Positions 1-40,694 of a DNA stretch of 40,694 nucleotides are shown piece after piece (position 1 is the stretch's first letter; every line of letters begins with the position of its first letter). Below the pieces are notes generated by a model. The model did not search any database. It was given only the letters and a program-made list of their open reading frames with translations, and had not been told where the DNA came from. The stretch is from contig JAJYZI010000005.1 in assembly GCA_021800105.1 (NCBI GenBank), positions 1-40,694 on the forward strand, read 5' to 3'. The position numbers were made by a program, and so were the translations under genes. Source of the DNA: Thermoplasmata archaeon (lineage in GTDB: Archaea > Thermoplasmatota > Thermoplasmata > Thermoplasmatales > Thermoplasmataceae).

Positions 1-379
1 TCTCCATTACCTGTGTGGAACCATATATTGTGTATACGAGCTGGGGCTCACCCTTCGAAGGAAGTATATCCTGAAGATTCTTCAGGTCGATGAAGAGATC
101 ATTCAGCTTTTTCTCAAAATCGCCCCGGATCTTCCCCATGTCCTCGGGCTTGAACATCCTCGGTCTTCCCTCCGTTTCCTTCGCCAATCCCTTCTGCACC
201 AGTGATTCCATCACCTTATAAGCCGACGTCCTGGGTATTTTAGCCGTATCTGCAACCGTGTCAGCATTTGCCACGCCATGATATACCAGAGCAGCGAAAC
301 CCTGTGCCTCGTAAGAGGAGAGACCTAGCATTTTAAGCATATCTGTTGTTCGGCTCATCAGCTCGGGGTTAATTTCCAT
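1..379 (-). CDS. TrmB-family HTH transcriptional regulator, truncated by window edge
   Basis: Reverse-strand reading from ATG at 379: MEINPELMSRTTDMLKMLGLSSYEAQGFAALVYHGVANADTVADTAKIPRTSAYKVMESLVQKGLAKETEGRPRMFKPED; typical TrmB winged-HTH N-terminus. Runs off the left edge. Confidence 0.8.
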   Translation of the reverse strand, partial: MEINPELMSRTTDMLKMLGLSSYEAQGFAALVYHGVANADTVADTAKIPRTSAYKVMESLVQKGLAKETEGRPRMFKPEDMGKIRGDFEKKLNDLFIDLKNLQDILPSKGEPQLVYTIYGSTQVME

Positions 380-559
380 GTCCTAACATTGGACGTATTT
401 ATATCAAGTTTTTTAATCTGCGAATCCAGATTATAAATATTCTTGGGCAAGGAGGTTTATCTTTCTCTTATAAGGCGCCGTTATTGCTTAATCGTCGTTG
501 CTCTCACGAGTTATAAGGAGAACATGTTATCAATATAAGCAACGCAGTGCTTACTTTTA

Positions 560-1783
560 GTGCAAATGTCAGGATCTTTAAAGGAGCAGGCTAGATCCAA
601 GATGCCAATAGCCATACAATCTCTACTATATATGGCGATAGGCAACTTTGCGAATTCTGCCTATTCACCGTTATCCTCCGCAATCAAAAATGCATATCTC
701 CTGACTTCAGAGGAAGTCGGCCTTATAACCAGTACGATATTCATAGGCTCACTTGCGGTTTCATTTCTATCAGGCTACTTCGTGGATCGGCTTGGAAACA
801 GGGCAGCACTAAGGATCTCGTTCTCATTTATAGCTGGTGGATCCCTGGTGTGCGCGTTTTCCACGACCTATCCTGTTCTTCTATCAGGCTTTTTCCTGAT
901 TGGCTTTGGATATGGGAATATAACCCCTGCAACCAATTCTCTGATAATGGAAGAGTATTACCCTTACCACATTGGGCGCATGGGAATCAAGCAGACAGGA
1001 GTACCAATCGGCTCAATTGCTTCAGTCATAATACTTCCGCTTGTTGCAATAACATTTGGAATTAGGTGGCCTTTCTTGATCCTCTTTGCCACAGCAGTGG
1101 TCATTGCAGTTGCAGTGAGGAACAGATCGAAACCAGCCAGTGGATTCAGCATAAGGAAATACTTATCCGACCTGCTTTCTGCTGCCAAGGATCGCAGGCT
1201 CCTGACATACAGTGCATTCAGCTCAGTGCTTTCATGGGGGCAGCAGACTGGCCTCACTTTTTACGTGTTATATTTTGAGGGAAAGGGCTTTCCGCTGTAT
1301 TATGCGGAAATACTTCTTGGATCATTTCTTGTTGGCGCCATAATCGGCAGGATTTTCTGGGCGAGAGTAGGTTATAGAATACACAAAGGGTCGCGATGGC
1401 ATGCCACCTCCTTGATAATGTTTCTCTCCGGCTTCCTTTATATTGCGCTCTCGCAGGTTCCTGTTCACATATTCTTTCTCCTTCCATATTCAATCATTTT
1501 GGGTATGAACGCTGCTGGCTGGAACAGTACGTTCGTCACCGCGGTCTCAGAAATGGCCGGAAAGGGCAAGGTTGGGCTTTACAGCGGAGTGGCGCTCATA
1601 ACCCTCGGTCTTGGAACTATAATAGGGGCACCGGTATCAGGCTATATACGAGACTCCACCGGTTCTTACTATCTTATGTGGATAATTCTTGGAAGTATTC
1701 AGATTATAACCTCAGTTCTAATGATATCTGCGTTCGCCTTAAATAAACGGAGAAAAACAGGCTTAAGTGAAAAAGAGATATGA
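560..1783 (+). CDS. MFS transporter
   Basis: 407 aa polytopic protein with an MFS motif-A-like segment (SGYFVDRLGNRAALR) and about 12 hydrophobic segments. Confidence 0.85.
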   Translation: MQMSGSLKEQARSKMPIAIQSLLYMAIGNFANSAYSPLSSAIKNAYLLTSEEVGLITSTIFIGSLAVSFLSGYFVDRLGNRAALRISFSFIAGGSLVCAFSTTYPVLLSGFFLIGFGYGNITPATNSLIMEEYYPYHIGRMGIKQTGVPIGSIASVIILPLVAITFGIRWPFLILFATAVVIAVAVRNRSKPASGFSIRKYLSDLLSAAKDRRLLTYSAFSSVLSWGQQTGLTFYVLYFEGKGFPLYYAEILLGSFLVGAIIGRIFWARVGYRIHKGSRWHATSLIMFLSGFLYIALSQVPVHIFFLLPYSIILGMNAAGWNSTFVTAVSEMAGKGKVGLYSGVALITLGLGTIIGAPVSGYIRDSTGSYYLMWIILGSIQIITSVLMISAFALNKRRKTGLSEKEI

Positions 1784-2225
1784 ATACCGAATTACTGATA
1801 TATCCGGCAAACCTCATGGAAAGATGCGACTTGATCACGATCTTGTTTCATCTGTGCTTAAAACAGATGGCTTCCTGAGATCCTTCACCCTGTTAAGCAG
1901 CAAGATAAAGCCTGATTCTGTGCATATTGAAGTCGAACTGTCAGACAACCTGCTTAGGGTCGGCGGCATTATGAACGGAGGAGCAATTGCGACAATAATA
2001 GATTTTGCAGGTGGGCTTGTCGTCATGAATGATGAATCCGTGATTAATGAAGTTACGACAAACCTTTCAATTCAATTTATCTCGCCTGTGGCGAAAGGAC
2101 CAGTGAATGTTGAAGCAAAGCTGATAAAGAGAGGGAAAACGCTTGCACAAGTTCGCATTGACCTGTTCGACAGCGATCATGTATTATGTTCGTCAGCACT
2201 TGGTACCTGGTTTATATATCGGTGA
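1767..2225 (+). CDS. PaaI-family hotdog thioesterase
   Basis: Hotdog motif GGIMNGGAIATIIDFAGG and following strands typical of the PaaI/YdiI family. Confidence 0.8.
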   Translation: MKKRYEYRITDISGKPHGKMRLDHDLVSSVLKTDGFLRSFTLLSSKIKPDSVHIEVELSDNLLRVGGIMNGGAIATIIDFAGGLVVMNDESVINEVTTNLSIQFISPVAKGPVNVEAKLIKRGKTLAQVRIDLFDSDHVLCSSALGTWFIYR

Positions 2226-2233
2226 TATGATCA

Positions 2234-3412
2234 ATGTGCAAGAAATGTCAGGAACCTTTCAGGAGACTTGAAGGAAAGAAAGTAGTTGTCGGCGTGACTG
2301 CCAGCATTTCAATATACAGAGTCCCGGACCTTGTCAGGGATCTCGTAAAACTTGGAGCATCTGTAACATGCGCGATGAGCGATGCATCCCAGAAACTGAT
2401 AAGCCCGGAGATATTCTTATGGGCTTCAGGGAATCAAACTGTTACAGAAATATCGGGCAGGGTTGAGCACATTTCCCTATTCAGCGATCCAGGGAATACA
2501 CTTCTTGTCATTGCGCCAGCTACATACAATATACTTGGTAAAATGGCTACGGGAATATCGGATGAAATACCCTCGCTTATGTTCGCTTATGCCTTTGGCC
2601 ATGGAGTGCCGGTAATCGTGGTCCCAGCTATGCATGAAGATATGCTTAGAAATCCAGTCATGGTGGATAACATCCGAAAGCTAAGCTCACTGGGTGTCAG
2701 GTTTGTATCTCCCAGGATAGAGGAAGAAAAGGCAAAAATTTCCGAAAACATAAGCATAATCGACGAAATATACAGATCCTTGAACCACAGCAACATGGAT
2801 GGTAAAAAAGCACTGGTAATATCCGGTAGAAGCGAAGAGTCGCTCGATCCCGTCAGGGTTATCAGCAACAAATCTACAGGTACAACAGGGTACTGGATTG
2901 CGAGAAATCTTTACAGGCTTGGCGCATCCCATATAACGCTCATAGGAAACGCAAGCCAGCCACTGCCACCGTATATCAACCATATACTAGCAGATTCTAC
3001 TGACGACTTCTACAGGGAGACAAAGGCTGAGCTGAAATCTGATACGTATGACATCGTTTTTGTCCCGGCTGCACTCTCTGACTTCTCTGTTATCAGGCAA
3101 AGCAGGAAAATCGAAAGTGGAAAGGAACTCTCAATCACGCTCAAGCCAAGGAAGAAACTTCTTGATACTATCAGAAGCGAGCATAATGGCACACTGGTTT
3201 CATTCAAGCTTGATCATGAGGGAATGAAGGCTGTGAATCCTGGCAGCAATCAGGAATATATCGTATTTAATGAGATCAGGCCGGAAGGAAGGACATTCGG
3301 CGATAACACAGCAGAATACCAGGTATTCGACAAGGAAGGGAGACAGGACATAATAGCCGATGGGAAGGAAGAAGCCACCTGGCGGCTCATTTTGCACGTT
3401 GCCGGGGAGTGA
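2234..3412 (+). CDS. coaBC: Bifunctional phosphopantothenoylcysteine decarboxylase / phosphopantothenate-cysteine ligase
   Basis: N-terminal flavoprotein domain (VGVTASISIYRVPDLVRDLVKLGASV, GRVEHISL, APATYNILGKMATGISD, PAMHEDM) followed by a CoaB-like domain (ISGRSEESLDPVRVISNKSTGTTGYWIA). Confidence 0.88.
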   Translation: MCKKCQEPFRRLEGKKVVVGVTASISIYRVPDLVRDLVKLGASVTCAMSDASQKLISPEIFLWASGNQTVTEISGRVEHISLFSDPGNTLLVIAPATYNILGKMATGISDEIPSLMFAYAFGHGVPVIVVPAMHEDMLRNPVMVDNIRKLSSLGVRFVSPRIEEEKAKISENISIIDEIYRSLNHSNMDGKKALVISGRSEESLDPVRVISNKSTGTTGYWIARNLYRLGASHITLIGNASQPLPPYINHILADSTDDFYRETKAELKSDTYDIVFVPAALSDFSVIRQSRKIESGKELSITLKPRKKLLDTIRSEHNGTLVSFKLDHEGMKAVNPGSNQEYIVFNEIRPEGRTFGDNTAEYQVFDKEGRQDIIADGKEEATWRLILHVAGE

Positions 3413-3416
3413 GGCT

Positions 3417-4187
3417 TTGAGTCAGGGCGAAATAAAAATTGCAGGTATGGAAATGACCCTGTCTAGCCATGATGAGGCCGTGGATCTCATAAGGCACAGG
3501 ATATCGCCTTTCATTGCAAAGGAAAAACCGGATTTCGTTGTTCTTCCAGAAAAGTGGATCTTGCAGCGTTATCGTGAAAACACCGATCCGCTAAATGAAA
3601 TTATGGACATGTTCTGTGATATTTCTGGGAAGTATGACTGCACCATAGTTCCCGGGAGCTTAGGCATATCACGCAATGGAAAGCTTTACAATTCCGCACC
3701 CGTAATAAGCGAAGGCAAGATCGCTGGCTGGTCAGATAAAATATCTCTTTACCGCATGGAGAAGAATGAATTCTCATCAGGGGATCAAATAGAAGTATTC
3801 AATGGATCAGGTATCCGGTTCAGTGTAGCCGTGTGCTACGACCTAGATTTTCCTTATTACACAAAGGTCGCAATCAGAAAAGGTGCAAGATTGCTCATTA
3901 ACCCATCGCTTATCCACGAACGGTTCCATGAGATGTGGCACATTTACGTAACAGGAAGATCCTTGGAAAGCAGGATTCCCGTTATATCCGTAAACTCAGC
4001 AAGCCCTCCACTAAACGGGGGATCTGTCGGTACTATACTGGAAGAAGAGGAAGGCGGTGTAATGATAAGGAAGGTCAGGGCTTCCGGTTCCGTATTGTCA
4101 TATGCGCTTGACATAGAGAAGACCATTCCATTGATTGAGAAGAGGATGGATGAAGATCCCGGGATATATTCAATCGGGAGCGAATGA
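3417..4187 (+). CDS. Carbon-nitrogen hydrolase (nitrilase superfamily)
   Basis: Conserved catalytic elements: VLPEKWI, YRMEKNEFSSGD (Lys region) and VAVCYDLDFP (Cys). TTG at 3417 is a likely start (LSQGEIKIAG), avoiding the long overlap implied by the ORF track start at 3360. Confidence 0.82.
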   Translation: MSQGEIKIAGMEMTLSSHDEAVDLIRHRISPFIAKEKPDFVVLPEKWILQRYRENTDPLNEIMDMFCDISGKYDCTIVPGSLGISRNGKLYNSAPVISEGKIAGWSDKISLYRMEKNEFSSGDQIEVFNGSGIRFSVAVCYDLDFPYYTKVAIRKGARLLINPSLIHERFHEMWHIYVTGRSLESRIPVISVNSASPPLNGGSVGTILEEEEGGVMIRKVRASGSVLSYALDIEKTIPLIEKRMDEDPGIYSIGSE

Positions 4188-4880
4188 CACTATCTGCGTT
4201 GCAACTTCCCTATAATGCTCTGTCTGCGGTACATGTGCTGCTTCCTTTATTATATGAAAGGCGCTTCCAATTATATTCTCGTGCATCGTTCTGCCATAGC
4301 TTAGCGGAATCATTGAATCAAGTTCACCCCAGATTATCAATGTCCTGCTTCTTATTCTCTTCAGATCGGATATGCTGATTCTTTCATCGGGTCTGGAGTT
4401 ATATTCAAGCATTTTCTTAATTACATCACGCCTGTTATATCTGCTCATCATCATCACCCTGTCCAAGAATGCTGCTGAAAGATCAGCATCGCTCTCTCCC
4501 ACGGATGGATTCAGACCCGCCGAATCTATCAATACAAGATATTCTGGCTTTGGATCATAATGTAGGGCATATCTAAGGGAAATCCAGCCTCCGTAAGAAT
4601 TCCCTACAAGACCAAATTTTTGGGCTCCAAGAGACATTACAAATTCATTCAGCATGTAGCACTGATCAGCTATTGTGCAACCATCGTCCATGATATCCGA
4701 CCTTCCCTGGCATAGCAGATCAAGAAAATATAAGGCAAATCTGTCATCTAGTAGACTTGTAAGCTTTAGCCATGTGTTCCCGGTGCCTCCAAGTCCGTGC
4801 AAAAATATGAATGGGATCTTTCCCGGGCGGAAGAGATATGATACTCTCCCCTTTGAAGACATGAATGCAAGCCTTTCCAT
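4170..4880 (-). CDS. Alpha/beta hydrolase
   Basis: HGLGGTGNTW oxyanion region, nucleophile elbow GNSYGGW, late Asp (GELDSMIP) and His (AAHVPQTE). Confidence 0.88.
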   Translation of the reverse strand: MERLAFMSSKGRVSYLFRPGKIPFIFLHGLGGTGNTWLKLTSLLDDRFALYFLDLLCQGRSDIMDDGCTIADQCYMLNEFVMSLGAQKFGLVGNSYGGWISLRYALHYDPKPEYLVLIDSAGLNPSVGESDADLSAAFLDRVMMMSRYNRRDVIKKMLEYNSRPDERISISDLKRIRSRTLIIWGELDSMIPLSYGRTMHENIIGSAFHIIKEAAHVPQTEHYREVATQIVSFAPD

Positions 4881-4981
4881 CCTGGAATCTGCATGACCGC
4901 ATTGCAGATATTGTTTCCGGAAGTATCCCGCGGACTGATGCCAATGGCAAAAGGATTATTTATAGCTCACAATAATTACGT

Positions 4982-7645
4982 ATGCCAGAAAACGGAAAAT
5001 TTGTCTATATGTTCGAGGAAGGCAGCCAGAAGATGGTTGATCTCCTCGGAGGAAAGGGTGCCGGTCTCTCTGAAATGTTGAACCTTGGGCTTACTGTTCC
5101 ACCGGGCTTTACAATCACCACGGACGCGTGCAGGCGCTACATGAGACAATCAGCGTTCCCGGAGGGGATGCTTGACCAGGCCATGAAGGCACTTAAGAAG
5201 ATAGAGACGCGCACTGGAAGGAAATTCGGCGACGCAAGCAACCCTCTACTCGTCTCGGTCAGATCTGGTGCTCCAATAAGCATGCCGGGCATGATGGATA
5301 CAATTCTTAATGTCGGCATGAACGACAACACAGTTCCGGGAATAGCCAAGCTGACAGGAAATACAAGGTTCGCCCTCGATTCATACAGGCGCCTTTTACA
5401 GATGTATGGTACAGTTGTTCTAGGCATCCATCACGACGACTTCGAGGATGCACTCACAGCCTTGAAGAGCAAGTATTCACGGAAAAGCGACGTTGATCTT
5501 ACAGAGGAAAACCTTCGTGAACTGATATCCACTTATCTGGATATTTATAAGAAAAGGGGAAAGGAATTTCCGCAGGATCCAATCAAGCAGCTTGAGATTG
5601 CAATCGAGGCAGTCTTCAAGTCATGGAACTCGGAAAGGGCTAAAGCCTATAGGGAAATAAACAGGATATCCGATGAGATGGGAACGGCAGTCAACGTCGT
5701 GGCGATGATTTTTGGTAACATGGGTAATGATTCCGCAACCGGAGTGGCATTCACCAGAGACCCAAATACAGGCGAGAACAAGCTATTTGCTGAATACCTG
5801 ACAAACGCTCAGGGTGAAGATGTTGTCTCAGGGTCCAGGACGCCAAGGTCGATTGCTGATCTGGAGAAGGAGATACCGGGAGCATATGCGGACCTGATAA
5901 AGTTCATCGGGATACTGGAGGATCATTACAGGGATATGCTTGACATAGAGTTCACAATAGAACAGGGAAAACTCTATATGCTGCAGGTAAGAATAGGAAA
6001 GAGAAGTGCACGGGCGGCCCTCAAGATTGCTGTAGACCTTGTCAAGGAGAAGAAGATAGATGAGAAGACCGCAATAATGCGTATTGGGCCAGAAATACTG
6101 GATTCCATACTCCATCCCCAGCTAAAGAAGACGGGTAAGGAAGTGGAACTCGCCAAAGGTCTGGCTGCCTCTCCGGGTGCTGCTATTGGTACTGTTGTTT
6201 TCTCTTCATCAAGGGCAGTTGAACTTGCAAAAGAGGGCGAGAAACTGATCCTGGTTCGGCCAGAAACCACCGCTGATGATGTCAGGGGAATGTCTCTTTC
6301 CCAGGGTTTCCTTACACAGAAAGGGGGAATGACTTCACACGCTGCAGTAGTGGCGAGAGCAATGGGAAAGCCGGCAGTTGTGGGTGCAGAGGAGATCACT
6401 GTTGATACCAAGTCTGGTGTACTGAAGGCACGGAATTTCAGCTTAAAGGAAGGCGACACTATCAGCGTGGATGGAACAACTGGAACTGTTTACAAGGGCA
6501 GTATAGAGCTTGAAAGCGCAAAGTCATCCGAAGATCTCGATACAATACTGACATGGTGTAACAGGTACAGGAAACTTGGGGTCAAGGCAAATGCCAACAC
6601 ACCCGAGGAGGCAAAGCTGGCAAGGGAAAACGGAGCCGAAGGTATCGGCCTCGCAAGAACGGAGAGGATGTTTCTAGGGAATGATAGAATACCAATTGTG
6701 AGAAGCATGATACTCAGCACCACAACCCAGGAGAGGCAGAAATATCTTAACAAGCTTCTTCCAATGCAACTTGCAGACTTCGTAGAATTCTTCAGGGTGA
6801 TGGAAGGATATCCAGTGGTAATTAGACTCCTTGATCCTCCCCTGCATGAATTCCTTCCAGACAAAGAATCCCTGATAAATGAGATCAACAACCTGCAGAA
6901 CACAAGATCTCTTCTTGGAGGAAAGAGGGAAAAGATCGACGAACTAAAGAAGCTTCTTGAAACTGTAAAGAATCTAGAGGAATTCAACCCCATGCTGGGC
7001 TTCAGGGGATGCAGAATCGGCCTGCTATATCCAGAGATTTATGAAATGCAGGTCAAGGCCATAATGGAAGCGGCAAAACAGGTAGAAGCAGAAGGACGTG
7101 AGCTTCTTCCTGAAATTATGATTCCTCTGGTAGGGCACCCGAACGAACTCAAGATTATCAGGGAAAGGCTGGTCAAGGTGATAGACGAAATCCTTGGTCC
7201 GAAGAAGATCGATTACAAGTTAGGAACCATGATAGAAGTGCCGAGATCATGCCTAGTTGCAGACAAGATAGCAGAATACGCAGACTTCTTCTCCTTCGGT
7301 ACAAATGATCTCACGCAAATGACATACGGATACAGCAGGGATGATGCGGAAGGAAAATTCATCTCAAAGTACCTTGAACAGAATATAATTGAATTCGATC
7401 CCTTCAACACAATTGACAGGGACGGCGTCGGGGAGTTGATGAAAATCGGCGTTGAAAGAGGCAGGAAGACAAGGAAGGATCTTGAGATAGGTATATGCGG
7501 GGAACAGGGAGGAGATCCCGAGACCATTGAATTCTGCCATGAGATTGGCCTGGACTATGTTTCATCGTCACCATTCAGGATTCCTGTTGCAATACTTGTC
7601 GCCGCCAGGGCTAGCATCAAGTCAGAGAAGGGGGCAAACCAGTAA
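4982..7645 (+). CDS. ppdK: Pyruvate, phosphate dikinase
   Basis: 887 aa; GGKGAGLSEM N-terminus, catalytic His region GGMTSHAAVVARAMGKPAVVG, C-terminal PEP-binding TIM barrel with SFGTNDLTQ and CGEQGGDP. Confidence 0.97.
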   Translation: MPENGKFVYMFEEGSQKMVDLLGGKGAGLSEMLNLGLTVPPGFTITTDACRRYMRQSAFPEGMLDQAMKALKKIETRTGRKFGDASNPLLVSVRSGAPISMPGMMDTILNVGMNDNTVPGIAKLTGNTRFALDSYRRLLQMYGTVVLGIHHDDFEDALTALKSKYSRKSDVDLTEENLRELISTYLDIYKKRGKEFPQDPIKQLEIAIEAVFKSWNSERAKAYREINRISDEMGTAVNVVAMIFGNMGNDSATGVAFTRDPNTGENKLFAEYLTNAQGEDVVSGSRTPRSIADLEKEIPGAYADLIKFIGILEDHYRDMLDIEFTIEQGKLYMLQVRIGKRSARAALKIAVDLVKEKKIDEKTAIMRIGPEILDSILHPQLKKTGKEVELAKGLAASPGAAIGTVVFSSSRAVELAKEGEKLILVRPETTADDVRGMSLSQGFLTQKGGMTSHAAVVARAMGKPAVVGAEEITVDTKSGVLKARNFSLKEGDTISVDGTTGTVYKGSIELESAKSSEDLDTILTWCNRYRKLGVKANANTPEEAKLARENGAEGIGLARTERMFLGNDRIPIVRSMILSTTTQERQKYLNKLLPMQLADFVEFFRVMEGYPVVIRLLDPPLHEFLPDKESLINEINNLQNTRSLLGGKREKIDELKKLLETVKNLEEFNPMLGFRGCRIGLLYPEIYEMQVKAIMEAAKQVEAEGRELLPEIMIPLVGHPNELKIIRERLVKVIDEILGPKKIDYKLGTMIEVPRSCLVADKIAEYADFFSFGTNDLTQMTYGYSRDDAEGKFISKYLEQNIIEFDPFNTIDRDGVGELMKIGVERGRKTRKDLEIGICGEQGGDPETIEFCHEIGLDYVSSSPFRIPVAILVAARASIKSEKGANQ

Positions 7646-8059
7646 TCTCGCGATCTAGCTTTGCTGCGGCTAGCCAGCATTAATCGAATACACAGCAGGA
7701 GGTAACGCGTTTGTTGCCAAAGCTAAAGTTAAGGCTGCAACCGTAACTTCTTCTTTCCCGTGAATGCAATTATATTAAATGAAATAAATATATATTATTT
7801 GTCCCTTCTTTACATATCGCTGTAAAATGGTTGAAATCCTGTGTGATGTATAGTCATATAATACCTGGGGCTCTAGTTGTCGGCGCAACATAGATCATAT
7901 TTGCGAACAGGAAAGAAGTGAAATTGTCAGAAAGCGTTTGAATTTTTTGAATTATATATTTGAATGCGTATCTTCAATACGTCCCCAATTGAAAGTCTTC
8001 TAATGAGCTGCCTTTCCATTCTTTAGAAAGTCAATAAACATCATAAGTCAGCTTGTGAT

Positions 8060-9502
8060 ATGGATGCAATGCCGTTCGATGACCTGCATGATTATGTTCA
8101 GTTCCTGGCAAAGAGGAATGATCTCCGAATCGTTAAGGATGAGGTCAGTCCGGACCTAGAACTTACTCACATCCTCAGCGAGGAAGAGCGGATTGGTAGT
8201 TCGCACACTCTTGTCTTTGAAAATGTCAAGGGATCAAAAATACCTGCAACTGGAAATCTTTTCTCCACCAGGGAAAAGATGCTTGCTATATTAGGAGATG
8301 AGCCTGCAAACATTGGTGAAAGATTGCGCAACCTCACAAGGATGCCGGATCAGTCTGAATCTATGATATCCCGTGGCTTCGAGATGTGGAGAGAACTTGG
8401 AGGAGTCAGGCCGAAGATTGCAGGTTCAATGCCGGGTGGCTACAAAGAACTTGAAACCGTTGATCTCTCAAGATATCCAATCGCCAAGACATGGCCTCAG
8501 GACGCAGGAAGATTCATAACCCTCCCTATGGTGATAACAAAGGATCCGATTACTGGCGCACGGAATGCAGGAATGTACAGGATGCAGGTCTACGACAACG
8601 AAACTACAGGCATGCACTGGCACATCCATAAAGGAGGATCGTCTAATTTTCTCGCTCAGGGAAAGAAGACGATGGATGTAGCAGTTGTGATAGGCTCCGA
8701 TCCTCTTACGATGTTTTCCGCTGTTGCTCCTCTTCCAGAATTCCTGGACGAATTCTCGTTCGTTGGCCTTGTCGGTAAGAAGCGAGTCGAGCTCGCCAAA
8801 GGAGTCACCGTTGATCTTGAGTACCCCCGCAACGCAGAGATTGTGCTCGAAGGTTACATCGACCCTGCTGAGACGAGGACTGAGGGACCATTTGGTGATC
8901 ATACCGGTTATTACTCTCTCGAGGATCAGTTTCCGGTATTCCATATCAGGAAGATAATAGAAAGAAACGATGCAATGTATCCCACAACAATTGTCGGTAA
9001 GCTTTGGCATGAAGATGTTGTAATCGGAAAGGCTGTCGAGAGGATGTTCCTTCCGCTGATTCAGATGCAGTTCCCTGAGATCGTTGATCTAAACACAATG
9101 GAAGAGGCAGTTTTCCATGACATGGTTGTAGTATCAATAAAGAAAAAGTATCCAGGGCACGCAAAGAAAGTCATGTTCGCCATGTGGAGCTTTGGCCAAT
9201 TAATGTTCTCAAAGATCGTTCTGGTGGTGGATGATGACATAAACGTGCATGACAGGAAGCAGGTCATATGGGCTCTCGGTACCAGAGTCGATCCGGAAAG
9301 GGATGTTCTTATAGTGCCAGGAACTCTCACAGATACGCTCGATCATGCGTCACCAATAATCAATTTCGGTTCAAAAATGGGAATAGATGCCACAAGGAAA
9401 ACACCAGCTGAAGGGTACAACCGAAGATGGCCGGATGTACTTGAAATGTCTGAAGAGATTGCAAAGAAAGTAAAAGAGAGGTGGTCAAAACTTGGCCTTT
9501 GA
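8060..9502 (+). CDS. UbiD-family decarboxylase (menaquinone-type biosynthesis)
   Basis: UbiD hallmarks: NAGMYRMQVYDNETTGMHWHIHKGG, EGPFGDHTGYY, MWSFGQLMFSKIVLVVDDDINVHD. Confidence 0.92.
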   Translation: MDAMPFDDLHDYVQFLAKRNDLRIVKDEVSPDLELTHILSEEERIGSSHTLVFENVKGSKIPATGNLFSTREKMLAILGDEPANIGERLRNLTRMPDQSESMISRGFEMWRELGGVRPKIAGSMPGGYKELETVDLSRYPIAKTWPQDAGRFITLPMVITKDPITGARNAGMYRMQVYDNETTGMHWHIHKGGSSNFLAQGKKTMDVAVVIGSDPLTMFSAVAPLPEFLDEFSFVGLVGKKRVELAKGVTVDLEYPRNAEIVLEGYIDPAETRTEGPFGDHTGYYSLEDQFPVFHIRKIIERNDAMYPTTIVGKLWHEDVVIGKAVERMFLPLIQMQFPEIVDLNTMEEAVFHDMVVVSIKKKYPGHAKKVMFAMWSFGQLMFSKIVLVVDDDINVHDRKQVIWALGTRVDPERDVLIVPGTLTDTLDHASPIINFGSKMGIDATRKTPAEGYNRRWPDVLEMSEEIAKKVKERWSKLGL

Positions 9503-10358
9503 ATTTTTACGCAAAGTTTCCCAGTTCATCAAGATAGAGCATACCGTGTTCGATCTTCCTTTCATATTCAGTGGCGCCGTGATAGCGTCCAGGGGGGCAT
9601 TCCTTCCGGTAACTTTCCTTCTGATACTCATCGCTGCCGTATCGGCAAGAGCAGCGGGAATGTCAATTAACAGGATAGAGGGAAGGACCTGGGACAGGAT
9701 AAATCCTAGAAAAAAGGACTGGGTCCTTGTCAACGGAAAGCTGTCGCTTAAGGCAGCCATTGTGCTTACCGTAGTTTTTTCAGCAATTTTTGAGCTTGTC
9801 TCATACTCACTTAATTATCTCGTGTTCCTGCTTTCGCCCATCGTGCTATTCATGTTCATAACCGATCCGATCATGAAGAAGATAACTCCATGGAGGCATA
9901 TCTACATGGGCGCAACGATAGGCATGGGTGTAATGGGTGGTTATCTTGCTGTTACACCGCTACTTCCTTCTACACCACAGATTTACCTCATCTTCCTTTC
10001 AAGTACCCTATGGATCGCCGGGTTTGACATGATATATGTAATACCTGACATCGAGACAGATCAGAGACTGGGCCTGAAAACTGTTATGACGAGGTTCGGC
10101 ACCGATCGCGGTCTTCTTATCTCAACTCTTACGCATGCGCTTTCATTTGCCGCTATGCTTGTAGTGGGGCTTTATCTGGATTCCTTCTGGTACTTCCTGA
10201 TGCTTGTTCCCATCCTTGCTCTTATGATTCTACAGCATCGCATTATTGACCCAAAGAATCCTGCGACACTGAAAGCATCCTTTTTCGGAGCAAATTCTGT
10301 TATAGGTCTCCTCTTCCTGCTGGGGATAGTGCTTTCATACAGCTTCGGATCCATTTGA
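9492..10358 (+). CDS. UbiA-family prenyltransferase
   Basis: NRxxDxxxxRK-like motif (NRIEGRTWDRINPRKKDW), second Asp-rich motif (YVIPDIETDQRLGLKT), polytopic; start overlaps the ubiD 3' end. Confidence 0.9.
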   Translation: MAFEFLRKVSQFIKIEHTVFDLPFIFSGAVIASRGAFLPVTFLLILIAAVSARAAGMSINRIEGRTWDRINPRKKDWVLVNGKLSLKAAIVLTVVFSAIFELVSYSLNYLVFLLSPIVLFMFITDPIMKKITPWRHIYMGATIGMGVMGGYLAVTPLLPSTPQIYLIFLSSTLWIAGFDMIYVIPDIETDQRLGLKTVMTRFGTDRGLLISTLTHALSFAAMLVVGLYLDSFWYFLMLVPILALMILQHRIIDPKNPATLKASFFGANSVIGLLFLLGIVLSYSFGSI

Positions 10359-11444
10359 CGCGTATGATCTGTAAACAGAAAGGTAGAAGACAGCAAGAAT
10401 GCTGATGGATATGATGCCGAGGGATGCTATCGATCCCCAGACTTCAAGTCCATTGTATGCGAAGAAGAACATCAGGAAGGCTCCAATGGATGGTCCGACA
10501 GCCCTGCCGCCTGAGTTTGCCACGCTGAGGAACCCCATGTAGCGTCCGGTCTTACCTGCAGGGGCAATTCTTGAAACAACCGTGTTCATCCCAGGCGTTG
10601 TAAGGTTCTCACCTACTGTGATGAATACCATGTCAAGCATGAGCCCGTACAGGCTTGTGGAGAAAGCAACAAGGAAGTATCCCAGGGAATAGAACAGGGA
10701 GCCTAGTATCATAACATTCACGACATTGAGTCTCCGTGTCATCCATGTCATTGGATATTGCCCGAGGACAACAACCAGCCCATTCACCGCGTATATATAG
10801 CCGAGTTGTTGCTCAAGGATACCAACGATCTTAGTTGAATATACGGGCAAAGTAACAGAGAATTGAGATGCAACAAGAGTAACGAAGAAGGTACCAGCAG
10901 CGAACAGCAGGATCCTCTTATCAATAGAATAACCTCTTACTCTGGAGGCCGATGCATCACGCCCCTTGTCTGCCAGCACCCTCAATATCAGGACAAGCTG
11001 CAGAACATTAGTCACTGACATTAGCATAAAAATATAACCTACGCTTATTCCTGCAATATACCCTCCAGTAATTGGCCCAATTGCCCAACCGACGTTTGAC
11101 ATTATCCTGTAGATTGAATATGCCGAGTTCCTTTGGTTTATAGTCGTCACATCGGCAACCAATGCTGATGCCGATGGAAAGACAAGTGCGCCTGAAATGG
11201 AGCTTAGTATGAATACTCCAGTTATGATCAGGAATCCTGCACCAGTAAGCACAAGGATAGATATGATCAAATATATGAAAAAACCGGCAAACGATCCTAA
11301 GAGAAGTGTTTTCTTCCTTCCTACCTTGTCAGCGAGATAACCGCCAAGGAAGCTGAAAAGGGAAGAGCTGACAGAGAGAAGCGTAAAAATTATTCCTACA
11401 TAGAAAATCGATATACCTAAAGTGACATTGAAGTAAATTGCCAT
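10335..11444 (-). CDS. MFS transporter (N-terminus disrupted; open frame continues upstream to about 11564)
   Basis: Motif A GGYLADKVGRKK plus multiple TM segments. The frame upstream of the annotated ATG encodes LAGGIYESLFLGNRQFWVVSIASCIRSVGFGASWPF but has no ATG/GTG/TTG; see findings. Confidence 0.85.
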   Translation of the reverse strand: MAIYFNVTLGISIFYVGIIFTLLSVSSSLFSFLGGYLADKVGRKKTLLLGSFAGFFIYLIISILVLTGAGFLIITGVFILSSISGALVFPSASALVADVTTINQRNSAYSIYRIMSNVGWAIGPITGGYIAGISVGYIFMLMSVTNVLQLVLILRVLADKGRDASASRVRGYSIDKRILLFAAGTFFVTLVASQFSVTLPVYSTKIVGILEQQLGYIYAVNGLVVVLGQYPMTWMTRRLNVVNVMILGSLFYSLGYFLVAFSTSLYGLMLDMVFITVGENLTTPGMNTVVSRIAPAGKTGRYMGFLSVANSGGRAVGPSIGAFLMFFFAYNGLEVWGSIASLGIISISILAVFYLSVYRSYASNGSEAV

Positions 11445-11656
11445 GAATGGCCAGCTAGCGCCAAATCCGACACTCCTTATGCATGATGCTATTGAAACAA
11501 CCCAGAACTGCCTGTTCCCGAGAAAAAGAGATTCATAGATACCGCCTGCCAGGTTGTTCCCCCTCTATTAACCCGTATGATACCCATACAGATAAACGCA
11601 ATTATTACTCACATGAAAAGGCATAATTTTAAGCGTGGCGTTAGATTATTGGAAAG

Positions 11657-12649
11657 ATGTGGGACATCGTTTCTTATAGTCCGCTCCGGGTCAGTCTTGC
11701 AGGAGGGGGCACCGATATTCCTCCTTATTCTGATCTCTTCGGTTCATCGGTTGTAAACACGACAATAGATCGAGGCGTTACTCTCAAGTATAATTTCGAC
11801 CAGAAGCCGCTTGAAATATCATCAAGGGATTTCTTCAGAAGCAGCATAGTTGGAAAACATACCAGAAGAAAAGGCCTGCAGGAGAAACTTGCGGATCTGT
11901 TCACAGACTTTGGCATCAGCAAGGGGAGGCTTCTTATTAATAGCGATGTACCACCCGGGTCTGGCCTGGGATCCTCAAGCTCTCTTATTCTTGCCGCTCT
12001 AAACCTAATTCACAGCGTAAGGGGCGAATCCAGCCCGAGGGAGGAGCTTGCAGCGGAGGCTTACAGACTGGAGAAGGAATACTTCGGCATAACCCTCGGA
12101 AAACAGGATCCATATGCGATAGCCTTTGGTGGTTTCAAGTACATGGAATTCAGCAAAGATGCTTTTGACATTAGCTTCTTTGACGAATCAAGTGGATTCA
12201 TCAGTAACCTCCAATCCTCAATGCTTCTAGTTTATACAGGCAAAACAAGGGAAAGCAGCAGGATTCTTAAGGAACAGGTTACACGCTCCGGCAAAGGGGA
12301 CAAGAAGATTATTGAACGGCTTGACAGGGTGAAGCAACTCGCGACAGAGATGAAGGTTGCGATTGAGAAGGAAGACTTTTCAACGGTCTGCAGCATCATA
12401 AACAAGGGATGGGAACTGAAGAAATCGCTAGGCAGCGAGGTCTCAAATGTTACAGTGGACAGGATTATAGAGAAAGCCTTCGCAAATGGGGCACTGGCTG
12501 CCCGCCTGCTTGGGGGCGGCTCACAGGGGTTTGTGCTTATCATCTCAGAACCGGGAAACATTGATCTTCAGAAGGAAATGCTAAACTATTCCACCTTCAC
12601 AGTCAGGGTGTCGTTTGACAGGGATGGCACTAGGATAATTGCACAATGA
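11657..12649 (+). CDS. GHMP kinase, sugar/heptose-kinase-like
   Basis: SPLRVSLAGGGTDIPPY N-terminal motif, PPGSGLGSSSSL ATP-binding motif, late LLGGGSQGFVL motif; resembles D-glycero-D-manno-heptose 7-phosphate kinase-type GHMP proteins. Confidence 0.85.
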   Translation: MWDIVSYSPLRVSLAGGGTDIPPYSDLFGSSVVNTTIDRGVTLKYNFDQKPLEISSRDFFRSSIVGKHTRRKGLQEKLADLFTDFGISKGRLLINSDVPPGSGLGSSSSLILAALNLIHSVRGESSPREELAAEAYRLEKEYFGITLGKQDPYAIAFGGFKYMEFSKDAFDISFFDESSGFISNLQSSMLLVYTGKTRESSRILKEQVTRSGKGDKKIIERLDRVKQLATEMKVAIEKEDFSTVCSIINKGWELKKSLGSEVSNVTVDRIIEKAFANGALAARLLGGGSQGFVLIISEPGNIDLQKEMLNYSTFTVRVSFDRDGTRIIAQ

Positions 12650-13853
12650 TCAACCGCTGCTTTGAGAGTCATTGACAGTATCCTGCTTCCTCACGAGGGA
12701 GGCGAATCCAATTGATAGGATCAATATTCCAAAAACTGCAACTGAATAGAGGCTTGAGCTTATTGACCTGCCCGGGGTGGATATGCCTGGCTGGTAAAGC
12801 GCCAGGGATGCTACTATTATACCAATGGCCCCCCTTGATCCAAGGACACCGGTTGTCGCCCTTGGTTTTATCTCCCTGATCGTCTTTCGAGAGACAAGAT
12901 ATGTCAATGTACCGCCAATCCCGGCCGAAAGAAGAACCAGTACTGATAGAATTTTTATGTCTCCTTCTCCCGGTATAGTTGCTTCAAGCCCTGCTATGCT
13001 GAAAAATATTGGAATAAAGAAGCTGTCATTCAGCCGTGAAAGCGTCCTCTTAAGCTTCCCGTTAAGGTCTTCTCCAAGAACCACGTCACTTATCAGTATA
13101 CCTGCGAAGAACGCACCCAGAACATATGTCACGCCGATCAATTCGAAAAGAAGAGAGACGAAAAGGGCGCCGACTATGACCGCGCCAAAAACAATCTTTT
13201 CACCCCTTTCCATAGCATGTATGCGGTCAAAGAATCCCATTACCCTGTCCGAGTTTTTCCTGACTGTGTGATCTATCGCCACAACAATTACAAGGAAAAA
13301 TATTATTCCAGGAACCTCAACATATATCTTGTTAGGGTCGAGAGATATCGATGTTACGGCGAGAGCAATTATATCGGAGAGGATGACTGATGCGAGTATC
13401 AGGTTCCCCGCATTTATCCTCAGCATGTTATTATCCTTAAGCAGCACTGAAATTATGCTTATGGATGGGACTCCAATCGCAACCGAGAGGACGATGGACT
13501 GTACCAAGTCAAGACCCAGAAACATGAATGAAACGTATATCATCAGTGAGACAGGAATTATGAAACTGGTCAATGTTAGCAGAATGCTTTTGCCCATTCC
13601 TGCCCGGAATGTATCCGTAGTTGCTTCTATTCCGATGTATAGGATGATGAAGAAAAGGGATATTTCAGAAATTGAGCTGAAGATTGCGCTTGGTTGTATG
13701 AAATTTAGAATAGCTGGGCCAAGAATGACACCTGCAAGTATTTCCCCTACAACCGCGGGTACCCCGTATCTCTGGAGGAGTTCTCCAAGTATCAGGGCAA
13801 TTATAAGCAGAAGAAGGATTGATGTTATTAGGGACGTAATCCCAGATTTGCAT
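12650..13853 (-). CDS. CPA2/Kef-type cation:proton antiporter, apparently frameshifted near its 5' end
   Basis: ORF 12650..13597 encodes the bulk (FFAGILISDVVLGEDL). The same frame continues upstream without a start codon and encodes LILGELLQRYGVPAVVGEILAGVILGPAIL; ATG at 13853 lies in another frame. Confidence 0.75.
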
Positions 13854-13921
13854 CACATTCGATAAATGTTGTCACAATAAAGACGAAAAATTTCTTCAAA
13901 ATAGAAATATTGTTGAGAGCC

Positions 13922-16021
13922 TCAGAAAATTGAGGCTATTCCCATAATTACGTAATGGTTGAGCATTATAGCTATGAAGAGCACCGAAACAGTGTTTACT
14001 ACCTTCACAAGAGGGTTTATTGCGGGACCTGCTGTGTCTTTTGTTGCATCGCCAACGGTGTCCCCAACCACTGCAGCCTTATGCGCCTCAGAGCCCTTGC
14101 CGCCATATTGTCCCTGCTCGATGTACTTCTTTGCATTGTCCCATGCTCCTCCACCTACAGTCATCATTATTGCAAGCGGGAAACCTGATAGTATCACACC
14201 GATAATGACGCCGCCCAGAGCAAGCGGTCCAAGAACAAAGCCCATAACGATCGGTGTCAAAATACCTATCATTGCAGGAATCATAAGTTCATGAAGCGCC
14301 TCTTTTGTCACAATATCGACTGCCTTGCCATAATCCGGCTTCTCCGTCCTGTTGAGTATGCCTGCATGCTCCCTGAACTGCTTCCTAACTTCCTCAACGA
14401 TCGCATAGGCTGCCTTGCCGACTGAATTCATCAGGTAGGATGTGAAGAAGAAGGGCAACATGGCGCCGACAATTAAGCCAACCAGGACAAGCGGGTTGTC
14501 TATAGGCACTACCGCAAATGCAGGTACACTATCTATTTCAATCTTGAATGCTGCGAACAGCGTAAGAGCTGCCAAAACAGCGCTTCCGATTGCATATCCC
14601 TTGGTGACTGCCTTTGTAGTGTTTCCAACTGCGTCAAGCGGGTCCGTGACTTCCCGCCTGGTTTTCTCATCAAACCCGGACATTTCTGCAATTCCACCGG
14701 CATTGTCCGTAATAGGACCATAAGCATCGATTGATATTATTATGCCAGTCGCGGAAAGCATTGCGGCAGCAGCAACAGCAATTCCATATAAGCCATAGGT
14801 TGTTGAGTGGAAATAATCAGAAGTTACGCCAAACGAAATTACTATGCCTATTATTATCACAATTGCTGGTATGAAAACGGCCTGGAGCCCGTATGACAGT
14901 CCAGTTATTATGTTTGTTCCAGTTCCAGTCGTAGAAGCTTTTGCAATCTTTGCCACCGGTGCATATCTTTCTGATGTGTAATATTCTGTTACATAAACGA
15001 AGATAAGCATTATTATTATGCCTATAACGGCGTCAACGAACAGCACCGCGACATTGCCCATGAGCAGGTATATTACAATGTAAAAGCCAACGATTGAGAA
15101 TATAACGGTTGCAATAAGGCCTCTGTATAGTGCCCCCATAATCCTCTGCTTTGGGCCCTTCTTGACAAAGAATATTCCGAGTATGGTTGAAAGGAGGGCC
15201 ACAGCACCAAGAACCAGGGGAAAAATAACGTAGTTCTTAGGAAGGCCAAGAAGGAATGCGAGAAGTAGAGATGCAAGAGCCGTGACCACAAACGTTTCAT
15301 AAAGATCGGCGCCCATTCCTGCACAGTCGCCAACGTTATCGCCAACATTATCGGCAATGACAGCGGGATTCCTTTCATCATCTTCCGGTAGTCCCTGCTC
15401 TATTTTCCCGACAAGGTCAGCTCCCACGTCTGCTCCCTTTGTAAATATGCCCCCACCAACTCTAGCAAACAGTGAGACGATAGATGCACCGAATATGAAG
15501 CCAATCATCAGCTCAGGATTATCGTAAAGAATCTGAAATGAAACCAGCCCAAGCAAAGCAAGTGAAATAACTGTGAGGCCAGTCACGCTTCCGCCGCGTA
15601 TTGCGACAGCAAGCGCAGGGTTCAATCCTGTTTTGGCCCGAACAGCAGCCCTTACATTTGCCCTGACTGAGATATTCATTCCAATCAGTCCGGCTACTGC
15701 AGATCCCAAGGCTCCGACAAAGAATCCCAGGGCAATTTTCCACCCATCAGTGAAACCCTCGTAAGCATAAAACGCAGCAAATATTACTATTGTAAGTATA
15801 ATTACAAAGATGAATACCGTCGTGTACTGCCTTCTCATGAATGCATTTGAGCCATTTTTTATGTAATCTGAAATTTCCTGAGCCTTCGGATCATCTACTT
15901 TTATTTTCAGCAGGAGATAACTCTGAATACCTGCATAAATCAGTCCAATAACTGATGCGACGAGAACGAATAATTCCCATCCCAGAATCGTACCATACAT
16001 CAGGAAGGGATAGTATATCAT
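13922..16021 (-). CDS. hppA: Membrane-bound proton-translocating pyrophosphatase (K+-independent type signature)
   Basis: Catalytic motif GADVGADLVGKIEQGLPEDDERNPAVIADNVGDNVGDCAGMGADLYE; GNTTKA signature; C-terminal GDTVGDATKDTAGPAINPLVK. Confidence 0.97.
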   Translation of the reverse strand: MIYYPFLMYGTILGWELFVLVASVIGLIYAGIQSYLLLKIKVDDPKAQEISDYIKNGSNAFMRRQYTTVFIFVIILTIVIFAAFYAYEGFTDGWKIALGFFVGALGSAVAGLIGMNISVRANVRAAVRAKTGLNPALAVAIRGGSVTGLTVISLALLGLVSFQILYDNPELMIGFIFGASIVSLFARVGGGIFTKGADVGADLVGKIEQGLPEDDERNPAVIADNVGDNVGDCAGMGADLYETFVVTALASLLLAFLLGLPKNYVIFPLVLGAVALLSTILGIFFVKKGPKQRIMGALYRGLIATVIFSIVGFYIVIYLLMGNVAVLFVDAVIGIIIMLIFVYVTEYYTSERYAPVAKIAKASTTGTGTNIITGLSYGLQAVFIPAIVIIIGIVISFGVTSDYFHSTTYGLYGIAVAAAAMLSATGIIISIDAYGPITDNAGGIAEMSGFDEKTRREVTDPLDAVGNTTKAVTKGYAIGSAVLAALTLFAAFKIEIDSVPAFAVVPIDNPLVLVGLIVGAMLPFFFTSYLMNSVGKAAYAIVEEVRKQFREHAGILNRTEKPDYGKAVDIVTKEALHELMIPAMIGILTPIVMGFVLGPLALGGVIIGVILSGFPLAIMMTVGGGAWDNAKKYIEQGQYGGKGSEAHKAAVVGDTVGDATKDTAGPAINPLVKVVNTVSVLFIAIMLNHYVIMGIASIF

Positions 16022-16231
16022 TTAAAATTCTTTTTCTTGAAATATCGAGTCAATCCTATCCCTAAATACAATCTGGTTGATTGAATATCCTGGCGAAACT
16101 GGGTAGATGGTAAGAAATGACCTTTAAAAGGAAATTAAAATAAAGTTAGATCCGCAGTCCAGCAAACGGAACTATTTGCCGCCTGCTACAGAGAAACATA
16201 ATCCGCAAGTTCGCTTTGTGGCAATCGAACT

Positions 16232-16519
16232 TTAAAGTCGGTATACGATATTAGAAACTTTGTCTCCTTCCTTTATTCCCAACGCCTTGGCCCCGGATGT
16301 AACGCCGGCAACCTTCGCATTCAGAAGCGACTCAAGATCCTTGACTCCTGTCACCCTGACCGCAATATCATTCAGTTTCTCTGCGGCTTCAAGATTGAGG
16401 TAACCGCACATTACGAACCCTTTCTCGCCTTTCAGCAGCACGAGAGGTGCAGTTCCCATCTCAATCTTCAGGTATGTGTATGACCTGCTTGCAATCTGAA
16501 CAAATTCAGTGTATATCAT
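16232..16519 (-). CDS. DUF1805 family protein (YunC-like)
   Basis: 95 aa matching the small DUF1805 fold pattern: PLVLLKGEKGFVMCGYLNLEAAEKLNDIAVRVTGVKDLESLLNAKV. Confidence 0.75.
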   Translation of the reverse strand: MIYTEFVQIASRSYTYLKIEMGTAPLVLLKGEKGFVMCGYLNLEAAEKLNDIAVRVTGVKDLESLLNAKVAGVTSGAKALGIKEGDKVSNIVYRL

Positions 16520-16612
16520 GAATGGATATAGTATCTATAATTAAATTTTCATTCACCTTTCATTTCAGATCTGTTGTCATAACAGTAAAGTGCATATAAG
16601 CAATATAGCGAC

Positions 16613-17152
16613 ATGGATGGGCAAAGCTTGTGGCATACAATACCCAGAGGAAAAAACTGCCCCGACACTTTTAATATGATCGTTGAAACGCCAAGGGGAA
16701 GTAAATGTAAATTTGAGATAAGCAAGACATTCGGTGGAATAATACTCGACAGAGTGCTACATCATTCGGTTATGTACCCTGCCGAGTATGGGTTGATCCC
16801 ACAGACATACTACCTTGACAACGATCCAATGGACGTAATTCTGCTTATGTCACAGCAAACATTTCCTGGGGTTGTCATCGAGGCAAAACCGATCGGGTTG
16901 CTTGAGATGGTTGACCAGGGTGAGCAAGACGACAAGGTTCTGGCGGTAGCAACCAGGGATCCAATCTACAGGGATTATGAATCCATTGAACAACTTCCGG
17001 AACACTTGCCAAAGGAGATTTCTAATTTCTTCGAGATATACAAGCTCCTTGAGAATAAGAAAACAATTGTCAAAGGATGGCTGGGTAAGGATGAAGCCCT
17101 CAGGGAGATACGCAGATCCATGAATATATATGACAAAAAATTCAAACCGTAA
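16613..17152 (+). CDS. ppa: Soluble inorganic pyrophosphatase (family I)
   Basis: MIVETPRGSKCKFE, YPAEYGLIPQTYYLDNDPMDVILL, EQDDKVLAV: family I PPase motifs. Confidence 0.95.
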   Translation: MDGQSLWHTIPRGKNCPDTFNMIVETPRGSKCKFEISKTFGGIILDRVLHHSVMYPAEYGLIPQTYYLDNDPMDVILLMSQQTFPGVVIEAKPIGLLEMVDQGEQDDKVLAVATRDPIYRDYESIEQLPEHLPKEISNFFEIYKLLENKKTIVKGWLGKDEALREIRRSMNIYDKKFKP

Positions 17153-17351
17153 GATAGAAATCTTGCCTTTCGAAAATTACATAAAGTAAGGCCAAAAATA
17201 GGTCTTGCTCACCGGTATATGCACTCTAATCTGTGTATTCCGTACATCCTGACTTTGGTATCTATCTGGGCAATTAAAATTACTTTCTGAGAATCAGCGC
17301 TCATTTACTGACGCAAAAGCAATAAATATCGAAAACAGGTTTCCAAGCTAC

Positions 17352-17756
17352 ATGACTAACGTTTCAAATCTCAGGGAATGGGAGCATCTTTTTCTTACTG
17401 GAAGGACAAAGGGTGTCTATATGGCACTCATATCTTTCGTAATATATTGTATTGTAATATTATACAATAGGGAATTCCTGCTAGATTTTATAGGTGTGGA
17501 GGTAGGAGCCTTCGCAAGCTTTGGTGTTCTCGTCGATCTTGTTTCACATCTCTTCACAGACATATATGAGTCAAACCTGACTGCGGCCCAGTGGATCTAC
17601 CGAATCAGGCATGGCAGGACTCATGACGTTTACGGAATAATAGTGCAGGCAGTAGCGTCGATCTTTGCGCTTAATCGACTCATCTACGTTATAACACTTT
17701 GGATATCACTGACTCTTGAGTTTTATTACATTGCGAAATCCAGGTTTTACCATTAG
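17352..17756 (+). CDS. Hypothetical small integral membrane protein
   Basis: 134 aa ORF with about four hydrophobic segments, ATG start, TATA-like sequence upstream; no family recognised. Confidence 0.6.
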   Translation: MTNVSNLREWEHLFLTGRTKGVYMALISFVIYCIVILYNREFLLDFIGVEVGAFASFGVLVDLVSHLFTDIYESNLTAAQWIYRIRHGRTHDVYGIIVQAVASIFALNRLIYVITLWISLTLEFYYIAKSRFYH

Positions 17757-18081
17757 TCACAGGTGTCGAGGTTTAAAATCCCAATCTTTTATTATTGATA
17801 AGTTAGCACGATTAGATAAGTATCCCATAGCTTCGGAGTAATGTATTATTTTTGAATTGAAATCTGAAACTCACTTCAGTTACCTGGACTCAAACCTCAA
17901 GCGCAGTATTCGACATTAACGATAGGATATGACATTTCATTTAAGCCAGGAAACTCCTAGCGTAAAGAGCCACAAGAAAATAGAATTCCAGTTCATTGTA
18001 TAAAAACAATTTGTGCGGCAGAACAAACAGGAAATAACTAGCAAAGGTTATATAGAAGTTTATTTTTACTATGCGATTAAC

Positions 18082-19710
18082 ATGATGGGTGGACAACCAA
18101 TCTTCATACTTAAGGAAGGTACGAAAAGAGAATCAGGAAAAGATGCAATGCAGAACAACATTGAGGCGGCAAAAGGTATTGCCCAATCAGTCAGGTCCAC
18201 ACTTGGACCAAGGGGAATGGACAAGATGATGGTAGACTCCCTTGGAGATATCGTCATAACGAATGATGGTGTGACAATCCTAAAGGAAATGGACGTTGAG
18301 CATCCAGCTGCTAAGATGATGGTAGAGGTATCCAAGACACAGGACAGCTTCGTAGGCGATGGAACTACAACAGCAGTCATAATCGCAGGTGCTCTCCTCT
18401 CTGAGGCGGAGAATCTGATAAAGCAAAACGTTCATCCGACAGTCATATCCGAAGGATACAGACTGGCTGCAAAGCAGGCAAAGGAAGTTCTCGAGAAGAT
18501 GGCCAAGAAGGTCAGCATTAACGACGAGAAACTCCTCCGGAAAATGGCAGAGACTGCGCTTAGCAGTAAGAGTGCATCCGGAAGCAAGGAAAAGCTTTCA
18601 AAGATATCCTACGAGGTCGTAAAAAGCGTTGCCGAGAAGACAGCAGACAGGCTGAGCGTTGATTTTGACAACATACAGATAGTTAAAAAGAAAGGCGGAG
18701 AGATAGAAGAGACAGAGATGATCTCTGGAATCATAGTGGACAAGGAAAAAGTTCACCCTGGAATGCCAGATTCAGTCTCTAACGCAAAGATAGCGGTTCT
18801 GAATGCAGCACTTGAAATCAAGAAACCTGAGTTCGACACAAACATAAGGATAGACGATCCCAGCATGATACAGAAATTCCTATCGCAGGAAGAGGATCTT
18901 CTTAAGGAAATGGTTGCAAAGGTTAAGAAATCTGGCGCAAACGTGCTTATTACCCAGAAGGGAATCGATGACCTTGCACAGCATTACCTTTCGAAGGAAG
19001 GAATTTATGCTGTAAGGCGCGTCAAGAAGAGTGACATCGAGAAACTTGCAAAGGCAACTGGAGCAACAATTGCTTCATCGATCGACGAACTTTCATCATC
19101 GGATCTCGGCTTTGCTGCGCTTGTTGACCAAAGAAAGATCGACGACGACTATCTCACATTCGTGACAGGCTGCAAGAATCCTAAGGCTGTAAGCATACTA
19201 GTAAGAGGAGGAACTGAACATGTCGTTGACGAAATCGACAGGTCTATTACCGACTCACTGCACGTTGTTGCAGCGGCTGTTGAGGATGGAAAGTATACCT
19301 CAGGCGGAGGTTCTTCTGCTTCTGAAGTTGCATTCAGGCTCAGGGAATTTGCGTCGAAGGTTGGCGGGAGACAGCAACTTGCGATTGAGAGATTTGCCAA
19401 CGCACTGGAAGAGATTCCCAGAGCACTTGCAGAGAACGCAGGACTTGATCCTATAGATATTCTCATCAAGATCAGGAGCTCTCATGCCGAAGGCAAGAAG
19501 TACCATGGTCTGAACGTTTACTCAGGCGAGGTCGAGGATATGGAGAAGGCAGGAGTTATAGAACCACTTAGGGTCGGTATCCAGGCAATTGACTCCGCCA
19601 CAGAAGCAGGCGTCATGATACTCAGGATAGACGATGTTATAGCCACAAAAGCATCAAGAGGCCCGAGTTCACCGCCAGGCGGAGGCGCTGGTGGCGGCGA
19701 CGAGGATTAA
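18082..19710 (+). CDS. Thermosome subunit (group II chaperonin)
   Basis: [58 protein letters not shown]-terminal [13 protein letters not shown] at 18082 or 18085 preferred over ORF start 18013 because a TATA-like element (ggttatataga) lies inside the longer ORF. Confidence 0.97.
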
Positions 19711-21086
19711 TCCTCTTTTTCTCTTTGTACGTGAAAAAACCCATTTTCTATTTTTACATTGTTTTTTTCCAAAAATTCAAGTATCTCTTTTGTTGTTTCA
19801 TCTAGTCTTTCTGGATCAAAGAAATATGTGCCAAGTCGCCTTTCCATTATATCACTGCTAGTCATTGCGCATTCAAAATTTATGGCAGTCTCAATATTAT
19901 TGTGCCAGGGAAGACCCGGATAATCCAGTCGCGGGATATCATGCGAGACTTTTCCGATATGAATCTTTGAAGAGACCAGTTTCGCAACTTTATACGCGAC
20001 CCTGCGGTAATCGGTTACTTTTCCTCCAATCACAGTTATTGAGATGCCGTCTTCAATAATTTTAAAGTCTCTTGAAAGTTTACCAGGCGAGGTTCCTGTA
20101 CCATATAGCGTTCTGATGCCTGCATATTCCACCATGGGATTAGCCTTGGAGAAAGAATCCGATACAAAGGAACAGCTCTTTTTAACATAATCTTTCTCTT
20201 CCGGCGAGACTTTAAGATCATCAGGTGAATCAGTAAATGTATCCGTTGTACCCACAATTACAACTTTGTCGCGCGGAATCACGAACATCTGTCTTCCGTC
20301 AACCGGTGACTTGAATGCGACAGAATTCTTTCGAGGATATATGGCCCTCGGATATATCAGGTGGACTCCCTTGCTTAACCGGGTGGTTTCTGGATTAACA
20401 CCCTTTCCGGGAGCTACCTTCAGGATCCATGCGCCTGCACAATTTATAATCATTTTTGCCTGTACTTCAAACTCTGTGCCAGTTATGACGTCCATTAATT
20501 GTACCTTGATTCCTCCTTCAACTTTTTCCAGCCTCTGGAAAGATACATAATTAAGGCACACGGCATTATTTTCATGAGCTGAAACAACATTCATGACAGT
20601 AAGGTAGGCATCGTCAGTAACGCAGTCCGTATAGGAAAAATATCCTTTTACATCCACAGGATACTCTCCTTTATTCTCAATAAACCTGCTAGGCCTGCCA
20701 CCCCCAAGCAATCTATAAAGCATTAAACCTGCCCTGATGCTAGTTTTCCCAAATTGTCCTCTCCCCACTAGAATGTCGAACGTCTCTTTTCTGACAACTT
20801 CAGAGTGCTGCAGTAGGTAATTTCTTTCTTTCAGCAAATTCCGAGTCAGCTTCATTCTTCCCTGTGCAAGATACCTGAGCCCTCCGTGTATCAGCTTCGA
20901 GGACTTAGATGAAGTCCCGGATCCAAAATCAGATCTATCGACGAGGATAACACGAACTCCAGACTGTGAAAGAGCGTTTGCCACACCAGATCCGATTATT
21001 CCTCCGCCAACAACAAGAACATCAAAAGAAGCTCCATTAGAACTTAGGACATCGTCAGAACGTGTGAAATATGAGAACGGCTTCAT
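19707..21086 (-). CDS. glpD: FAD-dependent glycerol-3-phosphate dehydrogenase
   Basis: Rossmann VLVVGGGIIGSGVANALSQSGVRVILVDRSDFGSGTSSKSSKLIHGGLRYL; GlpD pattern through MIINCAGAW and VVIVGTTDT. Confidence 0.9.
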   Translation of the reverse strand: MKPFSYFTRSDDVLSSNGASFDVLVVGGGIIGSGVANALSQSGVRVILVDRSDFGSGTSSKSSKLIHGGLRYLAQGRMKLTRNLLKERNYLLQHSEVVRKETFDILVGRGQFGKTSIRAGLMLYRLLGGGRPSRFIENKGEYPVDVKGYFSYTDCVTDDAYLTVMNVVSAHENNAVCLNYVSFQRLEKVEGGIKVQLMDVITGTEFEVQAKMIINCAGAWILKVAPGKGVNPETTRLSKGVHLIYPRAIYPRKNSVAFKSPVDGRQMFVIPRDKVVIVGTTDTFTDSPDDLKVSPEEKDYVKKSCSFVSDSFSKANPMVEYAGIRTLYGTGTSPGKLSRDFKIIEDGISITVIGGKVTDYRRVAYKVAKLVSSKIHIGKVSHDIPRLDYPGLPWHNNIETAINFECAMTSSDIMERRLGTYFFDPERLDETTKEILEFLEKNNVKIENGFFHVQREKED

Positions 21087-21254
21087 CTTTTTCTCCCTAG
21101 ATATGAATAACCCTAATATTAGCTCCCAATATAATTTAAAAAAGGCATTTGGAATTTATTATTCAGGAAGATTACCAGATTAGAAAAAGAAATAGTCTCT
21201 TGGAAAAAATATAAAATTAGTACTGGAAAAACCCTTTGTTTTTCCAGAATTAGG

Positions 21255-22781
21255 TTAAGCTTTTGTTGTCTTTACAGAGGCTTCCTTAGTGCCTCCCATT
21301 ACAAGGCTCCCGACGATAGCAATGAGCAGGTTTACCAGTAGTGCTATTAGTCCAATGTAAATGAAGCTGAAAGGAGTAGCGAATTTGAAGAATGTTGTCT
21401 GCAACGAAGGAAGATGGGCTATGAAGAAGTTAGCATCAAGGATCATGTAAACCCCAGTTATCATACCCGCAGCCCAGCCTACGCCAACTGCGTACTTATT
21501 GAGTCTCTTCGTGTACATTCCTATGAATATCGCAGGAAGCGTCTGAAGAATTATGATTCCTCCAACGAGCTGTAGCTCAAGGGAATAGGTCGCAGAAATT
21601 GCAAAGATAAATGCAAGGGCAATGAATTTAAACATAACTGAAAACCATTTAGAAAGCCTAGCTTCAGTCTTAGAGTTCATGTTCGGTCTGGCGACCTTAA
21701 CAACATTCCTAGTAAGCAGGTTTGCCTGGGATATGGCCATTATAGACGCAGGCACAAGACCGCCAATGAAGATACCAAGGAAAGCGAAACCGACAAACCA
21801 GTCAGGAAACTCGGCGTATATCAGTGATGGTACAACAGTAACTGCACCGTATTTTGCAACATCTCCCAATGCAGATGGGACGGCATAAATGAGGATTCCA
21901 AAAAGTGCAAGAAGCGCAAGTCCAACTCCATATATTGGAAGAAGGGCAGTACTCAATCTAAGGCGTTTAGTCGAGTTAGTGCTGAATACACCATTTATCG
22001 CATGCGGATATAGATATAGGGCTAGAGCACTCATTATTGTAAGTGAGATAAAGCCATTGAGGTACAATCCAGCTAACGTCGATGTACCGGTTGCAAGAGT
22101 TTTTGCATCAGTAAACGCAACCGCGAAACCGCCGATTCTCATTGGAACGACTACAATTATTACTATTACGCTGGCAAATATTATTGCGTCTTTCATCACT
22201 GCTGTAATTGTGGCGCCCCTTAGTCCACTGGTAAAGGTAAAGGCCGCCAGAACTATGAAGGAAACTATAAGGGCAATCTCTGTAACTATATTTGCGTCTG
22301 TAGTGGTCAGGTGGCCGATCATTACTGTTAGAACTGCCTGCATTCCATAAATTTGGAGTGCTATATAAGGTAGCTCTGCCACAATTCCTGTGAAAGCGAG
22401 CAATATTGCCAGGGTCTTACTGTTAAATTTATCTTGCACCATGTCTATTGCTGTAACATAGTTTTTGCCTTTCGCCATTCTCCAGAGCCTCGGCATAGTA
22501 ATCATTGCAATACCGAACGTCATTCCGACGTATGGGACTGCATAGAAGTAAACTGCACCTTTCTCATACACCAGTTCTGGTATTGCAATAAATGTGTATG
22601 CTGTATACAGATCTGCACCCACGAGGAACCATGCAAGGTAACCACCAAGCTTTCTCCCCGCAAGAGCCCACTCGCCTAAATCACTCATGTCACCTCGTCT
22701 GAATCTTGATGAGCCGAATCCCAGCGCAACAAAGACCAGGAAGAGGGCCACGAAAACAGAGAGTATAATGTAATTATTCAC
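21255..22781 (-). CDS. Sodium:solute symporter family transporter
   Basis: 508 aa, about 13 TM; WALAGRKLGGYLAWFLVGADLYTAYTF and following SSS-family pattern. Confidence 0.9.
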   Translation of the reverse strand: MNNYIILSVFVALFLVFVALGFGSSRFRRGDMSDLGEWALAGRKLGGYLAWFLVGADLYTAYTFIAIPELVYEKGAVYFYAVPYVGMTFGIAMITMPRLWRMAKGKNYVTAIDMVQDKFNSKTLAILLAFTGIVAELPYIALQIYGMQAVLTVMIGHLTTTDANIVTEIALIVSFIVLAAFTFTSGLRGATITAVMKDAIIFASVIVIIVVVPMRIGGFAVAFTDAKTLATGTSTLAGLYLNGFISLTIMSALALYLYPHAINGVFSTNSTKRLRLSTALLPIYGVGLALLALFGILIYAVPSALGDVAKYGAVTVVPSLIYAEFPDWFVGFAFLGIFIGGLVPASIMAISQANLLTRNVVKVARPNMNSKTEARLSKWFSVMFKFIALAFIFAISATYSLELQLVGGIIILQTLPAIFIGMYTKRLNKYAVGVGWAAGMITGVYMILDANFFIAHLPSLQTTFFKFATPFSFIYIGLIALLVNLLIAIVGSLVMGGTKEASVKTTKA

Positions 22782-23035
22782 TGCGAGTCGCCTCCCTCCA
22801 TCCTGTTAAGCATTAGAGCGGCTATTACATAGAAGACAGCAGAAACTACTAACCAAATTGTCTCAAACCAGTAAAAAAATGGCAGCCCAAGCAATGTTGG
22901 TTTGTCCTTATTGTATAAGGGGGTAATACCAAATATCAGCATTGGGAAGATAAGTAATATTGCGACTATCACTTTCTGTCCCGTTGTTCCCTTGGCGCTA
23001 TAGTTCCAGCCTGTATCTGACTCTTCAGATGACAT
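22778..23035 (-). CDS. DUF3311-type small membrane partner of the SSS symporter
   Basis: 85 aa, two TM, overlaps the symporter start; FPMLIFGITPLYNKDKPTLLGLPFFYWFETIWLV is characteristic. Confidence 0.8.
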   Translation of the reverse strand: MSSEESDTGWNYSAKGTTGQKVIVAILLIFPMLIFGITPLYNKDKPTLLGLPFFYWFETIWLVVSAVFYVIAALMLNRMEGGDSQ

Positions 23036-23140
23036 TTTTTGACCTCACCACTTGCACTTGATTTCTATATATAAATATTTTTATTAATTCTATATTGGCG
23101 GAGATACATTGTCATGCTGTAGCAGGGCATTTCGTTTATC

Positions 23141-23152
23141 AAATATATAAAG
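23141..23152 (+). promoter_or_regulatory. Archaeal TATA box candidate for an intergenic plus-strand transcript
   Basis: aaatatataaag within an otherwise less AT-rich segment; no plus-strand gene begins immediately downstream, but a structured element does (23190-23399). Confidence 0.45.
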
Positions 23153-23189
23153 GGGAAGCAAAGATTTCAGTTGCTGTACGAAAGTAAAT

Positions 23190-23399
23190 CAATTTGTAGG
23201 CTAGTCAGAAGGATGTCATGCTCACACCTGGCATGGCTAGGTACTCCTCTGAAAAGTAAGGTGGTTAATGGTTTCAGAGGAACTTTTCTAGGGAGAAGTT
23301 GGTGTGTCTTCAACAAGCCCATGCTGTCCTCAGGGTCTCGAAGCGTAAGAAAACCGATGCCCTTCCGAGGTTCGCAACTAAAAATCAACCAGCCAATTG
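23190..23399 (+). ncRNA. Candidate structured non-coding RNA of unknown family
   Basis: Closing helix CAATT(tgta)GGCT 23190-23202 with AGCCAATTG 23391-23399; stems GTCATGC/GCATGGC (23215-23221/23231-23237), TCCTCTGAAA/TTTCAGAGGA (23245-23254/23272-23281), AACTTTTC/GAGAAGTT (about 23281-23288/23293-23300), CCTCaGGG/CCCttccGAGG (23328-23335/23360-23370). Strand from TATA at 23141. Confidence 0.45.
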
Positions 23400-23500
23400 T
23401 TATATCCTGAAATACAAATCACGCGGAACAGCAAGTCACTCCATCGAAGAGTAGGTAGTTGACTTGATTTAATTATCGTTCCTTGAGCTATAGTATAATG

Positions 23501-24619
23501 TTAAATTGAATTCCCTTCATTGGGCTGAAAAGGACAGACAGGATCCTCTGCGAAGACTTCACTTCTGTAGAAATATGCCCTTGCTCGACTCCCACCACAA
23601 ACCTCAAGATACTGGCATACACCGCACTTACCAGTTATATTAGATTTATCCCTTATTCTTTTTAGTATCTCGCTCTTCTCATAGACTTCAACCAGTCGCT
23701 TATCAAGTATATTCCCAACATCAAGAGGGAGGAACCCGCTGGGCCTGACGCGGCCGTTGTGCGAAACGAAGATGATGCCATTTCCATCTGAGGTCTTAGC
23801 TACCGGAATTCTGTCTTTTCCATGCTCTGGGTAGCCGCATAATTTTACTGCCGTTTCCTTAAGTTCTGAAAAAAGCCTGTTATTTTCCAGACTCACATCA
23901 TTGTTATGGTCAATTGATAGCTTTCTGAAGTAAGGTCCTTCAACAGTTCTTATATTTATTCCATAACCTGCGGCGTAGACAAGAAATTTGCATGCAGCAT
24001 CATACTGTTCTGAGGTTACATCCTCTACATCCATCCCTCTTCCAACCTTGATCAGGAAAAATATTTCCCAAGTTTTTATTCCAATCTCAAGTAAGATTTT
24101 CAACACCCATGGAAGGTCCATCAGGTTATTTCCTGAGACCAGCGTGTTAACCTGTACGTTCATTCCAGAATCTTTGAGTGCTCTTAGCGTTCTAATGGTC
24201 TTTTGAAAAACACCAACCCCTCTGAGATAATCATGGAACCCCTCCTTTCCATCAAGGCTGATGGAGATAGATGAAGCACCTGAACTCTTTACTAGATCGA
24301 AGCTACCCTCATTGCCAAGGCCAGTAACAGCAGGGCTAAGGGCAAATGGTATCTTCAAATCTCTTGCATGGTTCATTATTTCTGCAAGATTTTGCTTTTT
24401 CATGACATCCCCTCCGGTCATAATCAAAACAGGCGGTTTACCGTTGAATTCAGTGAGCTGGTTTAAGAAATCTATTGACTGATCAAGAGTTAACTCATCT
24501 TCTGCAGGAAGCTTCATAGACGTTGCCCTGCAATGCCTGCACGTTAGATCGCAGGCTTTTGTGGTTTCCCAGAAAACAAGAAGTGGCCTTGATTGATATC
24601 CGGAGGCTATATTTTCCAT
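23501..24619 (-). CDS. Radical SAM/SPASM-type protein
   Basis: CDLTCRHC (CxxxCxxC) cluster motif, TGGDVM, and C-terminal Cys-rich CGVCQYLEVCGGSRARAYFYRSEVFAEDPVC typical of SPASM/twitch proteins near AhbD/NirJ-like families. Confidence 0.88.
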   Translation of the reverse strand: MENIASGYQSRPLLVFWETTKACDLTCRHCRATSMKLPAEDELTLDQSIDFLNQLTEFNGKPPVLIMTGGDVMKKQNLAEIMNHARDLKIPFALSPAVTGLGNEGSFDLVKSSGASSISISLDGKEGFHDYLRGVGVFQKTIRTLRALKDSGMNVQVNTLVSGNNLMDLPWVLKILLEIGIKTWEIFFLIKVGRGMDVEDVTSEQYDAACKFLVYAAGYGINIRTVEGPYFRKLSIDHNNDVSLENNRLFSELKETAVKLCGYPEHGKDRIPVAKTSDGNGIIFVSHNGRVRPSGFLPLDVGNILDKRLVEVYEKSEILKRIRDKSNITGKCGVCQYLEVCGGSRARAYFYRSEVFAEDPVCPFQPNEGNSI

Positions 24620-24753
24620 CGGTATTCAGATTGCCTCCCAATTCCATTCATCTATATGTGCTAGCCCACGAACATGTTAGTAATTTGCACTGATGAACAT
24701 GCTTTACTGCAAAACTTCCAGTATTAATTAATATTATTTCTTAATACTCTCTG

Positions 24754-25269
24754 GTGCGTGTTGCTGATATCTCGGAAGCGCAAAATTTTACAACTACAAC
24801 AGTGGCTCTAGTTACATCTGAACTCAACGAAGCAGTAAATGTTATGTCTGCTGAATGGACCTTGAGAGTATCAATCGAGGACTTTCTGATTGCTGCATTT
24901 GTTGGCTATGAACGGGAAACCTACAGAATGATTCATTCCTCAGGAGAATTTGGCATCAGCTACTGCTCTGATAATCAGGGATATCTTGCCCATGTGGCCG
25001 GAAACCACTCTTTCAAGTCACACGACAAATTCAAGCTCGCTGAATTCAACACGTTTCCCTCAAAGCACATAAAGCCGCCTCTCATCGAAGGCTGTATTTC
25101 TAACTTCGAATGCAAGGTAATAGATGAGTTCAAGACAGGGGATCATGCTGCATTCATTGGAAAAGTTCTCGCAGGATACTATGACAGCGAAAAGAAGCCT
25201 CTTGTCTTCCACAAGGGAAAATTCCATCACATCGGCGGAAAGATGGCATACGATCATCCATTTGACTAA
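24754..25269 (+). CDS. Flavin reductase-like (FMN-binding split barrel) protein
   Basis: VALVTSELNEAVNVMSAEWTLRVS plus IGKVLAGYYDSEKKPLVFHKGKFHHIGG pattern of flavin reductase-like domains; GTG start. Confidence 0.78.
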   Translation: MRVADISEAQNFTTTTVALVTSELNEAVNVMSAEWTLRVSIEDFLIAAFVGYERETYRMIHSSGEFGISYCSDNQGYLAHVAGNHSFKSHDKFKLAEFNTFPSKHIKPPLIEGCISNFECKVIDEFKTGDHAAFIGKVLAGYYDSEKKPLVFHKGKFHHIGGKMAYDHPFD

Positions 25270-25366
25270 ATCAATGCATATATTATGCTGTATCGAGAAT
25301 CTTGAATGTTTTCCCTTAATATATGGGAAAGTATGATTAGCGGTATTATGATATGAGAAAGTACAA

Positions 25367-26323
25367 ATGAAAAACAAGAAAATATTGATTACCGGGGCCG
25401 CTGGCTTTATCGGTTCTAATATGAGTGAAGTTCTCATCCAGGACAATGAAGTCGTGGGCATAGATAACCTGTCGAATGTGGATGATCGCTTTGTAAAGCC
25501 CCTGTCCAAAAACAGGAATTTTGTCTTCAGGAAAGGAGACATCAACGACCCGGCATTCATGAAGGACCTGGGTACGTTCGATCTTGTGATACATCTAGCT
25601 GCAAATTCGGATGTCAAGGGCGGATCGTCGGATCCACTTCTCGATTTCAGGGTTAATGCACAGGGCACAATGGGCGTGCTTGAATTCATGCGCTTATCTG
25701 ATACCGCACAGATCGCATTCGCTTCAAGCTCAACTGTCTATGGCGAGGCAGCCCAGCTCCCTACGCCGGAAACATACGGCCCTTACCTCCCAATTTCCAG
25801 CTATGGCGCCTCAAAGATGGCTGGGGAAGGATTCATTGCTGCATATTCCCATTATTATGGATTCAAGTCAACCATGTTCCGGTTCGCTAACATAGTCGGA
25901 AAGAACTCAACCCATGGCGTGATCTTTGATTTCATCCACAAGCTGAAGAAGGACAGCAAATCGCTCGAGATTCTTGGTGACGGTACACAGAGAAAATCCT
26001 ACATGCACGTCACTGATTGCGTTGGTTCCATCCTCTTTGTTCATGAGAAACTCTCCAAGACGGATATCGTGAATCTGGGTAACGCGGGAACAACACCAGT
26101 CACAAGGATTGCTGACTCAGTTACAAGAGCAATGCACCTTGAAAACGTAAAATACAGGTTCACCGGCGGATTCGAAGGGAGAGGTTGGAAAGGAGATGTC
26201 AAGGTCGCAGAGCTTTCAATCAGCAAACTTTCTTCGCTGGGCTGGAAGAACAGCATGGGAAGTGATGCAGCAGTGGACAAGGCTGTAAGCGAGACCCTGG
26301 CTCAATTGTCCTCCAAAACTTAG
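25367..26323 (+). CDS. NAD-dependent epimerase/dehydratase (UDP-glucose 4-epimerase-like SDR)
   Basis: ITGAAGFIGSNMSEVL, LVIHLAANSDV, SSSTVYGEA, YGASKMAGEGF. Confidence 0.92.
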   Translation: MKNKKILITGAAGFIGSNMSEVLIQDNEVVGIDNLSNVDDRFVKPLSKNRNFVFRKGDINDPAFMKDLGTFDLVIHLAANSDVKGGSSDPLLDFRVNAQGTMGVLEFMRLSDTAQIAFASSSTVYGEAAQLPTPETYGPYLPISSYGASKMAGEGFIAAYSHYYGFKSTMFRFANIVGKNSTHGVIFDFIHKLKKDSKSLEILGDGTQRKSYMHVTDCVGSILFVHEKLSKTDIVNLGNAGTTPVTRIADSVTRAMHLENVKYRFTGGFEGRGWKGDVKVAELSISKLSSLGWKNSMGSDAAVDKAVSETLAQLSSKT

Positions 26324-26330
26324 TATAAAA

Positions 26331-26924
26331 TCATTTTAACCTGCTTAGGGAACCTTGATCTATCGCGAAAGAATGATCAAAAATATCCCTAAGGTTGTCA
26401 GTTTGCATTGCCGCAATCACATCAATTCTCTGCTTAGCAGTAAGCTCCCTCATAGCCATAGCGAATTCCTGCACCTTGCTTATGTTAGCAAGAACCTCAT
26501 CTATGAGCAGAATTCTCGCCTCACTTATAATGGCTGTCGCTATCGATACCCTGATCCTCTGCCCGAGGCTCAGGCTTCCGACTTTGCCATCAAAATCTAT
26601 TCCAAGTGAATCCACTATTTTCTCTTTTTCCACGGTACTCATGGATGATTTCGGCCATAGGATATGATCTTTAACTCCCAACGAGTTTATACTTGAGTCT
26701 GTTCCCACGTAAACTGCTCTTCTTGCCGAGACAGGCATGTCCGTTATATTGACTGAGTTTACAGCGATGCTTCCCGAATCTATGCTAAAATAACCTGCAA
26801 TCGCCTTAAGAAGGGTTGTCTTTCCGGATCCATTCGGTCCGGTCAGCAGAATCATGCCTTCGGCCGAAATCGATGCATTAAGCTCGAATTCCCCGATCCG
26901 TTTACGAAAATTTGCCTCAATCAT
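26331..26924 (-). CDS. ABC transporter ATP-binding protein, molybdate/tungstate type
   Basis: Walker A GPNGSGKTT, signature-like LSLGQRIRVS, Walker B ILLIDEV; 197 aa, ABC domain only. Confidence 0.82.
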   Translation of the reverse strand: MIEANFRKRIGEFELNASISAEGMILLTGPNGSGKTTLLKAIAGYFSIDSGSIAVNSVNITDMPVSARRAVYVGTDSSINSLGVKDHILWPKSSMSTVEKEKIVDSLGIDFDGKVGSLSLGQRIRVSIATAIISEARILLIDEVLANISKVQEFAMAMRELTAKQRIDVIAAMQTDNLRDIFDHSFAIDQGSLSRLK

Positions 26925-27732
26925 TGCCGGTTACTGACCTCCTGTTTCCCACCCTTCCTAACAACCTCGCAGCAGCAAGGACAGCCATGGAAACAACTAT
27001 CATGAGGGCCGATGCGGTAACCGCAACGCCAGGTCCGAGATAACCATAATAATTGTAGATGAGAACTGATGCATTGCTTACACCAGCGAATGGATATTGT
27101 GTAACATAATAGGCGAGTATGGCAATTGATCCAAACTCGCTCATTCCTCTGCTCATAGAAGTGAGACCTGCAAAGAGTGTTTCCCGCTTCAGGGAAGGCA
27201 GGATAGCCCCATAAAGCATCCTTATTCTAGAAGTGCCAAGAGACATCGTGTACAGGTCAGTATCCTGCTTTCTTGACGAAAATACGGATTGCATGGTTCT
27301 TATATAGATGGGAGCTGAAACAAATGTCAATGCTACAACTATTCCCTGGATAGAATCAAAGAAGCTGATGCCGATGGATGACAGAAATCTCCCTGTCGGG
27401 GTGAATGGACTTCCAAGGATCAGGAATGCAATACCTACAACAGGGTGAGGTATGCTTGCAGGTATATCTGATATGCTTTCCAGGCCGGAATGTCTTGACA
27501 TGGCAAGTTCATATGCAAGTGGAGTGAACAGGAGGAACACAAATGCTGCAGATATTGCAGAAGTGACAAGCGTAAGCAATATGGATTCAAAGACCTGATT
27601 GCTTAATCCGGCGGAAGACCTGTAAACAGCGAAACCATAGTAGAGGAGCACAACAATAGGCATGATCAGGAGGATTGCACCAACGATTGAGAGAATCCAG
27701 ATCGTGTCTTTGGGCCGATTTCCAATTGCCAT
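26917..27732 (-). CDS. ABC transporter permease, molybdate/tungstate type
   Basis: SMSRGMSEFGSIAILAYY permease EAA-loop-like motif and about six TM; ATG at 27732 preferred over ORF start 27822, which overlaps the upstream gene. Confidence 0.85.
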   Translation of the reverse strand: MAIGNRPKDTIWILSIVGAILLIMPIVVLLYYGFAVYRSSAGLSNQVFESILLTLVTSAISAAFVFLLFTPLAYELAMSRHSGLESISDIPASIPHPVVGIAFLILGSPFTPTGRFLSSIGISFFDSIQGIVVALTFVSAPIYIRTMQSVFSSRKQDTDLYTMSLGTSRIRMLYGAILPSLKRETLFAGLTSMSRGMSEFGSIAILAYYVTQYPFAGVSNASVLIYNYYGYLGPGVAVTASALMIVVSMAVLAAARLLGRVGNRRSVTGND

Positions 27733-27745
27733 TACAGATCCGCCC

Positions 27746-28777
27746 TCATAGTGTGCCTGCCATAGACAACTTACCGTCAGAAACAAATGACTGCAAACAT
27801 GGTGGAATCGTTGCGTTGGCATATAAGAAACCTGTTTTCAGGAGCTCCATGCCAAATTCCACCATCTGCGCACTATTGTTTATCACGTAACATACGAATT
27901 TCATCGCTTCTGAGCGCAAAGAGTCGTTTGCAAGCGCCGACACATATAGATAAACGGGAGAACCGGTCTGGTTTCCAGTTGCAGTGTTATAAGCGAATTT
28001 GGAATAGAAGGGTGCTAACGAGAAATTTCCAAAGTTCAGGTCCTGTGGCAGTTCTATATAACCCAGTCCCTGCGATATTGCGGAGGATCTGTAGATGTAA
28101 AGGAAAGATATGCCTCCCTGCTCCAGTGGGGAAACAAGTGCAGCTGCACTGCTTGCGGATGATATGGCACCGTCGGACTGCATTCTTTTGATATAGTAAG
28201 AAATATTTCCACTATGGTATAGGTAACCTGCAATCTCGAGTGAGATCATGGCACGAAGTCCGGCAGGATCCTCATTTGGATTGGATATTCCAACCTTGAA
28301 GTTTCCAGATGTCAGGTTTGCAAAGGCTTCAGCGTATCCAGAAGCCGAGTTCGATGCACCTGCCGATTCAAACAATGATATTACAGTTTTTGAAGTGTTT
28401 GTCAAAGTGGCATTATTATACGCTATTACAAGACTGTCCGCAGCAAATGCAACCGCCCATCCAGAATATCTTGAACCAAGATACTGTTTCTCGTAAGAAT
28501 TCAGTGCGACTGAGATGAAAACATCAGATGGATCACCCTGGCCTATCTCGCTCGCTAGTGTGAATGATCCACCGCCTTTTGCATCGTTTATGGGCAAGCC
28601 AGTAGCATTCTTGAAACCCGATATTAGGTGATCTACCTCTGCAACATATGCATCTGCTGAGTAAACTTCCAGGGATTGGGAAGGTTTCTCAACATAGAAA
28701 TAGCTGCCGATAAGTATTACGATGACTGCTATAATTAATAGCATGACGAGGTATCTTTTCATCGTCTCCGAGAACAT
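27746..28777 (-). CDS. Extracellular solute-binding protein, molybdate/tungstate type
   Basis: N-terminal TM (KRYLVMLLIIAVIVILIGSYFYV), then VYSADAYVAEVDHLISGFKNATG...GGGSFTLASEIGQGDPSDVFISV, WtpA/ModA-like. ATG 28777 or 28762 preferred over ORF start 28987. Confidence 0.83.
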   Translation of the reverse strand: MFSETMKRYLVMLLIIAVIVILIGSYFYVEKPSQSLEVYSADAYVAEVDHLISGFKNATGLPINDAKGGGSFTLASEIGQGDPSDVFISVALNSYEKQYLGSRYSGWAVAFAADSLVIAYNNATLTNTSKTVISLFESAGASNSASGYAEAFANLTSGNFKVGISNPNEDPAGLRAMISLEIAGYLYHSGNISYYIKRMQSDGAISSASSAAALVSPLEQGGISFLYIYRSSAISQGLGYIELPQDLNFGNFSLAPFYSKFAYNTATGNQTGSPVYLYVSALANDSLRSEAMKFVCYVINNSAQMVEFGMELLKTGFLYANATIPPCLQSFVSDGKLSMAGTL

Positions 28778-28810
28778 TTTGGAATTAAATAGCTTTACTA
28801 ATGGACTGAA

Positions 28811-28828
28811 GTAAATATTAATGTTTAC
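28811..28828. promoter_or_regulatory. Near-perfect 18-bp palindrome, candidate operator in a divergent intergenic region
   Basis: GTAAATATTAATGTTTAC: 8 of 9 dyad pairs match; lies between modA-like start (28777) and tfx-like start (28847) and overlaps the only good TATA-like sequence. Confidence 0.5.
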
Positions 28829-28846
28829 CTTTTTATTCCCTAGGGC

Positions 28847-29260
28847 ATGGATGCAAAACAGACAATTCTCACCGCTCGACAATTGGAAATACTTGCCATG
28901 AGATCCAGGGGCTTGTCGACGGACGAGATTGCATCTAACATAGGCACAACCACAAAGAATGTCATTATCATAGAGGCGGCAATGCATAGAAAACTCGAAA
29001 GAGCGTCGAACACAATTAAAATGGTCCAGGAAGGAGGCTTGGCTTCATTTGTTTCGGTCAATGCCGGTACGCACCTCCTTGATGCGGTACGCTCTGTTCT
29101 TAATGCGGCTGATAAATCCCATATAAAACTGAGAGGCAACATACTTGACCTGATGGCATCAATCAGAACCTATGCCGGAAGCAACATATCGGGAGGTGCA
29201 TTGACGAAATCCATTAGCGTTATGCTGTTCAGAACAGGAAGATGGATTGTGACAGCATGA
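28847..29260 (+). CDS. Tfx-family DNA-binding regulator
   Basis: N-terminal LTARQLEILAMRSRGLSTDEIASNIGTTTKNVIIIEAAMHRKLERASNTI, the Tfx HTH pattern. Confidence 0.8.
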   Translation: MDAKQTILTARQLEILAMRSRGLSTDEIASNIGTTTKNVIIIEAAMHRKLERASNTIKMVQEGGLASFVSVNAGTHLLDAVRSVLNAADKSHIKLRGNILDLMASIRTYAGSNISGGALTKSISVMLFRTGRWIVTA

Positions 29261-29290
29261 AGAATTTAATACACACCAATCAGTTATCCA

Positions 29291-29980
29291 TTGAGTGGTC
29301 GTTCTTTGAAGCTGGAAGAGAAAATCGCCGGTGAGATTACAATTTCAGAGAATCCAGGGGAGACAATCAGGAAGTGGAGAGAAGAGTTCAGGATCAACAA
29401 GCTCGATCTTTCCCGGTCTCTGCATATATCGCCCTCCGTTATAAGCGATTACGAATCCGGCAGAAGAAAATCACCTGGTGTATCATCAATCAGGAAGATT
29501 GTCGAAGCAATGATTGAGATAGATCGATCCAGGGGAGGCCACCTCATCCGAAGATACAGCTCTGGTGTCCCTTCTGATGCACTTATTGACATAAGGGATT
29601 ATGATCATGAGGTGTCGCTCGACAGGATCATTGAGCTTGTGCAAGGTGAGAACGTTTCGCCTGTGTCCACATCAAGGCACATTATGGGCTATACTATAGT
29701 AGACGGGATCAAGGCGATTCTTTCCTTCTCCTACTCAGAATATTCCCTCCTATACGGATGGTCAAGCCAGAGGGCCATATTCTTTACCGAAGTGAAGCTG
29801 GGAAGGAGCCCTATGATTGCAATCAGGGTACATCCTCTTAAGCCTGCCGCCGTAGTTTACATAAGGGCAGGAAGAATCGACGAGCTTGCGATAAAGCTTG
29901 CTGAAATAGAGAACATACCGCTTATCATCACGGAAATGGATGTGAAGAAAGTCTCTGAAGCACTTTCCTCAGTTAAATGA
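29291..29980 (+). CDS. XRE-type HTH transcriptional regulator (archaeal COG1709-like)
   Basis: IRKWREEFRINKLDLSRSLHISPSVISDYESGRRKSPGVSSIRKIVEAM HTH, followed by a conserved archaeal C-terminal domain; TTG start. Confidence 0.82.
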   Translation: MSGRSLKLEEKIAGEITISENPGETIRKWREEFRINKLDLSRSLHISPSVISDYESGRRKSPGVSSIRKIVEAMIEIDRSRGGHLIRRYSSGVPSDALIDIRDYDHEVSLDRIIELVQGENVSPVSTSRHIMGYTIVDGIKAILSFSYSEYSLLYGWSSQRAIFFTEVKLGRSPMIAIRVHPLKPAAVVYIRAGRIDELAIKLAEIENIPLIITEMDVKKVSEALSSVK

Positions 29981-30856
29981 CTCTGGAAAAAGCCTTTCAA
30001 GGTACCAGTTGCTGTCAAATTCCATTATATCCTCTGCCCGCTGCCCGGTACCTATGAAGTAGACGGGCTTCTTCAGTTCATAACAGAGCGATATCAAGAG
30101 GCCACCCTTTGCATCTGTATCGAGTTTAGTGATAACCAGCCCGTCAAAGCCGACGTCATCCATGAAGGACTTCCCCTGAATAAGAGCATCCTGGCCAATC
30201 ATCGCATCCAGTATCAGAAGAGTCATGTCTGGCTTCGCCACCCTCTTGATCTTCTTCATCTCCTCGACGAGGTTCTTGTTGTTCTGCATTCTTCCTGCAG
30301 TGTCTATCAGGACATAATCCATCTTTCTTGCCACAGCATGCGTTATAGCATCATATGCAACCGAGGAAGGATCCGATCCTTTTTCATGCCTGATCAGTTC
30401 AACCCCTACCTCGTTCGACCAGTGAGCTATCTGCTCAATAGCGCCTGCCCGGAAAGTATCCGAGGCGGAAAGCACGACTCTTGATCCCCTGCTTCTCAAA
30501 TAAGCTGCCAGTTTTGCTATAGTTGTTGTTTTGCCTCCCCCGTTTACTCCGAGGAACATAATAACATAAGGTTTCTTTGGGGGCTTAAGGATGTCCACAG
30601 GTGACTCTACTGAATCCAGTACGGACTTGACGCTTCTCCTTATAATTGAAAGCATCTGTGACTGGGTTATTTTCCCGCCAGATTTTTCGACAAATTTTTC
30701 CGATATGTCTGAGATCCTCTCTGCCACACCTATCGAGACGTCGGATTCGACCAGTGCCTCAAATACCCTTTCGCCGAGTTCACTCTTCTTGAAAACTTCT
30801 TCCCGATTCCTGGAGGAAAAAATACTTCCAAGCCTCTTTCTGAAACCTTCAAACAT
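29969..30856 (-). CDS. ftsY: Signal recognition particle receptor FtsY
   Basis: SRP GTPase motifs: GVNGGGKTTTIAKLAAYL, DTFRAGAIEQI, DTAGRMQNNKNLVEEM, TKLDTDAKGG, FIGTGQRAEDI. Confidence 0.96.
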   Translation of the reverse strand: MFEGFRKRLGSIFSSRNREEVFKKSELGERVFEALVESDVSIGVAERISDISEKFVEKSGGKITQSQMLSIIRRSVKSVLDSVESPVDILKPPKKPYVIMFLGVNGGGKTTTIAKLAAYLRSRGSRVVLSASDTFRAGAIEQIAHWSNEVGVELIRHEKGSDPSSVAYDAITHAVARKMDYVLIDTAGRMQNNKNLVEEMKKIKRVAKPDMTLLILDAMIGQDALIQGKSFMDDVGFDGLVITKLDTDAKGGLLISLCYELKKPVYFIGTGQRAEDIMEFDSNWYLERLFPESFN

Positions 30857-30868
30857 TGACTGCTTCTC

Positions 30869-31270
30869 TCAAGAAGTTGCACGCTGTGCAATCGCCATGA
30901 GGCTGTCATATCTGATCCTCAGATCTGACTGCCGCTGCAAAAGCTCTTCAAGCGTCTTTCTTAGACTCTCCATGCTTTCCTCAATCCTCTTCTTGGCTTC
31001 TCCGGTGGTAGCTTCCACAAAAACATCTGAACCAACTGGGACTATGATATTGTCTGAATTCCCAATCTTTCCCTCCACATACATTCCAGAGCCGATGGAA
31101 ATTCTGACAGTCTTGTCAGCAAGCTCTGGCTTCTCGTTCACAACAGCAAGGGTCACGGCGAGGTCCTGGTAAGCCTTGTCCACTGTGGAGATCTGTCTCT
31201 CCGTGGAATCCAAGAGGGACCTTGTCACGTTTATCTCATCAACTAAATTTGCCTGTGCTTCTGAATCCAT
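30869..31270 (-). CDS. pfdA: Prefoldin alpha subunit
   Basis: Coiled-coil ends flanking VRISIGSGMYVEGKIGNSDNIIVPVGSDVFVEATTGEAKKRIE; ATG at 31270 (MDSEAQANLV) preferred over ORF start 31333. Confidence 0.9.
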   Translation of the reverse strand: MDSEAQANLVDEINVTRSLLDSTERQISTVDKAYQDLAVTLAVVNEKPELADKTVRISIGSGMYVEGKIGNSDNIIVPVGSDVFVEATTGEAKKRIEESMESLRKTLEELLQRQSDLRIRYDSLMAIAQRATS

Positions 31271-31271
31271 A

Positions 31272-32519
31272 TTACTTACCTGCGAATAGTTTACGACTCT
31301 CACTGAGAGCTTCGAGAACAGGCATGTGCTCACCCGATAAATAGCTTATCAACGCACCTCCGCCCGTGGAAGCATGGGTTATTTTCCGCATCAGTCCCAT
31401 GCGCTCCAGTGCACTTAAAGTATGACCTCCACCTGCTATAGTCAGCGCACCAGATTCCGCAACTTCGCTGAAGATCTCTCTCGTCCCGGCAGAGTACTGA
31501 TCTATTTCATACATGCCCATGGGGCCGTTCATGAAAATCCCATCTGCATTCTTGATATATCCGGAGAACTTTACTATTGTGTCAATTCCTATATCAGCGA
31601 TGAGCTCTGTCTCCGGAATCCTGTTTCCAATCTCAGCCCTGCGCCCCGAAGGGTTCAGTATTACATCATCGGGAAGTATTATCCTTCCTGGAAATTTTTT
31701 GTAAAGTTCAGCGCACACCTTGATCAGATCGTTGTAATTCTTGTTGTTCTTCTTGATGAAAGCAAGGGATCTTTCTCCAATGTTCTTTCCGTTTGCGTGG
31801 AGAAATGCATTTCCCACAACTCCGGCAGCAAGTACGTACTGAACTACCCCTTTCTCCAGAAAACTCCCGGCAACAGTAATTGAGTCGCTTATCTTGGCAC
31901 CTGCCAGGATCGCGATCTTGTTTCCGGCAGAAGGTGACTTGAATTTTTCAAGGGCACTAATTTCCCTCTCTATTAGCCTGCCAGCAATGTTTGGTTTCAC
32001 CGACCTGAATCCTGTCAGTGTAATCTGGGGCCTGTGTATTGCGGGAAATGCATCTATGACATAATAGTCCATGAGGGGGGCAAGCATTCTTACTATATTG
32101 GATGAAACCATTGTTTCAAGATCCGCACCGTCAAGCGAGACTTCCTCCGAATAAAAGCGGCTATTTTCAAGCATTATTATGTCGCCCGGCTTCATTTTCT
32201 GAATTGCAGCGGTAACTGCCGATCCGAAGAGCTGATCGACAAACCTGATCTCCCTTTTGGCCATCATGCTCAAGTGCGCCGCATGTGCTCTTAGGCTGAC
32301 AAAATCGTCCTTTCCAGGCCTGCTTTGGTGCGCTATTATGATGACCTTGGATCCTCGCAGTTCATTGATTGTGTCAACATGTGCACTGAACCTTGAATAA
32401 TCAAGAATGTCCCCGGTTGATGGATCAATTGGTGCATTGATATCAAGGCGGAGGAAAACAGTCTTTCCGTCGAAGTTAAAATCATCCAGTGTAAAAAAAT
32501 CATTTCTGGCGGTAGCCAC
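31272..32519 (-). CDS. pgk: Phosphoglycerate kinase
   Basis: VFLRLDINAPID, IIAHQSRPGKDDF, AILAGAKISDSI, NGPMGMYE, AGGGHTLSAL, STGGGALISYLSG. Confidence 0.96.
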   Translation of the reverse strand: MATARNDFFTLDDFNFDGKTVFLRLDINAPIDPSTGDILDYSRFSAHVDTINELRGSKVIIIAHQSRPGKDDFVSLRAHAAHLSMMAKREIRFVDQLFGSAVTAAIQKMKPGDIIMLENSRFYSEEVSLDGADLETMVSSNIVRMLAPLMDYYVIDAFPAIHRPQITLTGFRSVKPNIAGRLIEREISALEKFKSPSAGNKIAILAGAKISDSITVAGSFLEKGVVQYVLAAGVVGNAFLHANGKNIGERSLAFIKKNNKNYNDLIKVCAELYKKFPGRIILPDDVILNPSGRRAEIGNRIPETELIADIGIDTIVKFSGYIKNADGIFMNGPMGMYEIDQYSAGTREIFSEVAESGALTIAGGGHTLSALERMGLMRKITHASTGGGALISYLSGEHMPVLEALSESRKLFAGK

Positions 32520-32774
32520 ATTGGATCATGCCGTCGGAGTATTTGTTGTTTTTCGGTCAGTTTCACAATCCTCGATAGTGAAAAAGCAAATAGATTCCGG
32601 ATCTTCAACAATATGTTGGCGGGGTTCGCGAATCATTCAGGATAAACATGAAAATCCTCGCACGTTACCGAATGAGATAACGGCTAATATTAAGGCGTTC
32701 AACCCAAACAAAGACACAGTGTGTTTAAGGGATGAGCCAGTCTATTAAATATTTCCTGGCAATAACTACGTATA

Positions 32775-33521
32775 ATGAAGGGTATTATAACAGCAGCAGG
32801 TCTCGGGACTAGGTCCGGACTCAACGGTCGCCTCAGAAAGGAACTTCTCCCGATCTACCTTAAGCTAGACGGTAATATAGTACTCAGACCCATACTGGAC
32901 GCAGTCTATTCAAGAATGGTTGATCATGGAGTGAATGATATCGCAATAATCCTGAATCCTGCAGATGAGATCACACATGCATATATCCGGGCCAACCTTC
33001 CTGAAGCGACTATCCTGCACCAGGAAAAGCAAAAAGGATTTGGCGATGCTGTGCTCCAGGCAAAGGAGTTCATTGGCGAGAGTGATTTCCTGCTTAATGC
33101 AGGAGATGGCATCATACTGAACGATACTGCATATTCAACCGGACTTGAGATACACATGAAAACAGGTTCTTCCGTTCTGTTTGTGATGAGGGTGGAAGAC
33201 CCAAAACGGTACGGAGTCGCCGAAGTTATGAAGCATAACGGGTATATGGTTGTCGAGAGCGTTGAGGAAAAACCTCTAAAGCCAAAATCGAATCTTGCGC
33301 TATGCGCGACCTACATCTTTAACAGTGAAATACTTGGGAGAATTGATTATTCAGTTCAAGCAAATATTGAACTCACTCCCGCCATCGATGCTGTCATAAC
33401 ATCAGGAAGGAAGGTCGTTGCCATAGAAGTGCAAAGAGATGAATGGATCAGCGTAGGTCATGCAGTAGACTATTCCGCCTCTCTCATCAGGACACTGGAC
33501 ATGGCAAAAAGGTCAAGATAA
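32775..33521 (+). CDS. Nucleotidyltransferase, glucose-1-phosphate uridylyltransferase-like
   Basis: AAGLGTRSGLNGRLRKELLPI, GFGDAVLQAKEFIGESDFLLNAGDGI, YGVAEV, VEEKPLKPKSNLA. Confidence 0.9.
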   Translation: MKGIITAAGLGTRSGLNGRLRKELLPIYLKLDGNIVLRPILDAVYSRMVDHGVNDIAIILNPADEITHAYIRANLPEATILHQEKQKGFGDAVLQAKEFIGESDFLLNAGDGIILNDTAYSTGLEIHMKTGSSVLFVMRVEDPKRYGVAEVMKHNGYMVVESVEEKPLKPKSNLALCATYIFNSEILGRIDYSVQANIELTPAIDAVITSGRKVVAIEVQRDEWISVGHAVDYSASLIRTLDMAKRSR

Positions 33522-34685
33522 CCCTCTGCTTTCTTTCCACTCAGTCCGGGGCATTATTACGTCCCTCAGGGATTGAATGGTCTTCTTATGGCGTTCGAGA
33601 TCCTTGATCATTTCGGAAATTCCTTCCTGGAGACTTCTCCGGGGTCTGTAACCAAGTTCACGCAGCTTTTTCATATCTGGATTGTAGTAATGAGCCTCTT
33701 TCTCTATTCTAGGATTCGGAACATTCTGTATCACGGCTGGATTCTTGTGATTCTGGTCGTAGATGCGCTTTACCTCTGTGGCGAGTTCCATGACCGAATA
33801 GTAATCATCAAACTGATTAAACACTCTATATTCGCCTGCTTCGGGAGGATTTTCCGCGGCTATCGTAAGGCACTGTATGCTGTCATCCAGTGATAGAAAT
33901 CCCCTGGTCTGCCCACCTTTTCCGTAAGGCGTTATAGGGAGCCCTGCTACCGCCTGCGCGCAAAACCTGTTTAGGGCCGTTCCCCAGACCTCATCTATAT
34001 CAAAGCGAGTACTTGATCTATGCCTCGAAAGAGCCTCTGTTCTTGTGCCGTAAACAACGCCCTGCATAACATCTGTAACACGGATCCCCCATAGCTTGTT
34101 TGCGAACATGAGATTATTTGAATCATGGACCTTGGACCAGTGATACCAAGATCCTGCATTCCTGGGAAACGGGAGGTAATCCCTTCTGCCCTTGTATTCC
34201 ACATCGAAAAATCCTTCCGGGATATCTATGTTAGGCGTACCATACTCTCCCATCGTTCCCAGCTTGATCAGGTGGCAGTCAGGAAAATGGTCTTTAAGGG
34301 CATATACCAGATTGATGGTACCTATCATGTTTTTCTGAAGAGTTTCGGAAGCCTGCTTCAAACCTATCATAGAATACGGCGCAGATCTCTGTTCTGCAAG
34401 GTGAATCACGCAATCTGGTTGAAATGCCTTTACAGCCGTGTACATAAGATCAGGATTGCTCACGTCTCCTCGTATGAAACCTATTTCTTTGCCCGCTCGT
34501 TCTTTAATTTTCCTGATCCTGCTCTTCATTGTACCAATTCTGATTGCTGAAGTAGAATGTACCTCTCTTACCCTCTTCCGGGTATAAAAACTGTCCATCC
34601 CTGACACTTCATTCCCACGATCAAGCAGATGAAGTGCCAGTGGCCATCCTATATACCCATCTATACCGAGTATCAGAACGCGCAT
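33513..34685 (-). CDS. UDP-sulfoquinovose synthase-like NAD-dependent epimerase (SQD1/Agl3 family)
   Basis: ILGIDGYIGWPLALHLLDRGNEVSGMDSFYTRKRVREV, VIHLAEQRSAPYSMI, GTMGEYGTPNIDIPEG, WYHWSKVHDSNN, GVVYGTRTE, GQTRGFLSLDDSIQCL: strong SQD1/Agl3 pattern. Confidence 0.9.
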   Translation of the reverse strand: MRVLILGIDGYIGWPLALHLLDRGNEVSGMDSFYTRKRVREVHSTSAIRIGTMKSRIRKIKERAGKEIGFIRGDVSNPDLMYTAVKAFQPDCVIHLAEQRSAPYSMIGLKQASETLQKNMIGTINLVYALKDHFPDCHLIKLGTMGEYGTPNIDIPEGFFDVEYKGRRDYLPFPRNAGSWYHWSKVHDSNNLMFANKLWGIRVTDVMQGVVYGTRTEALSRHRSSTRFDIDEVWGTALNRFCAQAVAGLPITPYGKGGQTRGFLSLDDSIQCLTIAAENPPEAGEYRVFNQFDDYYSVMELATEVKRIYDQNHKNPAVIQNVPNPRIEKEAHYYNPDMKKLRELGYRPRRSLQEGISEMIKDLERHKKTIQSLRDVIMPRTEWKESRGLS

Positions 34686-34809
34686 TACACGATTATCACT
34701 CGTCTAATAATAATGCTTGCCATACGGCTCCATAAGCTAAAAAACCGGGTTTCCTGAGAAAAAACGTTAGGTTACAGTAACAATAAATATATCGCATCTA
34801 TGCAACACT

Positions 34810-35430
34810 GTGTCCCTGGGTTTTATTTATGCTTTCCTCGCGGTCTTCATGCCGCTTTTTGTCGTTATAGACCCATTTGGGGCTCTAGTTCTTTTTCTTG
34901 GAATTACTTCTGGAATGACACCAGAATCCAGAAAAACAGTAACCAAAGACGCATCTTTCTACGGCTTTGTCATACTGGTTTTTTTTGCACTGGTGGGAAA
35001 ATACATCCTGCTGTTCTTTGGCATAAGTACAGAAGCGCTTGAGCTTGCAGGAGGTCTTATACTGCTAATAATGGGCATACAGATGGTGAGGGAGGGGGAC
35101 CGACCGAAATCTCAGGGCGGAAATGTAGAGTTGGATGCAGGAATAGTGCCTCTTGCAACTCCGCTTCTTGCCGGACCAGGAGCAATCTCTCTTGTCATCA
35201 TACTTATGAACGGGCCATTCTATCCAGACCAGATACTGACTCTTGTCTCAGTCGGACTGCTTTTTATCATAGTATTTATTTTTTTCAATCTTTCAGACAG
35301 GATATTGAAGATAATGGGCCCAAAGAGCATGAAGGCTATTACGAGGATTTTCGGCCTACTTGTTGCTGGTTTTGCAATTCAATATATGTTGCTTGCCCTT
35401 CATGGACTTGGCCTGCTACCCGTCACCTGA
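34810..35430 (+). CDS. MarC family integral membrane protein
   Basis: VVIDPFGALVLFLGITSGM, GIVPLATPLLAGPGAISLVII: MarC hallmark motifs. Confidence 0.92.
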   Translation: MSLGFIYAFLAVFMPLFVVIDPFGALVLFLGITSGMTPESRKTVTKDASFYGFVILVFFALVGKYILLFFGISTEALELAGGLILLIMGIQMVREGDRPKSQGGNVELDAGIVPLATPLLAGPGAISLVIILMNGPFYPDQILTLVSVGLLFIIVFIFFNLSDRILKIMGPKSMKAITRIFGLLVAGFAIQYMLLALHGLGLLPVT

Positions 35431-35541
35431 GGTATGCGGGAAAGTTTTCATCTGTTTCATAACGCTTTGGAGGATAACGATGATGCTAGCTTTAGAAAGG
35501 ATAAATCTATAATTGAAGTAGAATATTACGGCTAAGCATAG

Positions 35542-36177
35542 ATGATCTGGAGAAAAAAGGAACAGCAGGATCCCGCACCGACTGGCCCCCGAAAGGTCTG
35601 CCCGCTTTGCCTGCGTGCCTATTATGACGATTCAATATATTGCAGAATGGACGGGCAGAAACTGCAACTCGAAGCCACAACGCAGCAGGACCAAAAGAAG
35701 CAAATAGAATGCCCTAACTGTGGCTTTACATTATCAACTCCAAGGCAAAGGTGCCCTATCTGCGGTCATATTTTCAGTAACTTCAGGAACACAAATGAGA
35801 CAATCTTCATCAACCTGATACCGGAAGCAGGACTGCCAATCAAGATTGATAAATTTCCTTATTCATTCGGCAGAAAGGACGTGATCAGAAACCACTATTC
35901 AGAATATGTAAACATCGAGCACATTATCTTCAGTCTTGAAAATGGCCATTTCTATATACGCGACAAGAAATCTTTGAATGGATCTTCTCTCAATGGACAT
36001 GCCATTGGGGGGAAGAGATTTGAGAACCTCAAGAAACTGCAGCTGGCAGACGGCGACGAGGTCGGCCTCGCGCTCGACTCGAAGGGAATCTCACTTATAA
36101 GATTCAAGGTTGAGATTCCACAGATGGTATTGTCAAAGGATACTGGATCAATGATCCCGAGGGAGGAGGCACGATGA
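35542..36177 (+). CDS. Zinc-ribbon plus FHA domain protein
   Basis: CxxC pairs (CPLC..YC, CPNC, CPIC) then FHA-like FSFGRKDVIRNHYSEYVNIEHIIFSLENGHFYIRDKKSLNGSSLNGHAIGG...LADGDEVGLA. Confidence 0.88.
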   Translation: MIWRKKEQQDPAPTGPRKVCPLCLRAYYDDSIYCRMDGQKLQLEATTQQDQKKQIECPNCGFTLSTPRQRCPICGHIFSNFRNTNETIFINLIPEAGLPIKIDKFPYSFGRKDVIRNHYSEYVNIEHIIFSLENGHFYIRDKKSLNGSSLNGHAIGGKRFENLKKLQLADGDEVGLALDSKGISLIRFKVEIPQMVLSKDTGSMIPREEAR

Positions 36178-38792
36178 GGAAGTTCCCATTTGAAGTCTAC
36201 CTCTTCAGCGCAATGTCCGGTATTGCCCTCTTCCTGATACTGGTAAATACGCTGCAGCAAGTTGTTTTGAAAACAGATTACTTTTCCCATTACTATCAGA
36301 TACTTCTATTCCTGGCGGACTTCATACTTGGAATTATTGTGGTTATTGTGGCTTTTGCCAATAAAGGCTACAAGACAACTACAACAGCTATCGATTACAA
36401 GCCGTTGAACAGGGCAATTTTTATTCTCTTTGCATTTGTGTCTTCGCTAATTGCCTTCTTGTTTATAGCTGCAAAGATTGGGCTTGTTTACGAAATACCA
36501 CTTTTTGCCGCCCTCGTGCCGACTTATGTTTTCGATCTTCCATCTAATCTAGGAGACAAGGACGCTAGGGACTCCTACCTGAAGAAGAATTTGTGGTTTG
36601 TCATAACCGCAATAGCAATTTTCATAATTGCCGTTATACTTGATCTTTTAAATCTTCTCTTTGCATGGAATGGGGTTTTAATCCTTGCCGCCTTTTCAAT
36701 ACTGCTTCCAACCAGGGAAACAAGAAAGGAGAATGAGATCAAAGTCCTGACTTTCCGCTCGCTTTCGCCCATTGCGGCCGCTTTCCTGATTTACAGTGCC
36801 AGTCTCTTCTACCTAGACACAAGAGCTTCCGGTTATGTATTCTTTTACGCGATTACCCTTATTGCTATCGGCATAATGGTTATGGTATTCAGGATACGCT
36901 ACAGATCGGTCCTTACAGGGATTATAAATGCATTTCTTGTAGGGCTTAGTTTTCTGGGTTTCTACATTATATACCGTAACTTCAGCCAGGACATTGTCTG
37001 GTTGACCCTGCTTCTTCTCTTCACATTCTGGGTCTTCGGATATAATTATAAAGTGTTCCGCGAGGGTTCCAGAAATATCTCAACGTCATTCGACCTTATG
37101 GGGAAAGGGAAATACATCGTCCCATCAATAGGTATCATAATTACTATTGGACTTGCATTTGGGAACATTGGTGCGCTCTCGAATGATTTCAATGTATTCT
37201 GGAATGCAATGATCGGGAGTGGAACAACGAGCATCTCTCAATCGCTTGCAAAGATCGATGCAACCCCCGTCTACCTAGGCTTATCCGCCTTAGGCATATT
37301 TTTCACTGTCACGCTGGGGTACAGGAAATTCAACCTTTTCCTTTTCGCCGTGATACTTATAATGTTCTTCTTAGCAGTTGTTTACCTGCTCTCGATAAAG
37401 ATTGCAAGCGTCTGGACCCCAAGTTCAACTGAGGTTAGTTCACTTTCAATAATAATTACTGCACTTATTTTCTATGAGCCTGTCTACCGGTTCGCTCGTT
37501 CATACACGTCCAGGATACCATCTGGATTATCCATTGGAAAGAGGACTGGTGCAGCCAGATTCATTCATGGAAGGTATGATGTCTCAATGATCCCTTCAAA
37601 GAAGAACAACCCTGATTTTCTAGGCGCTGGTGGTTTCGCTTATGTATTCAGGGGCAAGGATGTCCTCAAGAATATACCTGTGGTGCTGAAGGTCCCAAGG
37701 ATCTTCGACGAGGAATCAAAGAGTGAACTTGAGAAGCGGGAAAGCATAAAGGAATCCATAAAACAGATAGAAGCTGAAAGTCGGGTGCTTTCCGAAATAT
37801 CTTTTCCCGGAGTGGTTTCATATATCGAGTATTTCAGGGAAGGAGGGCAGCATTTTCTCGTCGAGGAATATGCAGACGGCAGGAATCTTAATTCCTATCT
37901 TGCAACAAAGGGAAAGGAAGGCACAAAATTCAGCGAAGAGGAACTGATCAGGATATCTCTTAACCTGCTCTTCTCTGTTAACTATCTCCACCTCCATGAG
38001 ATTTTCCACAGGGACCTGAATCCCGGTAATATTGTTCTCACAAAGAAAATACCAAAGATAATTGATTTCGGCACATCAAAGCACCTTGCAAGCAAGGTCT
38101 CTGCATCATTCTTCACGCACAGTGACAGGATAGGTGTACCATGCTATCACCCACCGGAATTGGACTCTGAGGACAAGATAAAGGCTTCCTCAACGTATGA
38201 TACGTATTCTATCGGAGCACTGATGTGCTCCATGATCACTGGCAAATTTCTTGACAACGATGAAATGAGGGAAAAATACGGGGTGGAGTTTATAACCAGA
38301 AAATATCTGGATGCAGAGGTAAAACCTTTCTGCAACCCAAAGATTTTTGACATAATAGTTAAAGCGACTAGCCTCAAACCCAGCGAGCGCTACCAGTCAG
38401 CTTTCCACTTTATTGCAGATTTCCTATCGTTATCAGGGGAATATATCGTAACGGATATGGGGTATATTTGCAAGCTCGACCAGGATCATAAATTCCAGGT
38501 TTACAGCCATAAGGACATCCCAGCTTCAATATTTGGCGACTATATGATACATGATTATGTGATAAACATAACGGAACGCGGAAAGGATGAAAGATCCAGG
38601 ATCGGTACAATTGAATATGATTCCCGTACGGAGGGATATGTTGTCTACCCTTATGGAAAAAGGGTTGTTTACCAGAAAAAAGCAGGATCACTCTCACAGA
38701 AAGTCATAAGGAGCCTGCTAAACGAGGGCGACATCATATCTCTGAGGCCTGATCTCAGGGAAGGCACATTCTCATATTACAGGGTGAACTGA
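36174..38792 (+). CDS. Polytopic membrane Ser/Thr protein kinase with divergent FHA-like C-terminus
   Basis: About 440 N-terminal residues with roughly 12 TM segments; kinase domain LGAGGFAYVFRG, VVLKVP, HRDLNPGNIV, DFGTSKH, GVPCYHPPE, YDTYSIGALMCSMITGK; C-terminal beta-rich segment. Confidence 0.93.
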   Translation: MRKFPFEVYLFSAMSGIALFLILVNTLQQVVLKTDYFSHYYQILLFLADFILGIIVVIVAFANKGYKTTTTAIDYKPLNRAIFILFAFVSSLIAFLFIAAKIGLVYEIPLFAALVPTYVFDLPSNLGDKDARDSYLKKNLWFVITAIAIFIIAVILDLLNLLFAWNGVLILAAFSILLPTRETRKENEIKVLTFRSLSPIAAAFLIYSASLFYLDTRASGYVFFYAITLIAIGIMVMVFRIRYRSVLTGIINAFLVGLSFLGFYIIYRNFSQDIVWLTLLLLFTFWVFGYNYKVFREGSRNISTSFDLMGKGKYIVPSIGIIITIGLAFGNIGALSNDFNVFWNAMIGSGTTSISQSLAKIDATPVYLGLSALGIFFTVTLGYRKFNLFLFAVILIMFFLAVVYLLSIKIASVWTPSSTEVSSLSIIITALIFYEPVYRFARSYTSRIPSGLSIGKRTGAARFIHGRYDVSMIPSKKNNPDFLGAGGFAYVFRGKDVLKNIPVVLKVPRIFDEESKSELEKRESIKESIKQIEAESRVLSEISFPGVVSYIEYFREGGQHFLVEEYADGRNLNSYLATKGKEGTKFSEEELIRISLNLLFSVNYLHLHEIFHRDLNPGNIVLTKKIPKIIDFGTSKHLASKVSASFFTHSDRIGVPCYHPPELDSEDKIKASSTYDTYSIGALMCSMITGKFLDNDEMREKYGVEFITRKYLDAEVKPFCNPKIFDIIVKATSLKPSERYQSAFHFIADFLSLSGEYIVTDMGYICKLDQDHKFQVYSHKDIPASIFGDYMIHDYVINITERGKDERSRIGTIEYDSRTEGYVVYPYGKRVVYQKKAGSLSQKVIRSLLNEGDIISLRPDLREGTFSYYRVN

Positions 38793-38793
38793 A

Positions 38794-39609
38794 ATGCAGA
38801 TAGATAATGCAATGATGACCATAAGAGGGAAGACGCGTGAGAGAGATGAGGATGCGATATGCCTGATATTCTCCTCGCTTGAGAGTGAAACCGAAAAGCA
38901 TGGTGAATTTTTCTGTGCTCTTGCAGACGGCATGGGTGGCATGGATCGAGGGGAACTTGCAAGCAAGCTTTCGGTAAACGAGGCAAGGCACATAGGCACC
39001 TCAATGCTCAGCAGGGACATGTCTCCACTGGAGATTGTAAACTCCATCAAGAGGATATTCCAGAACGCTAATGACGCACTCATCACGTATGCAAGCAGAA
39101 ACGGAAATGCCAGGATGGGTACTACGCTGGTAGTAGCTTATTCAAACGGATCCGAAATCTACGTCGGAAACGTTGGCGATAGCCGCCTGTACATTTTCAA
39201 TTCAGGCAAACGAAGTTTCAGGACAGCGGATCATTCTTATGTCCAGCTCCTTAACGACCAGGGTATCATAACAGAAGAGGAAGCCAAGATACATCCGAGA
39301 AAAAACGAAATGACAAGGGCAATCGGCCTTGAAGAGGATCCGACGCCTGACATTTACAGGCTCCGTCTTTTCCGCGGTGACTCCATCCTGCTGTGCTGCG
39401 ACGGTTTATGGGAAGCATACGACGACAGGATCATGGCTAACACGCTGATGTCTACAATGTCCTGTCACGATTCTCTGGAAAGTATGATACTCAGGGCAAA
39501 CGAAGTCGATGGTTCCGATAACATATCTGGCATTCTTGTCAGGCCTGTTGTCGATACGACGGAAGAGGCCGCCTTGAAAAGGCCTACCAAGTCAATCACC
39601 CAGGATTGA
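38794..39609 (+). CDS. PP2C-family Ser/Thr protein phosphatase
   Basis: RERDEDA, ALADGMGGMDRGELAS, GNARMGTTLVVAY, VGNVGDSRLYIF, DHSYVQLLNDQG, LLCCDGLWEAYDD, GSDNISGILV. Confidence 0.95.
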   Translation: MQIDNAMMTIRGKTRERDEDAICLIFSSLESETEKHGEFFCALADGMGGMDRGELASKLSVNEARHIGTSMLSRDMSPLEIVNSIKRIFQNANDALITYASRNGNARMGTTLVVAYSNGSEIYVGNVGDSRLYIFNSGKRSFRTADHSYVQLLNDQGIITEEEAKIHPRKNEMTRAIGLEEDPTPDIYRLRLFRGDSILLCCDGLWEAYDDRIMANTLMSTMSCHDSLESMILRANEVDGSDNISGILVRPVVDTTEEAALKRPTKSITQD

Positions 39610-39718
39610 ATCCTGCAGTCATTAGAAGATGGGACTTTCTATAGCTAAGAACATAAGCAAATGACTGTATTCAAGTTGAATTTCTTCCTCCTGAAATGGT
39701 TCGATCCTAAACTCTTCA

Positions 39719-39961
39719 TTATTTTAGGCACATAACTTCGAACCTGTTCCTGGGTTTACGCACTGTTGTTGTATTATCCTTTATGATCTCCTTTCCCATG
39801 TATTCAGATCGCTGCTTAACATTGCCCGTTTCCTTGTCTCTGTAACTCGTAACACTGTAAATATAGACATTGTTCCCCCTTACAAGTCTCCTGATGTATG
39901 TCACTGTAGTAGTAATCCCACTACATAGTATAAGTAACTTTCTGTGATCAGATCCAGTCAA
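39719..39961 (-). pseudogene. Transposase N-terminal fragment (IS4/IS1634-like)
   Basis: RGNNVYIYSVTSYRDKETGNVKQRSEYMGKEI resembles the N-terminal segment of IS4/IS1634-type transposases; the frame stops after FEVMCLK with no catalytic domain. Confidence 0.5.
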
Positions 39962-40345
39962 ATGCTATGTTCACGGAAAAATGTAGTGTTATTCAAGGGC
40001 AAGGATAGGATTCAAGTGATCTCGGTAGGATTATGGGTCGATTATGTGATAAATGAAAAAATTCCAGAAACCACAGGTGTTTTTAGCTATCAATTCCCTC
40101 TTTATGTTAAATTCGTAATACTTACTGATCCAAGACTAATTTCACATTATACATCATATCTTCTAAATGTAAGTGCCCTCAATTTACCCTCTCCACTACC
40201 ATATTCTCCACAACCGACTGGAACACAATTTTCAGTTCCCTTATGCTTTCAGCACCCTAGCTCCGGCTATCCAATTGCAATAGCAAATATTTTTATGATT
40301 TGTTTTGCTGTGATTGCTATATCACAATTAATACTGAGTAGGTGA
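39944..40345 (+). CDS. Hypothetical protein with C-terminal TM segment
   Basis: Open frame of 133 codons ending in PIAIANIFMICFAVIAISQLILS; true start uncertain (it overlaps the transposase fragment antisense). Confidence 0.35.
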   Translation: MIRSSQMLCSRKNVVLFKGKDRIQVISVGLWVDYVINEKIPETTGVFSYQFPLYVKFVILTDPRLISHYTSYLLNVSALNLPSPLPYSPQPTGTQFSVPLCFQHPSSGYPIAIANIFMICFAVIAISQLILSR

Positions 40346-40409
40346 AGAGACGAGAAAGATACATTTTGAGGGGCTGAGGATAAATAAACGTGATAAGAAG
40401 AGGATAGTT

Positions 40410-40694
40410 ATGGCACTTGTCATAGTTGCTTCAATTCTAACGGTGATCTTATACTTTACATACAATCATTCACCGCCGGTAACCGTTAAGTCTACCACAC
40501 AACTGCCTAATCCAGAGGGACTCAATTACACTGTAATATTTAACAAATATTTTCAAGTTAGCAACGGTACAAATAATTCATATGCCTTTAGCTTCGGGAG
40601 CTACCATTCAATAAGACTGGAAATTTGTTCAAATAACACGTCGATTTGCACTGGGCTTATTTCACCAAACAAAATCGTCTATGACTTTATTTCA
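40410..40694 (+). CDS. Membrane-anchored, sequon-rich secreted protein, truncated by window edge
   Basis: Reading from ATG 40410: MALVIVASILTVILYFTYNHSPPVTVKSTTQLPNPEGLNYTVIFNKYFQVSNGTNNSYAFSFGSYHSIRLEICSNNTSICTGLISPNKIVYDFIS; open to the end of the window. Confidence 0.6.
   Translation, partial: MALVIVASILTVILYFTYNHSPPVTVKSTTQLPNPEGLNYTVIFNKYFQVSNGTNNSYAFSFGSYHSIRLEICSNNTSICTGLISPNKIVYDFIS

Follow-up and report, generated by a model that had tools for sequence, protein, structure and literature searches.

Guide RNAs encoded in trans, without an adjacent nuclease gene, have been mentioned for IscB, a nuclease related to TnpB. The guide RNA bound by TnpB of ISDra2 consists of the tnpB 3′ end, the right end of the element and ~16 nt of flanking sequence (PMC8612924), and TnpB is thought to cut the joint left by excision, which leads to the element being copied back (PMC8612924, PMC11870625). 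HqIRS71, one of the palindrome-associated transposable elements (PATEs) of Haloquadratum walsbyi, includes part of the tnpB C-terminal region (PMC3119063). The structured RNA RAGATH-18 adjoins IS607 TnpB in 64% of cases, while about a third of its copies do not (PMC11061315).

The window (the whole 40,694-nt stretch analysed here, contig C98 of genome G000, which is 70% complete) contains a region at 23141–23400 that was originally predicted to be a novel structured ncRNA gene with its own TATA box. It is flanked on the left by a DUF3311 gene (22778–23035, minus strand) and on the right by a radical SAM gene (23501–24619, minus strand). A structured RNA family does lie behind this region, but the window carries only a decayed copy of it and no intact ncRNA gene. 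The best explanation as a whole, which we hold with somewhat more confidence than doubt, combines a decayed tnpB-less mobile element with a guide-RNA role for its intact copies.

A family of tnpB-less elements and the decayed copy in the window

The sister genome G002 is the only one with a full-length homologue of the region, and a sensitive order-wide search yielded one further match, in another genus (G058; 76% over 91 nt, window 23311–23401, blastn E 1.5e-10). This place in G058 holds a repeated element that is matched in 36 of the 117 genomes of the order, from 17 genera, some of these matches being tnpB 3′ ends. Element matches occur at up to seven places per genome, several of them at contig ends, and near-identical copies lie at different sites within each of G102, G064, G069, G089 and G008. 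Intact members are about 370–430 nt long and consist of a left-end hairpin beside TTTAT or TTAT, an AT-rich promoter-like stretch, an RNA core of ~200 nt and a 96-nt right module; G102:C50:4436–4719 (minus strand) and G111:C1:710126 are examples. TTTAT or TTAT precedes the left-end hairpin in 21/24 copies, as it does in tnpB elements, and no duplication is seen at the right ends listed, which indicates a fixed target without duplication. The right ends (GTAGTTGAC) and the subterminal palindromes at both ends, comprising two left-end types and a right-end hairpin, are also as in tnpB elements; the palindromes are degraded in the window copy. The left part of the element matches the region upstream of tnpB, and a conserved segment of ~200 nt that starts TGTCCACACCTGAAATGGTAAGGCACTC...GAGTAAGACGGTTAAG occupies the place of tnpB and is missing from tnpB elements. 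Solo copies have no tnpA or tnpB gene and feature only C-terminal TnpB remnants (HMM 353–384). Derivation of the core from tnpB codons was considered and rejected, as only the last 96 nt align and a common ATGCCTCAAG stretch noticed by eye was unsupported. Given these mobility signatures, the family is almost certainly a non-autonomous, tnpB-less element of the IS200/IS605 type, of which the window holds a decayed copy.

Further arrangements were found elsewhere in the family. In two genomes of one genus (G111 and G114; L136 410–909 and L142 407–901) the element occupies one shared position directly upstream of a tRNA gene, and this copy is therefore older than the divergence of the two; the adjacent tRNA gene has an apparent intron-length insert. 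At L226:1456–1573, L230:1479–1595 and L239:1415–1528 there is little beyond a left end joined to a right module, with about 120 nt matched, and both core and tnpB are missing; these short elements are terminal-only derivatives like those described for PATEs. At G109:C1:950703–952268 (L244), a broken tnpB with the common 3′ module is preceded by a weak match to the core, about 1.3 kb away and on the same strand; this could reflect either a nested insertion or the relic of an element with both core and tnpB.

The window copy as a whole spans about 23141–23464 on the plus strand and thus continues beyond the 23400 limit first given to it. TTTAT at 23136..23140 (plus strand), on the host side of the left junction, is the target site and putative TAM. 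The degraded left end (23141..23213, plus strand), whose homology was assigned by position and not by alignment score, gives a TTTAT-to-core spacing of 73 nt, against about 84 nt in intact copies. It includes the TATA-like aaatatataaag at 23141; this sequence is indeed there, but it sits at the left tip of the mobile element, directly after the TTTAT target, and is not the TATA box of an intact ncRNA gene. The degraded RNA core (23214..23384, plus strand), recognised by covariance model, blastn and alignment A2, begins TGTCATGCTCACACCTGG where the family begins TGTCCACACCTG, and about 24 nt near 23267 have been deleted. Core covariance model R1 scores it at 25.1 bits (E 3e-4, 23219–23327), while good copies reach 130–177 bits. 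Alignments and comparison with tnpB 3′ ends place the right module, which is common with the tnpB 3′ end (ATCAACCAGCCAATTGTT), at 23385..23464 (plus strand); its internal part is missing and its right end reads ...CAGCAAGTCACTCC..GAGTAGGTAGTTGAC. The adjacent host flank (23465..23484, plus strand) would be the guide if the copy were active, as judged from its position and by analogy with the TnpB guide RNA (PMC8612924).

Consensus pairing is partly lost at this site, with 26/45 pairs formed in the window and 25/45 in G002, compared to 63/63 in the best copies. Divergence between G000 and G002 amounts to 11.7% in the core and 18.8% in the right end, against 11.5% at third codon positions of the radical SAM gene. 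The incomplete pairing and this near-neutral divergence indicate that the window copy is probably dead. The neighbouring genes are 170 bp apart in G003, which lacks the element; no base-exact empty site was found there, the G003 flanks being too diverged for one. Most simply, the window copy is a decayed insertion that is older than the split of G000 and G002. G000 has a second copy on contig C9, where a better-preserved core (81–87 bits) lies at G000:C9:4822–4978 (L164, L204) and, with similar flanks, at G002:C46:11399–11555 (L162). This core has no recognisable right module and is another old, truncated insertion.

The stems named in the original prediction are all present in the window, but lie outside the conserved structure of the family: a perfect 10-bp TCCTCTGAAA/TTTCAGAGGA (23245–23254/23272–23281), a 7-bp GTCATGC/GCATGGC with one G-U pair (23215–23221/23231–23237) and an end pairing of CAATT..GGCT (23190–23202) with AGCCAATTG (23391–23399). 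In the end pairing, the conserved AGCCAAT of the right module has a partner other than the one it has in the family, and the 10-bp stem connects two segments from different helices of the family fold. A perfect 10-bp stem is mildly unusual (1.5% of region shuffles; 5/329 windows of the contig). In the G002 homologue, which is 89% identical and at the same place, a C-A mismatch interrupts the 10-bp stem and one pair is gone from the 7-bp stem. Folding of the region itself turned out to be ordinary, with z −0.90 on the plus strand and z −0.40 on the minus strand. The stems were rejected as a functional fold because G002 does not keep them intact and the family does not share them; they are mostly accidental. 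It is very improbable that the window holds a host-owned gene for a structured ncRNA that is active and transcribed from the TATA box at 23141, since the TATA-like sequence, the stems and the shared position in G002 that speak for it have to be set against the lost consensus pairs, the near-neutral divergence, the breakage of the stems in G002 and the ordinary folding energy.

The suspicion that two overlapping ORFs (23171..23410, plus strand; 23167..23388, minus strand) are non-protein-like is borne out. Both exist, neither has a Pfam match, and differences between G000 and G002 fall on the three codon positions as 6/10/10 and 9/4/10. Their protein-coding reading was rejected, and the region is taken as non-coding, because there is no Pfam match and third positions show no excess of differences. 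An AT-rich palindromic stretch, tatatataaatatttttat, lies at 23060–23085 just upstream of the minus-strand DUF3311 gene and is almost identical in G002; it is likely to be the promoter of the DUF3311–symporter pair.

Known RNA families do not account for the region. Rfam 15 returned nothing in the window at the gathering threshold and nothing relevant at E 10, and at the element in eight related loci its only match was the neighbouring tRNA. The archaeal SRP RNA (RF01857) and RNase P RNA (RF00373) models have no window match; these RNAs are encoded on other contigs of G000 (C97 and C89, respectively), in agreement with the original reading that the region is neither. A tRNA/tmRNA search found none, and plasmid and phage collections gave no match. 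A pattern match in an Actinomycetota bin (L177) was taken as chance, the core being absent by nhmmer. In the open-access literature searched, we recognised no paper describing tnpB-less IS605 elements built on a conserved structured RNA, and none describing this RNA in Thermoplasmata.

A covarying RNA structure in intact copies

Intact copies in other genomes carry a structured RNA family that has no Rfam entry. An alignment of 24 copies plus the window supports a structure of 63 pairs, in which 88% of cells are paired, with one pseudoknot, GGAG/CTCC, that joins columns 169–172 and 203–206 of A2. Compensatory changes occur in 34/63 pairs, a result matched by 0/500 shuffles, and sliding the strands against each other destroys the signal. 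Among 38 class-wide copies, 30/32 core pairs show compensatory change and covariation is 0.603, compared to 0.232 after shuffling; this alignment was fitted to the model, while the 63-pair alignment was made from sequence only and is hence more independent. Folding of two good copies is more stable than that of shuffled sequences (z −2.3 and −2.6). Model R1 finds the core in 37/117 genomes of the order and in 40/399 of the class, nine of which lie outside the order; a search of a phylum sample with the core model found none outside the class at E 1e-4.

G-U pairs outnumber C-A by 135 to 53, which identifies the plus strand as the structured one. A minus-strand transcript was considered and rejected; the G002 copy has z −2.8 on that strand, but the window does not follow it, and the G-U-biased covariation favours plus. 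AT content peaks 19–31 nt before the core, which is the position of an archaeal TATA box if the RNA starts at the core, although the upstream TATA score barely exceeds that of shuffled sequences.

Instead of serving as RNA, the structure could act as single-stranded DNA during transposition, through folding of the excised strand or transposase binding, which would make the elements ordinary PATEs. Transposition of IS605 elements does proceed through single strands that bear terminal hairpins (PMC8612924), PATEs are a known case of non-coding derivatives of IS605 (PMC3119063) and only one strand is structured here. We nevertheless regard this as unlikely: tnpB elements with the same ends manage without the core, which is therefore not needed for mobilisation; a multi-helix domain of ~145 nt kept across the class goes far beyond terminal hairpins; and an AT-rich stretch lies 19–31 nt before the core.

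Helices link the core and the right module, with GGCTG/CAGCC paired in 94% and GGC/GCC in 84% of cases. Distant members have the same plan, in which core and 3′ module form one continuous conserved RNA, and their right ends match to the last base of the profile. This continuity, together with the helices that join both parts, makes it quite improbable that the core is a cargo RNA in its own right, for instance one with a host or regulatory function, which is simply carried along between IS605 ends, even though core similarity is class-wide whereas the ends follow local tnpB elements.

Link to TnpB and the proposed guide-RNA role

Full-length genes in L118–L120 encode TnpB (Pfam OrfB_IS605, Cas12f1-like_TNB), and the last 65–96 nt of the element correspond to the 3′ end of tnpB. 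The last 96 nt of tnpB match the right part of the family at 61–85 bits, with the core absent. By inspection, tnpB 3′ ends can form a stem followed by GGCTG/CAGCC, GTTGC/GCAAC and the right-end hairpin, which is also the order of these helices in the solo RNA. Similarity of the right module is 0.863 to tnpB of the same genus and 0.783 to other tnpBs (0/2000 permutations), rising to 99% within G102 and 96% within G064 and G009; in G102, whose TnpB is encoded at C13:281–1432, the left ends of the solo and tnpB elements are also near-identical. The RNA is present in 17/21 genomes with this TnpB subfamily, these being close matches chosen by eye (Fisher p 3e-7, uncorrected for phylogeny).

Since the tnpB-derived 3′ module tracks tnpB of the same genus, the RNA co-occurs with this TnpB subfamily and the ISDra2 guide RNA offers a precedent, we propose that the solo RNA of intact copies rather probably serves TnpB in trans as a stand-alone guide RNA. 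Intact copies would make an omega-RNA of ~290 nt from a promoter inside the left end, and its 3′ module would be the part that binds TnpB from an autonomous relative, with the host DNA past the right end serving as guide. TnpB could then cut the joint (TTTAT plus flank) left by excision, and repair would restore the element, as proposed for autonomous elements; mobilisation itself would depend on TnpA acting in trans.

Several observations count against a guide role. G111, a complete single-contig genome, has four core-model copies and only distant TnpBs (about 35% identical), and in G000 (70% complete) neither a TnpB from this subfamily nor a Y1 transposase was found. The guide model also leaves the function of the extra core domain unexplained. 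The common 3′ module and this conserved domain, which is missing from ordinary guides, could reflect an expressed RNA whose binding titrates TnpB, making it a decoy or regulator and not a guide for DNA cleavage. That seems rather unlikely, as the right ends are intact to the last base with host flank adjacent in guide position, which a decoy would not need (though transposition would).

If intact copies do make working guides, they represent a TnpB guide RNA uncoupled from its nuclease gene and travelling as cargo of its own mobile element. Such uncoupling would resemble the situation in CRISPR-Cas12, where guide and nuclease are separate, and would suggest how non-autonomous IS605 elements escape loss on excision. 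It is about an even call whether these are class-wide minimal selfish elements, composed of transposon ends and a guide-RNA gene with a new domain of ~200 nt, that borrow transposase and TnpB from autonomous relatives. The model, supported as it is by covariation, is suitable for curation as a new Thermoplasmata RNA family. The window copy is of interest only as the lead to it.

Comparison with PATEs and TnpB-associated RNAs

The closest kind of element is the PATE (PMC3119063). Like PATEs, the Thermoplasmata elements are short and transposase-free, with near-terminal palindromes of the IS605 type and a short target that is not duplicated (PMC3119063). PATEs are described as degenerate non-coding derivatives, and neither a conserved RNA structure nor a role as guide is reported for them (PMC3119063), whereas the interior of the Thermoplasmata element is a class-wide covarying RNA with no detectable derivation from tnpB.

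RAGATH-18 of IS607 TnpB is likewise a conserved structured RNA, and proved to be a TnpB guide scaffold, but it is a different RNA from a different IS family and occurs mostly in Firmicutes (PMC11061315). The closest kind of RNA is the TnpB omega-RNA or reRNA (PMC8612924), along with the haloarchaeal sotRNAs RF02656 and RF02657 (PMC12558985). The family shares with omega-RNAs a conserved RNA structure, of which the window copy falls short (26/45 pairs), as well as plus-sense orientation and a 3′ module formed by the tnpB 3′ end and right end and followed by host flank, which would be in guide position by analogy. It differs from omega-RNAs and sotRNAs, which come from tnpB transcripts, in belonging to solo elements without tnpB, in its extra 5′ domain of ~200 nt and in having no Rfam match. 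The solo RNA would therefore work like an omega-RNA without being an ordinary member of that class, as it is not encoded by any tnpB transcript.

Follow-up and report, generated by a model that had tools for sequence, protein, structure and literature searches.

Introduction

Most of the molecular detail available on Ser/Thr signalling in archaea comes from the Sulfolobales, whose genes for reader, writers, and eraser do not lie together and whose membrane input is poorly understood. In these organisms, the FHA protein ArnA works with kinases and a phosphatase (PMC6509490, PMC5300886, PMC10470591), with ArnC and ArnD described as a TPR-kinase and a bare kinase, respectively, and PP2A as the phosphatase (PMC5300886, PMC7472852). 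FHA genes of actinobacteria also lie in clusters with genes for Ser/Thr kinases and a phosphatase (PMC1262709). The pknB-pstP-fha locus of M. tuberculosis likewise groups kinase, FHA, and PP2C genes, with neighbours that differ from those at the locus described here. In the present locus, a putative reader, writer, and eraser come from one conserved operon, which also offers a membrane input domain that looks dedicated and matches no known family, along with one particular threonine on which experiments can focus. We consider it reasonably probable that this operon encodes a membrane-anchored, reversible phosphothreonine switch. With four purified pieces, it would open signal-to-reader phosphorelay in euryarchaeal acidophiles to testing.

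A conserved FHA-kinase-PP2C operon

The window analyzed here, a 40,694-nt stretch of DNA from an uncultured acid-loving archaeon, carries in tandem, all on the plus strand, an FHA gene (35542–36177; 211 aa), a kinase gene (36174–38792; 872 aa), and a PP2C gene (38794–39609; 271 aa). All species carrying this cassette are uncultured. The initial annotation had proposed this tandem as a reader, writer, and eraser; the three ORFs lie where it placed them, each has a Pfam match, and their sequences support these putative roles. The two junctions that it described are also present, i.e., an ATGA overlap between the FHA and kinase genes (36174–36177) and a TGA-A-ATG junction between the kinase and PP2C genes (38790–38796). 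The ATGA overlap is confined to the source genus, with FHA-kinase gaps of up to ~55 nt in other genera, and the kinase and PP2C genes lie close together (overlapping or ≤~14 nt apart) in all loci except L035, in which an ambiguous base breaks the PP2C frame. A promoter-like element, GAAAGGATAAATCTATAATTGAAGTAGAATATTACGGCTAAGCATAG (35495–35541, plus strand), which may correspond to an archaeal BRE/TATA, is found immediately 5′ of the FHA gene. It is near-identical in four members of the genus, in which the surrounding intergenic DNA has diverged, and its core GATAAATCTATAAT is retained in a fifth. Such an element was detected only 5′ of the first gene, the second and third having Shine-Dalgarno-like motifs instead: the GGAGG-like AGGGAGGAGG (36160–36169, plus strand), inside the FHA gene and 5′ of the kinase start, and GGTGA 5′ of the PP2C start.

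The order of the cassette recurs across homologous loci, with the FHA gene found in 15 and the PP2C gene in 18 of 19 kinase loci. The remaining loci are interrupted by contig ends, and wherever enough DNA is available both genes are present (FHA 15/15, PP2C 18/18). This order is kept with kinases as divergent as ~30% identity, and dN/dS values of 0.002–0.08 wherever computable indicate strong purifying selection on all three genes. Taken together, recurrence and low dN/dS indicate that the arrangement is not due to chance.

A survey of Thermoplasmata synteny qualified the initial impression that such an operon is unusual. The 14-transmembrane (TM) domain of the kinase was found in 18/18 genomes from five related genera and in 0/59 other genomes of the family, and was invariably fused to the cassette kinase. 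Genomes carrying the cassette form a single clade in an RpoB tree (support 98), throughout which the gene order is kept. However, soluble kinase, FHA, and PP2C genes are adjacent, as here, in three other Thermoplasmata families (f5, f12, and f27), without the membrane domain; the kinases of f12 and f27 carry a canonical FHA at their C-terminus, and that of f5 is preceded by a double-FHA protein. The operon type is therefore not unique, whereas the 14-TM kinase is, being seen only in the five-genus clade. A kinase tree gave no answer on kinase origin.

Two features of the gene neighbourhood were considered and rejected. A 107-aa ORFan, A7, accompanies the kinase in 14/14 genomes and occurs in ≤1/47 others, but cassette genomes form one clade and A7 stays with the A8 gene when the cassette is elsewhere, so that it was not retained as a cassette component. 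A link to DNA replication via PolD/PolB neighbours was likewise discarded, as upstream neighbours vary by genus and A8 is near universal.

The putative reader resembles ArnA

The 211-aa protein includes an FHA domain (35863–36069, plus strand; PF00498, 6.6e-7, 30.1 bits vs. a cut-off of 20.7), preceded by two zinc ribbons (35599–35763; Pfam double zinc ribbon, 8.6e-5) with the patterns CxxC...CxxD (residues 20–37) and CxxC...CxxC (residues 57–74). The metal ligands are invariant in 13/13 FHA proteins, as are R111, H127, and N146-G147 of the FHA domain. This retention of the Arg, His, and Asn-Gly of the phosphothreonine site supports a reader role, whereas the replacement of the Ser of SxxH, which normally helps to hold the phosphate, by Asn124, also in 13/13 proteins, counts against the proposed switch.

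Among the closest solved relatives by sequence is ArnA (5a8i and 8s05; FHA similarity at E 1e-5), which likewise combines a zinc ribbon and an FHA domain in a thermoacidophilic archaeon with reversible Ser/Thr phosphorylation. The two proteins and their contexts differ in several respects: ArnA has one four-Cys ribbon, whereas the cassette protein has two, the first with Asp as fourth ligand; the ArnA partner is the vWA protein ArnB, whereas there is no vWA gene at this locus; and the Arn phosphatase is a PP2A rather than a PP2C.

An unusual but conserved kinase

Residues 482–740 of the 872-aa protein (37617–38393, plus strand) form a Hanks-type kinase domain (PF00069, 1.1e-33, 117 bits vs. 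a cut-off of 31.7). The score against PknB_PASTA_kin is far lower than its cut-off (95.9 vs. 450 bits); no PASTA repeats were found in the kinase, and 14 TM segments precede the kinase domain. Across 17/17 kinases, HRDLN and GVPCY replace the HRDLK and GTxxY motifs: the catalytic loop reads HRDLNPGN (38007–38030), with N616 for the usual Lys, and the P+1 loop reads GVPC (38133–38144) for GTxx, with V655 and C657 invariant. The lysine and threonine typical of Ser/Thr specificity, which contact each other in PKA, are thus both absent, with N616 and V655 in their place, and catalysis could be weak or unusual.

On this basis, the protein might be a catalytically compromised kinase serving chiefly as a membrane scaffold. 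We regard this as very improbable, since the kinases aligned show no variation in the G-loop, Lys506, Glu535, the HRD Asp, DFG, or PPE (17/17 for K506, E535, D614, and D631), the kinase domain is the slowest-evolving part, and a conserved PP2C would be an odd neighbour for a dead kinase. A kinase of sister genus g2 (L081:5839-7053) also has HRDLNPKN. Like the cassette kinase, this 404-aa protein combines a kinase with a HRDLNP loop and then an FHA fold, but it has no TM domain, carries a canonical FHA motif, and has no PP2C adjacent.

An FHA-like fold was also predicted at the C-terminus of the cassette kinase, a feature absent from the initial annotation. It spans residues 755–872 (38436–38789, plus strand), and is apparent from the predicted fold only: an AF2 model (pLDDT 87) yielded FHA domains for all of the top 35 PDB matches in Foldseek (prob up to 1.00), whereas the region had no Pfam FHA match and hhalign profile–profile comparison with FHA, including the canonical kinase-fused FHA of g2, returned nothing. 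The phosphothreonine-binding FHA motif (GR/SxxH/NG) is missing from this region in 17/17 kinases. The domain therefore probably no longer binds phosphothreonine and acts as a structural or docking module.

A 14-helix membrane domain of an undescribed type

The N-terminal membrane domain (residues 1–434; 36174–37475, plus strand) had initially been described as transporter-like, with ~12 TM segments. Hydropathy averaged over 17 homologues is better read as ~14, with which the positive-inside alternation is clean, and we propose that both ends of the domain are cytoplasmic. The actinobacterial kinase sensor is a single TM segment plus extracellular repeats, whereas the cassette kinase has 14 TM segments and short outer loops. 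Residues 1–452 matched no Pfam family, and the membrane domain matched neither PDB sequences nor PDB folds, although the fold test is weak because the predicted model is poor (pLDDT 60). No known transporter or sensor family was thus found in these searches, and on sequence grounds the 14-helix domain is of an undescribed type. Fold matches of the model to mixed transporters and GPCRs were discarded (probability ≤0.25), and three phylum-wide TM matches (E 2e-5 to 2e-4) were treated as hydrophobic chance; the two of these that were inspected are short membrane proteins without a kinase. A search for internal duplication of the domain found none.

Across the N-terminal part of the protein, most of the conservation falls in TM13-14 and in the juxtamembrane segment on the cytoplasmic side. 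The juxtamembrane linker (residues 435–480; 37476–37613, plus strand) is as conserved as the catalytic domain, with a mean identity of 0.71 for residues 434–480 vs. 0.40 for TM segments. At mid-helix positions of the membrane domain, no buried charged residue is conserved, and any buried charged or polar residues that are conserved lie at helix ends. These patterns bear on the possibility that the domain is a transporter or channel, with the kinase reporting on or gating transport. Fourteen TM segments is a common size for transporters, but the lack of a family or fold match (with the poor model noted above), the lack of conserved buried charged or polar residues, and the position of conserved residues towards the cytoplasmic coupling end make this improbable. 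Instead, we favor the phosphothreonine switch, in which the membrane part may act as a sensor, its state being passed to the kinase via TM13-14 and the juxtamembrane linker.

A threonine-bearing phosphatase tail and the proposed switch

The PP2C phosphatase (PF00481, 3.6e-13, 50.2 bits vs. a cut-off of 20.3) has its metal-binding residues D20, D45, D203, and D242 conserved in 15/15 homologues. It ends in a C-terminal tail (39544–39606, plus strand) which, along with its basic-basic-Pro-Thr motif, is absent from the three non-cassette PP2Cs aligned (f3 and f5). Within this tail, a KRPT motif (39577–39588; consensus [KR][KR][PQ]T) includes Thr265, which is invariant in 15/15 cassette PP2Cs, as is the basic character of residue 263. 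Thr265 is the sole invariant threonine found beyond the catalytic cores, and represents a candidate phospho-site and FHA docking site. No invariant +3 residue follows it among the PP2Cs aligned, which counts against a single conserved FHA recognizing it. This tail had not been mentioned in the initial annotation.

From these genes, their conserved order, their active-site residues, and the tail threonine, we infer the enzymatic activities, phospho-sites, FHA partner, signal, and output of the switch as follows. The kinase would phosphorylate Ser/Thr sites, probably including Thr265 in the tail of the co-encoded PP2C; the zinc-ribbon FHA protein would bind the resulting phosphothreonine(s) and, as a possible direct effector, convey the output, possibly by acting on DNA or transcription, by analogy with ArnA of Sulfolobales; and the PP2C would reset the switch. 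A more specific and rather unlikely version is a self-contained circuit, in which the kinase marks Thr265 of its own phosphatase, the FHA protein docks there and ties the eraser to the reader and membrane, and the kinase FHA-like domain, emptied of phosphothreonine binding, is a signalling or docking lid.

Alternatively, the three genes may be co-expressed without forming a closed circuit, kinase and PP2C acting on many proteins (e.g., a vWA protein, as in Arn), one of which is read by the FHA protein in place of its operon neighbours. In Sulfolobales, ArnA reads a separate vWA partner, which is phosphorylated by kinases whose genes lie elsewhere (PMC6509490, PMC5300886); in the source genome, a vWA gene adjoins a PP2C-like gene, and the single invariant threonine outside the catalytic cores also fits this explanation. 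Although it has some plausibility, we hold it to be doubtful: no vWA gene was found in any cassette neighbourhood examined, and the clade-specific PP2C tail, in which basic-basic-Pro-Thr is invariant, points to one or more partners within the operon.

A conserved FHA, kinase and PP2C cassette in Thermoplasmata

The window, which is the entire contig C98 of a 1.38 Mb, 70%-complete genome, carries three plus-strand ORFs in tandem: an FHA gene (35542–36177, 211 aa; Pfam FHA plus zinc ribbons), a kinase gene (36174–38792, 872 aa; Pfam Pkinase at residues 482–740), and a PP2C gene (38794–39609, 271 aa; Pfam PP2C). The initial annotation described the ORFs correctly, together with their ATGA overlap and TGA-A-ATG junction; its reading of them as an unusual operon with a transporter-like kinase is only partly supported. 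We lean towards viewing the cassette as a membrane-anchored reversible phosphothreonine switch.

Full-length kinase homologues were identified in 14 of 61 relatives (18 named loci), with all named homologues deriving from uncultured Thermoplasmata/Thermoplasmatales metagenome-assembled genomes. The synteny survey suggested initially bore out the gene order, with FHA upstream and PP2C downstream of the kinase in every locus with sufficient flanking DNA. Homologue clusters included 19 kinases, 18 PP2Cs, and 15 FHAs, the absent ones corresponding to contig ends, and kinase identity to the window's copy extended down to about 30%. Between genus members, dN/dS was 0.03–0.08 for the FHA gene and 0.007–0.03 for PP2C; within the kinase gene, the TM part gave 0.05–0.07, the core 0.002 (a single comparison), and the C-terminal domain 0.03–0.04, some comparisons in the set being saturated at synonymous sites.

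The FHA-kinase ATGA overlap is specific to this genus, up to about 55 nt separating the genes elsewhere, while the kinase-PP2C junction is an overlap or a gap within about 14 nt in all loci but one. In this exception (L035:8699–9403), the PP2C frame has an ambiguous base and opens about 48 residues late; faulty assembly, not decay of the gene, is the probable cause. SD-like motifs precede both the kinase and PP2C starts, and the FHA start is preceded by a 47-bp promoter-like element that four genus members share almost unchanged amid diverged surroundings.

PP2C was detected in 63 of 400 class genomes, and the neighbourhoods of 27 PP2C-bearing loci were surveyed. Across these, PP2Cs from family f12 and several from f27 adjoin a kinase with a C-terminal FHA, f5 PP2Cs adjoin a kinase (accompanied by a double-FHA protein gene in the one f5 locus read completely), and f3 PP2Cs are located away from kinases. 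The f12/f27 arrangement comprises a soluble kinase with a canonical C-terminal FHA and an adjoining PP2C, in often overlapping genes (L255, L256, L257, L259). The kinase/FHA/PP2C theme is thus recurrent in Thermoplasmata, and what is new is its 14-TM version. FHA, kinase, and phosphatase genes are clustered in M. tuberculosis, as already noted in 2005 (PMC1262709); no published description of this cassette was found in searches of open-access literature.

The kinase combines a lineage-specific membrane domain with a catalytic core altered at two positions

Hydropathy averaged over 17 homologues gave 14 peaks ahead of residue 440, revising the earlier estimate of about 12 TM segments, and alternating basic residues place both the N-terminus and the kinase in the cytoplasm in a sequence-based topology. 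The AlphaFold model, although weak (pLDDT 60), includes long helices in matching number. A transporter-like character found no backing: Pfam yielded no credible family in any of 16 members, a PDB sequence search no match, and a PDB fold search with the same weak model no credible match. Since conservation peaks in TM13–TM14 and in the juxtamembrane segment on the cytoplasmic side, and no charged residue is conserved mid-membrane across the homologue alignment (helix ends excepted), the alignment favours a putative sensor or scaffold more than a transporter.

Within the family, this domain occurs in 18/18 genomes of genera g1, g3, g10, g14, and g15 and in 0/59 others, one extra match being a 65-aa frame; nothing else credible was found beyond these genera in the sampled 400 class and 390 phylum genomes. 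As RpoB unites the five genera in one clade (support 98), a single gain followed by complete retention is the simplest history.

The G-loop, K506, E535, HRD, DFG, and PPE are invariant across 17/17 kinases, as are Asn616 at the HRDLK lysine position and Val655 at the P+1 threonine position. These two positions touch each other in PKA, and the double change may therefore alter substrate choice or rate. A kinase of sister genus g2 also displays HRDLNPKN, but retains GT. A second kinase family, with frames of about 1230–1265 aa and an N-terminal kinase domain (HRDIKPEN), is scattered through the order (L017, L018, L019, L028, L029, L031, L032).

Residues 755–872 gave nothing convincing against Pfam and no similarity to FHA by profile comparison. 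AlphaFold nevertheless produced a confident all-beta model (pLDDT 87), for which each of the best 35 Foldseek PDB matches was an FHA domain, with APLF ranking first (E 1e-3, probability 1.00, TM 0.67 by target). The GR/SxxH/NG motif is found in 0/17 of these domains, and the modelled structure is thus an FHA-like fold in which phosphothreonine binding has probably been lost. Degeneration of an ancestral kinase-fused FHA is plausible, since f12, f27, and g2 kinases have a canonical FHA at the corresponding position.

Reader and phosphatase features

The FHA protein harbours two zinc ribbons N-terminal to the FHA domain (CxxC...CxxD and CxxC...CxxC) with invariant ligands. In the FHA domain, the Arg, His, and Asn-Gly are invariant, and the SxxH serine is replaced by Asn124 in 13/13. 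Its closest solved sequence relatives are structures of ArnA, the zinc-ribbon FHA protein of Sulfolobales (5a8i and also 8s05, whose deposited name is "Conserved protein" and which we read as ArnA). ArnA binds its phosphorylated vWA partner ArnB (PMC6509490); repression of DNA-damage-response genes has been reported for S. islandicus ArnA-ArnB, and nucleic-acid binding suggested for the ArnA Zn ribbon (PMC10470591). Elsewhere in the window's genome (L080:3740–6974, contig C69), a tandem pair of vWA and PP2C-like genes is convergent with a second kinase-like gene encoding N-terminal hydrophobic segments, a set that resembles vWA/PP2C/kinase triads.

Metal ligands are invariant in cassette PP2Cs, and 15/15 have a C-terminal tail after the catalytic domain, in which Thr265 is the sole invariant residue. 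It is preceded by Pro or Gln, then by an upstream basic residue (15/15) and a second one (13/15). The aligned f3 and f5 PP2Cs terminate ahead of this region, and, relative to these, the tail appears to be kept only alongside the membrane kinase and FHA reader. This threonine in a basophilic context, a candidate phosphorylation site, offers the most specific new lead. The +3 residue is not conserved among cassette PP2Cs, which speaks against a single fixed FHA motif at this predicted site.

Genomic neighbourhood

A 107-aa acidic ORFan starting with MDC is located 3′ of PP2C in most loci (L034:9553–9891 and 10 others; contig C47, 608–937, in the window's genome). It has no Pfam match and is distributed across exactly the 14 cassette genomes, with one borderline match elsewhere; this co-occurrence may be a clade effect. 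The window's last 127 bp are identical to the first 127 bp of C47, and the two contigs therefore abut. The PP2C-to-ORFan gap is about 65 bp in L036, with about 1.5 kb inserted in the window's genome (window 39615–40694 plus L246:1–562). A PolD small-subunit gene and a near-universal 113-aa neighbour are found downstream of most cassettes (L034:10305–11732 and equivalents), and in g10, g14, and g15 the upstream flank encodes a family B DNA polymerase.
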